Positions 1 through 64,000 of a DNA stretch of 64,000 bases are shown here, one piece after another. Source of the DNA: a virus; the IMG/VR virus record IMGVR_UViG_3300028800_000060, positions 62,001 through 126,000 of that record, one strand, 5' to 3'. The translations under genes and the position numbers were made by a program. The notes beneath the pieces were generated by a model. The model saw only the letters and a list, made by a program, of their open reading frames with translations, was not told the DNA's origin and made no database searches. Numbering within the stretch: position 1 is the first letter of the stretch; every line of letters begins with the position of its first letter.

Positions 1-11
1 TTGCGGTAATT

Positions 12-446
12 ATGGCAATCAGAAACCCAAAATTTTTGGAAATATTCCAAAAGTATGTAAATCTGTCTGTGAAAACCGCGCACACAATTACTGCGGAGGG
101 TTTTGTTGAATATTTGAGAAAAGAATTTTTAAAGCATGCTGATTCTCTGAAGTCCCAAAAGGGAAAAGAAAACGCCATTTCGGAATTGAATGCTTTTCAA
201 GCTTCATTCGATTACAATGAACTTATTAGGGTTATAGAATTTTATAACTTAGTTACCGAGTTGAAAGTTGAAATGATTCGGAAACTTGACACTCATTCAA
301 ATTATCTGATCTATTTACCTACAAATGTACCTTGTGGTCATGAAGGATATGTTATGAATAAATTTGACGTTCCCGTGAAGTTTGTGGATCGCAATACATT
401 TTCGGCTGCTAATTTTAATAATGAAAAGGCGTGGTTGTTAAAATGA
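12..446 (+). CDS. Unrecognised 144-residue protein
   Basis: I do not recognise this protein. It is soluble-looking and mostly helical, with no membrane segment or Cys cluster. The TAA at bases 7-9 is probably the stop of a preceding gene, so this is an internal operon gene. Its TGA overlaps the ATG of the nucleotidyltransferase at 443 (ATGA arrangement), which implies translational coupling and co-expression with it. Confidence 0.7.
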   Translation: MAIRNPKFLEIFQKYVNLSVKTAHTITAEGFVEYLRKEFLKHADSLKSQKGKENAISELNAFQASFDYNELIRVIEFYNLVTELKVEMIRKLDTHSNYLIYLPTNVPCGHEGYVMNKFDVPVKFVDRNTFSAANFNNEKAWLLK

Positions 447-1051
447 CACAATTACCAGGAAATGAACATGCGTTGATGGTATTTGGTAGATTTCAACCAG
501 TGACACTTGGTCACGATGCATTATTTCAAAAGGTGTGGAATCTATTCTATGCGCGTCCATACCGAAATGATTTTATCTTTATTTCTCCTACGGTCGACCA
601 CAAAAAGAATCCTCTATCTCTCAAAGATCGGTATAACGTTCTCACTAAGTTATATCCGTATCACAATATAATTGCTGATCCTGAAATTAAAAATCCTTTT
701 CAGGCAGTTGTTTGGTTAGGAAAACAAGGATATACCAAAATCGATATTCTCTCGGGACCAGACCGTGTAGACAAGTATGCATCGTTTTGCCAATACATTA
801 ATCATCCTGATCCAGAAAAATGTATTACTAATGTTCAGGAAATAAATATCATTTCTTTTGGAGTGCGTGATCCTGATTCAGATGATAACATTCAAAAAAT
901 CAGTGGTACCGCTGCGCGACAAGCTGTTAAGGATAATGATTTTATTAGATTTTCTAGTATGTTGCCCCATTGTTCCTTAGAAGACCAAATCCAGATATAT
1001 ATTAGTATACGAAAAGGATTAGGTCTAAATGAAACTTGCAAGAGACATTAA
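443..1051 (+). CDS. Nucleotidyltransferase of the NMN/cytidylyl-transferase-like family
   Basis: The protein should transfer a nucleotide to a phosphate acceptor and release pyrophosphate, as NadM/NadD and phosphopantetheine or glycerol-phosphate nucleotidyltransferases do. Near the N-terminus it has the HxGH-superfamily signature GRFQPVTLGH (about residues 15-24 from this start). Near the C-terminus it has ISGTAAR, the second nucleotide-binding motif, so both halves of the active site are present. At about 202 residues it has the size of stand-alone enzymes. I chose ATG 443 because it forms an ATGA overlap with the upstream stop; a GTG at 431 is in frame. The exact substrate (NMN is possible) cannot be read from sequence. 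Confidence 0.85.
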   Translation: MTQLPGNEHALMVFGRFQPVTLGHDALFQKVWNLFYARPYRNDFIFISPTVDHKKNPLSLKDRYNVLTKLYPYHNIIADPEIKNPFQAVVWLGKQGYTKIDILSGPDRVDKYASFCQYINHPDPEKCITNVQEINIISFGVRDPDSDDNIQKISGTAARQAVKDNDFIRFSSMLPHCSLEDQIQIYISIRKGLGLNETCKRH

Positions 1052-2237
1052 TTTCGGCGATAGAACAGCCAATGAGGATTGGACACAAAAAGTATCCTCT
1101 ATGGTAGAGAACACACATACTGCTCCATCATATTCATTTGCGGCATATTGTGAAGCTATAGAATCTGGAAAAAGAAAAAAGTATTTTGAAGAAGAATTCC
1201 ATCTTTCAGAATGCCGTAATGAAATTTTTGGTCCTGATAATGGTTGTGAATGTTGCTCTGGCACTGGATGGATGCCAGTAACAAAATCGAATATGGATGA
1301 ACCCTTAAGATCATTGTGGGTTCAAGCTGAAGAAGATACTCCCACCGAAGATGGTTTCCATCTAGTTCCCTGCCCCAAATGTAATCCTATCCGAGAAGAA
1401 CTTGACGAGCATATCGTTAAAAAGGGTTCTCAATTTGAACTTAAATCCAAAAAATCTGGTAAAAATTTAGGTACATACCATAGTAAATCTGGCGCTTTAA
1501 AGCGAGAACGCCAGGTTGAATATTTTAAACACCTTCACGAACATGAAGCTATAGGCCAATGGGCACCTGATAAAGTTCCAGATACTCGTCCTCTTCCTTG
1601 GAGATTACACGAAGATCATCCTCTTCCAGGACATCCACCCGATACTGGTTTTTCTGATTATGTAAAACCCGGCCATGAGAAACCTGCTGTGAGTGAAGAT
1701 ATGCAACCTAGCCAATATAATAAGACTCAGAGCCAAGCAAAAAAGGATCAAAAGAAAGCAGGAGAAACCAAAAAAGATCCTAATGCACCTAAGAAAGATC
1801 CGAATGAAACTGAGGAAGATCGTAAGGAAAAAGGAAAAGAAAAACGAGAAGAAAAAGAACGTTTAAGAAAATCAAAGAAGTTATTACCTTACGAATTTAC
1901 GGACCAGAAAGATGCTGAGAGAACTGCTGGGCACATGGGTATTCACGGCGCACATGCTACAGGAAATGGTATCTATAAACCTGGAACATCGGATTCTTCG
2001 CTGCGCGATGCTGTAGCGAAGAAAAAAGCGAAACAAAAAACTTACGGTAAATTAAAAGAAGATGTTGATACTGGCGTTCGTAGTACTGTAAGTGTTAATG
2101 ACCCATATGCGCTAGATAAAGGTAATTGCCACGAAGATCGCGATTATATGCATGCTGAAAATCCTAAAACGGATGGCGAACGATTACCTGAAATGGTTCA
2201 AAAAATTAAAGAATGTGTTATTTGGAAAAAACTATAA
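1029..2237 (+). CDS. Lysine-rich protein with a DnaJ-like Cys cluster, function unknown
   Basis: This 402-residue protein has a CxxCxGxG motif (CECCSGTG, about residue 73) and a later CPKC pair (about residue 115). Together they resemble one zinc site of a DnaJ Cys-rich domain. The middle (about 230-300) is a highly charged Lys/Glu/Asp low-complexity stretch, probably disordered. An AAAGGA ribosome-binding site precedes ATG 1029, and the gene overlaps the nucleotidyltransferase by 23 bases. I cannot assign a function. A nucleic-acid-binding or virion-core role would fit the charge pattern but is only inference. Confidence 0.7.
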   Translation: MKLARDINFGDRTANEDWTQKVSSMVENTHTAPSYSFAAYCEAIESGKRKKYFEEEFHLSECRNEIFGPDNGCECCSGTGWMPVTKSNMDEPLRSLWVQAEEDTPTEDGFHLVPCPKCNPIREELDEHIVKKGSQFELKSKKSGKNLGTYHSKSGALKRERQVEYFKHLHEHEAIGQWAPDKVPDTRPLPWRLHEDHPLPGHPPDTGFSDYVKPGHEKPAVSEDMQPSQYNKTQSQAKKDQKKAGETKKDPNAPKKDPNETEEDRKEKGKEKREEKERLRKSKKLLPYEFTDQKDAERTAGHMGIHGAHATGNGIYKPGTSDSSLRDAVAKKKAKQKTYGKLKEDVDTGVRSTVSVNDPYALDKGNCHEDRDYMHAENPKTDGERLPEMVQKIKECVIWKKL

Positions 2238-2241
2238 GCAT

Positions 2242-2703
2242 ATGAGAACTTTGAGGCGTATAAAGGAATTAATAGAAGAGGCACAACAAGAATTATTAAT
2301 TCCTCGGGGTCAATTTAGTATACCGAGACATCAAATGCCTCAAATTTCTCAAGTTGACCGAGAAGAATATTTTGATCTACTCCGCATGCGCGGTATTACC
2401 GTGGTACATAAATATGTTTTGGCTAAAGACCTTCGGGCGGCTCAGAATGAAATTGATGAAGTACGCGTTAGAGAATGGATCAAACATATGCCCCATAGAG
2501 CAGAAATAAAACCATGTTTGGTTTCTATTGACAATTATGTTTTGGATGGCAATCATACTTGGTTAGCATTTTTAAATCGTGACCCATATTCGTATGTTGG
2601 ATGTTGTATGATCGGTTTAAATTTCCAAGATCTGATAAATACTACTAGATTATTTGATAAGGTTACAAATAAAACTATTAAAGAGGAAAACACCAATGTA
2701 TGA
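2242..2703 (+). CDS. ParB/Srx-like domain protein
   Basis: The central segment has the ParB N-terminal-domain pattern: a charged region with VREWIKHMP, then IKPCLVSIDNYVLDGNHTW. The last part matches the family's DGxHR-like nucleotide-binding loop, with HT in place of HR. ParB-like folds bind CTP or ATP, and some phage members nick DNA. ATG 2242 lies just after the upstream stop; an in-frame ATG at 2152 would need a 90-base overlap and was rejected. About 153 residues. The family is fairly clear, but the biochemical activity is unknown. Confidence 0.6.
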   Translation: MRTLRRIKELIEEAQQELLIPRGQFSIPRHQMPQISQVDREEYFDLLRMRGITVVHKYVLAKDLRAAQNEIDEVRVREWIKHMPHRAEIKPCLVSIDNYVLDGNHTWLAFLNRDPYSYVGCCMIGLNFQDLINTTRLFDKVTNKTIKEENTNV

Positions 2704-3097
2704 TATGTTTGATAATCCGGCTTTAGTCGAAAAGATTGCCAAGTTTTTACAGAAACCAAAACCTGAGGTGATTTCTGAAAATGAAGAATTACAGGAAGTT
2801 TCTGCACCTGGTCAAGAATCATGGATAAAGGCAAACAAAGCCCGCTTTGAAAAGGAATATGGAGTAGAAAAAGGAAAAGAAGTTCTTTATGCAAAAGCCT
2901 GGAAAATGCATGAAGAAGAAACAGAACACGACCAAAAGAAAGTAGCGGTATCACCCCGTCATGAAGATGACTCTAAGGTTCTATTAGAAAAGGGAAAGAA
3001 GAAAGACGTGGATGAAGCAAAGGAAAAAATTATTTTTGATCCTGAGGTCCATCCAGACAGAATTAACGAACCTGATAAAAATCAGAGAACAGTTTAA
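2696..3097 (+). CDS. Charged helical protein, unknown
   Basis: A 133-residue hydrophilic protein rich in Lys and Glu, with no recognised domain. The start ATG 2696 is preceded by AGAGGAAAA (GAGG, good spacing) and overlaps the upstream gene by 8 bases. A conserved-looking helical centre around WIKANKARFEKEYG could be a small folded unit. The neighbours do not reveal a role. Confidence 0.65.
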   Translation: MYDMFDNPALVEKIAKFLQKPKPEVISENEELQEVSAPGQESWIKANKARFEKEYGVEKGKEVLYAKAWKMHEEETEHDQKKVAVSPRHEDDSKVLLEKGKKKDVDEAKEKIIFDPEVHPDRINEPDKNQRTV

Positions 3098-3108
3098 AGG
3101 AAAAAAAT

Positions 3109-3672
3109 ATGTCTATTTGGACAAGAACAACACCACCTAAATTTGCACCACATGCTGTTGCCGGTAAAGATGGCTGGATACACCCAGTTTCAAATGAAGT
3201 ATTAGAAACATTCGGTGACGGATCTTCTAATAAACCAACTGTAGTAACCACACCAACAATCAATAGTGTTAAGTTATATAAAGGATTTGTGGTTGCGAGT
3301 GGTGAAACAGTAGCCGATAAAAGAACGCACGTGGTAACTAAAGATGTAATAACACTTGCAGTTCAATTTAATTCACAAGTTGTGGTAACTGGTCAACCAT
3401 ATATTGTAATAAACTTTAATGGTTCTCCAAAAAATGCACTTTATCTTCCAAAACGAGGTTTTGATTTTGGGGAAGATACAACTCACACTACTGGTGGAAC
3501 GGCCACATTACTTTTTTACTACACAATTGCATCTGCTGTTGTTGCCACATCAGGACAAGTGGTAGTATTAAGTCCAGTTCAACTCGGAACAGGAACAATT
3601 AAGAGCTTGTTAAAGGGTAATAATGCTACGCTAACATTTACTCCTCCAGTTCTTACTATAGCGGCTAATTAA
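3109..3672 (+). CDS. Beta-rich protein, candidate virion decoration or Ig-like protein
   Basis: This 187-residue protein is rich in Val, Thr and Gly with alternating beta-strand patterns. The N-terminal MSIWTRTTPPKFAPHA segment looks like those of structural proteins in marine T4-like phages. It is preceded by AAAGGAAAAAAAT, a strong ribosome-binding site. No enzymatic motif is visible. I infer a surface or fibre-associated structural role from composition only. Confidence 0.6.
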   Translation: MSIWTRTTPPKFAPHAVAGKDGWIHPVSNEVLETFGDGSSNKPTVVTTPTINSVKLYKGFVVASGETVADKRTHVVTKDVITLAVQFNSQVVVTGQPYIVINFNGSPKNALYLPKRGFDFGEDTTHTTGGTATLLFYYTIASAVVATSGQVVVLSPVQLGTGTIKSLLKGNNATLTFTPPVLTIAAN

Positions 3673-3681
3673 GGAACAAAT

Positions 3682-4152
3682 ATGTCCCTCGATCAACATT
3701 TCCAAAAATTCCTAAAAGAGGACAATACAAATCCGACAATACCGTCAACTGGTAATATATTGGATGGTTTAAATTCTGAAGAACAAAACCATTTGTTATT
3801 GATGGTGAATAGCATGCTTTCGGCATTAACAGATATGCCAGCAATGAATCCCTATTACATTGTTGAACGAATTAAAACTCGGTTAAAAATAATGTTGGGA
3901 CTTTCATTTGATGATACCTTTTTTGTGGGTGAATATGGTTCTTTTGAAAAACCTCTTTACGCGTATAACGATGTAGTTTCTGTATATGGTGGTATGGTTA
4001 ATCCAAAACCAGATAATGCTTGGTGTAAACTTTTCCCACATGGTCTTACATTGAGAGTTCATTTTCTAAAATCGGGAACATTGTTTAATGTTAATGCTGA
4101 GGTTGTACCATCAACAACACCCGGAGTAGCACCCCCTATTTCGGAAAACTAA
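3682..4152 (+). CDS. Unrecognised 156-residue protein
   Basis: Not recognised. The N-terminal half is helical; the C-terminal half is beta-rich and ends in a Pro/Thr-rich tail. It has an AAGGAACAAAT ribosome-binding site and follows the preceding gene by 9 bases, so the two are likely co-translated. Confidence 0.65.
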   Translation: MSLDQHFQKFLKEDNTNPTIPSTGNILDGLNSEEQNHLLLMVNSMLSALTDMPAMNPYYIVERIKTRLKIMLGLSFDDTFFVGEYGSFEKPLYAYNDVVSVYGGMVNPKPDNAWCKLFPHGLTLRVHFLKSGTLFNVNAEVVPSTTPGVAPPISEN

Positions 4153-4161
4153 CTATATTAG

Positions 4162-4563
4162 ATGAAAAAAGAAAATCTTACCGAAAAGAATTTTACTAAT
4201 TTTGCCATATCGGTGTATACAAACATACATTGCCGCGGAAAAGAAGAATTCAATGATGATTTGCTCCTGATTAAATATATCAAAAGACTTTTTAGGAAGT
4301 ATAACGAAAATGGAGAAATCGATCAACTTCGGTTAAGATTAGCATTAAATCATATTATAATTTTCTATAATGTTTTTGAGATGGAATCGGCAACAAGGAT
4401 TTTATTTTTTAAAATAGAACCTGAATTACATTCCATCTTAAAAACATTTCTGGTTTTTTTAAATTATATGCCAGCTATAGTTCATGGTGTAAATGGTAAA
4501 GATATTTTGTCCAAAAATATTCCATTGATAGAAACGATTTTTACGAGGTTGAAAACAGCTTAA
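4162..4563 (+). CDS. Conserved helical T4-type phage protein, unknown
   Basis: A 133-residue, mainly helical protein. The core LRLALNHIIIFYNVF followed by a hydrophobic helix and a FLxFLxYMP-like segment is a pattern I associate with a small conserved hypothetical family of marine T4-like phages. No catalytic residues stand out. It sits in a tight operon with stop and start adjoining at 4561-4564. Confidence 0.7.
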   Translation: MKKENLTEKNFTNFAISVYTNIHCRGKEEFNDDLLLIKYIKRLFRKYNENGEIDQLRLRLALNHIIIFYNVFEMESATRILFFKIEPELHSILKTFLVFLNYMPAIVHGVNGKDILSKNIPLIETIFTRLKTA

Positions 4564-4797
4564 ATGAAATCATATCGTAATTTAAAAGAAGATATCGGTC
4601 TTTCGACAGGTATTGGCCTGGCCGGTATTGATATGCCTTTAGGTGCCCCTGTTCAAAAAAGAAGAAATAATGGATATAATAATGACATTTCTTTGGCTCA
4701 CCGGATTTACGAATCCCTTGGTATTTGCGAGTACTGTTTGGAACCAATGACTATGAATTTGAAAGAAGGAAAATTAATCTGTAAGACTTGTAAATAA
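4564..4797 (+). CDS. Small single-knuckle zinc-ribbon protein
   Basis: This 77-residue protein has a C-terminal CEYC...CKTC pair, a plausible four-Cys zinc site. The N-terminal half is Gly/Pro-rich and probably flexible. The start directly follows the previous stop with no gap. The role is unknown; a nucleic-acid or protein adaptor is possible. Confidence 0.65.
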   Translation: MKSYRNLKEDIGLSTGIGLAGIDMPLGAPVQKRRNNGYNNDISLAHRIYESLGICEYCLEPMTMNLKEGKLICKTCK

Positions 4798-4806
4798 AGG
4801 AAAACT

Positions 4807-5253
4807 ATGCCAAGTGCAGCCCAATCCCAAGTATTAGAAATAAAAAATGATTTAGGAACGGTAAAAAAAGATATTTCACGGTTCGAACGATATTATGAAA
4901 AAGTTAATTCAGTAATGGAAGAAATAAAAACTGTTATTACCACACATGATAGTAAACTTAGTTTGTATCACGATGATATCGTTGAGGTAAAACAGAAGAT
5001 GGAAACACAAGGTGAGAAGATTTCGGATTCGATTACTAGTATGAAACAGGAATTATTGCATGAAATAATTAAAACACGTGAAGAATCGGATTCAAGAATT
5101 AGAACATTGGAATATTGGAGATACATAATTGCAGGTGGAGCCATCATCATTGGTTTATTTGCAACCACATTATTCCAGAATATCATGCATAAGGCGATAG
5201 AACCGGCAATAGCACCAACAACAATTGAATTGCAACAACATCCAGAAAAATAG
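4807..5253 (+). CDS. Coiled-coil membrane protein
   Basis: Residues 1-100 are a long amphipathic coiled coil of Lys/Glu/Ile heptads. One hydrophobic helix follows (about 109-128, YIIAGGAIIIGLFATTLF) and then a short polar tail. The architecture suggests a protein anchored in the inner membrane with the coil on one side. A GGAAAACT ribosome-binding site precedes ATG 4807. It is the last gene of this operon; a possible promoter follows it. Confidence 0.7.
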   Translation: MPSAAQSQVLEIKNDLGTVKKDISRFERYYEKVNSVMEEIKTVITTHDSKLSLYHDDIVEVKQKMETQGEKISDSITSMKQELLHEIIKTREESDSRIRTLEYWRYIIAGGAIIIGLFATTLFQNIMHKAIEPAIAPTTIELQQHPEK

Positions 5254-5281
5254 TTGTTTTTCTTTTCATTATGTGTTACAC

Positions 5282-5287
5282 TATAAT
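5282..5287 (+). promoter_or_regulatory. Possible -10 box upstream of the gene at 5303
   Basis: TATAAT matches the consensus -10, but no good -35 lies 16-18 bp upstream. GTG 5303 has a TGAGG ribosome-binding site. Weak support. Confidence 0.35.
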
Positions 5288-5302
5288 TAGTGAGGTTTAT
5301 TT

Positions 5303-5668
5303 GTGCTAATAGATTTAGATGATTATGATTGGGAAGAAGTATTCAGTGAAGGTAATGGCGGAAATTGTTCTGCCATTATGCCCCGACGTATTCCCGGAGA
5401 GAAATGTTCGTTAGCTAGTTTTTGTCGAGAAGATGTTAAAGAAATTTGTGGGCTCGACCCTGGCGAAAAAGATGTACGTGATTGGATCATTTGGGGTATT
5501 TTAAATGATGGAAGATATTTCTTTGTGTGTGGTGGATGTGACTATATGGGTTGGGATTGTCACGCACAAAATTACGGTAATGTAGCAGAAACTGCCAAAA
5601 ATCTAATTCGATTTGCAATGTCGGATGAAGAACGTCGGAGATTTGGACTACATTTAGGTGATGAATAA
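5303..5668 (+). CDS. Small Cys-containing protein before primase, unknown
   Basis: A 121-residue acidic protein with several Cys and Trp residues (FFVCGGCDYMGWDC), perhaps metal-binding. The GTG start is preceded by TGAGG at 5291. Its TAA is directly followed by the GTG of the primase gene, so the two are translationally coupled. It may act with primase, but that is inferred from position alone. Confidence 0.65.
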   Translation: MLIDLDDYDWEEVFSEGNGGNCSAIMPRRIPGEKCSLASFCREDVKEICGLDPGEKDVRDWIIWGILNDGRYFFVCGGCDYMGWDCHAQNYGNVAETAKNLIRFAMSDEERRRFGLHLGDE

Positions 5669-6688
5669 GTGAGTCTTTTTATTGATCATAATTACATAGC
5701 GCAAATTAGTTCACGCCTGGATCGCTTCAAACGAAAAACACAACGATCCTATAATTTTCGTTGTCCCTTCTGCCACGATTCTTCCAAAAGTAAAATTAAG
5801 GCCCGTGGTTATTTCTTTACAAAAGGAAATAATATATCCTTCTATTGTCACAACTGCTTACAAAGTAAATCTTTTTCCCAATTTCTAAAAGAATTTGATC
5901 CCTCGTTATACGAAAAGTATATTTTCGAGAATTACCGAGAAAAGAATCCTGAGGAGAAAAAAGAAAATTTCGATGAATTTAATTTCAAACCAGAATTTAA
6001 GGAACACCTAGTTGTCGATATTCTCTCTGGCTGCACTAACATTGATGAACTTCCTTTGGATCATTATGCTCGTAAATACATCCAAGGACGGCAAATCCCC
6101 AAAGTCTTTTGGAAAGATATCTGGTATGTTCCAGATTTTAAAGAATTGGTTGATAAAGTAGAACCTGAAAATGAATATAATCTTAAACCAAAAGATCCAA
6201 GAATTATCTTCCCGTTTAGAGATAAGGAAAAAAGAATCACAGCTATCCAAGGAAGGTCTTTCCAAAACCGAGGTCTTAGGTTCATTATTGTTAAGATTGA
6301 CAAAGATTCTCCAAAAGTTTTTGGGCTGGATAGAGTTGATCCCGAAAATCGAGTATACATTTGTGAGGGTACTGTGGACAGCTTTTTTCTTACTAATGCT
6401 ATTGCTTGTGCGGGATCCCATCTCTGTTCTTATATTTTACCCAATTGCCATGATATGGTTTATTTACTTGATAATGAACCCAGGAATAAAGCCATAATCG
6501 ACCAGATGAAAAAAATTGCTGATTCGGGTAAAAAATTATGTGTGTGGCCTGAAACTGTGGGAGAAAAAGATATTAATGATTTAATTTTGGCTGGATATAC
6601 TTCGGAAAAAATTGTAAAAATTATCAATGCAAATACGTATACCGGGTTATCGGCACGTATCGCAATTAATGAATGGAAAAGGTGTTAA
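5669..6688 (+). CDS. gp61: DNA primase, T4 gp61-like
   Basis: This primase makes RNA primers at the replication fork together with the gp41-type helicase. An N-terminal zinc finger has Cys pairs at about 32/35 (CPFC) and 60/63 (CHNC). A TOPRIM-type catalytic core follows with the CEGTVDS glutamate motif, the LLDNEPR acidic motif and the KDIND motif, each expected to bind metal. Its 339 residues match T4 gp61 (342). The GTG start abuts the previous stop. Helicase gp41 is not in this window, but the loader gp59 and gp32 are. Confidence 0.92.
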   Translation: MSLFIDHNYIAQISSRLDRFKRKTQRSYNFRCPFCHDSSKSKIKARGYFFTKGNNISFYCHNCLQSKSFSQFLKEFDPSLYEKYIFENYREKNPEEKKENFDEFNFKPEFKEHLVVDILSGCTNIDELPLDHYARKYIQGRQIPKVFWKDIWYVPDFKELVDKVEPENEYNLKPKDPRIIFPFRDKEKRITAIQGRSFQNRGLRFIIVKIDKDSPKVFGLDRVDPENRVYICEGTVDSFFLTNAIACAGSHLCSYILPNCHDMVYLLDNEPRNKAIIDQMKKIADSGKKLCVWPETVGEKDINDLILAGYTSEKIVKIINANTYTGLSARIAINEWKRC

Positions 6689-6704
6689 CGAAAAGGATAT
6701 ATGA

Positions 6705-7625
6705 ATGTATAGTAAACCGGAAGCAAAAATTATCTGTGACTCCATAAGCCCAGAAGGTATTCGTTTAACGACAATGGAAGTAAAATTACACAGAATGGTT
6801 CTGGCTGAACTGAATACCCACAGGGTTTTCTCCCGCAATAGTGCTTCTAGTCGTGCCATCCCCGTAAGTAAGATGCTGGAAAGAGTTAAGACTGATCCGG
6901 CAATGCCTTTGTTTTGGGGAAAGAATCAGGCTGGAATGGCAGCCGCAGTTGAATTGCCATATATTGAAAAATGCCGGGTTGAACAACGTTGGTTACATGC
7001 ACGAGACCAAGCAGTGGAAAATGTAGAAGCTCTATTAGAACTAGGTCTACATAAGCAGTTAACCAACCGTCTATTAGAGCCATGGTTGTGGCATACTGCT
7101 ATTATTAGTTCCACCGAATGGGACAATTTCTTCGGTCAACGGACAGCTATCAATCCGGATACACAACAACCTTATGCGATGCCGGAAATGTATGCTCTTG
7201 CTAAGGCAATGGAAGATGCATATTACGATAGCACACCAAAATTGGTGGGATGGCGTCAGTGGCATTTACCTTATATTCAAAATGACGATGCTAACTGGGC
7301 AATTGCATATTATGCAGAAAATCGTGGTTCTCCAAAAGTGGAAGAATTACTTAAGAAGATTTCCGCAGGTCGTTGTGCTAGGGTTTCATACCTAACTCAT
7401 GACGGAAAACGTGACCCGTTGGAAGATATTAAACTTGGTGATAAATTGGCTTCAGCAACTCCCATGCACCCCAGCCCATTCGAACACCAGGCAACTCCCC
7501 ATCCAGATTGGAATCCTAACGAAGACAGATTCAATGGTGTAAAAGGTAATTTTCATGGTTGGATGCAATATCGGCACGAATTTAAAAATGAGAGCATAAA
7601 AGATTTTAAACCACAAACTAAATAA
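6705..7625 (+). CDS. thyX: Flavin-dependent thymidylate synthase ThyX
   Basis: ThyX converts dUMP to dTMP using FAD, NADPH and methylene-tetrahydrofolate. The signature THRVFSRNSASSR (residues 38-50) is the RHR-X7-S family motif with Thr in place of the first Arg. An AAAGGATAT ribosome-binding site precedes ATG 6705. The ribonucleotide reductase follows 5 bases downstream, so dTTP supply and dNTP formation are coupled. Its 306 residues are slightly longer than many bacterial ThyX proteins. Confidence 0.93.
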   Translation: MYSKPEAKIICDSISPEGIRLTTMEVKLHRMVLAELNTHRVFSRNSASSRAIPVSKMLERVKTDPAMPLFWGKNQAGMAAAVELPYIEKCRVEQRWLHARDQAVENVEALLELGLHKQLTNRLLEPWLWHTAIISSTEWDNFFGQRTAINPDTQQPYAMPEMYALAKAMEDAYYDSTPKLVGWRQWHLPYIQNDDANWAIAYYAENRGSPKVEELLKKISAGRCARVSYLTHDGKRDPLEDIKLGDKLASATPMHPSPFEHQATPHPDWNPNEDRFNGVKGNFHGWMQYRHEFKNESIKDFKPQTK

Positions 7626-7630
7626 ATTTA

Positions 7631-9538
7631 ATGACAACTTTACCTACTGATTACCAAAATTTCATCCATCTCTCAAAATACTCCAGATGGAGAGATGATT
7701 TAAATAGAAGAGAAACCTGGCAAGAAACAATTCAAAGATATACGGATTTCTTTTCTGATTATATTTTGGAAAATCATACCCCAAAAAACCGAGTTGAGTT
7801 TTTAAAAGAATTAGAAAAAGCAAAAGAAGGTATTCTGAATTTAGATGTAGTGCCATCTATGCGTGCTTTGAAAACGGCCGGCCCGGCACTTAAGAAACAC
7901 CACACAGCCGGTTATAATTGTAGCTTTATTGTTATCGATCATCCTCATGCTTTTGATGAAATTTTATACCTTTCTTGTTGTGGATCAGGAGTTGGCTTTT
8001 CTGTTGAAAAGAAGTATGTTTCTAAATTATCAGAAATACCCGCCGAATTTTATCCTACAAGTACTGTAATTGATGTTCCTGATTCCAAAATTGGTTGGGC
8101 TACTGCATTACGGGAATTAATTTCTTTGTTATATGCGGGTAAAGTTCCTAAATGGGATATATCAAAAGTCCGTCCATATGGGTCAATTCTAAAGACATTT
8201 GGCGGAAGAGCTTCAGGTCCGGACCCTCTTGTAGATCTGTTTGAATTTACCGTAAAAACTTTCTTAAATGCTGCGGGAAGAAAATTAGAAAGTATCGAAT
8301 GCCATGATATTTGTTGCAAAATTGGTTTAATTGCTGAATCTGGTGGGACGCGCCGCGCAGCATTGATTTCACTTTCTGATATTCTAGATGGTGAAATGCG
8401 CCACGCTAAATCTGGTAATTGGTGGGATATGAACTCTCAAAGAGCATATGCCAATAATACGGCCGTTTATTATACTAAACCAGAACTTGGCATTTTTATG
8501 GAAGAATGGCTTTCTCTGTATCGTAGCAAATCTGGCGAAAGAGGAATTTTAAGTTTATGGAATCTTTCTAAAAAAGGTAATGATCGTAGGGATTGGTCAA
8601 AAGTTGCTGGCGTCAACCCTTGTGGCGAAATCCTATTACGACCAAATTCTTTCTGTAATCTTTCGGAAGTTATTGTTCGCCCGGATGATACTTTAGAAAC
8701 TTTGATGGCTAAAGTACAAATAGCCACATTTATAGGAACAATGCAGTCGTGTTTGACAAAGTTTAAATATATCCGAAAAATATGGCAAAAGAATGCTGAG
8801 GAAGAAAGATTACTTGGTGTTTCTCTAACAGGTATTATGGATAATACTCTGCTTGTCAGCACCGCAGGATCAGAAGTTTTACAGAAGTTAAAAGCTGAAG
8901 CCATTAAAGTAAACAAATATTGGGCTGATATATTTAAAATAAACCAATCGGTTGCGATCACTACAGTAAAGCCTAGTGGAAATACTTCACAGTTGGTAGA
9001 CTCATCATCTGGAATTCATCCTAGATATTCACCATATTACATTCGCACTGTACGAATGGACAATAAAGATCCACTAACTGCACTAATGATAGCTCAGGGT
9101 ATCCCAAATGAACCTTGCCACATGAAGCCGCAGAATACAACTATATTTTCTTTCCCAATTAAATCACCGGAAAAATCAGTTTTCCGTAATGATTATAATG
9201 CTTTACAACAATTAGAATTGATGAAGCGGTTTAAACAAAATTGGGCGGAGCATAATATTAGTATTACCATTTATGTCAAAGAAACAGAATGGATGGATGT
9301 GGCTTCTTGGGTTTATAATAATTTTGATATTGTTGGTGGTATAACATTTCTTCCTTTTGATGGTGGAACGTATAAGCAAGCGCCATATCAAGAAATTACG
9401 AAAGAAAAATATTATGAATATCTAAAAAAGATGCCAACAAATATTGATTGGTCAAAAATTGCTGAATATGAAAAAGATGATAGGACAACAAATTCTAGAG
9501 AATTGGCTTGTATGAGTGGAAATAGTTGTGAATTGTAA
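7631..9538 (+). CDS. nrdJ: Adenosylcobalamin-dependent (class II) ribonucleoside-triphosphate reductase
   Basis: The enzyme reduces ribonucleotides to deoxyribonucleotides using B12 radical chemistry, independent of oxygen and of a small subunit. An N-terminal Cys at about residue 97 (AGYNCSF) and NPCGE at about 329-333 supply the reducing Cys and the thiyl-radical Cys with its Asn and Glu. CNLSEV follows. The C-terminus CMSGNSCEL has the mobile Cys pair (about 627/633). The 635-residue single-chain layout fits the monomeric Lactobacillus leichmannii type. It lies downstream of thyX. No class I nrdA/B genes are in the window. Confidence 0.92.
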   Translation: MTTLPTDYQNFIHLSKYSRWRDDLNRRETWQETIQRYTDFFSDYILENHTPKNRVEFLKELEKAKEGILNLDVVPSMRALKTAGPALKKHHTAGYNCSFIVIDHPHAFDEILYLSCCGSGVGFSVEKKYVSKLSEIPAEFYPTSTVIDVPDSKIGWATALRELISLLYAGKVPKWDISKVRPYGSILKTFGGRASGPDPLVDLFEFTVKTFLNAAGRKLESIECHDICCKIGLIAESGGTRRAALISLSDILDGEMRHAKSGNWWDMNSQRAYANNTAVYYTKPELGIFMEEWLSLYRSKSGERGILSLWNLSKKGNDRRDWSKVAGVNPCGEILLRPNSFCNLSEVIVRPDDTLETLMAKVQIATFIGTMQSCLTKFKYIRKIWQKNAEEERLLGVSLTGIMDNTLLVSTAGSEVLQKLKAEAIKVNKYWADIFKINQSVAITTVKPSGNTSQLVDSSSGIHPRYSPYYIRTVRMDNKDPLTALMIAQGIPNEPCHMKPQNTTIFSFPIKSPEKSVFRNDYNALQQLELMKRFKQNWAEHNISITIYVKETEWMDVASWVYNNFDIVGGITFLPFDGGTYKQAPYQEITKEKYYEYLKKMPTNIDWSKIAEYEKDDRTTNSRELACMSGNSCEL

Positions 9539-9558
9539 TCTCACATCCCAATTTTATA

Positions 9559-9588
9559 TTGCAAACCCACATCACAATGAATTATAAT
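9559..9588 (+). promoter_or_regulatory. Host-type promoter, TTGCAA-N18-TATAAT
   Basis: The -35 box is at 9559-9564 and the -10 box at 9583-9588. The GTG at 9595 begins 6 nt after the -10 box, at the expected transcription start, so the mRNA is predicted to be leaderless. Confidence 0.7.
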
Positions 9589-9594
9589 TGATGT

Positions 9595-9774
9595 GTGACA
9601 ATTACTCAACGAGATTTACTATTACTTAAACTTTTTCAAACCATTAAAAATAATGGTGCCACATATGTAAATAGGTATGAATGTTATCGAATTGGAGAAG
9701 GATTAGTTACCGAATACCTAGATATGGATTATAAAATAACATTAATAGATATCCGTAATATTGAAGAATTATGA
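9595..9774 (+). CDS. Small leaderless 59-residue protein, unknown
   Basis: GTG-initiated frame of 59 codons (starts MTITQRDLLLLKLFQT). It has no Shine-Dalgarno sequence; the start coincides with the expected +1 of the promoter at 9559-9588. The charge and hydrophobic pattern suggests a small folded helix-beta protein. It ends 1 base before the ATG of the next gene. Support comes from promoter placement and the overlap-style packing, not homology. Confidence 0.55.
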   Translation: MTITQRDLLLLKLFQTIKNNGATYVNRYECYRIGEGLVTEYLDMDYKITLIDIRNIEEL

Positions 9775-9775
9775 T

Positions 9776-9973
9776 ATGAAACGTGCATATACAAAACAAG
9801 AAATTGGTGATTTGATCCGCGAAACCAAGCAGGAACTTTCCTCTTTCGAGCGGGGCATAAAAAATGCTCCACTCGAAACAAAGGGAGAATTAAAAGTTTG
9901 GGTAAAGAAAACGAAAACTAAATTACGGCAATTGGAAGACATATTTAAATCAGGTAAATGGAAGATAGAATAG
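9776..9973 (+). CDS. Small charged helical protein, unknown
   Basis: 65 residues, Lys/Glu-rich, likely a two-helix hairpin. ATG 9776 follows the previous stop by 1 base; an in-frame TTG at 9761 would overlap and is less likely. After its stop, bases 9974-10062 hold no gene: they contain a perfect 14-bp palindrome (ATTCAAG/CTTGAAT, 10004-10017) and the late-type box before the GIY-YIG gene. Confidence 0.6.
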   Translation: MKRAYTKQEIGDLIRETKQELSSFERGIKNAPLETKGELKVWVKKTKTKLRQLEDIFKSGKWKIE

Positions 9974-10048
9974 TTGGAGGTGTAGTACAAAGCACTTCTA
10001 AGGATTCAAGCTTGAATTAGGTGAATCTTTGGACGATGAGGAATTACC

Positions 10049-10056
10049 CATAAATA
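10049..10056 (+). promoter_or_regulatory. Late-promoter-like box CATAAATA
   Basis: One mismatch from the T4 late box TATAAATA, 6 nt before ATG 10063. It sits in the loop of a short inverted repeat (TACCC / GGGTA). Confidence 0.5.
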
Positions 10057-10062
10057 GGGGTA

Positions 10063-10506
10063 ATGACTCCTTGGATTTACCAGAATAAACCCGTTGAAAT
10101 TCCTCCTGATGGTATGGTTGGGTTTATTTATAACATCACCTGTAAATTAACAGGAAAACAATATATCGGGAAGAAATTTTGTTTTTCGAGGCGCCGCCAT
10201 AAAGTTGCGGGCAGAAAAAATAAGAAGATCATCATTAAGGATTCTGGATGGCAAGAATATTGGAGTTCTTCTGATTTCTTATTAGAAGATATTGCGAAAC
10301 TGGGAAAAGAAAATTTTACCCGAGAGATATTAGAATTTTACCCTACAAAAAAAGAAGTTTCTTTTGCGGAATTAGAAGAACAGATAAAACGTGATGTACT
10401 TAGAGCCAAATTACCCGATGGTTCTAAAGCATACTACAATAGATCTATATTGGGGAAATATTTTTGTCCTCCAGAAAATATACTTGACAATCCTGCCAAA
10501 ACTTGA
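10063..10506 (+). CDS. GIY-YIG nuclease-like protein
   Basis: The GFIYNITCKLTGKQYIGKK segment (about residues 20-38) is the GIY-YIG core with the usual spacing. It is followed by basic residues (SRRRHK), a likely catalytic Glu in FAELEEQ and a terminal YYN. At 147 residues it is compact, with no obvious DNA-binding tail, as in the Seg-like and stand-alone phage GIY-YIG proteins. It may be a free-standing homing-type or repair nuclease. No intron surrounds it. Confidence 0.75.
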   Translation: MTPWIYQNKPVEIPPDGMVGFIYNITCKLTGKQYIGKKFCFSRRRHKVAGRKNKKIIIKDSGWQEYWSSSDFLLEDIAKLGKENFTREILEFYPTKKEVSFAELEEQIKRDVLRAKLPDGSKAYYNRSILGKYFCPPENILDNPAKT

Positions 10507-10512
10507 TAGCAT
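10484..10512 (+). promoter_or_regulatory. Host-type promoter, TTGACA-N17-TAGCAT
   Basis: -35 at 10484-10489 lies inside the end of the GIY-YIG gene; -10 at 10507-10512. ATG 10519 begins 6 nt downstream, again a leaderless configuration. Confidence 0.7.
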
Positions 10513-10518
10513 CAACAT

Positions 10519-10695
10519 ATGATTACTAACATCTATTTGATTTCCTCCACACTTGCAACAATTTTGGCCACATTTACCGTCCGGTGGACTGGTAAGGGGG
10601 TTCCCTTAATTAAAATAATTTTGTTCTTACTCTCAGTACTGGGAATCATTGTGACGCTCGGCCACTTCGGCATACTACTCGTTCGTTTTCTATAA
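10519..10695 (+). CDS. Small two-helix membrane protein, leaderless
   Basis: 58 residues with two hydrophobic helices (about 5-20 and 30-56) separated by a basic turn (RWTGKG). This holin-like size and topology also fits many small phage membrane proteins. The ATG is at the predicted +1 of a consensus promoter and lacks a ribosome-binding site. Codon use is more GC-rich (GTC, CTC, GGC, ACG) than its neighbours, a possible sign of recent acquisition. Confidence 0.6.
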   Translation: MITNIYLISSTLATILATFTVRWTGKGVPLIKIILFLLSVLGIIVTLGHFGILLVRFL

Positions 10696-10697
10696 GT

Positions 10698-10727
10698 ACG
10701 ATCCCCGACGATCCCAGACGATCCTAG
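10698..10727 (+). repeat. Three tandem 10-bp repeats
   Basis: ACGATCCCCG, ACGATCCCAG and ACGATCCTAG stand head to tail directly after the small membrane-protein gene, so the copies recur once per helical turn. The rest of 10728-10795 is AT-rich, with no gene. Confidence 0.75.
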
Positions 10728-10795
10728 CTAGTCCAAAACGAAAGTGCATAATCTGCTGTCATTTTAATTAAAACGTTAAAAAAGATGCAAAACCG

Positions 10796-11509
10796 ATGAT
10801 ACTCATTATTCCCGACATTCATACAGAAATAGCGACCTACAATTATTTGATGAACAAATATAAGGATATTAAAATAAAAATATCTTTGGGTGATTGGTAT
10901 GATTCTTTCATTTTCCAATCTGGAGTCGAAGCGGGAGAAATGGCTCGTTTGCAAGCCGATTTTGTTTCTAATCCTGATAATATTTGTTTGTTTGGTAATC
11001 ATGACATGCAATATGCATTTCCTAATTGTCCAGCATTAGGATGTAGTGGATGGAGTAGTTGGAAACAAAAACCTATTGATAGGTGGATGAAAGGTCTTTG
11101 GAGTAAAGTGAAGTTGTGCCACTGGGTATATGCTGCTGATAAAACGTGGTTAATTTCGCATGCAGGTATCCATCCATATTTTTCGCATCCAATTAATGGA
11201 TTAAATGAATTAGAAACGACATTGTTGTCACAAAAAACAATTTGTAGTATCATAGATGATAATGAAATTACGGAATTTGTTTCTGTTGGAAGACGTCGGC
11301 GTGGGAATCATTTGTGTGGTGGATGTACTTGGATGGATTGGCAAGATTTTAAACCTATTGTAGGTATCAATCAAATTGTGGGTCATACGAGAGGAAATTT
11401 TATTCGTGAATATCGTATTGATGGTTCTGAAAATTATTGCATTGATACCGGACTAAATCATGTAGCTCTTTTGGATGATATCGGAAAAATTACTATCGAA
11501 AAAATATAG
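10796..11509 (+). CDS. Metallophosphoesterase, PPP-like
   Basis: Calcineurin-type phosphoesterase with the full motif series: PDIH (metal ligands, N-terminus), GDWYD, GNHD, ISHAGIH and VGHT, in the right order across 237 residues. Such enzymes use two metals to hydrolyse phosphoprotein or nucleotide phosphoesters; the substrate is unknown. The order resembles Ser/Thr protein phosphatases and Ap4A hydrolases. Confidence 0.85.
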   Translation: MILIIPDIHTEIATYNYLMNKYKDIKIKISLGDWYDSFIFQSGVEAGEMARLQADFVSNPDNICLFGNHDMQYAFPNCPALGCSGWSSWKQKPIDRWMKGLWSKVKLCHWVYAADKTWLISHAGIHPYFSHPINGLNELETTLLSQKTICSIIDDNEITEFVSVGRRRRGNHLCGGCTWMDWQDFKPIVGINQIVGHTRGNFIREYRIDGSENYCIDTGLNHVALLDDIGKITIEKI

Positions 11510-11516
11510 GATTAAT

Positions 11517-11933
11517 ATGCCCACCATAGTTTATGATAGAGTCGGACAAGAAATTGTTCCGGGTTGTTTTATTGCTTACGGTCATGCTCTTGGAAGATGT
11601 GCCGGACTTCGAATTGGTCGAGTAGAAACGGTTAATTTCAAAAAAGTCGATGAGTATGATTGGGAAAAACAGAAAAACAAGAAAGTTGAAGCTATTAGCA
11701 TCACAGTTCTGGGAATTGATGATGACTCGGAATCAAAAAAGCCTCATTTGCTTGAAAAGCGCAGTACTCTCTTTTTCCCGAGTAGAATGGTGGTTTTAAA
11801 TTCTCTTCCTGAAAAGTATGCTACGTTATATGAAACTGATTGTGTTGCATTGGGTGGAAAGCATAAGTGGGGAAAAGTGAAAACATATTATAAGAAGTGT
11901 ACGAAGTGTAATTTAAATACTGATCCTTGGTAA
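11517..11933 (+). CDS. Unrecognised 138-residue protein
   Basis: Not recognised. It is beta-rich with a C-terminal basic segment carrying a single CTKC pair. The start ATG 11517 has an AGGATTAAT ribosome-binding site overlapping the stop of the phosphoesterase gene, so they are probably coupled. Confidence 0.65.
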   Translation: MPTIVYDRVGQEIVPGCFIAYGHALGRCAGLRIGRVETVNFKKVDEYDWEKQKNKKVEAISITVLGIDDDSESKKPHLLEKRSTLFFPSRMVVLNSLPEKYATLYETDCVALGGKHKWGKVKTYYKKCTKCNLNTDPW

Positions 11934-11940
11934 TAGAATT

Positions 11941-12669
11941 ATGAAAAAATTAAGAAAACCTATTACCGTTTTCAATATAATTGACGTCTTGTGTGTGACA
12001 CTCCAAACTATTGAAGACCGTGGAAAATATGTTTCACAAAAAACATCCGATTCTACCGGGGAAGTATCTACAACAAAATTTGTGGTGAACCATCTCAAAA
12101 CTAGTGATCTCGATCTTAAAGAGTTATATTCCAAATATTTGGATAAAACTAATGAGATCCGAAAACATTTTTCTTCACCACCGATTGAACAAGATAAATT
12201 TCTAGAAACCATATACAATTTATTTTCGATAGGTATGGTTTCAGAAAAAATGATAGGATATATTGTTGCTTTACCGTCAATGTATGAGACAATGTATCAA
12301 AGAACAGCCAAATTATTAAAAATTGCGGATAAGTATGCGGCTAGTTCTTATATGGGTGAAATAGGAAAACAAGATATTTTTACTGTTAAGCTTTTAGAGG
12401 TTCTCGAATTTTCTAAAAAAGAACAAGAGGTATTTTTTCTTTATCGGGTTAGTGATATTTTAGGAAATTTAGGATTTTTCTTTTCCAAAATACCCCCAGT
12501 AAATTATCCTGGAGATCTTACGTTGCCAATTAAATTGTGGGATTGTTTTGAAATGCGAGCAACTCCCTGTAAAATAGAACCCAATAAGGAAACTGGTATT
12601 AAAGAAACACAATTTTCAAAAATAGAAATTATTGAAATTATCGGAAAAGGAACAGAGGAAATATTATAA
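11941..12669 (+). CDS. Unrecognised 242-residue helical protein
   Basis: Not recognised. Mostly helical and soluble, with no Cys cluster and no obvious catalytic motif. It sits between a phosphoesterase operon and the RNA ligase gene, whose ATG starts 2 bases after this stop, so it may belong to the RNA-repair operon. Confidence 0.65.
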   Translation: MKKLRKPITVFNIIDVLCVTLQTIEDRGKYVSQKTSDSTGEVSTTKFVVNHLKTSDLDLKELYSKYLDKTNEIRKHFSSPPIEQDKFLETIYNLFSIGMVSEKMIGYIVALPSMYETMYQRTAKLLKIADKYAASSYMGEIGKQDIFTVKLLEVLEFSKKEQEVFFLYRVSDILGNLGFFFSKIPPVNYPGDLTLPIKLWDCFEMRATPCKIEPNKETGIKETQFSKIEIIEIIGKGTEEIL

Positions 12670-12671
12670 AA

Positions 12672-13898
12672 ATGCCAGAACTTAATGTACAGAAATTTCT
12701 TCGTGAGGTTCCGGGAGGACTTATTCGGCTTCAAGAGCCTCCCTATAATTTGAAAGTTAGACCGCATCCAGAATTTGCCAATCTGGTTTCTTTTTGTTAT
12801 GACCAGATTGATTCTCCAAAAGCCGATCCGATTGTACTTGAATGCCGGGGTCTGATTCTCGATTCACAAGATAATTGGAACGTAGTTGCTTTTCCTTTTA
12901 CCAGATTTTTCAATGATGGAGAATTCCAAGCGGCAAAGATTGACTGGAATACTGCACGAGTATATGAGAAAGTTGATGGCACTCTCATAATCATGTATTG
13001 GTATGAAGGTAAGTGGCGTATTGCTACTCGTGGTAGCCCGAATGCCTCTGGTTCTGTTGGTTTTTTTCCTTGGATAGAAAATGGTAGTACTGTTCCTTTA
13101 ACATATGAACGGCTCTTTTGGCGTTCTGCGGAACATTGGCTTAAGGGACTCAGTAAGTCTGGTGAATTCGATTCTACATGCACTTATATGTGGGAATTAA
13201 CTTCACCACTAAATCGTGTAGTTTGTGATTATACGGAAATTGGTCCCGTGGGCCAATGTATTGATGGAAATAATAAGCTCGTTTGGGTAGATACTGAAAT
13301 TGATAACACTGGCTATGCCCATGATGGTTCTCGGATCACATTAATTGGTATCCGTAATAATATAACATTTAAGGAATATGACATTAAGTATTCCGATGCG
13401 CATTATAAAGCAAAATATTTTCCTCTTAGAGATTTACAAGAGGTAATCACTGCCGCTTCAAAATTAAATCCGTTACGTCAAGAGGGATTTGTGGTCGTTG
13501 ATGGTGATTACAATCGGGTCAAGATTAAATCGCCCGTTTATGTGGCATTCCATCATTTACGAGATGGAAATCCTAGAAAGCGTTTAATGGAGATCATTCA
13601 ATCTGGTGAAAAAGAAGAAATGATGGCTTATAAAATATTGGATGAGTTCCCGGCTGAAAAGAAAATGTATGAAGAGATGCTTGCGGAAGTTGAATCTTTA
13701 ATCTTGCAAACCGAACAAATATATGATAGAATTAAAGATATTGAATTGCAAAAAGACTTTGCATTAGAAGCTTTGAAATCTCCAATGCCATATGCATTAT
13801 TTGGAATGCGTAAAGGATTGAGAGATCAAAAAACTATCCGACAAATCATTCTTTCTTGCCCGACACAAAAGTTATTGGATATGCTAAAAGGAAAATAA
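12672..13898 (+). CDS. RNA ligase, T4 Rnl1-like
   Basis: ATP-dependent RNA ligase that seals 5'-phosphate and 3'-hydroxyl RNA ends. The nucleotidyl-Lys motif I is EKVDG (Lys about residue 100). A long N-terminal region precedes it, including ECRGLI, a typical pre-motif. Motif IV is EGFVVVD and motif V RVKIKSP. The 408 residues and a C-terminal helical domain resemble T4 Rnl1 (374). With the kinase/phosphatase at 17006 it would repair tRNAs cut by host anticodon nucleases. Confidence 0.85.
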   Translation: MPELNVQKFLREVPGGLIRLQEPPYNLKVRPHPEFANLVSFCYDQIDSPKADPIVLECRGLILDSQDNWNVVAFPFTRFFNDGEFQAAKIDWNTARVYEKVDGTLIIMYWYEGKWRIATRGSPNASGSVGFFPWIENGSTVPLTYERLFWRSAEHWLKGLSKSGEFDSTCTYMWELTSPLNRVVCDYTEIGPVGQCIDGNNKLVWVDTEIDNTGYAHDGSRITLIGIRNNITFKEYDIKYSDAHYKAKYFPLRDLQEVITAASKLNPLRQEGFVVVDGDYNRVKIKSPVYVAFHHLRDGNPRKRLMEIIQSGEKEEMMAYKILDEFPAEKKMYEEMLAEVESLILQTEQIYDRIKDIELQKDFALEALKSPMPYALFGMRKGLRDQKTIRQIILSCPTQKLLDMLKGK

Positions 13899-13927
13899 AT
13901 TTATGACATTACCTAATATGGAAATTC

Positions 13928-14131
13928 ATGCGACAACGGATAAATTACGAAATTAAAACTGATTGTCCCGAAGACTCTTTCGGTCTTGATATAACACAAA
14001 TCTTATGGTGTCTCGAAGATTATATTAAACAGGGACCTCGTGGTAGAATGAAAACATATGATGGTGGTTCCGATAGATCTATAAGGATTAAAAGTTTTAA
14101 TGACACTTCAAAAACAAATAAAAGACATTAA
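13928..14131 (+). CDS. Small protein, unknown
   Basis: 67 residues, basic C-terminus, no recognised motif. It overlaps the MazG-like gene by 32 bases, which is long for this genome, so the start or the frame is less certain than for its neighbours. Bases 13899-13927 hold only a 17-codon frame that I do not count as a gene. Confidence 0.45.
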   Translation: MRQRINYEIKTDCPEDSFGLDITQILWCLEDYIKQGPRGRMKTYDGGSDRSIRIKSFNDTSKTNKRH

Positions 14132-14570
14132 TAATATCCGTTCACAAATGTGGCCGAATAGTGCCATATTTAATATTAATGAATTGGATCATCTTATTGG
14201 CACTTTGATAGAGGAAACGGGTGAGTACAGACAAGCATGTCGTTCCTTTTTGGGAAGACCATTTTCTCCGGAAAAGGTGGCATCAAAAGAACACATGGTT
14301 GAAGAGTTGGGAGATATTTTAGTTCCAGTTATTGCTTTGTCCAACCAATCGGGAATTTCTTTTGAAGAGGCTTTGGAAGTTGCCTATCAAAAGCTTCGTA
14401 AACGTTTGGAAAATAAAAGAGAAAAAGAACGATTGGACCACATAGCAAAAACAGATGAAACGTCTGTTTTAAAATTTAATCCTATGGATCATCAACCTTT
14501 CAAGTATGATGTGGAGGATGAAATTAATAAACCACATCCGGAAGATTCTATACCCAAATATAATTGGTAA
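14100..14570 (+). CDS. MazG-like nucleotide pyrophosphohydrolase
   Basis: Helical all-alpha NTP pyrophosphatase fold. LIEETGEYRQA and the later HMVEELGDILVPV supply the ExxE...ExxD metal-binding set (about residues 39-43 and 70-76). These enzymes hydrolyse (d)NTPs to monophosphates, and phage MazG proteins have been proposed to tune nucleotide pools. 156 residues, single domain. It lies between two RNA ligase genes. Confidence 0.8.
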   Translation: MTLQKQIKDINNIRSQMWPNSAIFNINELDHLIGTLIEETGEYRQACRSFLGRPFSPEKVASKEHMVEELGDILVPVIALSNQSGISFEEALEVAYQKLRKRLENKREKERLDHIAKTDETSVLKFNPMDHQPFKYDVEDEINKPHPEDSIPKYNW

Positions 14571-14576
14571 GTTATA

Positions 14577-15359
14577 ATGGGAACTTTTATAAGTGATTGG
14601 GAATATCCTCAACCTGAGGTTTGTGTTTGTGGTAATCTTACAAGAGAACATTGGAGAAAACGGAATTGTCTTATGACTGAACGAATAAAATATCCAAAGA
14701 CGATGCACTTCCCATGGTCACCGAATCTCCAGAATGATGATCGTCTCATTCAAGATAACCAAATGCCTGGTAAGGTAGTTGTAATGACTGAGAAAATGGA
14801 TGGAGAAAATACAACAATGTATTATGATGGTATCCATGCTCGGTCAAGAGATTCATTGTCACACCCCTCCAGAACATTTGTCCAAGCTTTGCATGGTCAA
14901 ATTGCGCATTTGATCCCGGTAGGATTTCGAATTTGTGGAGAAAATTTATTTGCAAAACATTCTATACATTATCGCAATTTGAAATCTTATTTCCATGTAT
15001 TCTCTATTTGGGATAAAGATAACAACTGCTTTTCTTGGGATGATACCAAAATCTTTTGTGACTTGTTAGGATTGAAACCAGTACCTGAAATTTGGTGGGG
15101 TGTTTATGATGAGCAGGCAATTCACAATGCTTACCATTATTACAGTCCCGGTCACGAAGTTGAAGGATATGTTGTTCGTGTAACTAACATTTTCTCGGCC
15201 GATAAATTTGAAAATTGTGTGGCTAAATATGTACGCAAAGGGCATGTCCAAACGTCAGAACATTGGATGAATGAGGCTATGGTTAAGAATGAATTAGAGC
15301 AAGAGTTTACCTTTCCAAATCACCCCATATTACCCTTGAAGAATGCCGAGTTTGAATAG
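14577..15359 (+). CDS. Second RNA ligase, Rnl2/Rnl5-type
   Basis: Nucleotidyltransferase of the RNA ligase superfamily, different from the one at 12672. Motif I is EKMDGENT with Lys at about residue 73, motif III ICGENLFAKHS, motif IV VEGYVVRV and motif V VAKYVRKG. The layout with GEN and the compact 260-residue chain recalls the Deinococcus DraRnl/Rnl5 group and T4 Rnl2. The first about 45 residues carry a CVCG element and may be an added extension. Two ligases in one phage suggest distinct substrates. Confidence 0.8.
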   Translation: MGTFISDWEYPQPEVCVCGNLTREHWRKRNCLMTERIKYPKTMHFPWSPNLQNDDRLIQDNQMPGKVVVMTEKMDGENTTMYYDGIHARSRDSLSHPSRTFVQALHGQIAHLIPVGFRICGENLFAKHSIHYRNLKSYFHVFSIWDKDNNCFSWDDTKIFCDLLGLKPVPEIWWGVYDEQAIHNAYHYYSPGHEVEGYVVRVTNIFSADKFENCVAKYVRKGHVQTSEHWMNEAMVKNELEQEFTFPNHPILPLKNAEFE

Positions 15360-16024
15360 TGTACGAACATTTAAATATTCAAATTCCTGAACTTGCTAAA
15401 CAGGTTTCCATAGACGGACAATCTGGTCCAAGATTGTATCAAACACCTTATGGAAAAATATATCCATCTATAACAAGTTGCTTGGCTCCTCTTAAAGAAG
15501 AAATAATTGCAAACTGGCGCGCCCGCGTTGGTAATGAGGTTGCCGATAAAGAATCAAAATGGGGTAGGGACCGGGGGACCGCACTTCATTTGGCTCTTGA
15601 AGACGTCTTAAAAAATAAACCACTAAAGGGACATCCACTCTTAATTAGGATGCTCGTTGATGAATTAATGCCTTATCTAAGAAAGATAGGAAGGATTCAT
15701 TGTCAAGAAACTCCTTTATATTCAGATTATTTCGAAATTGGAGGTAGATGTGATTGCATCGGAGAGTATGCTGGAAAATTATCGGTAATTGACTTTAAGG
15801 GATCTAATAGAACTAAAAAACGTGAATGGATTATAGATTACTTTATGCAGTGTGCGTTTTACGCATACGCATACTGGGAACGCACTGGGGAACGCATAGA
15901 ACAGTCTGTTATTTTGGTCGCTAACGAACAAGGCCAGGCTTCAGAATTCATTGAGAAGCCATGGGACTGGTGGAAAGAACTGAAAGAAGTACGCGAATCA
16001 TATAGAACGAGGTACGATATATGA
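15359..16024 (+). CDS. PD-(D/E)XK exonuclease, RecB/Cas4-like
   Basis: Residues in order: GTALHLALE (helix with the conserved His), GGRCDCIGEYAGKLSVIDFK (the D...DxK catalytic core, with IDFK as the ExK/DxK strand) and YFMQCAFYAYAY (the QxxxY motif of RecB-type nucleases). This pattern marks a DNA exonuclease of the RecB/MGME1-like group. GTG 15359 overlaps the ligase stop by one base. Likely role: end processing in recombination or host DNA degradation. Confidence 0.75.
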   Translation: MYEHLNIQIPELAKQVSIDGQSGPRLYQTPYGKIYPSITSCLAPLKEEIIANWRARVGNEVADKESKWGRDRGTALHLALEDVLKNKPLKGHPLLIRMLVDELMPYLRKIGRIHCQETPLYSDYFEIGGRCDCIGEYAGKLSVIDFKGSNRTKKREWIIDYFMQCAFYAYAYWERTGERIEQSVILVANEQGQASEFIEKPWDWWKELKEVRESYRTRYDI

Positions 16025-16341
16025 ATAAATATGGTATTAAATGTAATGTATGCGGTTCAGAAGGAGAAGATGTTGGTGTGTATCAAGTTCCTTTTCCTAT
16101 CCCCTATAGTGATGCCTATTGTGAAGAGTGTTGCAAAAAGGGACGTGAAAGTGTTTCCTCTATTTTAGGTTTACTACATTGGGAAGAAGTAGCTAAAAAG
16201 TGTGGTATTGAAGATTTTCAACGTATTACTGGCCGTAGTGAATTTCTCACCGGTTATATGGATGGATTTGAAATTCCCATGGTTCAATTGGTTAAGATTT
16301 ACAAAATGGTAAGAGCATTCAAGGATGAAGAGGTACTATAA
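16021..16341 (+). CDS. Zinc-ribbon-like protein, unknown
   Basis: 106 residues. An N-terminal CNVCG pair and a CEECC pair (about residues 8-11 and 37-41) make a plausible zinc site. The C-terminus is helical. ATG 16021 overlaps the nuclease stop (ATGA), so it is translated with it and may be a partner, but no function is known to me. Confidence 0.65.
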   Translation: MNKYGIKCNVCGSEGEDVGVYQVPFPIPYSDAYCEECCKKGRESVSSILGLLHWEEVAKKCGIEDFQRITGRSEFLTGYMDGFEIPMVQLVKIYKMVRAFKDEEVL

Positions 16342-16616
16342 TGACAACAATTAATGCAAACAAAGATAGATTGACGGAAGCACAACAAAAAGAAATCGTA
16401 GAGCGTTGCAATGAATCATATGACCGCGGCGGCGCTGATGCCCTAAAGTTTGTTATAGATGCAGCTAAACAAATTGCTGTTGATATGCCGGGTTTTTCTG
16501 AACATGCCGCTTTTACAGTGTATGTGGTTGAAGCTATCCGCGAAAAACTCGCAGCCGCAGTAAATGAACAAGTTCATGATACTATTCCGGAAGAATCGAG
16601 AATATGTATTCCTTAA
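16341..16616 (+). CDS. Small helical protein, unknown
   Basis: 91 residues, helical with Ala-rich segments and no motif recognised. It overlaps both neighbours: its ATG shares the last base of the previous TAA, and the next gene starts 13 bases before its own stop. Confidence 0.65.
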   Translation: MTTINANKDRLTEAQQKEIVERCNESYDRGGADALKFVIDAAKQIAVDMPGFSEHAAFTVYVVEAIREKLAAAVNEQVHDTIPEESRICIP

Positions 16617-16777
16617 GCTATTTGATCGAAGATGCTCCTAAATGTGCAGCCTATATTAATGGACATTATGTACCTTCTCGTCCTATTCCTTGGGGATTTG
16701 GTATATGGCGCATTAAGGATGCATGGGCTGTTCTTACCGGAAAAGCTGATGCCGTATTTTGGCCTGAAGGACAATAA
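16604..16777 (+). CDS. Short conserved-type phage protein (57 residues)
   Basis: 57 codons with a clear hydrophobic and aromatic core (WGFGIWRIKDAWAVLTGKAD). This pattern of Arg/Lys-Asp-Ala-Trp followed by TGKADAV recurs in small proteins of many unrelated phages, as I recall. It overlaps the upstream gene by 13 bases, and its TAA shares a base with the next ATG. Function unknown. Confidence 0.65.
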   Translation: MYSLSYLIEDAPKCAAYINGHYVPSRPIPWGFGIWRIKDAWAVLTGKADAVFWPEGQ

Positions 16778-16977
16778 TGCCTCTCTACGATTGGTTTAAC
16801 CTAAACATCAAAAATCATCATCACATTTGGGGTCCTTGGGTTCTTGTAGATACCAAGAACCTCAAATATAATCATCGAGTTATTCAAGGCCAACAATGGA
16901 CCATGAAACGCGAATGTTCTACTTGTGGTGAAATTGATTACCAATCAAAAGAAACAAAACTCAAATTGACGTCCTAA
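16777..16977 (+). CDS. Small CxxC protein, unknown
   Basis: 66 residues with His-rich (KNHHHIWG) and CSTCG elements, a possible two-Cys two-His metal site. The C-terminal end of the gene contains the -35 box of the promoter for the polynucleotide kinase gene. Confidence 0.6.
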   Translation: MPLYDWFNLNIKNHHHIWGPWVLVDTKNLKYNHRVIQGQQWTMKRECSTCGEIDYQSKETKLKLTS

Positions 16978-16995
16978 AAGAATTCTTGTTATCAT
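16966..16995 (+). promoter_or_regulatory. Host-type promoter, TTGACG-N18-TATCAT
   Basis: -35 at 16966-16971, -10 at 16990-16995. ATG 17006 begins 10 nt downstream, so the predicted leader is only about 3-4 nt and there is no Shine-Dalgarno sequence. Confidence 0.55.
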
Positions 16996-17005
16996 TAACA
17001 TTGTT

Positions 17006-17995
17006 ATGAGCAAAAAAAGAACTAATCAAACTGTAACTATCACCCTTGGTTTACCTGCCTCAGGAAAAACTACTTGGGCAAAAAAAGAAGTTGAATTAGC
17101 AAAACTTTGCAATGAAATTCCCATTGTGCGGGTGAACAATGATGATATACGGGATGAATTAAATGGCGGTCCAATGGATCATTCCAATTGGACTCCCGAA
17201 TTTGAGAAAAAGGTTCGTAAAGTTCGGTTTGAAAGAATTACGGAAGCCCTGAAATCAGGTTGTGATGTTATTGTAGATAACACACATCTGTCCTACAAAA
17301 CTCTAAATAGCCTGAAAACCTGGTTGAAACAGAATTTTCCTAATGTCATTATTGAAGAGAAAGACTTCCGTGATGTTCCTCTCCAAGAATGTTTGGATCG
17401 AGATAAGGCAAGAATTGCTCGGGGTGAGCGTGGAGTAGGTTCTGAGGTAATTATGAAAATGGCAAGTGAAGCGGGACTCATCAAAGAAATTCCTCCACAT
17501 ACAATCGATTGGACTTTGCCGTGGACTATCATGTGTGATTTAGATGGTACTTTAGCTCGCATTGGTAAACGTAGTCCATATGATTGTTCTCAATGCGATC
17601 TATTAGATACTCCCAATCTACATGTCCTACAACTATTGAGGACTTATCAAACTGGACATATTGTTGAGAATATGGATGGATTTGTAACTTCGCATCCAAA
17701 TATTGAAAAAATTCATTTCTTCACTGGCCGAACCGACAATTACAAAGGTCCCACGCTTCGGTTTCTACTAACTAAATGTGGTTTTGATGTTGCTAATGAT
17801 CCATATTTTGAATTAGTTATGCGCCAAACAGGTGATAGTAGACCCGATGAGATCATTAAACGTGAAATGTTTGACTCCCACATCAAAAATAAGTATAATG
17901 TATTTGTAGTTGTAGATGATAGGCCGCGCGTTGTTCGTATGTGGCACAGTTTAGGATTACCAGTTTTTAATGTGGGTGATGGAAGAGAATTTTAA
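17006..17995 (+). CDS. pseT: Polynucleotide 5'-kinase/3'-phosphatase, T4 PseT-like
   Basis: Two-domain end-healing enzyme. The N-terminal kinase has a P-loop GLPASGKTT (15-23), an NNDDIR region and DNTHLS. The C-terminal phosphatase is of the HAD type with DLDGT (178-182; Asp 178 and 180 catalytic), FFTGR and a VVDDRP segment. It phosphorylates 5' ends and removes 3'/2',3'-cyclic phosphates so RNA ligase can reseal tRNAs cut by host PrrC-type nucleases. 329 residues versus 301 in T4. It has its own near-leaderless promoter. Confidence 0.92.
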   Translation: MSKKRTNQTVTITLGLPASGKTTWAKKEVELAKLCNEIPIVRVNNDDIRDELNGGPMDHSNWTPEFEKKVRKVRFERITEALKSGCDVIVDNTHLSYKTLNSLKTWLKQNFPNVIIEEKDFRDVPLQECLDRDKARIARGERGVGSEVIMKMASEAGLIKEIPPHTIDWTLPWTIMCDLDGTLARIGKRSPYDCSQCDLLDTPNLHVLQLLRTYQTGHIVENMDGFVTSHPNIEKIHFFTGRTDNYKGPTLRFLLTKCGFDVANDPYFELVMRQTGDSRPDEIIKREMFDSHIKNKYNVFVVVDDRPRVVRMWHSLGLPVFNVGDGREF

Positions 17996-17998
17996 TAC

Positions 17999-18382
17999 AT
18001 GACTATTTACGGACCAAAACATGATGATGTTGTGGATATGTTCTTAACTCAACATGTAGAAGACCGTATCCGAGATCGTTTTCCTTCTCTCAAATTTAAA
18101 ACAAATTTAAAAATTTATGTTTCCTATTGTGAAAGCCCAACAGCAGCACCTATGTGGTCTATACCAGTTTCTGGTGGATATATTATAGGAAAATGGATTC
18201 CCTCACATCACGGAAGTTATATTAAGGGAATTTTTATCGCCCAAACGGCGTTAATGACTTGGCAATTTAAAAGATCCAAGTTTGAAAAGAAACGGTCAGT
18301 CTGGGTAACTTTTAGAAGGATTATTTCTCAAACAGAGAATAAAGCTAAATGTGGAAAAGGTGAACAAAATGAATCTAAATGA
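17999..18382 (+). CDS. Unrecognised basic protein
   Basis: 127 residues, basic, with aromatic-rich central beta segments. Not recognised. It starts 3 bases after the kinase stop and overlaps the next gene by 14 bases. Confidence 0.6.
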   Translation: MTIYGPKHDDVVDMFLTQHVEDRIRDRFPSLKFKTNLKIYVSYCESPTAAPMWSIPVSGGYIIGKWIPSHHGSYIKGIFIAQTALMTWQFKRSKFEKKRSVWVTFRRIISQTENKAKCGKGEQNESK

Positions 18383-18617
18383 AACTTTAATTGCTTTACG
18401 CGCAGGAAATTGTAATCTCATTTACCAAAAAATGAATGGTGACATTCGTGTTGCTGTGGGTACTTTGAATTTGAATTTGGTTCCAAAGGAAAATTGGCCG
18501 AAAATTTCAACTCAAGAACCCAACAAAGAAAATGAATTGATCCATTACTACGATCAAACGATTAATGGATGGCGCTGTTTCTGGATGGAAAATCTGAAAA
18601 GTCTTTCTTTGGTGTAA
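18369..18617 (+). CDS. Small DUF2693-like protein
   Basis: 82 residues. The order (N-terminal helix, VxLxTLN-like strand, then YDQTINGWRCFWMENLKSL) resembles the small DUF2693 family found in T4-like phages, in which a Trp-Arg-x-Phe strand ends the domain. ATG 18369 has AAAAGG 8 bases upstream. Function unknown. Confidence 0.55.
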   Translation: MNLNETLIALRAGNCNLIYQKMNGDIRVAVGTLNLNLVPKENWPKISTQEPNKENELIHYYDQTINGWRCFWMENLKSLSLV

Positions 18618-18619
18618 GA

Positions 18620-19027
18620 ATGAATAAAGAAGAAATTAAAGATAATCTCCATTATGGTTGGTCCTGGAAAGATGCTGTGCTTAATGCTGAAGCCACCGGC
18701 ATGAAGGTTTATAGATCTACAGATACGTTATTACTCCTAGATCTGGATGATTCGGAAAGCTTGTTTAAGTACGAGAGTATGTTTCCGTTATTGGAAAAAC
18801 AGTTTGAATTGGTAGAATTAAATCGTTGGCATTCCAAATCTGGAATAGGATGGCATGTAATACTTTTATGTAGTCCTCAAAATATGCTAACCCGAATTAC
18901 GTTACAGGCAGTCCTCGGTTCAGATATTAAACGTGAAGCATTGGCACTATTAATGCATCGGGACGGCATTGAAAATTGTAGTTGGCTTTTTAAGCCTAAA
19001 GTAGAAAAAGAAGTTTGTCCTTTTTGA
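18620..19027 (+). CDS. Protein with primase/AEP-like sequence pattern, unknown
   Basis: 135 residues. LLLLDLDDSES, HSKSGIGWHVILL and LQAVLGSDIKREAL form a pattern I associate with small phage proteins that look like a cut-down archaeo-eukaryotic-type primase core (DxD strand, SxSGxGxH motif). I cannot confirm activity. ATG 18620 lies just after the preceding stop. Confidence 0.55.
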   Translation: MNKEEIKDNLHYGWSWKDAVLNAEATGMKVYRSTDTLLLLDLDDSESLFKYESMFPLLEKQFELVELNRWHSKSGIGWHVILLCSPQNMLTRITLQAVLGSDIKREALALLMHRDGIENCSWLFKPKVEKEVCPF

Positions 19028-19035
19028 TGTACGTG

Positions 19036-19063
19036 GAAAGGGGAAGCTTAAAGCTTCCCTTCT
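19036..19063. terminator. Bidirectional hairpin terminator
   Basis: AAGGGGAAGCTT / AAGCTTCCCTT pair as a hairpin (one bulged G), A-rich on one flank and T-rich on the other. It sits where the plus-strand operon ending at 19027 meets the minus-strand phoH gene and overlaps the phoH stop codon. Confidence 0.7.
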
Positions 19064-19758
19064 TTATCCAAATAAGCTAATTTAGCAACGATCCATTCTT
19101 TTACAATACCAGAACGAACGATATCTTCCTCTTCAAATTCGATAAAACTAAAACTTTCGCAATTTTCAATTATATCCAAAAATTGTGGAACACCAGTCTT
19201 ATCATATTTGCTGCGGTATAAATCAGTTTGATCTATATCACCACAAAAGACAACACGGCATCTATTTCCGATACGTGTAATAACTGTATCGAGTTCTTCG
19301 AAATTCATATTTTGGATTTCATCTACGATAATAACAGCATCATTTAAAGTTGTTCCTCTTAAATGTGATGTGGTTATAAATTCAATCATCATTTTCTGTT
19401 TCAATATATCGTAGGCATCACCTCTACCAAATAATTCAGAACAAATCTTCTGGTATGGTGCCTCATAAACGGCCATTTTTTCTCCGGCGGTACCGGGAAG
19501 AAATCCCATATCACGTGAGGGAACAATACTTCGAATAATTATCACTCGCTGATACTTACCATTTAGGACTTCTTGAAGACCTAACCATAATGAAAGGAAT
19601 GTTTTTCCTGTCCCAGCAACACCATGTAAAACTAAATTGTAATCAGAACGGAATGATTCGATCATTGCATTTTGAGTTGGTGTTTTGGGTTCTATTTTCC
19701 TCATGGGAAAACTTTTATCTGGACCAGGTTTCGTCTTTATCTTCTTTTTTGTTGCCAT
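19048..19758 (-). CDS. phoH: PhoH-family P-loop ATPase
   Basis: PhoH-like NTPase with Walker A VAGTGKT (about residue 45-52), Walker B IIVDEIQN and a GDIDQTD sensor segment. 236 residues, the size of a stand-alone PhoH core. PhoH is common in marine phages; a link to phosphate starvation has been proposed but its role in phages is not settled. It is one of two genes in a minus-strand pair facing the plus operons. Confidence 0.9.
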   Translation of the reverse strand: MATKKKIKTKPGPDKSFPMRKIEPKTPTQNAMIESFRSDYNLVLHGVAGTGKTFLSLWLGLQEVLNGKYQRVIIIRSIVPSRDMGFLPGTAGEKMAVYEAPYQKICSELFGRGDAYDILKQKMMIEFITTSHLRGTTLNDAVIIVDEIQNMNFEELDTVITRIGNRCRVVFCGDIDQTDLYRSKYDKTGVPQFLDIIENCESFSFIEFEEEDIVRSGIVKEWIVAKLAYLDKEGKL

Positions 19759-19781
19759 CCGTATTTTTCCTTTTAGGATTT

Positions 19782-20108
19782 TTAAACGAGTCGGCCGGGA
19801 GAATACCGAGCTTTACTGAAATTAACAAACTTTCTTTTAATTTTGCCATCAGGTGTTATTGTGCTTTTATCTGGTACTGAATTTTCCATACGGCCTAAAA
19901 CGCCATGCAAAAACGCATCTGGAGGACGTGTAATGCCAAGTTTAATAGGATCTCCTAAAGCTGGTGGGGAACTTAAATAAATGTGCAGGCAATCATTTTC
20001 GCGGCATTCGGGGCAAGGAGAGTGCTCCGGAAGTAGGTAATCTACCATAGGAAGTTTAGCTTCAAAAATAGTATCACAATTAGAGCAAAGATATTCGTAA
20101 TTAGGCAA
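19782..20108 (-). CDS. FmdB-type zinc-ribbon protein
   Basis: An N-terminal PNYEYLCSNC and CPEC pair form the zinc ribbon of FmdB-like regulatory proteins. TTG at 20108 gives the family-typical start MPNYEY with GGAG 11 bases upstream; another TTG at 20129 is in frame, upstream. The C-terminal part is Pro-rich and basic. It probably forms one operon with phoH downstream. The role is unknown; FmdB homologues are often assumed to be regulators. Confidence 0.65.
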   Translation of the reverse strand: MPNYEYLCSNCDTIFEAKLPMVDYLLPEHSPCPECRENDCLHIYLSSPPALGDPIKLGITRPPDAFLHGVLGRMENSVPDKSTITPDGKIKRKFVNFSKARYSPGRLV

Positions 20109-20145
20109 GGATTTTAAAACTCCATTCAAATAATTAATGAGTACA

Positions 20146-20161
20146 GAACTATTTAGTTCTT
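20146..20161. promoter_or_regulatory. Near-perfect 16-bp inverted repeat with late-type box
   Basis: AGAACTA-TT-TAGTTCT lies between the divergent zinc-ribbon and 20213 genes. On the minus strand it reads CTAAATAG, the late-box variant seen before many late genes. It could serve the minus genes or act as an operator. Confidence 0.45.
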
Positions 20162-20177
20162 CCTTTTGAAGGAATGC

Positions 20178-20206
20178 TTGACATCGTGTGTTATTTCTTA
20201 TAAACT
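20178..20206 (+). promoter_or_regulatory. Host-type promoter, TTGACA-N17-TAAACT
   Basis: -35 at 20178-20183, -10 at 20201-20206. ATG 20213 begins exactly 6 nt after the -10 box: leaderless geometry. A TATAAATA box (20206-20213) overlaps the start codon. Confidence 0.7.
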
Positions 20207-20212
20207 ATAAAT

Positions 20213-21379
20213 ATGGGCAGACATAAAAAGCAACGAATTAGTATCCCTAAAGAAGGCGATGCAGTATCGAAAAAGGCACTAAAAGATTCATCTATTGTGG
20301 TTTGGGGTAATGAACCAAATTGGGTTCCCGTAAACCAACTATTAGATAGTGCCGAGAAGCATTTCGAAACTCAACGCCAGTTAGGCTTGGCTTTCAACTG
20401 GTATTACAATATGACGGATGAAAAACTCCGTAAATCTTTTTTTGTTGATTATGCCGAAAAATTCTTCCCCAATAATGTGGACAATGTTCGAAATATTTCT
20501 CCAGATCTTTTTACGTGTGGAGAATATCACACATACGGTGTTCTAGCAAGAATGATCATGCGCGGTTGGCCCATTGATCAGACGAAAAAGGAACATCTGT
20601 CATCGTTGATTAAAACCTACAACAAAAATTCTGCAAAGATTATTGAACCTCAGGTCGAAAAAAAGAAAGACCGAGATCCTGTAATTTCGAAATGTATTAA
20701 TCTTGTAAACGAACAACTGGATGATTTTGGTTTTGTTGCTCGTAAGAAATTTCCTGAGCCGAGTATGGCTGATACTGTTCTGAAGGTAGGCGCAACAAAC
20801 GGCCAAAGAACTAAAGTGCATGAGCATTTTGGTAATACCATTTTGGAAATCAAACAGGTGATTACTGGTGATGATGAACTTTTGAAAGAAGCCTATAGTG
20901 GTGTATCCAAGGGTACTTTACAGAAAGTTTATAATTGGTTTACAGCAATGCCTTCCGAGGGGTTAGTTGTTACTCAAAAAACTAGGAAAACCCGAAAGAA
21001 GAAAGTGAAGAGTGCGGCACAAATCCTGAAATTATTCATTTGCCAAAAATCTGATTCAGAATTAAACGTCCAATCTGTAGATCCCGAAACTATTCTCGGT
21101 GCTCAACAATTGTGGGTATTTAATACCAAGACTCGCAAGCTCGGTGTTTATTATGCCGCAAATGAAAAGGGACTTGGCGTATCACGTAAATCTATTGATA
21201 ACTATGATGAAAAAACCTCTTTCTGTAAAAAGATCCGTAAACCGAAAGAGATTATTCCGGGCGTAATTACAGCAGGAAAGGTGGCATTGCGTCATGCGAT
21301 GGATGAAATTCGCGCCACAAAATCACCTATGAAGAGTCGAATTTGTGAAACTGTACTCCTATTAAGGACGGTAAAATAA
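20213..21379 (+). CDS. Unrecognised 388-residue protein, leaderless
   Basis: Not recognised. The N-terminus is basic (MGRHKKQR). Residues about 150-290 are helical and Lys-rich and include TRKTRKKKV. The C-terminus is beta-rich. The fold could bind nucleic acid, but no motif shows it. It is transcribed from a consensus promoter with the start codon at the predicted +1, and overlaps the next gene by one base. Confidence 0.65.
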   Translation: MGRHKKQRISIPKEGDAVSKKALKDSSIVVWGNEPNWVPVNQLLDSAEKHFETQRQLGLAFNWYYNMTDEKLRKSFFVDYAEKFFPNNVDNVRNISPDLFTCGEYHTYGVLARMIMRGWPIDQTKKEHLSSLIKTYNKNSAKIIEPQVEKKKDRDPVISKCINLVNEQLDDFGFVARKKFPEPSMADTVLKVGATNGQRTKVHEHFGNTILEIKQVITGDDELLKEAYSGVSKGTLQKVYNWFTAMPSEGLVVTQKTRKTRKKKVKSAAQILKLFICQKSDSELNVQSVDPETILGAQQLWVFNTKTRKLGVYYAANEKGLGVSRKSIDNYDEKTSFCKKIRKPKEIIPGVITAGKVALRHAMDEIRATKSPMKSRICETVLLLRTVK

Positions 21380-21642
21380 TGGAAAGAACTTTATTTAGAA
21401 AATTTCCTGAAAGCCCCAATGAAGAACCTTACCATACATATGGGCTATCGGTACATGAAATTGAATTGCCCGATTGCAAAATCTCTCCTAGAGAAGGATG
21501 GTTAGTTCATTTGATGAAAATCTATCGGGATTTATATCCGAGATATCCCGAAGAATGTTATCAAAGATGGGCAGAAACACAACTTAACCGTGAACTTGAC
21601 AGGCTTGGTGATTATTTTAGTCTGAGTTCTTTTTATGACTAA
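21379..21642 (+). CDS. Small acidic protein, unknown
   Basis: 87 residues, helical, rich in Glu and aromatic residues. ATG 21379 shares a base with the previous stop (TAATG). Not recognised. Confidence 0.6.
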   Translation: MERTLFRKFPESPNEEPYHTYGLSVHEIELPDCKISPREGWLVHLMKIYRDLYPRYPEECYQRWAETQLNRELDRLGDYFSLSSFYD

Positions 21643-21793
21643 TTGTCCTCGTTGTCTTTCACCACTAGAACTTGATGGTAATTGTCCAAATGAATGTCGT
21701 CCTTTTCAATCAAAAATTGAAGAGGAAGAATATTTTGATGATTTGGAAGATATTAGTGTGAATGTTTATGAAGACGAAAGTATTACCAATTAA
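21635..21793 (+). CDS. 52-residue zinc-knuckle protein
   Basis: Opens with CPRC, followed by CPNEC, a compact four-Cys zinc site at residues 4-21, then an acidic tail rich in Glu and Asp. It overlaps its upstream neighbour by 8 bases, as is usual here. Function unknown; the acidic tail suggests binding to a basic partner. Confidence 0.6.
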   Translation: MTNCPRCLSPLELDGNCPNECRPFQSKIEEEEYFDDLEDISVNVYEDESITN

Positions 21794-22004
21794 AGAAAAA
21801 GCAGAAGAGGCTGGGATTCTTTCAGCAAAAGAAATTGAATTTACTCCTGATAGGAAGATTATTTACCTTACCGTTTCTTTTGAAGACGAAGATCCGGATT
21901 TTATGAAAACAGAAACGAAAAAATTCTGGTTACTATATAAATATTCTCATCCAAAAAATGAATCTACTAAAGAAAATACTCAAAAAGATCCTCAAACAAT
22001 CTAA
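21762..22004 (+). CDS. Small charged protein, unknown
   Basis: 80 residues, Lys/Glu-rich with a disordered C-terminus. Two possible starts exist, ATG 21762 and ATG 21768. It overlaps both neighbours by 32-47 bases, so its start is uncertain. Confidence 0.5.
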   Translation: MFMKTKVLPIKEKAEEAGILSAKEIEFTPDRKIIYLTVSFEDEDPDFMKTETKKFWLLYKYSHPKNESTKENTQKDPQTI

Positions 22005-22410
22005 ATTACCCAAATTGGTTAAAATCACACCAACTGGTGTGCCAACTTGGCATCGTGATTCGGATAGAAGCGAATGTGGTATGGTTGAAACTGAACCAAA
22101 CCAAGAAGTTTATTCGCGAATGGTAAGAGTTCAGGGAGAAGTTATTGAACCGCTTCCTGATGATACGCCCGAAGATCTGGCATCATTGATTAGTTGTGCT
22201 GCTTGTGACCATGAATTTTCTAGGGTTATTGTTTACCCCATATGTCAAGAAATGCGTAAGCAGGTAATGGATCTAATTGTTGGTAACAAGGATAATTTAT
22301 ATCCTATGTACGAATACCGGTTAGCTAATATTATTGCCAATGATGATTTGGATTCAAAGACATTAATTTACAAGTATGGGGGAAAAACCCACTTCGCAAA
22401 ACCTATTTAA
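21958..22410 (+). CDS. Unrecognised 150-residue protein
   Basis: An N-terminal amphipathic basic helix (LLKKILKKILKQSKLPK) is followed by a soluble domain with three spread Cys residues (ISCAACD). It overlaps the previous frame by 47 bases, which is long for this genome. Not recognised. Confidence 0.55.
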   Translation: MNLLKKILKKILKQSKLPKLVKITPTGVPTWHRDSDRSECGMVETEPNQEVYSRMVRVQGEVIEPLPDDTPEDLASLISCAACDHEFSRVIVYPICQEMRKQVMDLIVGNKDNLYPMYEYRLANIIANDDLDSKTLIYKYGGKTHFAKPI

Positions 22411-22412
22411 TT

Positions 22413-22922
22413 ATGAATACAATAACCGAACATAATGGTTTAGGTTCTACGGCAATATTTTCATCTGATAAAATTTATCGTTATTTTCTTTCCAGAAAAA
22501 CTGGTATACCTGGTAATAAAAAACTCATATGGATAATGCTTAATCCTTCCACAGCGGATGCTTTTAAATTAGATCCTACGGTTATACGTTGTTTTGTTCG
22601 TAGTAAAAGGCATTCGGCCAATGAAATGATTATCTTAAACCTATTCGGGTTTAGATCTCCATATCCCAAAGACCTTTACACAATTGAAGATCCCATAGGT
22701 CCCGATAATGACGAAATAATTGCATCTTCCTTACAAGGAAATAATGTTACATTAGTTTGTGCGTGGGGCAGTCATAAACTAGTACATGAACGCAGCCTTG
22801 AGCTTTGGAGTCGTTTGGTTGATATCTCCAAATATTGTCTGGGCACAACAAAGACGGGCCAGCCAAAGCATCCGCTTCATGTAGCTTATGAAGATGATTT
22901 AATTCCCTTTGACATCTTCTAA
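22413..22922 (+). CDS. DUF1643-family protein
   Basis: Matches the DUF1643 pattern: KLIWIMLNPSTADAFKLDPT near the N-terminus, an ILNLFGFRSPYPKDL segment, and VCAWGSH with a C-terminal LGTTKTGQPKHPLH. 169 residues, typical for the family. Function is unknown; members occur in phages and bacteria. The next gene's promoter -35 overlaps its end. Confidence 0.8.
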   Translation: MNTITEHNGLGSTAIFSSDKIYRYFLSRKTGIPGNKKLIWIMLNPSTADAFKLDPTVIRCFVRSKRHSANEMIILNLFGFRSPYPKDLYTIEDPIGPDNDEIIASSLQGNNVTLVCAWGSHKLVHERSLELWSRLVDISKYCLGTTKTGQPKHPLHVAYEDDLIPFDIF

Positions 22923-22937
22923 ATAATGTTGTATACT
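22909..22937 (+). promoter_or_regulatory. Host-type promoter, TTGACA-N17-TATACT
   Basis: -35 at 22909-22914, -10 at 22932-22937. It drives RNase H through a short leader with an AAAGAGAAT ribosome-binding site before ATG 22957. Not leaderless. Confidence 0.7.
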
Positions 22938-22956
22938 TAAATTAAAAGAGAATATA

Positions 22957-23541
22957 ATGGTACTTATAGATTTTAGCCAGGTTATGATTAGTAATCTGTG
23001 CGTGCTTCCGATGAAACAATTGGAAGAAAAAGAAACAAACGAATTGCCGGATCTTCGTCATTCTGTTATTCCTGGAATTCCTTCAGAAAAAAAAGATGAA
23101 ATTAACGAAGATTTATTGAGACATATGGTACTCAATAGTCTCCGATTTTATAATACTAAATTCGGAATAAAATACGGCCGGTTGGTGATTTGCTGTGATA
23201 GTCGCCATTATTGGCGAAAAGATGTATTCAAATATTATAAGGCGGGAAGAAAAAAGACCAGAGATAAATCTCCTTTAAATTGGAATTTAATTTTTGAAAC
23301 TCTCAATAAACTCCAAGATGAACTTGTAGAATACTTTCCCTATCAGGTTATTAATGTTAATGGTGCTGAAGCTGATGATTTAATCGGTGTGGTGGCAAAA
23401 CGAGAAAAAAAGAATGGTCCGGTTTTGATAATATCAAACGATAAAGATTTTATCCAACTATTAGATAAAAATGTTTCTCTATATCGGAATATATCCAAAG
23501 AATTATGGATTTTTGATAACAGTCCATCCATTACAGTTTAA
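22957..23541 (+). CDS. rnh: RNase H (5'-3' exonuclease), N-terminal part, interrupted
   Basis: T4 RNase H-like flap/5' nuclease that removes RNA primers from lagging-strand fragments. The acidic active site is visible: MVLIDFSQ at the N-terminus, VICCDSRHYWRK, and NGAEADDLIGVVAK plus ISNDKDFIQLL. Homology runs to about residue 180 (NIS, 23488-23496). The frame then enters a foreign-looking stretch and stops at TAA 23539-23541. The C-terminal part resumes in the same frame at about 23674. Without joining, this half would lack the GDxxDGIP helix and probably be inactive. Confidence 0.8.
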   Translation: MVLIDFSQVMISNLCVLPMKQLEEKETNELPDLRHSVIPGIPSEKKDEINEDLLRHMVLNSLRFYNTKFGIKYGRLVICCDSRHYWRKDVFKYYKAGRKKTRDKSPLNWNLIFETLNKLQDELVEYFPYQVINVNGAEADDLIGVVAKREKKNGPVLIISNDKDFIQLLDKNVSLYRNISKELWIFDNSPSITV

Positions 23542-23673
23542 ACGTTTTTGCGTGACTTTTCTAGCTTTAGAATTTGGAGGTAGTATTGGCCCTAAATTTG
23601 CATTTTTGTAAATTGTTGGAAAAGCCAATTGGTGTGTCTCACAAAAAGAAACAAGCATGCCGCAAAATTCAAA
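23488..23673. other. 186-bp in-frame insertion in the RNase H gene
   Basis: Between two NIS codon triplets (AATATATCC at 23488 and AATATTTCC at 23674) lie exactly 186 bases, a multiple of three, with in-frame stops. Removing one repeat copy plus the insert restores a continuous frame of about 322 codons, close to T4 RNase H (305). A perfect 16-bp palindrome ATATTTCCGGAAATAT (23675-23690) marks the right junction. No known mobile-element ends or protein gene are visible inside. Confidence 0.65.
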
Positions 23674-24105
23674 AATATTTCCGGAAATATCTATAAGGAC
23701 AAAGATTTTGAACAAATGGACTATAAGATTGTAAAACTTACAAAGAAACAAGTACACGAAAAACTCAGAGAACATATTATGCTCGGAGACCACAGCGATG
23801 GAATACCCAATTTCAAATCTCCGGATGATGCCTTTGTTTCTGGAACTCGTCAAACATCAATCCGGAAGAGTGATTTAGAACGTTGGGTAAAAGAAACTAA
23901 ACCGGAAAATTTTTGTGATAGTACGATGCTACGAGGATACCGGAGAAATCAAAAATTGATTGATCTGGATTTTATTCCTCAAGAAATACAAAATGCTATT
24001 GTGGAAGCATGGGATAAACCTTTCAGTGAATCGCGAAAGAAATTGTGGGATTATTTTGTAAAGTATAAGTTAGCTACATTAGCGGATCATTTAGGAGAAT
24101 TCTGA
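23629..24105 (+). CDS. rnh: RNase H, C-terminal part
   Basis: Same frame as the N-terminal part. The homologous region starts at about 23674. It has HIMLGDHSDGIPNFKSPDD, the helix-hairpin-helix and metal-binding segment of 5' nucleases, and ends in the LIDLDFIP...WDYFVKYKL region of T4 RNase H. The first about 15 codons from TTG 23629 belong to the insertion. If translated alone it would lack the acidic N-terminal active site. Probably expressed only if the insertion is removed or bypassed. Confidence 0.7.
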   Translation: MVCLTKRNKHAAKFKNISGNIYKDKDFEQMDYKIVKLTKKQVHEKLREHIMLGDHSDGIPNFKSPDDAFVSGTRQTSIRKSDLERWVKETKPENFCDSTMLRGYRRNQKLIDLDFIPQEIQNAIVEAWDKPFSESRKKLWDYFVKYKLATLADHLGEF

Positions 24106-24248
24106 TGTGGAGATATTTGATATCTGCTTTTAATTCAATTATGGGAACTCATATTTGTTGCCATGAATGGGGAAAATGGCATGCCACATTCCATTTTCAA
24201 CATAGATATTGTAAATTGTGTTTTTATAAACAAGAAAAAGAAATATGA
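24105..24248 (+). CDS. 47-residue His/Cys-rich peptide
   Basis: A hydrophobic N-terminus (MWRYLISAF) is followed by HICCHEW and HRYCKLC, a credible zinc site of His and Cys. A TAGGAGAATTCTG ribosome-binding site (AGGAG, good spacing) precedes ATG 24105, which overlaps the RNase H stop by one base. The next gene overlaps as ATGA. Function unknown. Confidence 0.65.
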   Translation: MWRYLISAFNSIMGTHICCHEWGKWHATFHFQHRYCKLCFYKQEKEI

Positions 24249-24676
24249 AATCTGTAGGAGAATTAATGAACATAAAAATTATTCCAGAAATTCTGGATGA
24301 AGTTGCAGCTTGTACCACGGAAGAAGAAGTGAGAAAAGTTCTATTTAAGAACCAATCTCCCGCAATTAAGAAAATGTTTGAATTGGTTTTTAGACCAGAA
24401 CACACATTTACTATTAAAGAACTTCCAAAATATAAACAAGATCCTGGGCCAATAGGTTTGAGCCCAAATTCACTATACGTAGAATTACGGAGATTCTATG
24501 TACTAGAGGATACCAAAGTTATTCCAGAAAAAAAGAAATTGGAAATACTTACTCAAATTCTCGAATCTATCCATCCCACTGAGGCCGAACTTGTCGGGAA
24601 AATTATCAGAAAAGATTTGGGTATTCCACTTCTAACTAAAGAAGTAATTAATTCCGTATATCCAGGTTTGGTATAA
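24245..24676 (+). CDS. DUF6433-like conserved phage protein
   Basis: 143 residues. The arrangement of an N-terminal helix (LDEVAACTTEEEVRKVL), a central LPKYKQDPGPIGLSPNSL and a C-terminal LESIHPTEAELVGKIIRK followed by LLTKEVINSVYP matches a family widespread in marine T4-like phages that I recall as DUF6433. Function unknown. It lies upstream of the membrane microprotein. Confidence 0.7.
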   Translation: MKSVGELMNIKIIPEILDEVAACTTEEEVRKVLFKNQSPAIKKMFELVFRPEHTFTIKELPKYKQDPGPIGLSPNSLYVELRRFYVLEDTKVIPEKKKLEILTQILESIHPTEAELVGKIIRKDLGIPLLTKEVINSVYPGLV

Positions 24677-24697
24677 ATACGTAAGGAGGAAAACTCA

Positions 24698-24766
24698 ATG
24701 CCGGCAATTTTTGTTTTTGTGTTGATTGTTGCTGTAGGTACATACTTGTACTACAAGCATACCTAA
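24698..24766 (+). CDS. 22-residue single-helix membrane microprotein
   Basis: The peptide MPAIFVFVLIVAVGTYLYYK plus HT is almost entirely one transmembrane helix with a basic end. It is preceded by TAAGGAGG, one of the strongest Shine-Dalgarno sequences in the window, 8 bases from the ATG, and by TATAAATA-like TATAAATAC at 24672. The strong signal argues that this is a real expressed gene. Possible roles are membrane perturbation or modulation; unproven. Confidence 0.65.
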   Translation: MPAIFVFVLIVAVGTYLYYKHT

Positions 24767-24780
24767 AATTGGATTAAATT

Positions 24781-25440
24781 ATGACTAAATGTTCCATACA
24801 CACTGAAAATAATATTTTTTACCATGATTCTCTACACGAAACTGACATATGTTTTCAGTGTGTGTGGGACTGGTTTGGTGAACATAGAGAACAAAAAGAG
24901 CACGTGGCGAAACTAACTTACATGAGTTGTGGTCCCGATGTATTCATTGATATTGGTAATTTCGAATCGGGTAAAACCTATCGAAATTATTACAAGACAA
25001 TTATAAATGTTTCCGATTCTTTTTCGGAATATGCCACACATTGGTTCCCCATAAATGAAATATCTCCTTGGACTTATGCACCATTTTATTGGTTCAAGAA
25101 AATTGCGGATAGAAAACGAAATGAATATATTTTAGTCCACTGTGCCGCTGGAATACATAGATCTTTAATGATGGCACATTGTTGGCTACTTTCTTTGGGT
25201 TATTCACAAGAACAATCGGCCGAAATTTTTAATTGCCCTAATATCATTAGGGATTATTACCACGACATTCAGACGGGAATTATACCAGAAGATCTCTTGG
25301 TATTTTATAAAATCATGAATGATCATCCTACTTGGTCTTTACCCGGGTGCTTGCGAGACTTAGGAATACCTAATCTACTCAATAATACAAGTTTGCGTAA
25401 AACTACCAAATATCAGGACTATTTAGGAAATACACTATAA
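24781..25440 (+). CDS. Dual-specificity/tyrosine protein phosphatase
   Basis: Cys-based protein phosphatase with the P-loop HCAAGIHRS: Cys 121 and Arg 127 give the CX5R active site. A WFPINEISPW-like region lies before it, as in dual-specificity enzymes (a candidate general-acid loop). The N-terminus has an added CSIH...CFQC segment, a possible zinc-binding extension. The substrate is unknown. A phage phosphatase could alter host signalling or act on phosphorylated phage proteins. Confidence 0.8.
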   Translation: MTKCSIHTENNIFYHDSLHETDICFQCVWDWFGEHREQKEHVAKLTYMSCGPDVFIDIGNFESGKTYRNYYKTIINVSDSFSEYATHWFPINEISPWTYAPFYWFKKIADRKRNEYILVHCAAGIHRSLMMAHCWLLSLGYSQEQSAEIFNCPNIIRDYYHDIQTGIIPEDLLVFYKIMNDHPTWSLPGCLRDLGIPNLLNNTSLRKTTKYQDYLGNTL

Positions 25441-25443
25441 ATA
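25436..25443 (+). promoter_or_regulatory. Late promoter box TATAAATA
   Basis: Exact T4 late consensus, 5 nt before GTG 25449. It lies in the centre of the inverted repeat ACACTAT-AA-ATAGTGT (25432-25447). Confidence 0.65.
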
Positions 25444-25448
25444 GTGTT

Positions 25449-25862
25449 GTGCTTCCAATTCTACAAAAAATACACGAACCCGGTGAATTTTGTCCTACCA
25501 TCAAAGATGTTAGAAAATGGCACGGAGTTTTGAATGAGGCAGTATTTGATGGAGTTGTTCCTAAATTTTATGATATTGTAATCGTAGATAAACTTCCCCG
25601 TCAATTTGCGGCCACAATGGCCTTAAAAGATAAAAAGGTACCTGATAAACGTTTTGCCCGTTTAGAAATTAATCCTAGATTTCCATCTTTCAAAAAATTT
25701 ATCATCATACTCATCCACGAAATGATACATTGTTGGCAATGGATATGCGAAAATCGGATGGATCATGGAAAGACATTCTTTCAGTGGAAAGAAAAATTAA
25801 AAGATCAGGGAATACCTTTGAGTGAAAAATATCACAGAAAATTTCTTGACATACCTGAATAG
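25449..25862 (+). CDS. SprT-like zinc metallopeptidase
   Basis: HEMIH at residues 90-94 and a third His in MDHGKTF (residue 106) form the SprT-type zinc site, in a 137-residue protein with the RFARLEINPRFPSF strand expected upstream. SprT/Spartan-like proteases degrade DNA-protein crosslinks or other proteins. The GTG start lies 5 nt after a late box and has no Shine-Dalgarno sequence, so leaderless translation is likely. Confidence 0.75.
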   Translation: MLPILQKIHEPGEFCPTIKDVRKWHGVLNEAVFDGVVPKFYDIVIVDKLPRQFAATMALKDKKVPDKRFARLEINPRFPSFKKFIIILIHEMIHCWQWICENRMDHGKTFFQWKEKLKDQGIPLSEKYHRKFLDIPE

Positions 25863-25874
25863 CTTTGATATACT
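25846..25874 (+). promoter_or_regulatory. Host-type promoter, TTGACA-N17-TATACT
   Basis: -35 at 25846-25851, -10 at 25869-25874, ATG 25881 exactly 6 nt later. The -35 overlaps the end of the SprT-like gene. Confidence 0.75.
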
Positions 25875-25880
25875 CATTAT

Positions 25881-26045
25881 ATGAAAACAGTGAATGTGAG
25901 TTTAACAGCAGAAGAGTTACGCTTTGCTATTTTTTTGTCAGATATGTGGATAGCTAACCCAAAGCAATCTCCTTTTGAGTTCCGAGAACCAACAAAGCTT
26001 TGTTCGAAGCTTTACGAAGCAGAAGCGGAAATTAACCATGGCTAA
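25881..26045 (+). CDS. 54-residue leaderless protein, unknown
   Basis: MKTVNVSLTAEELRFAIFL opens a small protein with a beta strand and a helix, then a charged helix. It is placed exactly at the predicted +1 of a consensus promoter, with no ribosome-binding site. It overlaps the next gene by 8 bases. Unrecognised. Confidence 0.6.
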   Translation: MKTVNVSLTAEELRFAIFLSDMWIANPKQSPFEFREPTKLCSKLYEAEAEINHG

Positions 26046-26394
26046 CTATTATAGTTATTGTCCTGAGACATTCCCTATTGTGTTAACTACTTGTATTCAG
26101 GATGCTAAGGAACGATATCCAGAAGAAAAGGTTCAAGATGTGCGAATGTGGACACAGAAGTGGCCAGATATCTCTTGTGGGTTTTCTTCTGGTTCTGAAT
26201 TGCATATTGAAACTCTATCACCTACGGTTGTGATTAAGTTCTCTCACACACTGAGATTGGTTTACCACAATGCGGAATTAGCATATGTTTTGGATGGTGA
26301 AACTACTGTTAGATTTTATGACTCCGTACGGAGAAGGAATTTACCGGGTGCTTCAGACTCGGAAAAAGAATATCTCATCAATGGATCGGAATAA
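26038..26394 (+). CDS. Unrecognised 118-residue protein
   Basis: Not recognised. Beta-rich with a CGFSSGSELHIETLSP segment and a basic C-terminus. ATG 26038 has GCGGAAA upstream at usable spacing. It is followed by a small membrane protein gene. Confidence 0.6.
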   Translation: MANYYSYCPETFPIVLTTCIQDAKERYPEEKVQDVRMWTQKWPDISCGFSSGSELHIETLSPTVVIKFSHTLRLVYHNAELAYVLDGETTVRFYDSVRRRNLPGASDSEKEYLINGSE

Positions 26395-26395
26395 A

Positions 26396-26533
26396 ATGAT
26401 TGCATATATATTCCCTGTTCTTCAGATTTTAATTTGCTTGGGAGCGGCCGGAATGTATTTGTATACCGGCAACATTAGGAAAACCATTTATTGGTTGGCG
26501 GCCGCTGTTATAACCGCGTCTATTACGTTTTGA
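26396..26533 (+). CDS. Small two-helix membrane protein
   Basis: 45 residues with two hydrophobic helices (about 3-22 and 27-45) and a short polar turn (TGNIRK). An in-frame ATG at 26381 would add five residues and overlap the upstream gene. The topology resembles small membrane proteins of marine T4-like phages. Function unknown; a holin role is possible but unsupported. Confidence 0.55.
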   Translation: MIAYIFPVLQILICLGAAGMYLYTGNIRKTIYWLAAAVITASITF

Positions 26534-26542
26534 GAGATTATT

Positions 26543-26908
26543 ATGCCTTTTATTTCCGTAAGAAATTATGTTTGGTTGTCAGTTAGACCTTCTAGATTGG
26601 GAAAAATCTTCATCTTAGATGGATATGATTATTTACATTGTTCGTCAGAGTTTTTGGAAGATTTTGAAAAAACGCATGGTTGTTTCGAAAAATATTTATG
26701 TGAATTTGGAGTATGGTTATACAATAAAACGGTAAATATTACGTTTAACCCAATTGAAATTGATGAAGGAACACTTGATGAATTAAGTAATTCCAGTTTC
26801 TTTACGAAAATTTTTGTTGTTGTAGATAAAACCATTTCAAGTAATGGAAAAGAATTTTTTACTTTAATCTTCCGTCTCGGTAAAAAAGAATGGTTAAAGG
26901 TATTATAA
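26543..26908 (+). CDS. Unrecognised 121-residue protein
   Basis: Not recognised; beta-rich with aromatic residues. Its TAA ends one base before tRNA-Pro, so the tRNA must be released from a common transcript. Confidence 0.6.
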   Translation: MPFISVRNYVWLSVRPSRLGKIFILDGYDYLHCSSEFLEDFEKTHGCFEKYLCEFGVWLYNKTVNITFNPIEIDEGTLDELSNSSFFTKIFVVVDKTISSNGKEFFTLIFRLGKKEWLKVL

Positions 26909-26909
26909 T

Positions 26910-26986
26910 CGGGATGTAGCGCAATCTGGTAGCGCATCTGATTTGGGATCAGAGGGTCGCTGGTTCGAATCCAGCCATCCCGACCA
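26910..26986 (+). tRNA. tRNA-Pro (anticodon TGG)
   Basis: Complete cloverleaf of 77 nt: acceptor CGGGATG/CATCCCG, D-arm, anticodon stem TCTGA/TCAGA with loop TTTGGGA, GGTTCGAAT T-loop, and an encoded CCA tail. Anticodon TGG reads CCA/CCG proline codons. It is the only tRNA in the window. It follows the stop of the preceding gene directly. Confidence 0.95.
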
Positions 26987-26989
26987 AAA

Positions 26990-27078
26990 TTCTAGGTGTA
27001 GGCAAAAGTTTAAGCCGCCATCCACGGGGATGGAGAGTCATGGTGGGCTTTAGGGCAGCAACGACCATGTACCTAGAA
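26990..27078 (+). ncRNA. Unassigned structured RNA with pseudoknot potential
   Basis: An 8-bp outer stem TTCTAGGT/ACCTAGAA (26990-26997 with 27071-27078) encloses three further pairings. One is a perfect hairpin CCATCC-ACGG-GGATGG (27018-27033). The others are AAGCC/GGCTT (27012-27016 with 27046-27050) and CATGGT/ACCATG (27039-27044 with 27064-27069). The last two interleave, so they form a pseudoknot rather than nested helices. It begins 3 nt after tRNA-Pro and precedes a coding gene by 13 bases. I do not recognise the family: it could be a riboswitch, a processing element, a ribozyme-like fold or a free RNA. Confidence 0.5.
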
Positions 27079-27091
27079 CAAGAGAGATTTT

Positions 27092-27283
27092 ATGGCACGC
27101 AAACAAACGGTCATTAAATGTGGATGTAGAAATTGTATTTGGGGAATGCATCATTCTTCTTGGGGAAAAACCAAAATGCAAGCGACAATCCGTAGTCTTC
27201 GGCGTAGTATCAAAATTGCATTAAGAGTGGGAGATTTTGATAAGGCACAAGATGCAATCATTAGTGCCGGATATTTGGATTAA
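27092..27283 (+). CDS. Small basic CxC protein, unknown
   Basis: 63 residues with CGCRNC near the N-terminus and a basic helix (IRSLRRSIKIALR). A GAGAGATTTT ribosome-binding region precedes ATG 27092. It lies directly after the structured RNA, so it is a candidate for regulation by it. Function unknown. Confidence 0.6.
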   Translation: MARKQTVIKCGCRNCIWGMHHSSWGKTKMQATIRSLRRSIKIALRVGDFDKAQDAIISAGYLD

Positions 27284-27284
27284 C

Positions 27285-27827
27285 ATGAGCAATATTTTTT
27301 TGACAGCCGATACCCACTTTGGGCATTGCAACATTCTGAAGTACTGTAATAGGCCTTTTAAAGATCACGAGGAAATGAATGAAGGAATTATTTCTCGATT
27401 TCTTGAAGTCTTGAGAAATGGAGATACCTTATATCATCTGGGTGATGTTTGTCACTCACATTTTCCTATAAAATCTTGGCTAGATAGAATGCCGGGAATT
27501 CAAGTTCACTTAATTTACGGTAACCATGATAAACATAAATTACTTTTACACCCTAAGATTATTTGGACGGGTGAACGCAAAGGTGTCCAAATTGGCAAAG
27601 ATCGGTTTGAATTATTTCATTATCCTATGAGGAGTTGGAACCATAAAGGACATGGTGCATATCATTGCTTTGGTCATTGTCACGGAAGACTTCCAATATA
27701 TGACCGAAGTATGGATGTTGGAGTAGATACACACAATTATTATCCTTATCATGTTGATGAAATTGTAAAGACTTTGAAAGATAACCCATTTTTTCATGAT
27801 AGTGATCATCACAATAAAGGAATATGA
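27285..27827 (+). CDS. Metallophosphoesterase
   Basis: Second calcineurin-type phosphoesterase: TADTHFGH, LGDVCH, YGNHDKH and CFGHCHGR supply the two-metal ligand set in order over 180 residues. This is the compact type resembling bacterial and phage nucleotide or nucleic-acid phosphoesterases. ATG 27285 lies 1 base after the preceding stop. Substrate unknown. Confidence 0.85.
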   Translation: MSNIFLTADTHFGHCNILKYCNRPFKDHEEMNEGIISRFLEVLRNGDTLYHLGDVCHSHFPIKSWLDRMPGIQVHLIYGNHDKHKLLLHPKIIWTGERKGVQIGKDRFELFHYPMRSWNHKGHGAYHCFGHCHGRLPIYDRSMDVGVDTHNYYPYHVDEIVKTLKDNPFFHDSDHHNKGI

Positions 27828-28066
27828 CAGTAAAAAAATTAGAAACGAAGAAATTGGACCCCGTAGACTACAAACACAAAGATATTCCGTTTATGTTTTT
27901 TACGGCAGGCTCTCTAGCATGCGAATTATTCCTTAATGCCGAGGAAATTATTTATAAGCTTACCAATAATGGTATTAAGAAATATTGTATTGATCCAGAA
28001 AATACTTTTTTTGATGTGATGGAAGTGGAAATCGATAAAATCTCGTGGCGTGTTAAAAGTGCATAG
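27824..28066 (+). CDS. Small protein, unknown
   Basis: 80 residues, mixed charged, not recognised. It overlaps the phosphoesterase gene as ATGA. The tmRNA acceptor segment begins only about 15 bases after its stop, so it probably shares a transcript with it. Confidence 0.6.
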   Translation: MTVKKLETKKLDPVDYKHKDIPFMFFTAGSLACELFLNAEEIIYKLTNNGIKKYCIDPENTFFDVMEVEIDKISWRVKSA

Positions 28067-28080
28067 TTGTTCGTAAAGGT

Positions 28081-28252
28081 GGATGTGGCATAGCTTAAGT
28101 ATAAAGCACTACGGCATCCGGTGAAATACGGGGATGAACCATGTTATACCAAATGAAAGGTTGGTTGCCCACCAAGAATTTTAGCGGTATTATCGTATAG
28201 ATCTGTGTAGACACTTTTTCGGACCCGGGTTCGACTCCCGGCAGGTCCACCA
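28081..28252 (+). ncRNA. ssrA: Permuted tmRNA, acceptor (3') piece
   Basis: Contains the 3' half of a tmRNA: CGGACCCGGGTTCGACTCCC, a T-arm with 5-bp stem CCGGG/CCCGG and loop TTCGACT (28225-28241), followed by acceptor strand CAGGTCC, discriminator A and encoded CCA (28250-28252). The upstream part (28081-28224) presumably supplies the pseudoknot region and part of the long stem, which I did not fold in detail. The 5' end is approximate. Normally this half lies downstream of the tag; here it comes first, so the gene is circularly permuted. Confidence 0.85.
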
Positions 28253-28349
28253 AGATACACTAAATGGGTAACAGACTGGCCTCTTTTAATACATTCTCTA
28301 GTGGGCTGGCGAAGTGCAATGGGACCTAGAGCATTTGGTGTATCTCGGT
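28253..28349 (+). other. tmRNA internal spacer (to be removed)
   Basis: 97 nt between CCA and the 5' acceptor strand. Its ends pair: AAGATACACTAAATG (28253-28267) with CATTTGGTGTATCT (28332-28345), continuing into the acceptor stem. The spacer therefore forms a long clamp that would bring both ends of the future molecule together for RNase P and 3' processing. Confidence 0.7.
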
Positions 28350-28475
28350 GGGCCTGTAATGGTTTCGACGAGACTGTTGCGAGCATGGTGCGATACGTGG
28401 ACTACCCACGTTAAACAGAAGAAAACAACAAAAGACACAGAAATGTATCTAGCAATGGCTGCGTAAGCAGCATTG
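28350..28475 (+). ncRNA. ssrA: Permuted tmRNA, coding (5') piece with tag
   Basis: Starts with GGGCCTG (pairs with CAGGTCC of the acceptor piece; one G-U) and TAATGGTTTCGACG, the tmRNA D-loop signature. A pseudoknot-1 stem ACGTGG/CCACGT follows. The tag frame runs through KTTKDTEMYLAMAA to a TAA at 28464-28466, which sits in the GTAA loop of a hairpin (CAATG-CTGC / GCAG-CATTG), as in known tmRNAs. The resume codon is not certain: no Ala codon lies upstream in frame. The tag ends in -AA like protease-recognised tags. Confidence 0.85.
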
Positions 28476-28536
28476 AGGGGTTTGGTAGTTTTCCTTTTTA
28501 CCCAAAAACTACCCCCTTCGGGGTTCCCTCCTTTTT
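28476..28536 (+). terminator. Hairpin and terminator after tmRNA
   Basis: GGTAGTTTT pairs with AAAACTACC, and ACCCC-CTTC-GGGGT with a following pyrimidine/T-rich stretch forms a rho-independent-like stop. It ends the tmRNA transcript before the gp33 promoter. Confidence 0.6.
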
Positions 28537-28545
28537 AAATAATTC

Positions 28546-28574
28546 TTGCAAAATAAAAATGTCTGTGATATAAT
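28546..28574 (+). promoter_or_regulatory. Host-type promoter, TTGCAA-N17-TATAAT
   Basis: -35 at 28546-28551, -10 at 28569-28574; ATG 28581 exactly 6 nt downstream. Serves gp33 as a leaderless mRNA. Confidence 0.75.
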
Positions 28575-28580
28575 ATAAGC

Positions 28581-28838
28581 ATGAATATAAATCTGTTGGT
28601 AGATGAAGCGGTATTCGAAACACTTTTCATTGACCATCCCTTATACACAATGACACCCCATTCATTTGCTCTAGAAATTGAACGAATTGTACGGGAACAA
28701 AAGATAGATTATTTGGCCGCAACAGCGCAATTATGCGAACAATATGAAATCGATTATTCCTCTATTCCCAAACTCCTTACAAAAACAATGAAAGAAAAGA
28801 TTGAAGTATCCGCACTTGAAAGAAATTATAAAATATGA
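28581..28838 (+). CDS. gp33: Late-transcription coactivator, gp33-like
   Basis: gp33 links the phage late sigma factor and the sliding clamp to RNA polymerase and is needed for activated late transcription. The core ALEIERIVREQKIDYLAATA followed by a Glu-rich helix, IPKLL and a KEKIEVSALE end matches the gp33 pattern of T4-like phages (T4: 112 residues; marine forms shorter, as here with 85). It is followed by gp59 and gp32, the same gene neighbourhood as in T4. The start coincides with the predicted +1. Confidence 0.8.
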   Translation: MNINLLVDEAVFETLFIDHPLYTMTPHSFALEIERIVREQKIDYLAATAQLCEQYEIDYSSIPKLLTKTMKEKIEVSALERNYKI

Positions 28839-28841
28839 TTT

Positions 28842-28970
28842 ATGAAATTTAAATGCAAAATTATTTTCCGTTGGTATGATTTTTGGATTGGTGCGTTCTT
28901 AGATACTCACAAACATAAATTATATATTTTCCCCATACCAATGGTTGGTATTGAAATACAATTTCCGTGA
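28842..28970 (+). CDS. Short conserved-type phage protein (42 residues)
   Basis: 42 codons: basic N-terminus, RWYDFWIGAFLD and KLYIFPIPMVGIEI, a pattern I recall from many phages as a short conserved hypothetical protein. It overlaps gp59 by 4 bases (GTGA). No function known. Confidence 0.65.
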   Translation: MKFKCKIIFRWYDFWIGAFLDTHKHKLYIFPIPMVGIEIQFP

Positions 28971-29590
28971 ATGCCTTTGAAGCTTACGAAACCTATCTTT
29001 CGATAAAACAACACTTCACTCAGAAGTCTTACGACTTCCATAAGTATAATGGAAAAGTCAACACTTCAGTTTCTCGTTTTGAATCTCGTCCCGATAGAGC
29101 TTTTTTCTATAAAATTTCCAAGAAATATCCTAAAGATAAATTGATAGATTTCTTCGTTGCTAATTTTGTTGCCAATCCTTTTTCTTGGATTGGCGATATG
29201 ATGGATGATTATTCTGAGGAAGTTTATATCGACTGGAAGAAAAAAATTGAAAGTTTAACTTATTATTTTTCGGAAGAGTGCGATGCTATGTTGCATTGGG
29301 CCGAAATGAATAGTTATAAATTTAATGACCTATTTAAAATCAATGGTTCAGATCATCCGATTATTGTTAAAATGTCATTGCAACGTGTCCTTAGTTTCGA
29401 ATCTTTTATTATCCTCAATAGGATATTTTCTTTTGGACAAAATTTCGATAGAAAAATGGAAGATGTAATTTGGAAAGAATTTTGGTTTAAAATTTGCAAA
29501 TATGAAACCTTTCTAAATAATATTGATAGGAAGAAATGTAAACAAATTCTTCGAAATAAAATAGAAACGGATTATCCCCATGTTGTATGA
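28967..29590 (+). CDS. gp59: Helicase loader, gp59-like
   Basis: gp59 loads the replicative helicase gp41 onto gp32-coated lagging-strand or recombination intermediates. Order of motifs: NAFEAYETYLSIKQHF, KYNGKVNTSVSRFESRPDR, FFVANFVANPFSWIGD and VLSFESFIILNRIF, close to T4 gp59 (217 residues; here 207). Helical throughout. GTG start, overlapping the small gene upstream. Its partner gp32 is two genes downstream. Confidence 0.92.
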   Translation: MNAFEAYETYLSIKQHFTQKSYDFHKYNGKVNTSVSRFESRPDRAFFYKISKKYPKDKLIDFFVANFVANPFSWIGDMMDDYSEEVYIDWKKKIESLTYYFSEECDAMLHWAEMNSYKFNDLFKINGSDHPIIVKMSLQRVLSFESFIILNRIFSFGQNFDRKMEDVIWKEFWFKICKYETFLNNIDRKKCKQILRNKIETDYPHVV

Positions 29591-29765
29591 AGATTTAGTA
29601 GAGCATTATAATGCGGTATGTGAAAAATGCAGTAAGGCAATTGCACGCGCCAATGATGAAATTGCAAAAAGAGGATGCCTTGAAATCGAGTTGGCCGGCC
29701 TAAGAAATGAATTGAAAGAAGCGTATGGAGAAATATCAGAATTAAAATGCCAAATACCAAATTAG
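29580..29765 (+). CDS. Small coiled-coil protein, unknown
   Basis: 61 residues, almost fully helical with heptad-like spacing and two Cys (EKCSKA, RGCLE). It starts inside the gp59 end (11-base overlap) and overlaps the following gene. Not recognised. Confidence 0.55.
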   Translation: MLYEDLVEHYNAVCEKCSKAIARANDEIAKRGCLEIELAGLRNELKEAYGEISELKCQIPN

Positions 29766-29920
29766 CTGTATCCAAAAATGACGATGAGATATTACAATTT
29801 ACGGTATCAAGTACAGATCCAGAATTATTTTGTAAGATCTCGGATTATATCCGAACTATAAAAGAAACCAAAGAAGTGGAGCCTAGTCCGCAATTATTAC
29901 TCGAAACCGAAAATTTTTAA
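29747..29920 (+). CDS. 57-residue protein, unknown
   Basis: 57 codons, acidic, with a LAVSKNDDEILQFTVSSTD beta segment. It overlaps the previous gene by 19 bases and ends just before the gp32 promoter. Unrecognised; support is positional. Confidence 0.5.
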   Translation: MPNTKLAVSKNDDEILQFTVSSTDPELFCKISDYIRTIKETKEVEPSPQLLLETENF

Positions 29921-29932
29921 CTTTAGTAGCAT

Positions 29933-29961
29933 TTGACATACCTTAAAATTTGTGATATACT
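29933..29961 (+). promoter_or_regulatory. gp32 promoter, TTGACA-N17-TATACT
   Basis: -35 at 29933-29938, -10 at 29956-29961. A CTAAATAG late-type box (29960-29967) overlaps the -10, so both early and late transcription may start here. The leader is about 75 nt long. Confidence 0.75.
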
Positions 29962-29967
29962 AAATAG

Positions 29968-30043
29968 AATAGTAGTTCCTATATTATGGAGGTCCTGTGA
30001 ACAAGACAAATACAAATACAAAAAAAGAGAAAATATAAAACAT
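29968..30043 (+). promoter_or_regulatory. gp32 leader, likely autoregulatory
   Basis: Contains a potential stem GTTC/GAAC around a GGAGG, then an A-rich, structure-poor stretch up to the start codon. A four-codon frame, ATG GAG GTC CTG TGA, opens at 29986. In T4, gp32 binds its own leader through a pseudoknot and an unstructured A/U-rich region; the layout here is similar. Confidence 0.5.
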
Positions 30044-31039
30044 ATGAGCTTTGCATCATACAAAAAGAGTCGTACAGATTTAACAAGTTTAAATAAAAAA
30101 GTAGAAGAAATTGCCGAAGGTACTCGAAAGTCTTTTAAAGACGAGCGTATTTGGAGAGTTACCGTCGATAAAGCTGGTTCTGGTTCCGCCCGCCTCAGGT
30201 TTTTATCTGCCCCAGATGGAGAAGATCTTCCTTGGGTTCAATATCACGAACATAATTTTTCTATCAATGGGTCTTATTTTATAGAATTATGCCCGACCAC
30301 ATTAGGACGTGAATGCCCTGTCTGTAAGGCAAACAATGTTTTGTGGAATCTTGATGGTGGTGTTAAGGAAAATCAGGATATTGTTCGTAATAGAAAACGT
30401 AAGTTAGTCTATATTTCCAATATCTACGTCATTAAAGATAAAGAAAATACAGAAACCGAAGGAAAGGTTTATCTTTATCAATACGGACAAAAAATCTTCG
30501 AGAAGATCAAAATGGCATTAAAGCCTAAGGATGAAGATGATCCTGCTGTTAATGTTTTTGATTTTTGGGAAGGTGCTGATTTTGCTTTAGAAGTAAAGAA
30601 TGTTGCTGGTTATCGTAATTACGATGATAGTAAATTCAGGGCACCGTCAGCCTTATTGTCTGGCGATGATAAGAAACTCGAAGAGATTTATAAGAAGTTA
30701 TATCCACTTCTTCCCTTCAAGGATGAAAAGAAATTTAAGTCCTACGAAGAGTTGGAAAAGAAATTCAATGATGTAATTTCTGGAGTAAAAGGAAAAGTAC
30801 AGAAAAAAGCTGATCAACTTTTCCCTGAAACCGCGCCAGTGGCCGCCGATGCACCAGCGCCAAAGAAAGAACGTAAACCTAAAGAAACTGCCACAGAAGA
30901 AACACCTTGGAAGGAACCTACACGCAAGCCCAAGGCATCTTCTAAAAAAGAACCAAAAACTGAACCAACAGTTGAAGATGTTCCTTTAGAGGATAATGAT
31001 GCATTAAATTATTACGAACAACTAGCAGAAGAAAACTAA
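30044..31039 (+). CDS. gp32: Single-stranded DNA-binding protein, gp32-like
   Basis: gp32 coats ssDNA in replication, recombination and repair. Basic N-terminus (SYKKSR), then the OB-fold core with HEHNFSINGSYFIELCPTT and GRECPVC. His 70, Cys 83, 91 and 94 are in the positions of the T4 zinc ligands (His 64, Cys 77, 87, 90), with a slightly shorter gap between the first two Cys. The C-terminal tail is disordered and Pro/Lys/Glu-rich and ends acidic (PLEDNDALNYYEQLAEEN), the protein-interaction tail. ATG 30044 fits homologues; it is followed by a strong terminator. Confidence 0.95.
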   Translation: MSFASYKKSRTDLTSLNKKVEEIAEGTRKSFKDERIWRVTVDKAGSGSARLRFLSAPDGEDLPWVQYHEHNFSINGSYFIELCPTTLGRECPVCKANNVLWNLDGGVKENQDIVRNRKRKLVYISNIYVIKDKENTETEGKVYLYQYGQKIFEKIKMALKPKDEDDPAVNVFDFWEGADFALEVKNVAGYRNYDDSKFRAPSALLSGDDKKLEEIYKKLYPLLPFKDEKKFKSYEELEKKFNDVISGVKGKVQKKADQLFPETAPVAADAPAPKKERKPKETATEETPWKEPTRKPKASSKKEPKTEPTVEDVPLEDNDALNYYEQLAEEN

Positions 31040-31061
31040 ATGTAACCCAATTTGGGAATGC

Positions 31062-31101
31062 AAAGGGCGCTTAGATCGAAAGATCAAAAGCGCCCTTTTT
31101 T
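31062..31101 (+). terminator. Strong rho-independent terminator after gp32
   Basis: AAAGGGCGCTT pairs with AAGCGCCCTTT around an inner GATC-GAAA-GATC hairpin and ends in TTTTTT. It faces the minus-strand gene at 31203. Bases 31102-31202 hold no gene: only a direct repeat AACGCAAGG (31158 and 31180) and an AT-rich stretch. Confidence 0.85.
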
Positions 31102-31202
31102 ATGCTTTTTTGTGCGGATAAGTACTTGCCCCTACTCTGATACGCTTTTATGTCTGAAAACGCAAGGCCGAGTCTGGGAACGCAAGGGAATGTACTTTTA
31201 AA

Positions 31203-33977
31203 TTAACTGTGAACGCTGTTTCTGTATCTTGTATCTCTATATGTATTATCCGTATTATGTGGTTGTTGCTGTTGAGCTAATACAGTAGTGTTATTTTGTT
31301 GGTTATTTGTCGGAGCAATAATATTACCCCCTCCGCTTCCTTTTTTAGAAGCTATGTCTGCCTTTTTATCCTCATTATCTTTTGTTGCAGCCAATAAAGT
31401 TTTACCTTGTGCGGGTGGTTCTTTTTGTGCCATATCAACATTTGGTGCTTTATAACCAAAAGCTATAGCTTCATCATCTCTTCGTGCTTGTAAACCTTTA
31501 CTAAATTCTAGTTTGCCAGATTTATTAGGCACCTTATTATATTCTCTCATTTTTTCACCAGCTTTTTGGGCTGAATCATGATTACCAGAATTCAAAATTG
31601 ATGCGATATTTTTTAATTTCCCCACACCTACGTTATAACTAAAATCCACAAGTGAATCAAACATTTGCTGAGAAATTGGTACTTTAACTGCATCATTAAC
31701 CGCACTCTCATATTTACCAAGATCTTTAGCTAATAATTGTGTAGCTTGTTCGGGAGTAATTTCTGTAAATTTTTCACCAGGTTGAATTTGATGTCCGTAA
31801 CCTATAGAGAATTTACCTGAACCGGGAGGATCAGGAAAAGGTTTCAACGCCCATTTAGGAAGTCCTTCATATTTCTTTAATCTATTAATTCCTTCAGAAC
31901 TCATCTTCATATTATTTTTTCCTCCATTTTTCGTTAATAACGATGGTGTATTTTCCGGTTTTGTTTCTATTGGTTTTTCCCTTTTCATTACTTCTGATGC
32001 GGGATTTACACCATTAAATCCTTGCATTACAAGAGGAACAGTTGACTTTGGTGCAATAATAGTTCCTGTAGGAGCTTTTATTGCTGGTGTTTTATCTGCT
32101 ATCTTCGGTGAAGAGTTTATTATTTGCTCCGGTTTTTTAATATCAACATGTTCCTGTTCTTTTTCCTTTTCTTCTTCGGGATAAGAGAATGTCTTTTTTG
32201 CTATATCTGGATAATGTTGCAATAACCAATCTTTAAATAAACCATTATGTTTTTTATCATCCGTAAATTTTCCGAATTTTTCGTTTACTTTACGAACCCA
32301 AATACCATAAGGCATCCACCAAGGCTTTTCTACAGGCACTTTCATATCCCGCAAAAATTCAGCCATTTTATCAGTCCAGTTTTCTGCTGATACCCCATTT
32401 TTCTGTTCGCGAGCTTCACTAGCTCCTTTTGTGGCTACTTTTTCAATTAATTTAGCACCAGTAATACCAATAAGGGCCCCCGCACCTACGCCAGTAGCCG
32501 ATAATCCAACAACACCCGCAGTTGTTGCCGCTGCTCCACCTAAAGCAGCTTCTACTCCACCTGCGGCTGCTCCAGCAGCTTCTACTCCACCTGCGGCAGC
32601 TTCTACTCCACCTGCGGCAGCTTCTACTCCTGTTCCTATACCTAAAAGCCGTTTAATTAATCCTGCTCCACCCCGTAAAGCTTTCAATCCTAAATTAAGT
32701 TCTGTAAATTCACCAACTGTTTTAGTAATTGTATCTGTCAAAGAACCTTGTTTAGTATCTGTACCCGGTTTCATTAAACCGGTTTCTTTTTTTCCCGGAC
32801 CGAGTAGTTTTATGGAATTAATTAATTCTGCGTGTTCTCTCCGTGCAATAATCCGATTTTCTTCGTCTTCATCTAGTTGGTCATCGGTTTTAGTCTTATC
32901 ATCCTTGTGATTTTTTTCCAAAGTTTCATTTATTTTAACCGCAACTATTTTAAGATCTCCAACTTCACGTTCAAGCTTTTCTTGCGGAGCAATACCGCTA
33001 AAACCAGGAACAACACCTGGCTGTCTTTGAACATAATTACCTTCTTCAAAACCTTTAGCAAAATGTCCTTTAGCATTCCGTTTTCTTATTTTGCCTGATC
33101 CCAACAATTTAGGTGCGTTTTGTTGTGCTACAAAATCATCTGATGGAGGAGGTGTTACGATTGGTGGTGGAGGCGTTATTATCGGGTCATTTGGTTTTCT
33201 TTCAGCAGCCCCCTTTATTTCCCGGGAACTATATGGATGAGATGTGCGGGCCCTCTCCCTAGCTTCTTCGTGTTCTCTTTTTTCTTGCGAATTTAATAAT
33301 CTAGGAGGTGTAATATCTGGTGGATTTGGTGGATTAGCTTCATAATCTGCTGCCGCATAAGTTTGATCTCCAATATCCTCATATTCAGCATCTACAATAT
33401 TTACCTTCGGTATTGGACCTGTAGTTTCTTCTGGTTCATTTTCTTGCTGCGCTCGTTTTCTACTTTTAGGTTCTTTGGGTTCTCGTGTACTTTTTCTTCT
33501 GCGGCGTCCCCCACCCTCTGTTTCTTCATAATCTTCTCCCGAACCTCTTCTAGAAGATCTTCTTTGTGGACGTAAAGACCCTTCCATTTGTTTTTGTAAA
33601 CGTTCACGGCGCTTGTGAAGGTAAACACGGAATTCAGCAATACCAAAATCATTTTCTTTTTTGGCAGCCTCTTTGGCCATTCTAAATCTTTCAAACATAT
33701 ACTTGATACCTAAATTAATAAGTGGCGACTTACTAGTAAAAGCAACGAGCATATTTTCAGCATCATATCCCTGTTTTTTAAGGAAATTATTTACATGAGA
33801 ATTTACTTCATTCGCACGTTTTCCCGAATTTTTTGCTGCATTACGGACAGCCCTAACTCGTATTTCCGCATCATACATCGCCTTTTCTGTTTCACTCAAT
33901 GTTTCGCGAATTTTTTTGGCCATTTCAGAAACGGCGGCATTAACTTGGTCAACCTGTTTTTTGATATTGCTGTCCAT
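31203..33977 (-). CDS. Large tail protein with C-terminal T4-type lysozyme domain
   Basis: 924 residues. The N-terminus (1-120) is coiled-coil helical. Residues 130-300 are charged and Pro-rich, probably disordered. A hydrophobic Ala/Gly-rich segment with GVEAAAG repeats (about 450-490) suggests membrane contact. A GH24 lysozyme domain follows (about 690-840): LKKYEG (catalytic Glu about 699), SIGYGH, QQMFDSLVDFSYNVG and LQARRDDEAI. The C-terminus is Gln/Asn-rich. By operon position it may be the tape-measure protein or an ejected virion protein; peptidoglycan cutting at infection is the likely role. Confidence 0.75.
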   Translation of the reverse strand: MDSNIKKQVDQVNAAVSEMAKKIRETLSETEKAMYDAEIRVRAVRNAAKNSGKRANEVNSHVNNFLKKQGYDAENMLVAFTSKSPLINLGIKYMFERFRMAKEAAKKENDFGIAEFRVYLHKRRERLQKQMEGSLRPQRRSSRRGSGEDYEETEGGGRRRRKSTREPKEPKSRKRAQQENEPEETTGPIPKVNIVDAEYEDIGDQTYAAADYEANPPNPPDITPPRLLNSQEKREHEEARERARTSHPYSSREIKGAAERKPNDPIITPPPPIVTPPPSDDFVAQQNAPKLLGSGKIRKRNAKGHFAKGFEEGNYVQRQPGVVPGFSGIAPQEKLEREVGDLKIVAVKINETLEKNHKDDKTKTDDQLDEDEENRIIARREHAELINSIKLLGPGKKETGLMKPGTDTKQGSLTDTITKTVGEFTELNLGLKALRGGAGLIKRLLGIGTGVEAAAGGVEAAAGGVEAAGAAAGGVEAALGGAAATTAGVVGLSATGVGAGALIGITGAKLIEKVATKGASEAREQKNGVSAENWTDKMAEFLRDMKVPVEKPWWMPYGIWVRKVNEKFGKFTDDKKHNGLFKDWLLQHYPDIAKKTFSYPEEEKEKEQEHVDIKKPEQIINSSPKIADKTPAIKAPTGTIIAPKSTVPLVMQGFNGVNPASEVMKREKPIETKPENTPSLLTKNGGKNNMKMSSEGINRLKKYEGLPKWALKPFPDPPGSGKFSIGYGHQIQPGEKFTEITPEQATQLLAKDLGKYESAVNDAVKVPISQQMFDSLVDFSYNVGVGKLKNIASILNSGNHDSAQKAGEKMREYNKVPNKSGKLEFSKGLQARRDDEAIAFGYKAPNVDMAQKEPPAQGKTLLAATKDNEDKKADIASKKGSGGGNIIAPTNNQQNNTTVLAQQQQPHNTDNTYRDTRYRNSVHS
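32546..32632. repeat. Tandem 21-bp coding repeat
   Basis: A 21-bp unit (cagcttctactccacctgcg plus g) occurs as three full and one partial copy in the lysozyme-domain protein gene. It encodes GVEAAAG/GVEAAG in the Ala/Gly-rich segment; one junction carries 9 extra bases. Confidence 0.85.
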
Positions 33978-33989
33978 AAATTTCCTGTG

Positions 33990-34190
33990 TTATTGTTGGG
34001 GGTTTTTAGAATCGTATTTAGTTATTTGTTTTGCACTGACGAATGTTGTAAATGCCGTGCCGAAGTTTTGCCATATTTCTTTTTGCTTGGTCATTACACC
34101 ATATAAAGTCAAAGAGAAAAGCATTAATAAAATGGCACCAGTTAGCGAAAATGCATCTATTAGTTTATAAAACCAACTATTTTTTTCCAT
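33990..34190 (-). CDS. Small single-pass membrane protein
   Basis: 66 residues with one transmembrane helix (about residues 13-34, AFSLTGAILLMLFSLTLYGV) and a basic, polar C-terminus. It lies between the gp26/extension region and the lysozyme-domain gene. A role in lysis or virion entry is conceivable. Not recognised. Confidence 0.6.
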   Translation of the reverse strand: MEKNSWFYKLIDAFSLTGAILLMLFSLTLYGVMTKQKEIWQNFGTAFTTFVSAKQITKYDSKNPQQ

Positions 34191-34192
34191 TT

Positions 34193-34369
34193 TTATCTAT
34201 TTAACCTCTCTTGTTCTTCCTTAACATATTTTGCTACCAATTCCACATAAATATTTCTTTCCCAAGGAATCATTTCTTCTAACTCCGTCAATGAATATTT
34301 GTAATGTAACATCATTGCATGATTGGTTAACAACAAGTTGCCTAAGGTTTCATGGCGGAGTCCAAGGCT
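34193..34369 (-). CDS. gp26 -1 frameshift extension (58 codons)
   Basis: In the -1 frame relative to gp26 a continuous stretch of 58 codons continues past the gp26 stop. It contains LTELEEMIPWERNIYVELVAK, of the tail-chaperone-like IPWER type. It has no convincing start of its own (only TTG or ATG late in the frame). Translation through the slippery heptamer would give a 311-residue gp26 fusion, in the manner of lambda gpG/gpGT and P2 E/E'. Confidence 0.6.
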   Translation of the reverse strand, partial: SLGLRHETLGNLLLTNHAMMLHYKYSLTELEEMIPWERNIYVELVAKYVKEEQERLNR

Positions 34370-35127
34370 AAAAAACTTCTGGTTCCTTCAACAACTATAT
34401 CAACCTCATATTTACATTTCGGACATTTGAAATGTATTTTATGACGAATTGCTGGAATGGTGTCAAAAAATTTCATAATCTTGGCGAATTGAGTTTCCGA
34501 AAGAGATTCTAAAAATTCACGCAATTCTTTAACATCCATAAATTCTCGTTCATAACATTTTCCCGCTGCATCATATATCATTTCCACGCAATCGATAATG
34601 ATATTAAAAGATTCTTCTATATCATTTGTTTCCAAAACAGTATTTAATTTTTGAAAATTCTCGAATGTGGGATAACGCAGAATTATCCCAATACCATCTT
34701 GAAGAGTAATTTTTGGATTATTTTCGGGGTTCTTAGTTACTTCAATTTCATCCAAATTAACGGGACACTGAACCACATTTCCACAATAATCACGAGTTTC
34801 ACCATTATGGTCTTGTATTGTTGTACCATTAGGTAATTTATTTTGACATACAAATGGTATTACGGCAATTTCTTCGACAGATTTACTACGAATTTTTAAC
34901 CAAACATAATCAATATCAAAAACTGGCATCTTAGCAACATCAATATTGCCTGTAATAATACAATTTTGTATCACTTGGCGAAGTGCTCTAATTTGGGTTT
35001 CTTCATCATCATCTACTGCCATTAATAATATTTTTTCTTCTTTGACAGTAAAGGGACGATATGTAATTTGTTTTCCTGAAGATGGCAAATTCAATGTGTA
35101 TGTAGGTACTTTTAGTTGAGGTAGCAT
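34342..35127 (-). CDS. gp26: Baseplate hub assembly protein, gp26-like
   Basis: 261 residues versus 208 in T4. Family features are an N-terminal TLNLPSSGKQITYRPFTVKEEK strand region, the DIDYVWLKIRSKSV segment (baseplate-hub/chaperone family signature), and a C-terminal zinc pair FKCPKCKYE. T4 gp26 is needed for hub assembly and may be a chaperone instead of a final part. Its 3' end carries the T TTT TTA heptamer. Confidence 0.82.
   Translation of the reverse strand: MLPQLKVPTYTLNLPSSGKQITYRPFTVKEEKILLMAVDDDEETQIRALRQVIQNCIITGNIDVAKMPVFDIDYVWLKIRSKSVEEIAVIPFVCQNKLPNGTTIQDHNGETRDYCGNVVQCPVNLDEIEVTKNPENNPKITLQDGIGIILRYPTFENFQKLNTVLETNDIEESFNIIIDCVEMIYDAAGKCYEREFMDVKELREFLESLSETQFAKIMKFFDTIPAIRHKIHFKCPKCKYEVDIVVEGTRSFLALDSAMKP
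34369..34375 (-). other. -1 ribosomal frameshift site T TTT TTA
   Basis: Read on the minus strand, the zero-frame codons are AGT TTT TTA GCC, so X XXY YYZ = T TTT TTA, the canonical slippery heptamer. Slipping back one base leads straight into the 58-codon open extension. A downstream stimulating structure was not evident by eye. Confidence 0.6.
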
Positions 35128-35132
35128 AGTTT

Positions 35133-35867
35133 TTATTTATTTCCTGAAGGATATATTGTTTTTTCAAAACCTTCGGGTGCACCACCCGCAGGTTGTATTG
35201 TCGTTGGTGTTCCAGAATTAACTCTTAAGTTTACCCATTTACGATATGTAAAGGTAATTGCTAATGTATGGTACGTATTGAATTGATCGTATGCCAATCC
35301 CATTTGTCCGATAGTGATAGGCCAACATTGGAAAAATCGTACACCATAATTAGCAACATCAAATTCATCTAATTGGAAAATATCCATTGTTGTTCCATAT
35401 TCCGATACATAATTAAAATCACTGGTTTCCGGATCTTGTACCGTATATGACCAAGCATCGAAGAAATGCCGCTCAATCATATCTTTTCCCACTATGAATG
35501 TTAGTGGTATATTTGCATACACATCCACAAAAGGCATCTGGAAAAATGAACCATAGGTTCTAACATCAGATGCATTGAATGACTTACCAGGTAATTCAGC
35601 CTTGCAACACATGAAATCCAAACGATTGGGTATATCAGTTTGTGATATACCCATCTGTTGAAAGTAATTAGGAACAATACCGTAAGATTGCGGACTTAAA
35701 CCTGTTCTTCCTGATAAGAAGGCTATGTTATCCCTTTGGTCTTGTGTTGTAGTATTTTGTAATACACCTGTTAGATTTGGTGGAACAATTTGAACTGCAA
35801 ATCTATTTGGTCGTGCAAGGCCGCCAGCCGCTGTGATTTGAGAAATTAATTCTTGTACTCTAGCCAT
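35133..35867 (-). CDS. gp54: Tail-tube-like baseplate protein, gp54-like
   Basis: 244 residues with the tail-tube fold pattern: RPNRFAVQIVPP at the N-terminus, FMCCKAELPGKSF, and an ITIGQMGLAYDQFNTYHTLAITFTYRKW strand-rich end. T4 gp54 starts tail-tube polymerisation on the gp48 cap. gp48 lies across the divergent promoter (37403), so the assignment to gp54 rests on fold pattern and elimination. Confidence 0.7.
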   Translation of the reverse strand: MARVQELISQITAAGGLARPNRFAVQIVPPNLTGVLQNTTTQDQRDNIAFLSGRTGLSPQSYGIVPNYFQQMGISQTDIPNRLDFMCCKAELPGKSFNASDVRTYGSFFQMPFVDVYANIPLTFIVGKDMIERHFFDAWSYTVQDPETSDFNYVSEYGTTMDIFQLDEFDVANYGVRFFQCWPITIGQMGLAYDQFNTYHTLAITFTYRKWVNLRVNSGTPTTIQPAGGAPEGFEKTIYPSGNK

Positions 35868-35870
35868 GTG

Positions 35871-36596
35871 TTAACTCTTTGTTGGCAACCCATTTTTAGG
35901 TGCAACTTTTGCTTTTGTTGATGTTGTGGGAGTCCCTTTTGGAAGACCATTAGTTGAAGGTCCTTTTTGTGTTCCTGCTATAATAGCTTCAGAATCAGAC
36001 CATACGAAAGTTTTTCCTTTTTTAGAAAAGTTTTCAACTGGAAGAAACAATGCTGTTTCCCAATCAGGTGCTTCAATTTTAATATAATTTGACATTACAT
36101 GTTTATCGAGATACCGTTTTAAACATGGTTTAAAAGATTTAAATCTCGCCATACTTCTGAGAGACCGGTATGCCAACGCTAAACGGGCTCTCGGATCAGT
36201 TTGTGGTTTATTAATTACCGTAAGTAATTCATTAAATAACATTAGGCGACTTTTATATCCGAGATAATGTAAATTTATTCCCAAAAATCCATCAGTATAG
36301 AATTGTATTGGAAATACTAAAGGAAATTTATCATAATAAGGAAGTGTCTTTTTTAATTTAGGGTCATATACAAATAAGTACATAAAACCCTGAAAGGTAA
36401 TTTTCTTTGTCCTTTTTGTATCGTTCAACAATTCAGTTCTTAATGCTGATCCACGGTAATAGTGGGGGTCTTCTCCATATCCACTTAAAATTCTAATCTG
36501 GTTTCTGAACCATTTTATGGAGTCGTCTACTGATTTTGCGACGGGTTGAGATTTTAATTTTTCTCTAACCTTGTCAAGTATTGAAATTTGTGGCAC
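35871..36596 (-). CDS. Conserved T4-type virion protein, possibly gp2-like
   Basis: 241 residues. The core YLFVYDPKLKKTLPYYDKFP plus a DGFLGINLHYL block and a KHV region recurs in marine T4-like phages next to gp4. In T4 the neighbour of the head-completion gene is gp2, the DNA-end protector, which suggests but does not prove gp2. The C-terminus is Gly/Pro/Lys-rich. Confidence 0.55.
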   Translation of the reverse strand: MPQISILDKVREKLKSQPVAKSVDDSIKWFRNQIRILSGYGEDPHYYRGSALRTELLNDTKRTKKITFQGFMYLFVYDPKLKKTLPYYDKFPLVFPIQFYTDGFLGINLHYLGYKSRLMLFNELLTVINKPQTDPRARLALAYRSLRSMARFKSFKPCLKRYLDKHVMSNYIKIEAPDWETALFLPVENFSKKGKTFVWSDSEAIIAGTQKGPSTNGLPKGTPTTSTKAKVAPKNGLPTKS

Positions 36597-36608
36597 AATA
36601 GTATTTAG

Positions 36609-37046
36609 TTAAGTACAATCAGTTTCGGTCATAATTTTAAATTCATAACCAGTTTTTTCACACCAACTTCTAGCTGCTTTCCATTTCATTTGATTTACAG
36701 CAAATGTTGCCAATGCTGTTTTATATCTCCTGGTTTTTCTTTTACTTTTTGGTAATATAGGAAGAGAACATTGTGAAAGTGGTTTCACTTCAATAAGATA
36801 TTTCTTTTCTGATCCATCACTACTTCTAACTTTAACTAAAAAGTCTGGAAAATATTGGTGTATTTTGCCATCTAAAGGTGATAGATATGGTAAACTCAAT
36901 TCTTCTGATGACCAAAATAAAATATTAGGATTACAATCAAATGTTTTCATACAATTTCGTTCCCAATTACTACGATAAATGATCTTGGTCGGATCACCTT
37001 TATATTTTTCGGGGTGTTGCGGTGTATATTTACCTTTATATGCCAT
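36609..37046 (-). CDS. gp4: Head completion protein, gp4-like
   Basis: 145 residues with a TnsA/nuclease-like fold: YKGDPTKIIYRSNWERNCM, WSSEELSLPYLSPLDGK, a PDF strand and YLIEVKP. In T4, gp4 completes the head before tail joining. The arrangement and length match it. It starts at ATG 37046, 5 nt after the minus-strand late box at 37059-37052. It heads the minus-strand late operon. Confidence 0.9.
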   Translation of the reverse strand: MAYKGKYTPQHPEKYKGDPTKIIYRSNWERNCMKTFDCNPNILFWSSEELSLPYLSPLDGKIHQYFPDFLVKVRSSDGSEKKYLIEVKPLSQCSLPILPKSKRKTRRYKTALATFAVNQMKWKAARSWCEKTGYEFKIMTETDCT

Positions 37047-37059
37047 TATAAATATTTAT
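37047..37059. promoter_or_regulatory. Overlapping divergent late-promoter boxes
   Basis: TATAAATA on plus (37047-37054) and CATAAATA on minus (37059-37052) share a palindromic TAAATATTTA core. They face gene 37073 and gp4 with only 26 bp between the two starts. Confidence 0.7.
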
Positions 37060-37072
37060 GGGAGGCAATACC

Positions 37073-37393
37073 ATGTATGCCGATTTAATCCTTTATACCG
37101 ATCCTTCGCGTCCTTTAATTAATCCCAAATTTGATTTATTTGCCTGGCTCGACCTAGAAAGAACGCCAGTTTTATTTCCTGCAAAGAAAGTGGATATAGT
37201 ACATCTTACTTTACCAGAAAAATGTAAAACAATGACACGATTCCCCGATGATATTTGGGAATTTATTTCCTGGCAAGTAGAAGAACGCGGTTATGCCGTA
37301 GTTAGAGAAATTGATTCTGATTGGTTTTATTGGGCTATTCTTGCTAATAAATTTTATTTATTAAAGAATATGAGTTTATTCCAAAACAACTAA
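37073..37393 (+). CDS. Unrecognised 106-residue protein
   Basis: Not recognised; aromatic and acidic. ATG 37073 has a strong GGGAGG ribosome-binding site, and an in-frame ATG at 37058 would only add five residues. It is the first gene of the plus-strand late block, reading away from gp4. Confidence 0.65.
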   Translation: MYADLILYTDPSRPLINPKFDLFAWLDLERTPVLFPAKKVDIVHLTLPEKCKTMTRFPDDIWEFISWQVEERGYAVVREIDSDWFYWAILANKFYLLKNMSLFQNN

Positions 37394-37396
37394 ATA
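37390..37396 (+). promoter_or_regulatory. Late-type box CTAAATA before gp48
   Basis: Six nt before ATG 37403; overlaps the stop of the previous gene. Confidence 0.6.
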
Positions 37397-37402
37397 TGGA
37401 AT

Positions 37403-38443
37403 ATGCCAGTAAAATTTCCATCGGGTAACATCAACGACCGTCAAAGCGCATCAAATCCATTAAAAGCTTTAGAGAATGACGGTTACAATGTTTCTAGTTT
37501 TACATATCCTATTGATTTAACAAATGACCCAGGTGAAAACCATATGGTTGTTTTCTATATCAATGAGTCTACAAATACACAATTCCAAACTAATACCCAA
37601 CAAGGTGTTATTAATCATGATATAAATGGAAATGCCGTATCTTTAAATCCCACTGGAACAAGTAGGTACAATAGTAGCAAGGGAGTGTCTGATTCTCTAC
37701 CTACAAATGCACCAACAATCAATGGCACATCGAATGTTTCAACATTTAATATAAGGCCTATCAATCGCGTGAGTACAAGTATCGCACTTTATATTCCACC
37801 ATTGGTACAAACTAGTTACCAAACTGATTGGGGAACGGTTGATTTTGCTGCCGCAGGTGGAGTTGCAAAAGCTTTATTGAATCAAAATGGACCTGACGTT
37901 ATAAAAGCTCTGGGAGAAGTTGGTATAGGAACACTTTCAGGTCTTTTAGACAGTGCTAAGGATGCTGCAAGTGGTAAATTAGGCATTACTGCTGAATTGG
38001 AAGCTGGCGTTTCTTTTGGTACTCGTGCATTAAGGAATCCAAATACTGAAATGTTATTTCGAGGAATTGGTTTCAGACAATATCAATTTGATTTCAAATT
38101 CACCCCAAGATCTGACCAAGAATCTCTTAATGTGTCCAATATTATTAAAGCATTTAAATTCTACGCATCTCCAGAAGTAAGGTCTGCTAATAATACACCA
38201 CGTTATTATATTTGGCCAGCCGAATTTGATATTGAATTCTGGAGTAATGGAAGATTAAACAATTTCATTAATAAAATTTCTACTTGTGCTTGCACTAATG
38301 TAACCGTCAATTATACAGGTTCAAATGGATGGTCAGCATTTCGTCCTGGTAGCTTGAATGGAATGGGTGTTGAGACCAACTTATCGCTTCAATTCCAAGA
38401 ACTCGAAATTATCACAAAAAATCGCGTACTCCAGGGATTCTAA
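37403..38443 (+). CDS. gp48: Baseplate tail-tube cap, gp48-like
   Basis: 346 residues. Matches the marine-phage gp48 layout: NHMVVFYINESTN strand, IALYIPPLVQTSYQTDW, an Ala/Gly-rich inserted helix, then EMLFRGIGFRQYQFDFKFTP and a PRYYIWPAEFDIEFW tail-tube segment. gp48 caps the central hub and nucleates the tail tube. The start lies 6 nt after a late box and there is no clear ribosome-binding site. Confidence 0.85.
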   Translation: MPVKFPSGNINDRQSASNPLKALENDGYNVSSFTYPIDLTNDPGENHMVVFYINESTNTQFQTNTQQGVINHDINGNAVSLNPTGTSRYNSSKGVSDSLPTNAPTINGTSNVSTFNIRPINRVSTSIALYIPPLVQTSYQTDWGTVDFAAAGGVAKALLNQNGPDVIKALGEVGIGTLSGLLDSAKDAASGKLGITAELEAGVSFGTRALRNPNTEMLFRGIGFRQYQFDFKFTPRSDQESLNVSNIIKAFKFYASPEVRSANNTPRYYIWPAEFDIEFWSNGRLNNFINKISTCACTNVTVNYTGSNGWSAFRPGSLNGMGVETNLSLQFQELEIITKNRVLQGF

Positions 38444-38974
38444 ATGACACCGTATTTTAATAAATTCCCAAAAATCGCATATGATATCGATGGCACAGGA
38501 ACCAATAATCGCCTAGTCATTGACATATTACATCGTGCCAAATTCATCGATATTGTTCGACAAAATTTAATCATCTTCTATCCATATCACATAAAAGAGG
38601 GAGAAACACCCGAAATTATATCTGCCAAATTATATGGATCTCCACAATATCATTGGGTTATTTTATATGCGAATAATATCCACAATCTATGGACAGATTG
38701 GCCCTTGTCATATGACCAAATCCAAGCATATTTAACCCAAAGATATGGATCAGTTCCTACTGCACAAACAACGGTAGATCATTATGAAGATAAATTTGGT
38801 AATTTTATAGACTTAACAACCTATAATGCCACATTCTCACAAGGTAGTGTGATTATTTACGCCGATCAATACGCATATCGATTGAATGAAGCTAAAAAAT
38901 TAATAACACTTCCAGATCCTAAATTTGTTCCACAAATAGAAAATGAATTAGACCAACTTTTGGTAACACAATAA
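38444..38974 (+). CDS. gp53: Baseplate wedge protein, gp53-like
   Basis: 176 residues. The segment LIIFYPYHIKEGETPEIIS followed by LYGSPQYHWVILYANNI is the gp53 (LysM-like) signature, connecting wedges to the hub. Its ATG is adjacent to the gp48 stop. Next gene overlaps by one base (TAATG). Confidence 0.9.
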   Translation: MTPYFNKFPKIAYDIDGTGTNNRLVIDILHRAKFIDIVRQNLIIFYPYHIKEGETPEIISAKLYGSPQYHWVILYANNIHNLWTDWPLSYDQIQAYLTQRYGSVPTAQTTVDHYEDKFGNFIDLTTYNATFSQGSVIIYADQYAYRLNEAKKLITLPDPKFVPQIENELDQLLVTQ

Positions 38975-40230
38975 TGCTCAATGCCACAGATTTTGAAATC
39001 AAGGAATTAGTACTTGAAAGTACCACAGGAATCGAAACAGATTTAATTTTTCTAATGCAAGAATTGAATGTGTATGAAAATATCCACAATACTTGTATTT
39101 CCGCAGACATTGTAATTTATGATGCCTTAAACGTTATCAAAAATTTACCAATTACTGGGCATGAATTCGTCAGGTTTTCTTTTCGAACACCGGGGCAAAA
39201 TTTCATTTCTTTACGTCTTAGGGTTTACAAAATCGATTTACGCGAATTGGATAAAATGCATGCTCAAGTATTTGCTATCCGTTGCGTTGATGATTCTGAA
39301 TTTCTAAATGCTCGGACTCGTATAAGTAAAGCATATAAAGGAAAATTGATTAGCGATATCGCAGAAGATATACAAACCAATTTTCTCTCGTCTTCTTTCA
39401 ATATTCTTGAGCCTACCAAGAATTTGCATCACATTATTCCACCCTATTGGACACCAATTAAAACTCTTAATTTTTTGGCTTCGCGAGCAAATAGTGCCCA
39501 ATATTTGGGTTCTAATTACGTTTATTACCAAACTGCCGATGGTTTCAATTTTGTATCTATTGAAAATCTTTGCGACCGGTCACCACTACAAAGTTATATT
39601 ATGCAACCAGCGAATATTCGTGACCAATCTGTTGCAGATGGATATGCCCCCAGAACGGTAGAAGTAGATGAAGTTGCTATCCAATCCTATAAGTTTGTAA
39701 ATAATTTCGATACACTAGAAAATGCTACAAATGGAATGTATACTAACCGTTTGATATGGCATGATATCCAAAAGAAACAATTTGGAGAAAATGATTTCTC
39801 TTATCCCAACAGTTACGATCAATACAAACACATCGAATTGAATAATGTTAAGGGTGGTTCTTCCCAATTATGGACATCTAGTTCTGATTATGATACCGAT
39901 GCATTTGGTTCCCTGAGAGTTACTCCAATTGGATTACCACTACAGGAAAATTATGTGACACAATGGCTTCAACCACGTTTATCACAAATGCAACAATTAC
40001 AGAATGTTCGGTTATTTGTAACTATTCCTGGTGATAGTATGCGGCGTGCTGGTGATTTGATTCAAATTACTCTTCCCTCTCCAGAAGCAAATATTGAAGA
40101 TCAAATCCAAATAGAAAATTATTTTACCAATCGGTATCTTGTTTCTGGTATCAGGCATCAAGTATCTCGGAAACAATATTTATCCACTATGGAGTTAATT
40201 AAAGATTCTGTTGCTCAATCATATCCATAA
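38974..40230 (+). CDS. gp27: Baseplate hub protein, gp27-like
   Basis: 418 residues. The N-terminal tube-like domains (QELNVYENIHNTCISADIVI) and the domain with PPYWTPIKTLNFLASRA match gp27. The C-terminus is IPGDSMRRAGDLIQITLP, then the YLVSGIRHQVSRKQYLSTMEL closing strands. gp27 forms the trimer that holds the gp5 spike. It is followed by an accessory cassette, after which gp5 resumes the order. Confidence 0.85.
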   Translation: MLNATDFEIKELVLESTTGIETDLIFLMQELNVYENIHNTCISADIVIYDALNVIKNLPITGHEFVRFSFRTPGQNFISLRLRVYKIDLRELDKMHAQVFAIRCVDDSEFLNARTRISKAYKGKLISDIAEDIQTNFLSSSFNILEPTKNLHHIIPPYWTPIKTLNFLASRANSAQYLGSNYVYYQTADGFNFVSIENLCDRSPLQSYIMQPANIRDQSVADGYAPRTVEVDEVAIQSYKFVNNFDTLENATNGMYTNRLIWHDIQKKQFGENDFSYPNSYDQYKHIELNNVKGGSSQLWTSSSDYDTDAFGSLRVTPIGLPLQENYVTQWLQPRLSQMQQLQNVRLFVTIPGDSMRRAGDLIQITLPSPEANIEDQIQIENYFTNRYLVSGIRHQVSRKQYLSTMELIKDSVAQSYP

Positions 40231-40289
40231 TTTCTAAAATAAACAAAATAAAGAGATTATAATTATTTTCAAATATTTCAGGAAAACAC

Positions 40290-40318
40290 TTGACAAATTA
40301 CTCCGGCAACGCTATAAT
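40290..40318 (+). promoter_or_regulatory. Host-type promoter, TTGACA-N17-TATAAT
   Basis: -35 at 40290-40295, -10 at 40313-40318, the best consensus match in the window. It drives the 40365-42213 cassette; the leader is about 40 nt, with a ribosome-binding site (AAGGGAAG). Confidence 0.8.
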
Positions 40319-40364
40319 ATCAATGTAGTTATTTAAGAGTATAAAGGCCCATGAAGGGAAGTAA

Positions 40365-40604
40365 ATGCCATATAATTTACCAGAACAAAAGGGACGAAGT
40401 ATACTTCAGGTTGCTTTAGATGTTCATATGACAAACACAGGATCTTATGAACGTAGTGATACAGACCAACAAGAAGATATCCAATTATTGAGGAGAAAAT
40501 TAGATACATGGGAACCTCCTTACACAAATGCATTTGATGACGCTGTGAGAATTTTGATAGAAAGGGTATGGTTAGAATATCATCATGAATATAGGATCCG
40601 GTAA
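40365..40604 (+). CDS. Unrecognised 79-residue protein
   Basis: Not recognised; charged and helical, ending in aromatic/His residues. ATG 40365 is preceded by AAGGGAAG. It is the first gene of the cassette and overlaps the NADAR gene by 20 bases. Confidence 0.6.
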   Translation: MPYNLPEQKGRSILQVALDVHMTNTGSYERSDTDQQEDIQLLRRKLDTWEPPYTNAFDDAVRILIERVWLEYHHEYRIR

Positions 40605-41034
40605 TTCATATCCCGCCAATGCTTTATCGAATTTTACACCACATCCATTTTTTCTCGATGGAGTGTTGTGTAATTCAATGGAAGGATTCCTCCAATCATT
40701 GAAATTTGATAAAGAACCTATCCAAGTAGAAGTATGTAAACTTGTAGGCCGAGCCGCCAAATTTCGTGGAAAGAAAAGAAATAAGGCTTGGCAAAGTAAA
40801 CAAACCTTATGGTGGAAAGGAATTCCATATCTTCGAGATGGCGCATCATATAAGGGCCTGTTGTTACGGGCATATGAAGCTATGTTTCGGCAATCAGATT
40901 CATTCCGACGGGCACTCAAAGCCTCCGGAGATGCAGTTTTTACTCATTCAATTGGTTCTTCAAAGGAAGAAATGACCGTATTGACGGAGCGTGAATTTTG
41001 TAGTATATTAAATGTAATGAGACATTTGTTATGA
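40585..41034 (+). CDS. NADAR-domain protein
   Basis: 149 residues of the NADAR (YbiA-like) pattern: YPANALSNFTPHPFFLDGV, NSMEGFLQSLKF, VCKLVGRAAKFRGKK and AWQSKQTLWW, then a VFTHSIGSS segment and LTEREFCSILN. NADAR proteins remove ADP-ribose from nucleotide-derived and, as reported, from DNA substrates, opposing DarT-type ADP-ribosylation defences. Phage copies may therefore be anti-defence. The chain is complete. Confidence 0.65.
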   Translation: MNIGSGNSYPANALSNFTPHPFFLDGVLCNSMEGFLQSLKFDKEPIQVEVCKLVGRAAKFRGKKRNKAWQSKQTLWWKGIPYLRDGASYKGLLLRAYEAMFRQSDSFRRALKASGDAVFTHSIGSSKEEMTVLTEREFCSILNVMRHLL

Positions 41035-41141
41035 GCTTTTTAAACAAACTTAGGTTTTTTATTCGTGGGCGCTGTTATAAGTGCAATTGCAAAAAGAACC
41101 GTTTTGGTGCATGTTATTTGTGTAGTTTTGAAAAATGGTGA
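41031..41141 (+). CDS. 36-residue basic zinc-finger peptide
   Basis: The sequence includes CYKCNC and CYLC (about residues 15-20 and 28-31), a compact Cys zinc site, with a basic N-terminus (LRFFIRGR). ATG 41031 overlaps the NADAR stop (ATGA). Function unknown. Confidence 0.6.
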   Translation: MSFLNKLRFFIRGRCYKCNCKKNRFGACYLCSFEKW

Positions 41142-41145
41142 TAAA

Positions 41146-41349
41146 ATGGAAAGAGTTGAATTTCAAGAGGCTGTGAAATTGTGTGAGGAATGCATCGCAT
41201 TTTCTAATGGTGCTTTAGTAGGAAATGATTCACCTTTGCGGGAAAAAGCTAGAAAGATGTTTGGTCAAAGTACTGTAAGCCATATGTTGTATGTATGCAC
41301 CATGGTTTTCTATGAATTCGCACTAGAATATAAGGAAAACCATCTTTAG
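41146..41349 (+). CDS. Small helical protein, unknown
   Basis: 67 residues, helical with Cys in KLCEECIAF. ATG 41146 lies 4 bases after the previous stop. Not recognised. Part of the same cassette. Confidence 0.55.
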   Translation: MERVEFQEAVKLCEECIAFSNGALVGNDSPLREKARKMFGQSTVSHMLYVCTMVFYEFALEYKENHL

Positions 41350-41355
41350 ATTAAT

Positions 41356-41607
41356 ATGCTTGATAAAATTTACATTATTATGGGCTCGTGTGGTGAATGT
41401 GATCGCTACCGACACTGGAATGCTAGAGCCACTTATTCTAAGGATCATGCCGAACTTTTATGTCTTATCTTGCAAAATTTAGCTGATTCGGTTAAATATG
41501 GTACAGAAGAATATTATTCTTTAGCCAAAAATAATCCTTTTGATCCCTTATATCGATCAGATTGGGGTGGAACCGCATATTGGGTGACCGAAATGGAGAT
41601 CAGTTAA
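41356..41607 (+). CDS. Small protein, unknown
   Basis: 83 residues, MLDKIYIIMGSCGECDRYR then acidic and aromatic residues. One CxxC pair. It overlaps the next start at its stop (TAATG). Not recognised. Confidence 0.55.
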   Translation: MLDKIYIIMGSCGECDRYRHWNARATYSKDHAELLCLILQNLADSVKYGTEEYYSLAKNNPFDPLYRSDWGGTAYWVTEMEIS

Positions 41608-41771
41608 TGTATGGAGATACTACTGTGACAAGAATTATATGCATCATATTGATGATGGTTATATTATTAGCAGGATATTCTTGCGAGCGATGGAAGTACC
41701 AAGAATGTAAGAAAGTTGGAGTTGGACATGATACAACATATTGTGTATTCCAATTATTGGATTCTAAATGA
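41607..41771 (+). CDS. Small membrane-anchored protein
   Basis: 54 residues: one transmembrane segment (IICIILMMVILLAGY) then SCERWKYQECKKVGVGHDT. An N-terminal anchor with a Cys-containing outside or inside tail. The pattern resembles small phage membrane proteins I recall. The lipobox is not convincing (GYSC). Confidence 0.55.
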   Translation: MYGDTTVTRIICIILMMVILLAGYSCERWKYQECKKVGVGHDTTYCVFQLLDSK

Positions 41772-42013
41772 TCGAATACCAAATCATTCTTAATGTGTAT
41801 CTTCCTCAAAGTGGAGGAAGAACAATTAAACGGGTAATCAGTGGAACTGATAGAGATGCCATGGCAACGAAATTTAAATACCTAGGGACTCTTGCAACAG
41901 ATAAAAGTAAAGCCCGTGAACTCCAAGGTTGGTGCTTAGATAATGATATTCAAGGAACTATTGTTGGTACCGATGGTTTATATGGGGTTTCTTACATAAA
42001 GATTTTACCTTAG
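41768..42013 (+). CDS. Unrecognised 81-residue protein
   Basis: Not recognised; beta-rich, basic, GTIVGTDGLYGVSYIKIL at the C-terminus. Overlaps its neighbour by 4 bases. Confidence 0.55.
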   Translation: MIEYQIILNVYLPQSGGRTIKRVISGTDRDAMATKFKYLGTLATDKSKARELQGWCLDNDIQGTIVGTDGLYGVSYIKILP

Positions 42014-42021
42014 GAAAAATT

Positions 42022-42213
42022 ATGTTATTGTTTTTAGAAAGTTTTGCTGCTATTATAAAGTGTGGATTGTTGTTTGTTTTGTTTTGTTTGATTCCTATGT
42101 TGCATATCATTTGGTTTTGTTTTTTGTGGCTGTATGACGGACTTACAGCAACTGAATCAATTAAGGTACTCAAATCATTCTGGTTAGAGGCTATTCGAGA
42201 TTGTACTAAATAG
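42022..42213 (+). CDS. Membrane protein with a long hydrophobic segment
   Basis: 63 residues with one or two hydrophobic helices (about 3-37), containing Cys and Trp, and a short amphipathic C-terminal helix. It ends the cassette 4 nt before the gp5 start; the gp5 late box overlaps its stop region. Confidence 0.6.
   Translation: MLLFLESFAAIIKCGLLFVLFCLIPMLHIIWFCFLWLYDGLTATESIKVLKSFWLEAIRDCTK
42206..42212 (+). promoter_or_regulatory. Late-type box CTAAATA before gp5
   Basis: Five nt before GTG 42218; overlaps the 3' end of the previous gene. Confidence 0.55.
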
Positions 42214-42217
42214 ATAC

Positions 42218-43378
42218 GTGCCACAAGAAACTAATTACATGGGACTTTCAGGCTTTATTTGGTTCCATGGTGTTGTAGAAGACCGACAAGATCCGGATAA
42301 ATTAGGAAAAATAAAAGTCCGAATTTTAGGTTCTCACACAAAAGACAAATCGTTTATTAAAACTGAAGACCTTCAATGGGCTTATGTTTGCCAAGATATA
42401 ACATCAGCATCAATGAATGGAATCGGTTCTACTCCATTAGGTGTAGTTCCAGGTACATGGGTTTTTGGATTCTTTAGAGATGGTGAGTCTTGTCAAGAAC
42501 CTTGTATTTTAGGCACGTTTGGTGGTATACCACAAAATACGCCAGATAATACACAAGGTTTTAATGATCCTCGCGATTCATCTGGAACTACAGAAACTTT
42601 AGCAACAGCACCCCGTAATGTAGTTACACGAAATTATCCCATCGATGGTTCTGGTGCTAGTCTCATAAATGCTACAGCAGGGCCTCAATATCCTCGTTCC
42701 GATTTTATAGGTGAATCTGACACTCATCGTATTGCCCGAAATGAAAAAATCGGACAAACTGTACTACAAATAATCAAAAACATATATGATAAAGGTGTAC
42801 CAATTTCTTATGGTGGAACTTGGGACGAACCCAATATTTGGTATAATGGGGTATACCCATATGTACATGTAAATGAGTCGGAATCAGGTCATGTAAAAGT
42901 TATTGATGATACACCAAATTTTGAAGGACAATTAGATTTTGACCGGTCTGGATCTTTTAAGGAAAATCTCACAGATGGTTCAGTAGTTGAAAAGATTGTA
43001 AAAGATGGCTATACAATCGTTATGAGGGACGATCATATCCATATAATGGGTAACGAACAATCTCGGTGCGATCATGAATATAATCTTTCGATTGGTGGTC
43101 GTTGGAATATAGAAGTAAATGAAAATATTAACATAAAATCAGATGCTGGTGGTATATTCATTTCCGTAAAAGGAGATGCGAACGTTCAAGCCGGTGGTAA
43201 TGTTAATGTTCAATCGAATGGTGATACAAATGTTAAAGCCGGTGGAGCACTAAATGTTCAATCGGGTGGTGCTATGAATTTTAAAGCTGGTGGAACAATT
43301 GCGATGGATGGATCAGAAATATATTTCAACTCGGGTGTTTCAACGCCGGCCAATTCAGCCACACCACCTAAACAATAA
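42218..43378 (+). CDS. gp5: Central spike protein gp5 without lysozyme domain
   Basis: 386 residues. The N-terminal OB-fold region (GFIWFHGVVEDRQDPDKLGK to about 110) and C-terminal repeats such as DANVQAGGNVNVQSNGDTNV that form the triple-stranded beta-helix spike match gp5/VgrG. The lysozyme domain that T4 gp5 carries between them is missing; only a linker with IYDKGVPISYGG remains. The lysozyme domain is on the minus-strand protein at 31203. The GTG start follows a late box. Confidence 0.8.
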   Translation: MPQETNYMGLSGFIWFHGVVEDRQDPDKLGKIKVRILGSHTKDKSFIKTEDLQWAYVCQDITSASMNGIGSTPLGVVPGTWVFGFFRDGESCQEPCILGTFGGIPQNTPDNTQGFNDPRDSSGTTETLATAPRNVVTRNYPIDGSGASLINATAGPQYPRSDFIGESDTHRIARNEKIGQTVLQIIKNIYDKGVPISYGGTWDEPNIWYNGVYPYVHVNESESGHVKVIDDTPNFEGQLDFDRSGSFKENLTDGSVVEKIVKDGYTIVMRDDHIHIMGNEQSRCDHEYNLSIGGRWNIEVNENINIKSDAGGIFISVKGDANVQAGGNVNVQSNGDTNVKAGGALNVQSGGAMNFKAGGTIAMDGSEIYFNSGVSTPANSATPPKQ

Positions 43379-43380
43379 AT

Positions 43381-43533
43381 ATGAACAAACAAAATTGTGA
43401 CATTGAATTTCCTGAAGAGTATTTCCTTAAAAAATACGATTCAGATGGAAAACTTTTTGAAGTTATTCATCTTAAAGGAGATGGATCCTTTAAGATTATT
43501 ACCGATAAGGAATCTTTGCATGCCTTTAACTAA
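43381..43533 (+). CDS. 50-residue acidic protein, unknown
   Basis: 50 codons (MNKQNCDIEFPEEYFLKKYD...). ATG 43381 follows the gp5 stop by 2 bases and overlaps the next gene by 14. A charged, folded-looking small protein between spike and fibre genes. Unrecognised. Confidence 0.55.
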   Translation: MNKQNCDIEFPEEYFLKKYDSDGKLFEVIHLKGDGSFKIITDKESLHAFN

Positions 43534-43900
43534 CGCGGGAACAAATCTTTTAGCTCAAGCGATTGAGGGAGGAACATATACACCATATAATGCTACCCAT
43601 GCGTACATCGGTATTGGTGATAGTTTAAATGCTTTTAGCAAAACAAATACAGATCTCCAAGCTTCCACAAATAAAACATATAAACCGATGGACGCAACAT
43701 TTCCACAGGTATCTGGAAATATTATGACATTTCAAGCAACATTTGGTACCGGTGATGCGAATTATGCATGGAATGAATGGGCATTATTTAATGCTGCTTC
43801 GGGTGGCGTAATGTTAAATCGTAAAGTAGGAGCATTAGGAACTAAAACTAGCTCACAAACATGGGTGATGGTCGGTATTCTTACGGTAAATAATCCATAA
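43520..43900 (+). CDS. Small tail-fibre-like structural protein
   Basis: 126 residues. MPLTNAGTNLLAQAI opens a fold seen in small phage tail proteins, with ANYAWNEWALFN and GVMLNRKVG as core. An AAGGA ribosome-binding site lies 8 bases before ATG 43520. An in-frame upstream start was rejected because the region belongs to the overlapping small gene. Confidence 0.65.
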   Translation: MPLTNAGTNLLAQAIEGGTYTPYNATHAYIGIGDSLNAFSKTNTDLQASTNKTYKPMDATFPQVSGNIMTFQATFGTGDANYAWNEWALFNAASGGVMLNRKVGALGTKTSSQTWVMVGILTVNNP

Positions 43901-43909
43901 AGGAATAAA

Positions 43910-44959
43910 ATGATAGAAATCATTGATGGTTTTGATACCAATATCGACAGTTCATTAAATTGGAATTCTGGTTCTGCTTATGGAGCTAATGGTGGAAGAT
44001 TTGGTGGATCATCTGCTACGGGTGTATATCCGGCAACCTATACAACATTTCAAAAAACCTTATCAAACCAATCTTCTAGATATTGCGGGTTTGCTCTTTT
44101 AAAAAATAGTTATTATCCATATGATATCGTGTCTTTCATAGAAGGTACCACACCACAAATAACTCTGAGTACAGGATCTCAAGGACAATTACAATTTTAT
44201 TCTGGAAGTACAATTCTAGCACAAACACAACCATTCTTTTTACGTACAAATGCATGGTATTACCTTGAAGTATTTGTTAACATAAGTTTAACTGGTGGTA
44301 GTTTTATACTACGTATAGGTGAACAAACTATTTTACAAGTAATTAATGCAAATACACAACAATCATCTAATGCATATACGAATATCATTCAATTTACAGT
44401 TGCTAATGCAATCAATGGCAACCAACAATCGATAGATGATCTATACGTCTTGAATAATGTTGGTACAAAAAATAATACTTTCTTGGGGGAACAAAAGGTA
44501 ATTACATCAAACGTAAATTCAGATTATTCTGTTCAATTTTTACGTAATTCGGGAATAACAAATTACGGACAATTATTAACTGATGATAGTGATGTTTCTT
44601 ATAATTCATCCAATAATATTGGTGATAAAGATCTATTTGGTATAGTTCCTTTAACTCTTACTCCGAATAATTTTGGTGAATTTTATACAGGAAACAATAT
44701 TACAGCCACGCGTATGGTTGTTGTGGCCCGTAAAAATGATGTTGGATTTAGAAATATAGGTCTTGTAATGGATTCGGGTCCTACAGAGAATGTATTTCCT
44801 TTCAGTGTTTCTAGTGCAGGTAATTCAGTATTTTTTATTCCTCTTTTACCCACGTACGAATCATCTTCTACCATTTTTGAAAATGATCCAAATACAAATG
44901 CTTCTTGGACAAAAACTGCGGTAAATGCGGTGCATATTGGTTATAAATTGATAGGTTAG
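43910..44959 (+). CDS. Lectin-like virion structural protein
   Basis: 349 residues, rich in Ser/Thr/Asn/Gly. Residues about 1-200 look like a concanavalin/LamG-type jelly roll (strands, PFFLRTNAWYYLEVFVN, SIDDLYVLN). The C-terminal half is a second beta domain. A strong AAAGGAATAAA ribosome-binding site precedes it. Likely a fibre or baseplate surface component binding the host glycan. Confidence 0.6.
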   Translation: MIEIIDGFDTNIDSSLNWNSGSAYGANGGRFGGSSATGVYPATYTTFQKTLSNQSSRYCGFALLKNSYYPYDIVSFIEGTTPQITLSTGSQGQLQFYSGSTILAQTQPFFLRTNAWYYLEVFVNISLTGGSFILRIGEQTILQVINANTQQSSNAYTNIIQFTVANAINGNQQSIDDLYVLNNVGTKNNTFLGEQKVITSNVNSDYSVQFLRNSGITNYGQLLTDDSDVSYNSSNNIGDKDLFGIVPLTLTPNNFGEFYTGNNITATRMVVVARKNDVGFRNIGLVMDSGPTENVFPFSVSSAGNSVFFIPLLPTYESSSTIFENDPNTNASWTKTAVNAVHIGYKLIG

Positions 44960-44961
44960 AA

Positions 44962-45534
44962 ATGCCTATGGTTACGATTACAGATTCTGATACCTTAGCG
45001 ATTTCATTGGATGATAGTACTGGAACTTTTTATAATTTAGGACCACCTCCTACAGCGGCTCGGGTAACACAAGAGTATCACGAATCTTTATTAGATGGAT
45101 TTCCTTCATCACTAGTAACACATTTATACCACGAATCATTACTTAATGGTGTTCCCACATCATTTGTAACACGGTTATATTGGGAAACTTGTGTTAGTGT
45201 TAATAAATCAACAATCATAGATATTGATGTATTGGATATTTCTTTAACGGAAATAAATAAAAAAATTATTAAAGATATCGATTCTTTAGATATTTCTTTG
45301 GGTGAAAATGATCCTTCTCAATTGATTGATGTAGAACCAAATATTCTTCCTATCAATCAACCTTTTGTTTTGTTGTATGCTATTGGTTTTGGTTTTTTAA
45401 GTGGAGCAAAAATTAGTTTTAATGGTGTTTTACTACCATCAACAGTAATAAGCCCCAATTTTGTTACAGCTAAAGTTCCATCTAGATTAATTGCACCTAT
45501 AGGAAATATAAAAATCGATGTCATTAACGGTTAG
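44962..45534 (+). CDS. Structural protein with internal repeats and IPT/TIG-like end
   Basis: 190 residues. Near-repeats YHESLLDGFPSSLVTHLYH and a similar copy occur around residues 38-76. Two TDSDTLAISLDD/IKDIDSLDISLGE elements also recur. The C-terminal 80 residues (EPNILPINQPFVLLYAIGFG then FNGVLLPS) resemble an IPT/TIG Ig-like fold. It overlaps the PAAR gene by 17 bases. Confidence 0.6.
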   Translation: MPMVTITDSDTLAISLDDSTGTFYNLGPPPTAARVTQEYHESLLDGFPSSLVTHLYHESLLNGVPTSFVTRLYWETCVSVNKSTIIDIDVLDISLTEINKKIIKDIDSLDISLGENDPSQLIDVEPNILPINQPFVLLYAIGFGFLSGAKISFNGVLLPSTVISPNFVTAKVPSRLIAPIGNIKIDVING

Positions 45535-45994
45535 TGTTGTACCAGCGTTTGCTGTAGCTCGTTTAGGAGATTTATCTTCAGGACATTTTCCTTGGCCGGC
45601 CCGTCCTAATGATCAAGCTTCTCCAAATGTTTTTGTTAATAAAAAAGGATGGCATCGTTTTGGGGATCATTGGGCAATACATTGCGCCCCAGTGGGAGGA
45701 TGTCATGACGGTTATCTTGTACATGGAGCTCCGGGAGTTTTTGTAAATGGTAAACCCGCAGGTCGTATTGGAGATTTAATCTCTTGTTCTCCCCATGATG
45801 AGTTTGTCGATCAGGGAAGTCCTAATGTATTTTGTGGTAATTTTATGGGATCAGGACCAGAACCTGTTTTTGTTGAGCCTATACCTGAAGCTACAACCGG
45901 CGATTCTCAAGAAATGGCTCGGCAAAATTACGCTAATTGGAATAGAATGCCGATTGATTGGGAATTTGTTGATAGACAAATACATCAGATATAA
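45518..45994 (+). CDS. PAAR-motif spike tip protein
   Basis: 158 residues. It has PAAR-type turns (VARLGDLSSGH, VFVNKKGWHRFGDH, VFVNGKPAGRIGDL, SPNVFC), with His/Cys residues that could bind a metal in the needle tip. In T4 gp5.4 is the PAAR tip of the spike. It is a plausible sharp tip on the gp5 spike. Confidence 0.82.
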   Translation: MSLTVSVVPAFAVARLGDLSSGHFPWPARPNDQASPNVFVNKKGWHRFGDHWAIHCAPVGGCHDGYLVHGAPGVFVNGKPAGRIGDLISCSPHDEFVDQGSPNVFCGNFMGSGPEPVFVEPIPEATTGDSQEMARQNYANWNRMPIDWEFVDRQIHQI

Positions 45995-45997
45995 ATA
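45990..45997 (+). promoter_or_regulatory. Late promoter box TATAAATA
   Basis: Exact T4 late consensus, 7 nt before ATG 46005. Confidence 0.65.
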
Positions 45998-46004
45998 TAT
46001 CTGA

Positions 46005-49000
46005 ATGGCTAACGATAACCTAATACTATTACAACCTTCGGATTTAATCAGTACATCCCGAGAAACTATTAATACAGATTTTCTTTTATTGGATGGTTTA
46101 ATTAATAGATTTTACCTCGCAAACAGCACACTTATCGGTCCTCCTGGTATAACTTTTCAAGGTACTTATGATGCTTTACACACCTATATTTTAGGTGATG
46201 GTGTGCTATTTGGAAGTTCTTCGTATGTAAGTTTACAAATTGACAATACTGGTAATCAACCTGATATTTCACCATTATTTTGGCAATTAGTTGCTGAAGG
46301 AGGAATACCTGGAGCTACTGGTCCAAGTGGATCAACGGGAACACCAGGTACAAATGGAAGTATAGGTGCTACAGGAGCAACAGGACCAATAGGTGCTATA
46401 GGAGCCACAGGTACATCTGGTATACCTGGTATAATTTGGCGAGGTAATTGGAGTAGTATAGTAACTTATAATGTGGGTGATGTTGTAGAACGAAATGGTT
46501 CAGCATATATTGCTACAGGAATTTCTTTAAATTTAGATCCAGCATTTAATCCCACATTTTGGAATGTGTTAGCAATGAAGGGTGATACCGGTGTTACTGG
46601 TGATGTAGGTGCGTCTGGAACACCAGGAACAGTGGGGGCAACGGGACCACAAGGAACAAGTTTAGTATACCGAGGTTTGTGGAATAATACTACCACTTAT
46701 GATTTACTAAACATGGTAAATTTTGGTGGTCAAGCTTATGTTGCTATTACTGGTTCAAATACTGGTTTACAACCAGATTTATTCCCTTCAAATTGGAATC
46801 AAATAACAATTACAGTTGTTGGTTCTACTGGTGCCACAGGAGCTTCTGGAACTCCGGGAGGAGCTACAGGTCCTTCTGGTGCTACAGGATCAACAGGACC
46901 AATAGGTGCTACGGGACCTGGTGGGGGTGGTGGAGGTGGAGGATCATTTGTTACTGCTTCGTCTTTAGGTGCAGTACTCGATTGTGATCTTAATACTGGA
47001 ACTAAAATTGGTGGCGGAACTGCTACTGATAATACGGCAATATTACAAGCCTATATCAATACAGCAAGTCAAGCTACACCAGCACATTTAATTATGGATG
47101 GTCCATCTTTAATTACGGGACTACAAATACCTGCGGCAGGTTATGTTATTATTGAAGGTGAAGGACTTGATACGGGATTTTATTTGAAATCAGGTTCAGG
47201 AAATGGTATCTTTAGTAACCGTCCCGGTAGTATTCCAGGATCACGAGGAGTTTTCGTTCAAATGAGAAATTTTTCATTGAATGTTAATGGTCCTGGTAAT
47301 GGTTTAGTTTATGGAATATATCTGTCTAATTTAGATCATGTACTTTTTTCTGACCTCCGAATTTTTAATGCTGTATGGTTTAATACTACAATAGAAAATT
47401 GTGGTGATGTGAATTTTGAAAACTTGTCGATACAAGGTACAAATACAGTACACCAAGATGGTATCCATATTTTTGGACCGGCTAATGATATTTCTATTAG
47501 TAATTGTAGATTTATTGCCTTGGGTGATGATGCTATTGCTATAAATGCTCCAGAAGGATATGGTGGGACTATATCAAGAGTTACGGTAACAAATTGTATA
47601 TTTTATAGCACACTGACTATGGCCAGAATATACAGCGTAATTGCCACAAATTACACTGTAGATAATGTGGTTTTTTCGAACTGCACCGGTAATATTATCA
47701 ATTCTATTGGCGTAGCTAATGGAGTTGGTTTTCGTATTGGTAATGGTGGAGTAGGAGCTACACAAGATTGGATAAGACATCTTTCTATAAATAATTGCCG
47801 TGTAATTGGATTGGCATTTATGGAATTTAGTGATAATGCCGGTGATATTTCTGTGAGTAATTGTACCTATACGTGTAATGATGGTTCTGTGCCCGCATTT
47901 TATTTCGTTGCCAATTCAATTGTGGCTCATTTAAATATCGATAACTTCACTCTGTATCGGGACGCATCTGGTTTTTCTACACCTTATTTGGTATCAACTT
48001 CTTATGGAACAGGAGGAGCGGTTCCTGGAATAATTAACCTCCTTAATCTCCGAAATTATCAAATCGTGAATGCTGTTGGAACCAGTTATGCTGGTGTCCA
48101 GACTAGCATGTTTAATACCACACAAGGAACTATTAATGAGATAGGACTTTCCAATATCAATAAAAATTATATTGGAACTGTTGCTACCAATTATGCTAAC
48201 ATTGGATCTATTGGTGGAATAGGTTGTTCTGTATTTACTTTACCTGATGCGCCAATTAAAATAGGAACTGTTTACCTTTCATTGAGTAATATTCCTACTA
48301 TTATGACCAATGTCGGTCCCATCCGGATAATTAAGGGTGGAAGAATGTATTCGGGTGATATTGATCCAACACCACATTCGGTTACCATGGTACAACATGC
48401 TAGTATTTCAGGTTCAACAACATTGGCATTCCCATCTGATGTTACGGCAGGAAATACGCTTGTTGTTGTTGCCAGAAATAATTCTTCACTTCCAAATCCT
48501 ACAGTTGTTACAGATACTAGAGGAAATAGTTGGACTCAAGCTGCATATGGTTCAGGACAAAATAATAATTTTCCGAATCAAGTTTCGATTTCTTATGCTA
48601 TTGCCAATTCATCAGGACCAAATACAGTTTCAGTTCCTGGTGGTCCCTATTTAATTGTAGTAGAATTTAATCCTGGAATTCATGTTCTGGATTTTTCTGC
48701 GGGTACAGTACAAGGTTTGGGAGGTCCACCTGCTCCTAATTTATTGCTATCACAATATGGTGATTTAGTTATTACAGCAGCAACTTATGATGGTGGTTCT
48801 TTTACTGATGTTGGTGAAACCACTATTGATAGTGCTGCTAATGTCGCGGCTTCATATAAAGCGGTTTTAAGTATCGGTTCATTTACAAGTAGTTTGACAG
48901 GATCTAGTTCTAACCAAGGTTATGCTAGTGCTGCATTTACAACAAGTATAGCTCCGGGAGATGATGGTGATTGGTACATCAATACAAATACTGGTGTCCT

Positions 49001-49208
49001 TTGGGGACCAAAAACTGGTGGGTTATACTCAAAACTTGAAGGTTTTGTTCCTGCGGGCGGCGCGAATAAATATGTATTAACAAAGAATAGTTCTAATGAT
49101 TATGATTATGGATGGAAGGTAATAAACACCCATTCTGAATCATTAACTGACGGACATAGTAATTTTATATTTTCAGAAGGTGATATTATCACCGTAGTTT
49201 ACACATAG
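46005..49208 (+). CDS. Large fibre protein with collagen-like and beta-helix parts
   Basis: 1067 residues. Three carbohydrate-module-like repeats ([17 protein letters not shown] type, each with a Trp/Tyr-rich GxW...TY..GD pattern) alternate with collagen-like Gly-X-Y stretches such as [11 protein letters not shown] right-handed beta-helix/pectate-lyase-like domain follows (about 315-650), with many short beta segments. The C-terminus is beta-rich. Likely a host-binding or glycan-degrading tail fibre. The start lies 7 nt after a late box. Confidence 0.7.
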
Positions 49209-49215
49209 AGGAAAA

Positions 49216-50163
49216 ATGAGCATATTAGCTAACGTTATAGTCCGAGATTTATTTGCTAATTTACCTGCGGCAGGAATTTCCGGAAGATTATTTTTTGCAT
49301 CTGATGTAATTTATTCTGCAAGAGATAATGGAACAAGTTGGGATCCTATTCCTGTTGAAGGAGCTACAGGTGCCACAGGCCCAGTAGGTGCTTCGGGAGC
49401 AAACGGATCTAATGGTGCCACAGGTGCAACTGGTGCAGGTACTACAGGTGCAACGGGGCCTCAGGGGGCTACAGGATTTACAGGTCCAACAGGAAATCAG
49501 GGAAGTACAGGCGCCACGGGTGCAGGTACTACAGGTGCCACGGGGCCTCAGGGAGCTACAGGAGCTACAGGAGTAGGAAGTACAGGTGCCACGGGTCCTA
49601 TTGGAGCGTCTGGAAATCCTGGCGGGGCAACAGGTGCCACGGGTGCTTCGGGAGCAAACGGTTCCAATGGTGCTACTGGAGCAACTGGTGCTGGTGCAAC
49701 TGGTGCCACGGGTCCTATTGGAGCATCAGGAAATCCTGGCGGGGCTACAGGTGCTACTGGAGCAAATGGTTCCGATGGTGCTACTGGAGCAACTGGTGCT
49801 TCCGGAATAGGCGCAACGGGGGCAACGGGTCCATCAGGAGGTGGAGGAGGTGGAGGTGTTATAGGAACAGCCCTATTTGATGCCTCATCAGGATCCATAG
49901 TTGGATTAGTAGTAGCTGGTAATATTAGTGGGGTTACATATACCAGTACAGGAACCTATGCAGTCTCACTAACAGGGAGTCCTACCAATTACCTAGTACA
50001 AGTTCAATGCTCGAATGATTCCGGTACATATGTTGCCTTACCTTCGATTCAGTATAATAGTGTCACCTCTTCAGGATTTTCAATACGTGTAATTCAGGTG
50101 AATGGTGGTGGTTTTGGTGTTAGAGATTTCCCTATCAATTGTATTTCGGTTATAAAACTTTAA
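49216..50163 (+). CDS. Collagen-like fibre protein
   Basis: 315 residues: an N-terminal domain (about 1-52), a long Gly-X-Y region (about 53-212), and a C-terminal Gly-rich beta domain (from about 220). Collagen-like phage fibres trimerise and present adhesive tips. A GAGGAAAA ribosome-binding site precedes the ATG. The fibre tip could be exchangeable. Confidence 0.7.
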
Positions 50164-50179
50164 CCAGTCATTTAAGAAT

Positions 50180-50208
50180 TTGACAACAATAATGTATTAT
50201 GTTATAAT
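50180..50208 (+). promoter_or_regulatory. Host-type promoter, TTGACA-N17-TATAAT
   Basis: -35 at 50180-50185, -10 at 50203-50208, perfect consensus. ATG 50216 begins 7 nt later: leaderless geometry. Confidence 0.8.
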
Positions 50209-50215
50209 ATAGATA

Positions 50216-51385
50216 ATGAAACTGCGCATACATGTTATTTCCTTACCGCATACCAAGACCAATAAGCTATATTGTGCCTGTGCCTACACCCAAAAAATCC
50301 TGAATTTTTGTAAGATGATGCATTCCCTCGGCCATACCGTTTTTCATTACGGAGCCGAGGGTTCTCAGGTTGAATGTACAGAACAAATACAAATAATTTC
50401 TGATGCCGAACAGCGCCATTATTTTGGTGCAACTGATTGGAAAAAAAATACCTTCCCTATTAAATGGGATTCTAGAGAACCGTATTGGGATCTAACCAAT
50501 GTGCGTGCTGCAACCGAAATTAATAAACGAAAACAAAAACAGGATTTTGTTTGTGTTGTTGGTGGTGTTTGTCAAAAACCTCTTACAGATTTGGTAGGCG
50601 AATCACATACAATTAATGTCGAACCTTTTGTTGGTTATTATGGAATATATACCAAATATCGGGCATTTGAAAGTTATACACATCAATCTTGTGTATATGG
50701 AACAATGTCAGGTGATCCAAATGGACAATTATATGATTGTGTGATTCCAAATTATTATGATCCCAGTGATTTCTCAATTTCAACAGAGCGAAAAGATTAT
50801 TTACTTTACATTGGAAGATTAATTTCCAGGAAAGGTATTTTAATAGCTTTGCAAACTGCTAAAGCTACCGGTAGAAAATTGATTATGGCCGGCCAAGGTG
50901 TTAAAGAGATCACCTCCGATCGATTAGTGACCGAAGAGGGAATTACTATTCCTTTGGGGGATGATGTTGAATATTTTGGTTATGCGGGAGTTGAAGAACG
51001 CCGTAAATTAATGGGCGAAGCGCATGCAATTTTGATGCCTACTTTATTTATGGAGCCATTTGGTGGAGTAGCTGTTGAATCTCAGTTGTGTGGTACTCCC
51101 GTTATTTCAACGGACCATGCAGCCTTCACAGAAACAGTAAAACATGGAGAAACTGGTTATCGTTGCCACTCGCTAGAACAATTTGTATGGGCTGTAGAAC
51201 ATACTGATGAACTGCACCTACCGGATGTAATACGAGATATTGCCTTGGCAAATTACTCAATTGATAAGGTCAAATATATGTATGATGAGTGGTTCAATAT
51301 GCTTTTGGGCCTTTGGGGTTCTGGATGGCCGGATTTAACGAGACTCGAAGAACGAAAAAATCTGGATTGGTTGCATAAAATCTGA
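50216..51385 (+). CDS. GT4-type glycosyltransferase
   Basis: 389 residues. The C-terminal Rossmann-like half has YIGRLISRKGI, KLIMAGQG, a LMPTLFMEPFGG (E-x7-E nucleotide-sugar site) and VESQLCGTPVISTDHAAFTE, the GT4 core. It probably modifies phage or host glycans. It is a single gene with its own promoter inside the late baseplate block, so it may be expressed early rather than late. Confidence 0.8.
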   Translation: MKLRIHVISLPHTKTNKLYCACAYTQKILNFCKMMHSLGHTVFHYGAEGSQVECTEQIQIISDAEQRHYFGATDWKKNTFPIKWDSREPYWDLTNVRAATEINKRKQKQDFVCVVGGVCQKPLTDLVGESHTINVEPFVGYYGIYTKYRAFESYTHQSCVYGTMSGDPNGQLYDCVIPNYYDPSDFSISTERKDYLLYIGRLISRKGILIALQTAKATGRKLIMAGQGVKEITSDRLVTEEGITIPLGDDVEYFGYAGVEERRKLMGEAHAILMPTLFMEPFGGVAVESQLCGTPVISTDHAAFTETVKHGETGYRCHSLEQFVWAVEHTDELHLPDVIRDIALANYSIDKVKYMYDEWFNMLLGLWGSGWPDLTRLEERKNLDWLHKI

Positions 51386-51387
51386 TG

Positions 51388-51394
51388 CTAAATA
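51388..51394 (+). promoter_or_regulatory. Late-type box CTAAATA before gp25
   Basis: Seven nt before ATG 51402, directly after the glycosyltransferase stop. Confidence 0.6.
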
Positions 51395-51401
51395 GAAGTA
51401 A

Positions 51402-51788
51402 ATGGCACAACCAAGATTTCGCGACATTTCTCTTTCTTTTCGAAATAATCCAGTAACTGGAGACATTGTTGAACTTTTTGATTCTGATGCTGTAAAGGCT
51501 TCGGTAATTAATCTCGTTATGACGATGAATTTTGAAATTCCTTTTCATCCTGAAGTAGGAAGTGCTGTAATGCGGTCATTATTCGACAATTTCGGAACAA
51601 TGACCGCTGTGAATATTCGGCGGTCAATTTTAGACGTATTACAAAACTTTGAAAGCCGCGTAGAAGTTCTAGGTGTAGATGTTTCTATGGATCCCGATGC
51701 CCATGGATACAATGCACTAATTGTATACCAAATCATCGGACAACCTACTCCAGTAACGATAACACTTTTTCTAGAAAAGACACGATAA
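51402..51788 (+). CDS. gp25: Baseplate wedge protein, gp25-like
   Basis: 128 residues. FRDISLSFRNNPVTGDIVEL, then VMTMNFEIPFHPEVGS and a VLQNFESRVEVLGVDVSM strand are the gp25 (T6SS TssE-like) pattern. gp25 links the wedge to the sheath. Its TAA overlaps the gp6 ATG. Confidence 0.9.
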   Translation: MAQPRFRDISLSFRNNPVTGDIVELFDSDAVKASVINLVMTMNFEIPFHPEVGSAVMRSLFDNFGTMTAVNIRRSILDVLQNFESRVEVLGVDVSMDPDAHGYNALIVYQIIGQPTPVTITLFLEKTR

Positions 51789-53599
51789 TGGCTAATAGCA
51801 GCACATCAACAAAACTCAATATATCGGAATTAGATTTTGATGCGATCATTTCGGCACTTACTAATTACCTACAGTCCCAAAGTGAATTTCAAGATTATAA
51901 TTTCCAGGGATCAGGATTGCGTGTCATTCTTAACATTCTCGCCTATAACACGCATTTTCTTTCATATTATTTAAATATGGTTGCTAATGAATCTTTTCTT
52001 GATTCGGCTGACCGTAGAGAAAATATTGTATCGATTGCAAAACAGTTGGGATATACTCCCTCATCCCGTAAGGCTTCAGAAGCTACAGTAAATTTAACAA
52101 TTACACCTCCAATAAGTCCTACACCACCTGCGTTTCTTACAATACCAATTTATACACCATTTAATACGGTTGTAAATGGAACCACATATACATTTTTAAC
52201 AACACAATCATTATCAGTTCCCTATGATGTGGTTAATAACCGTTATGTTGCAAATAATGTGTTATTAAAAGAAGGAATTGCATATACTTTCCAATATACT
52301 GTTAATACTGGTAATCCAGTTAAGTATGTTATTCCTAACCAGAATGTTGATACGAATACTTTGGTAGTCAGTATACAAGATAGCACTATGAGTTCTTTGC
52401 TTACCACATTCAACTTGGTAAGCGATTTGAATGTTTTGGATGGAACTTCTAATGTATTTTTCTTACAGGAAGTTACAAATGCTAATTATGAAGTTTATTT
52501 TGGAGATGGCATTTTAGGTAAGTCATTAACTGATGGAAATGTTGTAAACTTAACCTTTATTGCATGTAATGCTGATGCGCCAAATTTGGCAAGCATTTTC
52601 ACAATTGCGGGAAATATTAATGGATATAGTAATGTGTTAGTTTCAACCATTAACCCGGCCGCAGGTGGTGCCGAGAGAGAATCTAATGATAGTATTAGGT
52701 TTACAGCACCCCAAAATTATCAAACACAAAATCGTGCGGTTACGGCAAATGATTATGAAACGATTATCACTCGTGAATATCCTAATGTAGATAGTGTAGC
52801 AGTGTGGGGTGGAGAAACAAATATTCCACCACATTATGGAACAGTTTATTTGAGTTTGAAACCTGCATCTGGTTACGTGATCACCAATCTTACAAAACAA
52901 AATATTGTTACAAATATATTACAGGCAAGGAATATAGTTTCAATAATTCCTGTTATTATTGATCCTGATTATATTTTTTTGGTTGTAAATTCTTTGGTGA
53001 AATATAATGCCCGCGCCACTACATTGACATCCGGTCAATTACAAAATAACGTTATAACCACGATAGAAAATTTTGCCGAAACTAATATTGGTCATTTTGG
53101 TGATATTTTCCGTTATTCTCAATTAACCCGGGCTATAGACGAAACTAATCCCGCCATTACAAATGACTTGACAACTGTATTAATGCAAAAACGATTTGTT
53201 CCACCCTTGAATGTGATTGATACGTATACGATTCTTTTTTCTAATCCAATACTTCCCAATACATTATCAAGCGGTTCATTCGTTGATACGGCAGATCCTA
53301 ATTATGTTTCTGGACAGTTATATTTCTTTGATGATGATGGACAGGGATCTATTAGAACCTATAAGTTTGTGGGACCTGTCAAAACTTATACAAATTTGAA
53401 GTCAGGAACCATAGACTATTCCACTGGTAATGTTATATTGTCCTATTTCAAACCCTCAAGTATAACAGATACGACACAAACACTAAAAATTAGTGTACAG
53501 CCACAGATTAATGATATCTCACCTATTCGCAATAATATCATCTTGATAGATCCAAATGATATTACCGTTTCTATGATGGTTAACACTCAATTAGGATAA
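51788..53599 (+). CDS. gp6: Baseplate wedge protein, gp6-like
   Basis: 603 residues. LNISELDFDAIISALTNYLQ, VILNILAYNTHFLSYYLNM and DRRENIVSIAKQLGY are the gp6 N-terminal signature; gp6 forms the inner baseplate ring. The rest is beta-rich and wedge-like. It follows gp25 directly, as in T4 relatives. Confidence 0.9.
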   Translation: MANSSTSTKLNISELDFDAIISALTNYLQSQSEFQDYNFQGSGLRVILNILAYNTHFLSYYLNMVANESFLDSADRRENIVSIAKQLGYTPSSRKASEATVNLTITPPISPTPPAFLTIPIYTPFNTVVNGTTYTFLTTQSLSVPYDVVNNRYVANNVLLKEGIAYTFQYTVNTGNPVKYVIPNQNVDTNTLVVSIQDSTMSSLLTTFNLVSDLNVLDGTSNVFFLQEVTNANYEVYFGDGILGKSLTDGNVVNLTFIACNADAPNLASIFTIAGNINGYSNVLVSTINPAAGGAERESNDSIRFTAPQNYQTQNRAVTANDYETIITREYPNVDSVAVWGGETNIPPHYGTVYLSLKPASGYVITNLTKQNIVTNILQARNIVSIIPVIIDPDYIFLVVNSLVKYNARATTLTSGQLQNNVITTIENFAETNIGHFGDIFRYSQLTRAIDETNPAITNDLTTVLMQKRFVPPLNVIDTYTILFSNPILPNTLSSGSFVDTADPNYVSGQLYFFDDDGQGSIRTYKFVGPVKTYTNLKSGTIDYSTGNVILSYFKPSSITDTTQTLKISVQPQINDISPIRNNIILIDPNDITVSMMVNTQLG

Positions 53600-53600
53600 A

Positions 53601-55790
53601 ATGTTTCCATATATTTCACAATATATTCGTACTCAGCCGCCTCAAACAATAAGGGATAATTATCCCTTATTTTTGGATTTCATGACGGCTTATTATGAAT
53701 TTTTAGAACAATCTGGCGGCGCTGTAAATGGTATTTTAACATTACTTAGCCAAAGGGATATTGATACCTCGTTAGATCTATTCCTAAAATATTTTGAATA
53801 TGAATTTTTGCCTAATATTCCTACTACGTTACTTGCTGATCCTCGAAAATTGGCAAAACATATAAAAGATTTTTATTTGGCAAGAGGATCAGAGAAATCT
53901 TTTAAACTTTTATTTCGGATACTTTATGATGATTCGGTTGGGTTTTATTATCCAAAAACTGATATTATTAAACCCTCAGATGGTAAATGGTCAGTAGATA
54001 CCGTAATACGAACAACAACGGTAAATGATACGTATAAGTTTGTTGGTAGACAAATTGTAGGACAAACTTCTGGTGCTACAGCAAACGTTGAAAATGTGGT
54101 TAAATTAACCTATAATAGTGATATTGTTAGTGAAATCTATATCTCTAACCTTTCTATATTAGGAACCTTTCAGGTTGGTGAAAATATTGGCGTATTATTA
54201 CCAAATAATACAACCGTTTATGAAACTGTATATGGATTAGCTACAGGTATAGATCTTACAAATCCGGGAACGGGATATAAAGTTGATGATGTAATTACTA
54301 CATCTACTCCCACTAATGGCGCTAGTGCATTATTTGCTGTAGGTATTATAAGTGGCAACGAAGTGGGAAGAGTTGTTCGCGCCAGTTTTGAAAATTATCC
54401 TCAACCCCCTTTAATCCAATTATCATCAACGGCTTCAATTACTGATGGATTTTATAATAATCTTTTAATTACCATTACAGATGGTTCTGGTGCGGGTCAG
54501 ACAAGAACAATTATTGGATATAATGGAACGCAGCAAGTAGCTCTATTAGATACAAATTGGATTGTATTGCCAGATATTACCAGCCATTATAGCATTTCTT
54601 TAGGTAAAATTAAAATCGTAAAAGCTAAAGATTTTGGTTATAATTTTTCAACACCTATTGCGGCTGATTTTTCTCTTTCAGGAAATAAAGATGCTGTGGG
54701 TACAATTACTGTAGGCGCCGTGGGCCAGTATGCGGGAAGATTTATAAACAATGATGGCTTCTTGAGTTATAGAAAATATTTACAAGATAGTTTTTATTAC
54801 CAAGATTTTTCGTATGTATTACGTGTCCACGAAACATTAACTGAATATATTAATGTTGTTAAAAAATTGTTGCATCCTGCTGGGTTAGCTTTATTTGGTA
54901 TAGATATTATTGATAGTGCAACATTTATCCGAAAAACACATAATCTTTCGGCAACAGTTACCACAACTACTTTTGGTGGAGTTCCACCTCCCACGAATTT
55001 ACAAGTTCAATATGATATGATTGAAGGTATTGATCCTCAATTGTTGTATGATGTCAGTCCTGCATATCCAAATGGGTTTAATGCTACATTAGGATCAATA
55101 CATGGAAGTGATATTGATGATCCTTCTTGGGGAGCACCAGGAGTATCATTTTTCAATACCTTTATAAATGCACGAGTAGTACCAATTAATAACACACAGC
55201 AAACGATAATTGTTGTGGCGAAAGCCAACGTACTTCAAGATAATTCGGGATTAATTGGTTGTATTGATGAAAATAAAGATTTGGGTGTAACGGGGTATCA
55301 GATATACATAAACTCCGATGGTAGTTTGGTTTTTAGAACGCAAAAAATAAATACCATACAGAATGATTTGAGGATTAATTATCCTGCGGGGTCTATAAAT
55401 ACTTCTGATTACTTTTTTGCGGCTTTGCGATATTTTAATAATACTATTGTTGGTAATTTAAATTTAAATTCTTCTATTATTGGCAGTTACGGTACAAATA
55501 TTGATTCGACGTCCATATTATCTAATTCGCGCGGTTATTATTTGGGTACGGGAGGCTTTCATCAAAGTCTTTCAACTACACCATCACTCTACGGATCCGC
55601 ACTCTACGGATCAACACTCGCAGGTATTCCATCTGCTATCAATGTTCCTGTAACTTTGTACCAAGGTTATTTTGATGGAATTATTAGTTACGTGTTGATC
55701 TACAATAGGTTTTTATCTGATACAGAAATCCTTACAGCACATCAGTTTGTTAAAGGAGTGATGAATGGACGAGGTATTCCACTTTCATAA
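53601..55790 (+). CDS. Baseplate wedge protein (gp7 position) with C-terminal lectin domain
   Basis: 729 residues. The N-terminal segment (YPLFLDFMTAYYEFLEQSGG to ARGSEKSFKLLFRILYDD) is a baseplate-wedge/initiator family of marine T4-like phages in the gene order where gp7 lies. A LamG/concanavalin-type C-terminal domain (about 470-729) recalls carbohydrate-binding proteins. A short direct repeat at 55585-55612 encodes LYGS twice. The gp7 identity is from position only. Confidence 0.65.
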   Translation: MFPYISQYIRTQPPQTIRDNYPLFLDFMTAYYEFLEQSGGAVNGILTLLSQRDIDTSLDLFLKYFEYEFLPNIPTTLLADPRKLAKHIKDFYLARGSEKSFKLLFRILYDDSVGFYYPKTDIIKPSDGKWSVDTVIRTTTVNDTYKFVGRQIVGQTSGATANVENVVKLTYNSDIVSEIYISNLSILGTFQVGENIGVLLPNNTTVYETVYGLATGIDLTNPGTGYKVDDVITTSTPTNGASALFAVGIISGNEVGRVVRASFENYPQPPLIQLSSTASITDGFYNNLLITITDGSGAGQTRTIIGYNGTQQVALLDTNWIVLPDITSHYSISLGKIKIVKAKDFGYNFSTPIAADFSLSGNKDAVGTITVGAVGQYAGRFINNDGFLSYRKYLQDSFYYQDFSYVLRVHETLTEYINVVKKLLHPAGLALFGIDIIDSATFIRKTHNLSATVTTTTFGGVPPPTNLQVQYDMIEGIDPQLLYDVSPAYPNGFNATLGSIHGSDIDDPSWGAPGVSFFNTFINARVVPINNTQQTIIVVAKANVLQDNSGLIGCIDENKDLGVTGYQIYINSDGSLVFRTQKINTIQNDLRINYPAGSINTSDYFFAALRYFNNTIVGNLNLNSSIIGSYGTNIDSTSILSNSRGYYLGTGGFHQSLSTTPSLYGSALYGSTLAGIPSAINVPVTLYQGYFDGIISYVLIYNRFLSDTEILTAHQFVKGVMNGRGIPLS

Positions 55791-55793
55791 ATA
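55786..55793 (+). promoter_or_regulatory. Late promoter box CATAAATA before gp8
   Basis: Six nt before ATG 55800, overlapping the preceding stop. Confidence 0.65.
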
Positions 55794-55799
55794 TAAAGT

Positions 55800-57164
55800 A
55801 TGCCACTAACAGCCATAGAAAACAACCAATTTCGGATATATTCCGCACAAAAATTTATTGAAGGATTACAATCGCAAACCTCTCAAAATAATCTTTATGT
55901 GTGGATTGGGAAAGTTACCCCTTGGTCTAATGAAAATAATCCACCACAACCTAACGATACTGTGGCTGCTAGGATTTCTAGTTTTGCTGATATGTTATCG
56001 GCCAAGAGAGTTTCACCTTCTGATGCGAGCTTAGTAATTCCTCGACACAATTGGCAGCCATCTACCGTATATTCACAATATTCGGATTTAGGAGCGATTG
56101 CAAGCGGAATATACTATGATTTATACGAACCAAATACAAATACTGCTCCGTTCTATGTGATAACTACCGATTATAATGTGTATAAATGTATCAGCAACAA
56201 TTATGGTGCAAATACTTCCGTTATGCCGACGGGTACAAGTACAACACCAATTACAACTGCTGATGGATATATTTGGAAATTTATGTTTCAAGTATCTTCC
56301 GCAAATGTTTTGAAATTTTTGTCTGATGACTGGATTCCAGTATATTCATTATCATCTAATGATGGAACTACCCAATGGTCAGTACAAGCAACAGCAGTTC
56401 CTGGATCAATTGAATTCATTCAAGTAACAAATGTTGGATCCAGTTATACAAGTGTCCCACCAGTTACTGTTTTGGGTGATGGAGTAGGCTGTACAGCCGT
56501 TGCTGTTTTAACAGGCACTACAGTTACGGGAATTAATATTATAACTAAAGGCCAGGGTTACTCATATGCCACAGTAACAATTGGTGGTCCCGGTTCTAAT
56601 GCTGCGGCTCACGCAATGATAAGTCCTCCCGGTGGCCATGGTTCTAATGCTGTTGCTGAATTGGGTGCAATGTATGTTATGGTAGATGTTTCATTGAATT
56701 ATGATGAATCCAATAAAATCACAACTGGCAATGATTATAGGAAATTTGGTCTACTTTTAAATCCCTTATTCTACGAATCACAAGTATATTATTATCCTTT
56801 AATAGCAACCGCGACTACAAACCTAACATTAACGGGAGTTACAGGTACATTTGATCCCGATGTTTTGGTTACAGGTTCTACAAGCGGTGTAACTGGAAGA
56901 GTTGTTGATTTTGATTTGGCCGGTTCAAATATTTTACGGTTAAACGAAGTTACCAGAGGAACAGCAAGTGGTTACTTATCAACTGCCAGTGGTTTCGTAG
57001 TGAGTGAAACTTTAATTACCGCAAGTGGTATTGCGGAAATAAGTTCAGTAGTTGCTCCCGATATTGAACCTAATTCTGGTTTGATTTTAACTACAGAATA
57101 TATGAGTCCCGTTATGCGGTCTCCATCACAAATAGAAGATATAAAAATAACATTGCCGTTCTAA
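55800..57164 (+). CDS. gp8: Baseplate wedge protein, gp8-like
   Basis: 454 residues. RIYSAQKFIEGLQ, NNLYVWIGKVTPWSNENNPP and the ITTADGYIWKFMF segment mark the gp8 family (T4: 334 residues). The C-terminal about 120 residues are beta-rich extra sequence. It has no ribosome-binding site; the ATG is 6 nt after a late box. Confidence 0.85.
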   Translation: MPLTAIENNQFRIYSAQKFIEGLQSQTSQNNLYVWIGKVTPWSNENNPPQPNDTVAARISSFADMLSAKRVSPSDASLVIPRHNWQPSTVYSQYSDLGAIASGIYYDLYEPNTNTAPFYVITTDYNVYKCISNNYGANTSVMPTGTSTTPITTADGYIWKFMFQVSSANVLKFLSDDWIPVYSLSSNDGTTQWSVQATAVPGSIEFIQVTNVGSSYTSVPPVTVLGDGVGCTAVAVLTGTTVTGINIITKGQGYSYATVTIGGPGSNAAAHAMISPPGGHGSNAVAELGAMYVMVDVSLNYDESNKITTGNDYRKFGLLLNPLFYESQVYYYPLIATATTNLTLTGVTGTFDPDVLVTGSTSGVTGRVVDFDLAGSNILRLNEVTRGTASGYLSTASGFVVSETLITASGIAEISSVVAPDIEPNSGLILTTEYMSPVMRSPSQIEDIKITLPF

Positions 57165-57167
57165 GGA

Positions 57168-57174
57168 CTAAATA
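57168..57174 (+). promoter_or_regulatory. Late-type box CTAAATA
   Basis: Five nt before ATG 57180. Confidence 0.6.
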
Positions 57175-57179
57175 GGTAT

Positions 57180-60100
57180 ATGCCAATTACATTTTCAACA
57201 GCGCCATATTATGATGATTTTTCTGCGGCAAAAGAATTTTACAAAATATTATTCCGTCCCGGTTATGCTCTCCAAGCTCGCGAACTAACTCAACTACAAT
57301 CTATTTTTGGTGAGCAACTAAATCGGTTTGGACGATATATTTTCTCCGATGGTGCGATGGTTACACCAGGGCAAATAACATACGATCAAAATCTAGCATA
57401 TGTGAAGGTTAATCCCACATTTTCAGCAGCACCTATTGATTATGATTTGATTGATCCACTTGTAGTGGGAACAACAGTTCAAATTAAAGGTGTGACAACC
57501 GGCATTGTTGCACAGGTTGTTCAGGTTGCCCGCGATATCAATACCATTTACGTAAAATACGTAACATCAGGAACAAGTAATACAGTCGCAACATTTGCTG
57601 ATAATGAAGTTATAAACATTCTTCCTGCAAATATTGGTGTTTGCCAAGCAATAGTTGCCGCATCAACTGGTATAACAGCACAGGCATCAATCGCCGATGG
57701 TGTGTATTTTATTTTCGGTAAATTTTTGAATGTAAATTCTCAAACCATTCGATTGGCAGATTATAACCAATTTCCTAGTGTTAATGTTGGTCTTCAAGCT
57801 GTAGAAACCATTGTTACACCAGAAGATGATACCTCATTAAACGATAATGCTATTGGTACACCGAATTTTGCTGCACCAGGTGCACACCGTTACAAGATCG
57901 TTTTGAATCTTGTTGCTTTACCAGAAGGAACAATAGCTGATAGTGAATTCACTTCCTTAATGGTAATCGCAAACGGAACAATTCAATCTCAAGTTCAAAC
58001 TACCGCACTAAGTGAAATTGCCGATACATTGGCGCGCCGAACATTCGACGCAAATGGTAATTTTATTACAACTCCTTTTGGATTTGATATCCATGAAAGT
58101 CTTTTGAATGGTAATAATGGTGGTGTTTATACAGCTTTACAGGGTGGGCGAGAAGATCAATTAGCATTTGGAATTGAACCTGGAAAAGCATATGTACAAG
58201 GATATGAAATTAAGACTATTACCAAGCAATACATTCCATTAGATAAGGCACGTACAACCAATTTCTTTCAAAATAGTCATACGCGCGCCTATCTGGGTAA
58301 CTTCATCTATATTAATCGCGTATTTGGTATACCAAGTTATGATTTGTGGCCATCGGTGAATTTGTATGCTACGCCAATTGTTACTGATGGTGTGGCACCA
58401 GTAACTTCTATTGTAGGAACTGCTACAATTCGTGGTTTACAATTTCAAGAAGGATCTTTCCAAGTAATTGGTGATCCTGGTCCCATATTTCAATGTTATT
58501 TAACCGATATCAATATAACTACACCAGGATTATCCTTGACAGATATCCGCTCATTGGCAGTAAATGATGGTACACTAACAACAACTGCAAATATCCTAAC
58601 ACAAGTGGATATTGTGAATGTTGTAGGTAGTTTCGCAATAGGTTCTACTATTACAGATGGCACGAATACAGAAACAGTGTATGCCTGGGACACTACAAAT
58701 AATTTATTATTGACTCAGCCTAGCGCAGTTTCTATACCGACTAATTCACCGATCACATCAAGTGCAACTGGAACAGCAAATATTTTACAGCGTATCTCAC
58801 TTTTTGATCCGTCTGATAATATCTTATTATACCAGTTACCTCAAGGAACAGTATCTACAGTCCGTGATACTTCTGGTAGTATCACAACATCATATTCATA
58901 CCGTAAGGTATTTACTCCAGTTGCCGCTAGTTCCGGAACAGTAACATTCGCTACGAGTACTAATGAAGTATTTGCGTCAATGGAAATTACTGATTATGTT
59001 GCATGTATCGAAAGTGGTACGGGTGCAGGTACACTGGTAGATGTTACCAGTTCAAGCCCTGTATTTAGTTCGGGATTGGCGCATTTAACATTTAACGCTC
59101 CTAATGGTACAACGGTAAAACTTTCGGCTACAGTTGTTAAAGAGATTGCCGTAGAGAAAACAAAATCACTACAAACCCAGTCATTGACCGTAACAACTCC
59201 TGCTAGTGTTTTGAATCTTGGAAAAGCCGATATTTATAATATATTGGGCATATGGACAGGAACAGATAATACGGGAACAAATATCACATCATGGTATAAA
59301 TTAGACAGAGGACAACGAGATAATCGTTATGATTTTGGAACACTTTCATTGCTTCCAGGATATACCTCTCCTTCATCAGTGTTTATACAATATCAATATT
59401 TCACCCATAGTTCCGGTGATTACTTTAGTGTGAACAGTTATTTAAATTTTGATGCCGCTCTTCCAAATTATATTGCCGGGGCCACGTATTATCCATTAAT
59501 TCCTTCATATAATGGATCAAATGGTACGAAGTATCTATTACGTGATTGTTACGATTTTCGTCCTCGCGTAAATGATACGGCCACACCAACAAGCACTATA
59601 GCTAATGCTGCTGTACCGGTACCACCAACATATGTTACTCCAGGTAAATTAGTGAAACCTAATGATGATATAGTCTCGGACTTCTCATATTATCTAGGTC
59701 GTATCGATAAGATTTATTTGGATGAAAATGGATTTTTCCGTGTAATTGAAGGCACACCTTCATTAACACCATTAGCTCCACCAGATCCTGCAACAGGGAT
59801 GGTTGTTGCTATTTTGGGATATCCCGCATACACGTTTTCACCAACCAGCGTTTCCATTAAGAGTATTCCAAATAAGGTTTATCCAATGGTGAAGATTGGT
59901 GATTTAGAGACTCGTATTGCCCAGTTGGAATATTACACGGCTTTAAATTTGTTGGAACAACAAACTGCCAATATGCAGATTCCGGATGCAACAACGGGAT
60001 TAAACCGATATCAATCTGGGTTTATAGTTGATAATTTCGTGGACAACAGTGTTTCAGATTATAATAATTCGGATTGTAAATTTTCTTTGGATGCATTGAA

Positions 60101-62882
60101 CAAAATTATGCGTCCAACCTATGATAGCAATGCGATTAATATGCAGTTTGATTCCAACCAAAGTTCAAATGTTGAATTAAACACATTAAAGCCTGCAAAT
60201 TCAATTATAACGTTACCTTATACCGAAGCACCGGTTGTAACACAAACCATGGCTTCACGTCAAGAAAATTTGAACCCATATAATGTTTTTAGTTTCGTGG
60301 GCACGATTGCTTTAAATCCAGCAACAGATACATGGGTTAGCACAGCATATCTTCCAGATCTTACCGTTACAGATAATTCCTTATATGATGCGACTCAGGC
60401 AAACCTTGAAGCGTCAAATACACTAGGCACAATTTGGAATGCCTGGACAACAGATTGGGTTGGACAACCTGTTACATCTCAAAGTACTCCCGCCACTGAT
60501 GGTGTTGATAATTCTACTCCAACAACATCGACATGGGTGGCAACATTACAAGCGACTCCATCACAAATAACGGCAGCGCAAGCATTATTAGCATCTAATC
60601 CTAATTTGAATGGTAGTTTTCCTGCACCTGCGGGATATGTGATACAAGTTACACCAGGACAAACGAATACTATACCAGTACAAGCTTCAACAACGATAGG
60701 ACAAACTAGAACGGGAACAATAACATCATTGATTAATGTTCCCCAAGTTACCGTATCTGATGTATTGGTTAATACTGCAATGGTTCCTTATTGCCGCTCA
60801 AACACAATTGCCTTTACTGCAAAGGGATTAAAACCATTCACACAATTCTGGCCATTTTTCGATATCACCCCAGTCAGTGCATATTGTTCTCCTGGAACTT
60901 TGGTGACAGATGCAAATGGTATGGTTTCGGGCACTTTTACTATACCTGATCCTACCAGTACCGGTGATCCCACATTTAGAACAGGTACCCGTGTGTTTAA
61001 GTTGGTAAATGATATCAACAATGTGACGGCAAATGTTTCATCATACGCAACTGCAAATTACGTGGCATCAGGTGTTCTTGATACTGACCAGAATACAATT
61101 ACTTCAGTTGGAGTTCCTGAAATACACACACAACAAGTAACTGATAGCCGCACAATTAATAGTGTGACTACTGCACAAGTTGGAAATCAATCAGTAACTT
61201 GGGTCGATCCTTTAGCACAGTCATTCCTTGTTAATACATTACAAGGTGGTTATTGTGTTACCTCATTAGAGGTTTATTTTGCATCCAAAGATACTAGTAT
61301 TCCAGTAACATTACAAATCCGCGAGATGCAGAATGGAACACCAACACAATCTATTGTACCTTATAGTACGGTAGTATTGAATCCAAACCTGATAAATATT
61401 TCATCAGATGCATCTGTCAAAACTGTATTTTCATTCCCTTCTCCTGTATATTTGCAGCAAGGAACAGAATATGCTATTGTTTTGTTATCCAATAGTAATA
61501 GTTATTTCGTTTGGACAGCCTTGATGGGTGATTATGTTTTGAATACCGATGTGTTGATTTCGCAAGTTCCATATACTGGGCTGTTATTCAAATCACAGAA
61601 TGCGAGCACTTGGGTTCCTTCTCCTACTGAAGCTTTGAAGTTTACTTTAAATCGCGCAGTTTTCAATTATGGAATTTTGGGAACCGCTATTTTGGAAAAT
61701 CCTGTATTGCCGGCAACGACATTACCTAATCTTTCATTGATAACTTACAATGGAACAAATGCGATAAGAGTTGAAACTCCTACGTGCCATGGCATGCCAG
61801 CCGGAAGTTTGGTTACTATAACTATTCCACCGGGATCAAGTAATGCAAATTGGGCAGCAAGTTATAATGGAATACCTGTTACCGATATTGTTCCGACTGT
61901 ATCAGGAGATTTAAGAAGTTCTGCATGGGCTTCGGGCGTGGCTGATACGGTTTTGGGTTCAAGAACCTATATTGTGTCGAATGTTGAGTTGGATAGCTTC
62001 ACATTTTTCGTTGTAGATGGTAGTGGTAGTGTTGTTAATGCCACTTCATCGGGATTAACTGGGGTAGCCTTATCTATCACACAAAATTATCCTTACGATG
62101 TAATGATGCCTATTGTATCAGAATTGAATTTTCCAGGAACTAATACCAAATATTATTCCAGAGGTATCACAGATACATCAACACATGGTTCACAAGTTCC
62201 ATATGAAAGAACTTTGGGTGGTAGTTTCCCATTTTCGCAATTTATTCCCAATCAGAATGTTTTATTGACAGCACCTCAATTAGTCGCGTCGGCTATTAAC
62301 GAAGCAAAACTAATTAATATAGGAACACCTTTCGCTAATAAGAGTTTGGTATGGCAGATTAATTTAACTTCTACCGCCGATAATCTTTCACCAATGATTG
62401 ATAGTACAAGATTGACAGCATTGCTGATTAGTAATAGAATAGATTACCGCGTGAATAGTACCACACCACCCTCTTCACCCGCTGCTGCGGCCTCAGCATA
62501 TACATCAGAAACTGCTCCATATGGAGCGACAGATGCCGCCATTTATATTACTCGTCCTGTTACCTTGGTGAATGCTGCAAATAGTATTCACTTCTGGTTA
62601 AGTATTATGCGGCCATATGGTTCACAAGTTGACATTTATTATAAGATTTTGCCTACAAATAGTAATGCGAACTTTGCCGCCGGTGATTATGTTTTAATGG
62701 ATCCAGATCCAAATACAGATTTTTCGCCAGCACAAAATGCCAATGACTTTAAAGATTACTATTGGCATCAAGATTATATAGGAGAATTCACCCAATTTTC
62801 TATTAAAGTGGTTCTTCGATCTACAAATAGTAGCGCTGTACCACTTTGCAAACAATTGCGTACAATAGCTTTGGAGACATAA
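57180..62882 (+). CDS. Giant baseplate/tail-fibre protein, DUF4815-like
   Basis: 1900 residues. The N-terminus YYDDFSAAKEFYKILFRPGY and ALQARELTQLQSIF is the DUF4815 opening of baseplate/fibre proteins in marine T4-like phages (the gp10 position). The body is beta-rich with Thr, Ser, Asn and Pro; many strands suggest a long shaft or platform. The C-terminus ends with HQDYIGEFTQFSIKVVLRS. No chaperone is assigned; the small coiled coil at 62885 is next. Confidence 0.75.
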   Translation: MPITFSTAPYYDDFSAAKEFYKILFRPGYALQARELTQLQSIFGEQLNRFGRYIFSDGAMVTPGQITYDQNLAYVKVNPTFSAAPIDYDLIDPLVVGTTVQIKGVTTGIVAQVVQVARDINTIYVKYVTSGTSNTVATFADNEVINILPANIGVCQAIVAASTGITAQASIADGVYFIFGKFLNVNSQTIRLADYNQFPSVNVGLQAVETIVTPEDDTSLNDNAIGTPNFAAPGAHRYKIVLNLVALPEGTIADSEFTSLMVIANGTIQSQVQTTALSEIADTLARRTFDANGNFITTPFGFDIHESLLNGNNGGVYTALQGGREDQLAFGIEPGKAYVQGYEIKTITKQYIPLDKARTTNFFQNSHTRAYLGNFIYINRVFGIPSYDLWPSVNLYATPIVTDGVAPVTSIVGTATIRGLQFQEGSFQVIGDPGPIFQCYLTDINITTPGLSLTDIRSLAVNDGTLTTTANILTQVDIVNVVGSFAIGSTITDGTNTETVYAWDTTNNLLLTQPSAVSIPTNSPITSSATGTANILQRISLFDPSDNILLYQLPQGTVSTVRDTSGSITTSYSYRKVFTPVAASSGTVTFATSTNEVFASMEITDYVACIESGTGAGTLVDVTSSSPVFSSGLAHLTFNAPNGTTVKLSATVVKEIAVEKTKSLQTQSLTVTTPASVLNLGKADIYNILGIWTGTDNTGTNITSWYKLDRGQRDNRYDFGTLSLLPGYTSPSSVFIQYQYFTHSSGDYFSVNSYLNFDAALPNYIAGATYYPLIPSYNGSNGTKYLLRDCYDFRPRVNDTATPTSTIANAAVPVPPTYVTPGKLVKPNDDIVSDFSYYLGRIDKIYLDENGFFRVIEGTPSLTPLAPPDPATGMVVAILGYPAYTFSPTSVSIKSIPNKVYPMVKIGDLETRIAQLEYYTALNLLEQQTANMQIPDATTGLNRYQSGFIVDNFVDNSVSDYNNSDCKFSLDALNKIMRPTYDSNAINMQFDSNQSSNVELNTLKPANSIITLPYTEAPVVTQTMASRQENLNPYNVFSFVGTIALNPATDTWVSTAYLPDLTVTDNSLYDATQANLEASNTLGTIWNAWTTDWVGQPVTSQSTPATDGVDNSTPTTSTWVATLQATPSQITAAQALLASNPNLNGSFPAPAGYVIQVTPGQTNTIPVQASTTIGQTRTGTITSLINVPQVTVSDVLVNTAMVPYCRSNTIAFTAKGLKPFTQFWPFFDITPVSAYCSPGTLVTDANGMVSGTFTIPDPTSTGDPTFRTGTRVFKLVNDINNVTANVSSYATANYVASGVLDTDQNTITSVGVPEIHTQQVTDSRTINSVTTAQVGNQSVTWVDPLAQSFLVNTLQGGYCVTSLEVYFASKDTSIPVTLQIREMQNGTPTQSIVPYSTVVLNPNLINISSDASVKTVFSFPSPVYLQQGTEYAIVLLSNSNSYFVWTALMGDYVLNTDVLISQVPYTGLLFKSQNASTWVPSPTEALKFTLNRAVFNYGILGTAILENPVLPATTLPNLSLITYNGTNAIRVETPTCHGMPAGSLVTITIPPGSSNANWAASYNGIPVTDIVPTVSGDLRSSAWASGVADTVLGSRTYIVSNVELDSFTFFVVDGSGSVVNATSSGLTGVALSITQNYPYDVMMPIVSELNFPGTNTKYYSRGITDTSTHGSQVPYERTLGGSFPFSQFIPNQNVLLTAPQLVASAINEAKLINIGTPFANKSLVWQINLTSTADNLSPMIDSTRLTALLISNRIDYRVNSTTPPSSPAAAASAYTSETAPYGATDAAIYITRPVTLVNAANSIHFWLSIMRPYGSQVDIYYKILPTNSNANFAAGDYVLMDPDPNTDFSPAQNANDFKDYYWHQDYIGEFTQFSIKVVLRSTNSSAVPLCKQLRTIALET

Positions 62883-62884
62883 AT

Positions 62885-63106
62885 ATGCTTCCTCAATATT
62901 TACCAATAGAAAATAATCCAAATTTGGCCCGCCATACGAATAGTATGGCGGTTGTCAATTTGGATAAACAATCTCGAATTCAATACCGAATACAAAAAGA
63001 AAGAATTTTGAGAGAAAAAGAAGACATAAATAATTTAAGAAAAGAAGTTGACGATTTAAAAAACCTAGTTATGGAGTTATTAGCTCAAAAGAGTAAGGAA
63101 AAATAA
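62885..63106 (+). CDS. Small coiled-coil protein, possible fibre chaperone
   Basis: 73 residues: disordered N-terminus and a long C-terminal coiled coil (ILREKEDINNLRKEVDDLKN). Start ATG 62885 has GGAG 8 bases upstream; an earlier ATG at 62846 would overlap. Its position right after the giant tail protein fits an assembly partner, but that is inference. Confidence 0.6.
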   Translation: MLPQYLPIENNPNLARHTNSMAVVNLDKQSRIQYRIQKERILREKEDINNLRKEVDDLKNLVMELLAQKSKEK

Positions 63107-63675
63107 TGAAAACATTCAAATCTGTATTGTTAATGTTAGCTTTAGGAAGTATATTGGCTTTCGGTCAAACAACGACATCGACACCAATAACTTTACCAAC
63201 ATCTATTTCTGTTGTTGGAGAATTTAATCAATTAGCTACACCTCAGTGGGCTATAGGAATTTCAGCTTTATATGCACCATCAGTTCAAAGTAATATTGGT
63301 ATGTACGATACTACTAGTGCTGATGTAATTCCTGTTAGAGCTAATGATCCGGTTACAAAGAAACCATTTATTGCTATTTCGGCCAGTATTCGCCAAGGCG
63401 TACATGAAAAGATTTTATGTTCAGGTAAATATTGTTTCTTTTTAGGTGGAGATATTGGTCCTGGGTTTTCTTCAAATTCAACGAATGGTGTTAGTTTAAG
63501 TTTTACTAGTTCTTTCGTTGCAACATCGATTTACCGAATAAAACCTTGGCTTAGTTTTGTTGTACCGATTAGAATGCTTTATGTTTCTGGTATTGGATGG
63601 AATCCTGTTCTTCAGGCGGGTTTCAGTTTTAATCTAAAAGCTTTACCACCTCCTGCGCCAGATGCTATAAAATAA
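63106..63675 (+). CDS. Exported protein with outer-membrane barrel-like pattern
   Basis: 189 residues. A clear Sec signal peptide (MKTFKSVLLMLALGSILAFG, cleavage near residue 20) is followed by amphipathic beta strands with Gly/Ser turns (SISVVGEFNQL, AIGISALYAP, VLQAGFSFNLK), ending in a strand with a terminal Pro-rich tail. One Cys pair (ILCSGKYCFF) may be a disulfide. It looks like a small outer-membrane protein or a periplasmic barrel; it could block receptors or weaken the envelope. Followed by a strong terminator. Confidence 0.65.
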   Translation: MKTFKSVLLMLALGSILAFGQTTTSTPITLPTSISVVGEFNQLATPQWAIGISALYAPSVQSNIGMYDTTSADVIPVRANDPVTKKPFIAISASIRQGVHEKILCSGKYCFFLGGDIGPGFSSNSTNGVSLSFTSSFVATSIYRIKPWLSFVVPIRMLYVSGIGWNPVLQAGFSFNLKALPPPAPDAIK

Positions 63676-63696
63676 GCGATCTATTAGAGCCCTCTC

Positions 63697-63747
63697 AAAA
63701 GCCGTCTAATATTTCCCTCATATAAGGGATCTATTAGACGGCTTTTT
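63697..63747 (+). terminator. Strong hairpin terminator of the late operon
   Basis: AAAAGCCGTCTAATA pairs with TATTAGACGGCTTTTT, plus an inner CCCT/AGGG pairing; T-run at the end. Confidence 0.85.
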
Positions 63748-63754
63748 ATTTTAC

Positions 63755-63783
63755 TTAACAAAAATAATAATTTTTTGTATACT
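63755..63783 (+). promoter_or_regulatory. Host-type promoter, TTAACA-N17-TATACT
   Basis: -35 at 63755-63760, -10 at 63778-63783. The start at 63802 is 18 nt downstream, so the mRNA has a short leader. Confidence 0.65.
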
Positions 63784-63801
63784 TGAAATATAGACGACCA
63801 A

Positions 63802-64000
63802 ATGACACTAGAACAATTGCAACAAAGATTCCCTGATGCTACAATGGACACATGGCATCAGCACTCCCGGGGATCCGGTTGGATCCAGAATACGGCATAT
63901 GTGGAACCATCGGTGTACGTGGGGCCGGATGCTTTAATATTTGGATATGCTCGGGTATCCGGAGATGTCTGGGTATCCGGAGATGCCCGGGTATATGGTG
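63802..64000 (+). CDS. Partial protein with left-handed beta-helix repeats (window edge)
   Basis: Truncated at the end of the window after 66 codons. The visible part shows repeating DALIFGYARVSGD/ARVSGD units about every 6 residues, typical of hexapeptide-repeat beta-helices. Codon use is more GC-rich than in the upstream genes. The function cannot be read from the partial sequence. Confidence 0.6.
   Translation, partial: MTLEQLQQRFPDATMDTWHQHSRGSGWIQNTAYVEPSVYVGPDALIFGYARVSGDVWVSGDARVYG

What the first reader, a model, noticed from the sequence alone, without database searches (positions are those of the whole stretch)
28081..28536. Circularly permuted two-piece tmRNA gene in a phage
The tmRNA 3' end (T-arm and CCA, 28225-28252) lies upstream of its 5' end (GGGCCTG and the GGTTTCGACG signature, 28350-28369). 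The acceptor strands CAGGTCC and GGGCCTG pair. The tag frame ends MYLAMAA with its stop in a hairpin loop, as in known tmRNAs. Permuted tmRNAs are known from alphaproteobacteria, some betaproteobacteria and picocyanobacteria. Phage tmRNAs of the ordinary type exist; I do not know of a well-documented permuted phage case, but cannot search. The absence of an Ala resume codon is also unusual. It would let the phage control ribosome rescue and tag host or phage proteins.
Basis: partly seen in the sequence, partly recalled or inferred. Interest (0 to 1): 0.9.

Follow-up and report, generated by a model that had tools for sequence, protein, structure and literature searches.

The report
Permuted two-piece tmRNA in myophage
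This phage carries a genuine circularly permuted gene for tmRNA, the RNA that frees stuck ribosomes and tags the unfinished protein, but such genes are already published from a related group of marine phages, so it is a new member of a known kind with one slightly unusual detail (its tag starts with aspartate instead of alanine).

Summary
A circularly permuted tmRNA gene lies at about 28191-28530: 3' acceptor piece ending in CCA at 28252, a 97-nt intervening sequence, then the 5' tag-coding piece from 28350. Rfam's tmRNA_permuted model (RF04321) matches at 97.4 bits, E 1.1e-17. All 7 acceptor pairs form, with the G3:U70 pair and A73 needed for alanine charging. The novelty claim is wrong. Two-piece tmRNAs are published in phages (53 of 133 distinct phage tmRNA structures; Methylophilales phage Melnitz, PMC9004378). 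Window and Melnitz share the gene order tmRNA, gp33-like coactivator, gp59-like helicase loader, gp32-like ssDNA-binding protein, and Mosig and Melnitz are the best isolate hits to its baseplate wedge protein (~40%). Of 19 viral loci found through the gp33-like gene, 16 carry a permuted tmRNA (many near-identical); a T-arm pattern found dozens more in IMG/VR. The missing alanine resume codon is real: likely GAC (tag DTEMYLAMAA), shared by most relatives, whereas 59 of 59 other viral permuted tmRNAs surveyed have alanine. Aspartate resume codons are rare but known in bacteria. No SmpB was found in the phage record. Most likely it is a working phage tmRNA used with host SmpB; activity is inferred.

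The parts
28191..28252 (+). tmRNA acceptor (3') piece as modelled by RF04321: 3' strand of P2, T-arm, 3' strand of acceptor stem, A73, CCA. The mature 5' end is unknown; beta_tmRNA extends it to 28140.
28225..28241 (+). T-arm CCGGG-TTCGACT-CCCGG, 5/5 pairs
28242..28252 (+). acceptor 3' strand CAGGTCC, A73, encoded CCA
   Evidence: U70 pairs with G3 (alanine identity pair)
28253..28349 (+). intervening sequence (97 nt) expected to be removed; its ends AGATACACTAAATG (28253-28266) and CATTTGGTGTATCT (28332-28345) pair in the minimum-energy fold
   Evidence: overall fold only z -1.30
28350..28530 (+). tag-coding (5') piece: acceptor 5' strand GGGCCTG (28350-28356), TGGTTTCGAC (28360-28369), P2 5' strand, tag, stop hairpin, 3' pseudoknot-like region; 3' end approximate
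28429..28433 (+). CAAAA, the five bases before the resume codon: A at -4 and a pyrimidine at -5, as the frame-setting element requires in E. coli (PMC2481249)
28434..28466 (+). tag reading frame GAC..TAA, DTEMYLAMAA* (10 aa; likely resume codon GAC, Asp)
   Evidence: same column as GCA in other permuted tmRNAs
28458..28471 (+). hairpin GCTGC-GTAA-GCAGC with the stop codon in the loop
   Evidence: region 28455-28530 folds with z -2.72
28484..28513 (+). GGTAGTTTT/AAAACTACC stem of the 3' domain, aligned to the stem of the beta tmRNA model
28581..28838 (+). context: gp33-like late-transcription coactivator (phrog_254), the syntenic neighbour of ssrA in Melnitz

Best explanation
It is a phage-borne, circularly permuted ssrA gene of the Melnitz/pelagimyophage type. 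One precursor transcript (inferred) is cut by host tRNA-processing enzymes (inferred; RNase P before G28350, 3' processing after the encoded CCA at 28252, loss of the intervening sequence) to give two RNAs held together by acceptor and P2 pairing. Host alanyl-tRNA synthetase charges it through G3:U70 (element shown, charging inferred). With host SmpB it enters stalled ribosomes, translation resumes at GAC, DTEMYLAMAA is added and the ribosome is released at the TAA; the hydrophobic ...MAA end would send the product to host proteases (inferred). The benefit to the phage is probably to keep ribosomes free and clear unfinished proteins while host mRNA is being destroyed.
For: RF04321 97.4 bits over the whole model. 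Acceptor 7/7, G3:U70, A73, T-stem 5/5; across 12 phage sequences every acceptor stem is 7/7, pair 4 occurs as GC, CG, UA and AU, and G3:U70 is invariant, which is strong evidence of selection on the structure. Same place as the published ssrA of Melnitz, upstream of gp33-like and gp59-like genes (PMC9004378). Of 19 viral loci found with the gp33-like gene, 16 have a permuted tmRNA (many of these loci are near-identical, about seven distinct tmRNAs). D-, N- or A-starting, AA-ending tags and the -5/-4 grammar are kept in most divergent relatives.
Against: No RNA data. Host unknown, so host ssrA and SmpB could not be compared. No SmpB in the phage record, so it depends on the host. ARAGORN does not call it at default settings. 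The beta_tmRNA match is just below its gathering score.
Confidence: 0.87

Rival explanations
1. A decoy: the RNA is made and binds SmpB or stalled ribosomes but mainly blocks host trans-translation, as reported for the tRNA-like-domain-only RNA of mycobacteriophage DS6A.
For: Precedent reported in PMC4131195 and PMC11915505; no SmpB in the phage record.
Against: Unlike DS6A the tag frame, stop hairpin, 3' domain and the A at -4 before the resume codon are kept, and tags are kept in divergent relatives.
Confidence: 0.08
2. A decaying fragment of a host ssrA left by imprecise prophage excision or by integration, without function.
For: ssrA is a common integration site and fragments occur in prophages (PMC9004378).
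Against: Gene is complete; compensatory changes keep the acceptor stem paired in 12 of 12 phage sequences; kept beside gp33 in most relatives; core genes are those of a T4-like myophage; single copy in the record. A scan of 84,980 species genomes for its 20-nt 5' signature hit nine records titled Lachnospiraceae or Clostridiales, not read further, so no close bacterial source was identified.
Confidence: 0.03
3. A chance match or a conventional tmRNA read out of order.
For: None beyond ARAGORN's negative result.
Against: E 1.1e-17 for the permuted model; no conventional tmRNA match and no T-arm plus CCA found downstream.
Confidence: 0.01

Closest known systems
ssrA (two-piece tmRNA) of Methylophilales phage Melnitz EXVC044M (MZ577097.1, PMC9004378)
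   Same: Permuted gene, RF04321 match (113 bits), next to the gp33-like coactivator, then gp59-like helicase loader and further on the ssDNA-binding protein; Kyanoviridae myophage; no SmpB found in the record
   Different: Melnitz: Ala resume codon GCA (tag ANDNYVPVDYALAA), intervening sequence 142 nt, alpha-type model match, glutamine riboswitch at the 3' end. Window: GAC resume codon, 97 nt, best older model is beta-type, no riboswitch match near the gene
Permuted tmRNAs upstream of the gp33-like gene in IMG/VR contigs (L032, L155, L159, L162, L183, L184, L190)
   Same: Same place, similar A-rich run before the tag, D-, N- or A-starting tags ending AA; five of these seven share the GAC resume codon
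   Different: Shorter intervening sequences (6-29 nt); L032 has a degenerate T-loop; those with an older-model match fit the alpha model
[quoted passage not shown]
   Same: Gene order, tRNA-like domain, G3:U70, stop in hairpin loop, 10-codon tag
   Different: Phage-borne; Asp instead of Ala resume codon; Asp resume codons are recorded only rarely, e.g. Staphylococcus epidermidis (PMC1168896)

Membership tests
Permuted (two-piece) tmRNA, RF04321 | Covariance model match above gathering score | tested here: met
   97.4 bits against 47, full model
Permuted (two-piece) tmRNA, RF04321 | 3' acceptor piece upstream of 5' coding piece, joined by an intervening sequence, acceptor strands pairing | tested here: met
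   CCA at 28250-28252, G1 at 28350, 97 nt between, 7/7 pairs
Permuted (two-piece) tmRNA, RF04321 | G3:U70 and A73 for alanine charging | tested here: met
Permuted (two-piece) tmRNA, RF04321 | Tag reading frame with upstream frame-setting element and a stop in a hairpin loop | tested here: met
   CAAAA|GAC ... TAA; GCTGC-GTAA-GCAGC
Permuted (two-piece) tmRNA, RF04321 | Ala resume codon (usual, not obligatory) | tested here: not met
   GAC at that column; Gly, Asp, Arg, Ser and Glu resume codons are recorded for tmRNAs in PMC1168896, so this is not a defining feature and does not exclude membership
Permuted (two-piece) tmRNA, RF04321 | Two mature RNAs, charging, SmpB binding and tagging | not testable with these tools
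   needs RNA and biochemistry
Melnitz-type phage ssrA locus | Permuted ssrA upstream of gp33-like coactivator, then helicase loader, then ssDNA-binding protein | tested here: met
   28581 gp33-like, 28967 gp59-like, 29933 gp32-like against Melnitz
Melnitz-type phage ssrA locus | Glutamine riboswitch at the 3' end (in Melnitz; common but not defining according to PMC9004378) | tested here: not met
   no riboswitch match at E up to 5 in 27800-28600; 52.8 bits in Melnitz
beta_tmRNA RF01850 | Score above the family's gathering threshold | tested here: inconclusive
   82.2 bits against 84; close relatives match alpha_tmRNA instead

The most novel reading that the evidence does not exclude
A lineage of T4-like phages has moved its two-piece tmRNA from an alanine to an aspartate (once asparagine) resume codon, so that rescued proteins get a D-starting tag unlike the usual host tag; the change would alter how host SmpB sets the frame or which protease or adaptor takes the tagged protein, a phage-specific rewiring of trans-translation.
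Probability: 0.2. Interest if true: 0.5.

Novelty: new member of a known kind. Interest (0 to 1): 0.27.

Why it matters
It adds an uncultured phage lineage to those known to carry a two-piece tmRNA beside gp33, shows that the common gene finder ARAGORN misses eight of the twelve phage genes tested here, and shows that most of this phage clade lacks the alanine resume codon, giving a natural set of sequences for testing how the resume codon is chosen. It is not a new kind of system.

Tried and rejected
Upstream 28081-28139 as part of the RNA (for example a tRNA-like element or riboswitch): no Rfam match, fold z -0.44. Phage-encoded SmpB: none in this record or in six related records. Close bacterial source through its 5' signature: nine hits in genomes titled Lachnospiraceae or Clostridiales, which I did not read further. 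Related DNA among 50,697 phage records: none at megablast level for two 23-25 kb stretches, only short T-arm fragments at distant level; none in plasmids. AAA (28431) as resume codon instead of GAC also fits the -5/-4 grammar, but alignment with relatives and ARAGORN's own call in L190 (DEQYALPMAA) favour GAC. An exact scan of viral contigs with the window's 5' signature found nothing. The promoter scan gave no convincing promoter before the tmRNA; a good one (TTGCAA-17-TATAAT, 28546-28574) lies after it, before gp33.

Full report
What is there. The sequence at 28191-28530 is a circularly permuted tmRNA gene. The Rfam model for permuted tmRNA (RF04321) matches 28191-28466 over its full length with 97.4 bits, E 1.1e-17, against a gathering score of 47. 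The older beta_tmRNA model matches 28140-28527 with 82.2 bits, E 4e-25, just under its gathering score of 84. ARAGORN reports nothing, but it also misses seven of eleven related phage sequences tested the same way, so this is a limit of the program. In gene order: T-arm CCGGG-TTCGACT-CCCGG, acceptor strand CAGGTCC, A73, CCA (28225-28252); intervening sequence (28253-28349); acceptor strand GGGCCTG and TGGTTTCGAC (28350-28369); tag frame (28434-28463) with TAA in the loop of GCTGC-GTAA-GCAGC. Nothing downstream looks like a conventional 3' half.

Is it under selection? In 12 phage sequences (the window, eight IMG/VR relatives or low-scoring look-alikes, Melnitz, and two beta-type ones) the acceptor stem is 7/7 paired in every case; pair 4 is seen as GC, CG, UA and AU, pairs 5 and 6 in three forms each, while G3:U70 and A73 never change. 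The intervening sequence varies from 6 to 142 nt. That is the pattern of a chargeable tRNA-like domain kept by selection and a spacer that is thrown away. In the window the two ends of the spacer form a 14-pair stem next to the acceptor stem in the minimum-energy fold, though the spacer as a whole folds only slightly better than shuffles (z -1.30).

Which phage. The record is a 175,698-base virus contig with T4-like genes: baseplate wedge, tail tube cap, RNA ligase, polynucleotide kinase, primase, ribonucleotide reductase. [quoted passage not shown] Just after the tmRNA come a gp33-like late-transcription coactivator (28581-28838), a gp59-like helicase loader (28967-29590) and a gp32-like ssDNA-binding protein (29933-31039). 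Melnitz has tmRNA, late-transcription coactivator, helicase loader and, further on, ssDNA-binding protein in the same order, and its tmRNA matches RF04321 with 113 bits. Of 19 viral loci found with the gp33-like protein as query, 16 have a permuted tmRNA nearby (11 of 14; four more; one). Many of these loci are near-identical copies, about seven distinct tmRNAs in all, and one of the three without a match (L160) starts less than 1 kb before gp33, so absence there is not shown.

What is already known. PMC9004378 describes the two-piece tmRNA of Melnitz, reports 53 two-piece forms among 133 distinct phage tmRNA structures, mostly marine or aquatic, and finds permuted tmRNA in 17 of 47 contigs clustering with Melnitz. 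PMC11915505 lists 79 bacteriophage tmRNA sequences and introduces the very model used here. A single exact T-arm pattern found permuted tmRNAs in dozens of IMG/VR contigs. A permuted tmRNA in a phage is therefore not new.

The resume codon. The tag frame is fixed by its end (MYLAMAA and TAA). In E. coli the start is set by the five bases before the resume codon, above all A at -4, with a non-A base at -5 (PMC2481249). Aligned on this element, the window reads CAAAA|GAC, giving DTEMYLAMAA, 10 codons, which is also the most frequent tag length in the database (PMC11915505). Relatives read CAAAC|GAC (L032, L159), CAAAA|GAC (L184), TAAAC|GAC (L190), AAAAA|GAC (L183), TAAAC|AAC (L162) and TAACA|GCC (L155); the more distant L033 reads GAACT|GAC; Melnitz reads TAATT|GCA. 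ARAGORN, where it does call a gene of this clade (L190), gives the tag DEQYALPMAA, starting at the same GAC. In contrast, all 59 distinct viral permuted tmRNAs from the T-arm pattern with enough sequence downstream have an alanine codon there: 55 by script, the other four by eye. The GAC could have arisen by loss of six bases from TAAATGCAAACGACGAA, leaving TAAACGACGAA (inference). Non-alanine resume codons are known in bacteria, aspartate in three sequences of one survey (PMC1168896), so this is a rare variation, not a new mechanism. An alternative start at AAA (28431) is not fully excluded.

How it most likely works. Shown: complete two-piece architecture, alanine identity pair, tag, stop hairpin, conserved locus, no SmpB gene in this or six related records. 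Inferred: processing by host RNase P and other tRNA-processing enzymes, charging by host alanyl-tRNA synthetase, use of host SmpB, tagging and proteolysis. The likely benefit is keeping ribosomes free and clearing unfinished proteins when host mRNA is broken down; [quoted passage not shown] A decoy role like that of the DS6A tRNA-like domain is less likely because the tag and its grammar are kept.

Limits. The host is unknown, there are no RNA data, and the placement as alpha-type or beta-type is unclear because the window fits the beta model best whereas close relatives fit the alpha model.

Noticed in passing
L039, L041, L045, L046, L052, L063, L069, L084, L101, L110, L123, L151 (IMG/VR contigs): Permuted tmRNAs in viral contigs with tags of about 24-31 codons instead of 10, many sharing a core like DFSAMSFTGNTV (e.g. 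ANADTFDFSAMSFTGNTVSGKSKVALAA); no match to this tag in the phage collection.
   Followed up: partly
L032:1501-1718 and L033 (reverse strand, 1692-1501): Phage permuted tmRNAs with low model scores whose T-loops depart from TTCGANT (L032 stem GAGGC/GCCTC around TGCGAT; L033 GGCAGAG) although acceptor stem, G3:U70 and tag are intact.
   Followed up: partly
28546-28574: Promoter-like site TTGCAA-17-TATAAT with an extended -10 between the tmRNA and the gp33-like gene; a similar sequence stands before gp33 in L032.
   Followed up: no
26910-26986: tRNA-Pro(TGG) upstream of the tmRNA; a tRNA gene also lies upstream of the tmRNA in most related loci.
   Followed up: no
L183:4331-4713 and L185:4331-4713: Group I intron (RF00028, 77 bits) downstream of gp33 in two related phage contigs.
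   Followed up: no
28253-28266 with 28332-28345: The ends of the tmRNA intervening sequence can form a 14-pair stem that would extend the acceptor stem in the precursor; L030 has a similar pairing by eye.
   Followed up: partly
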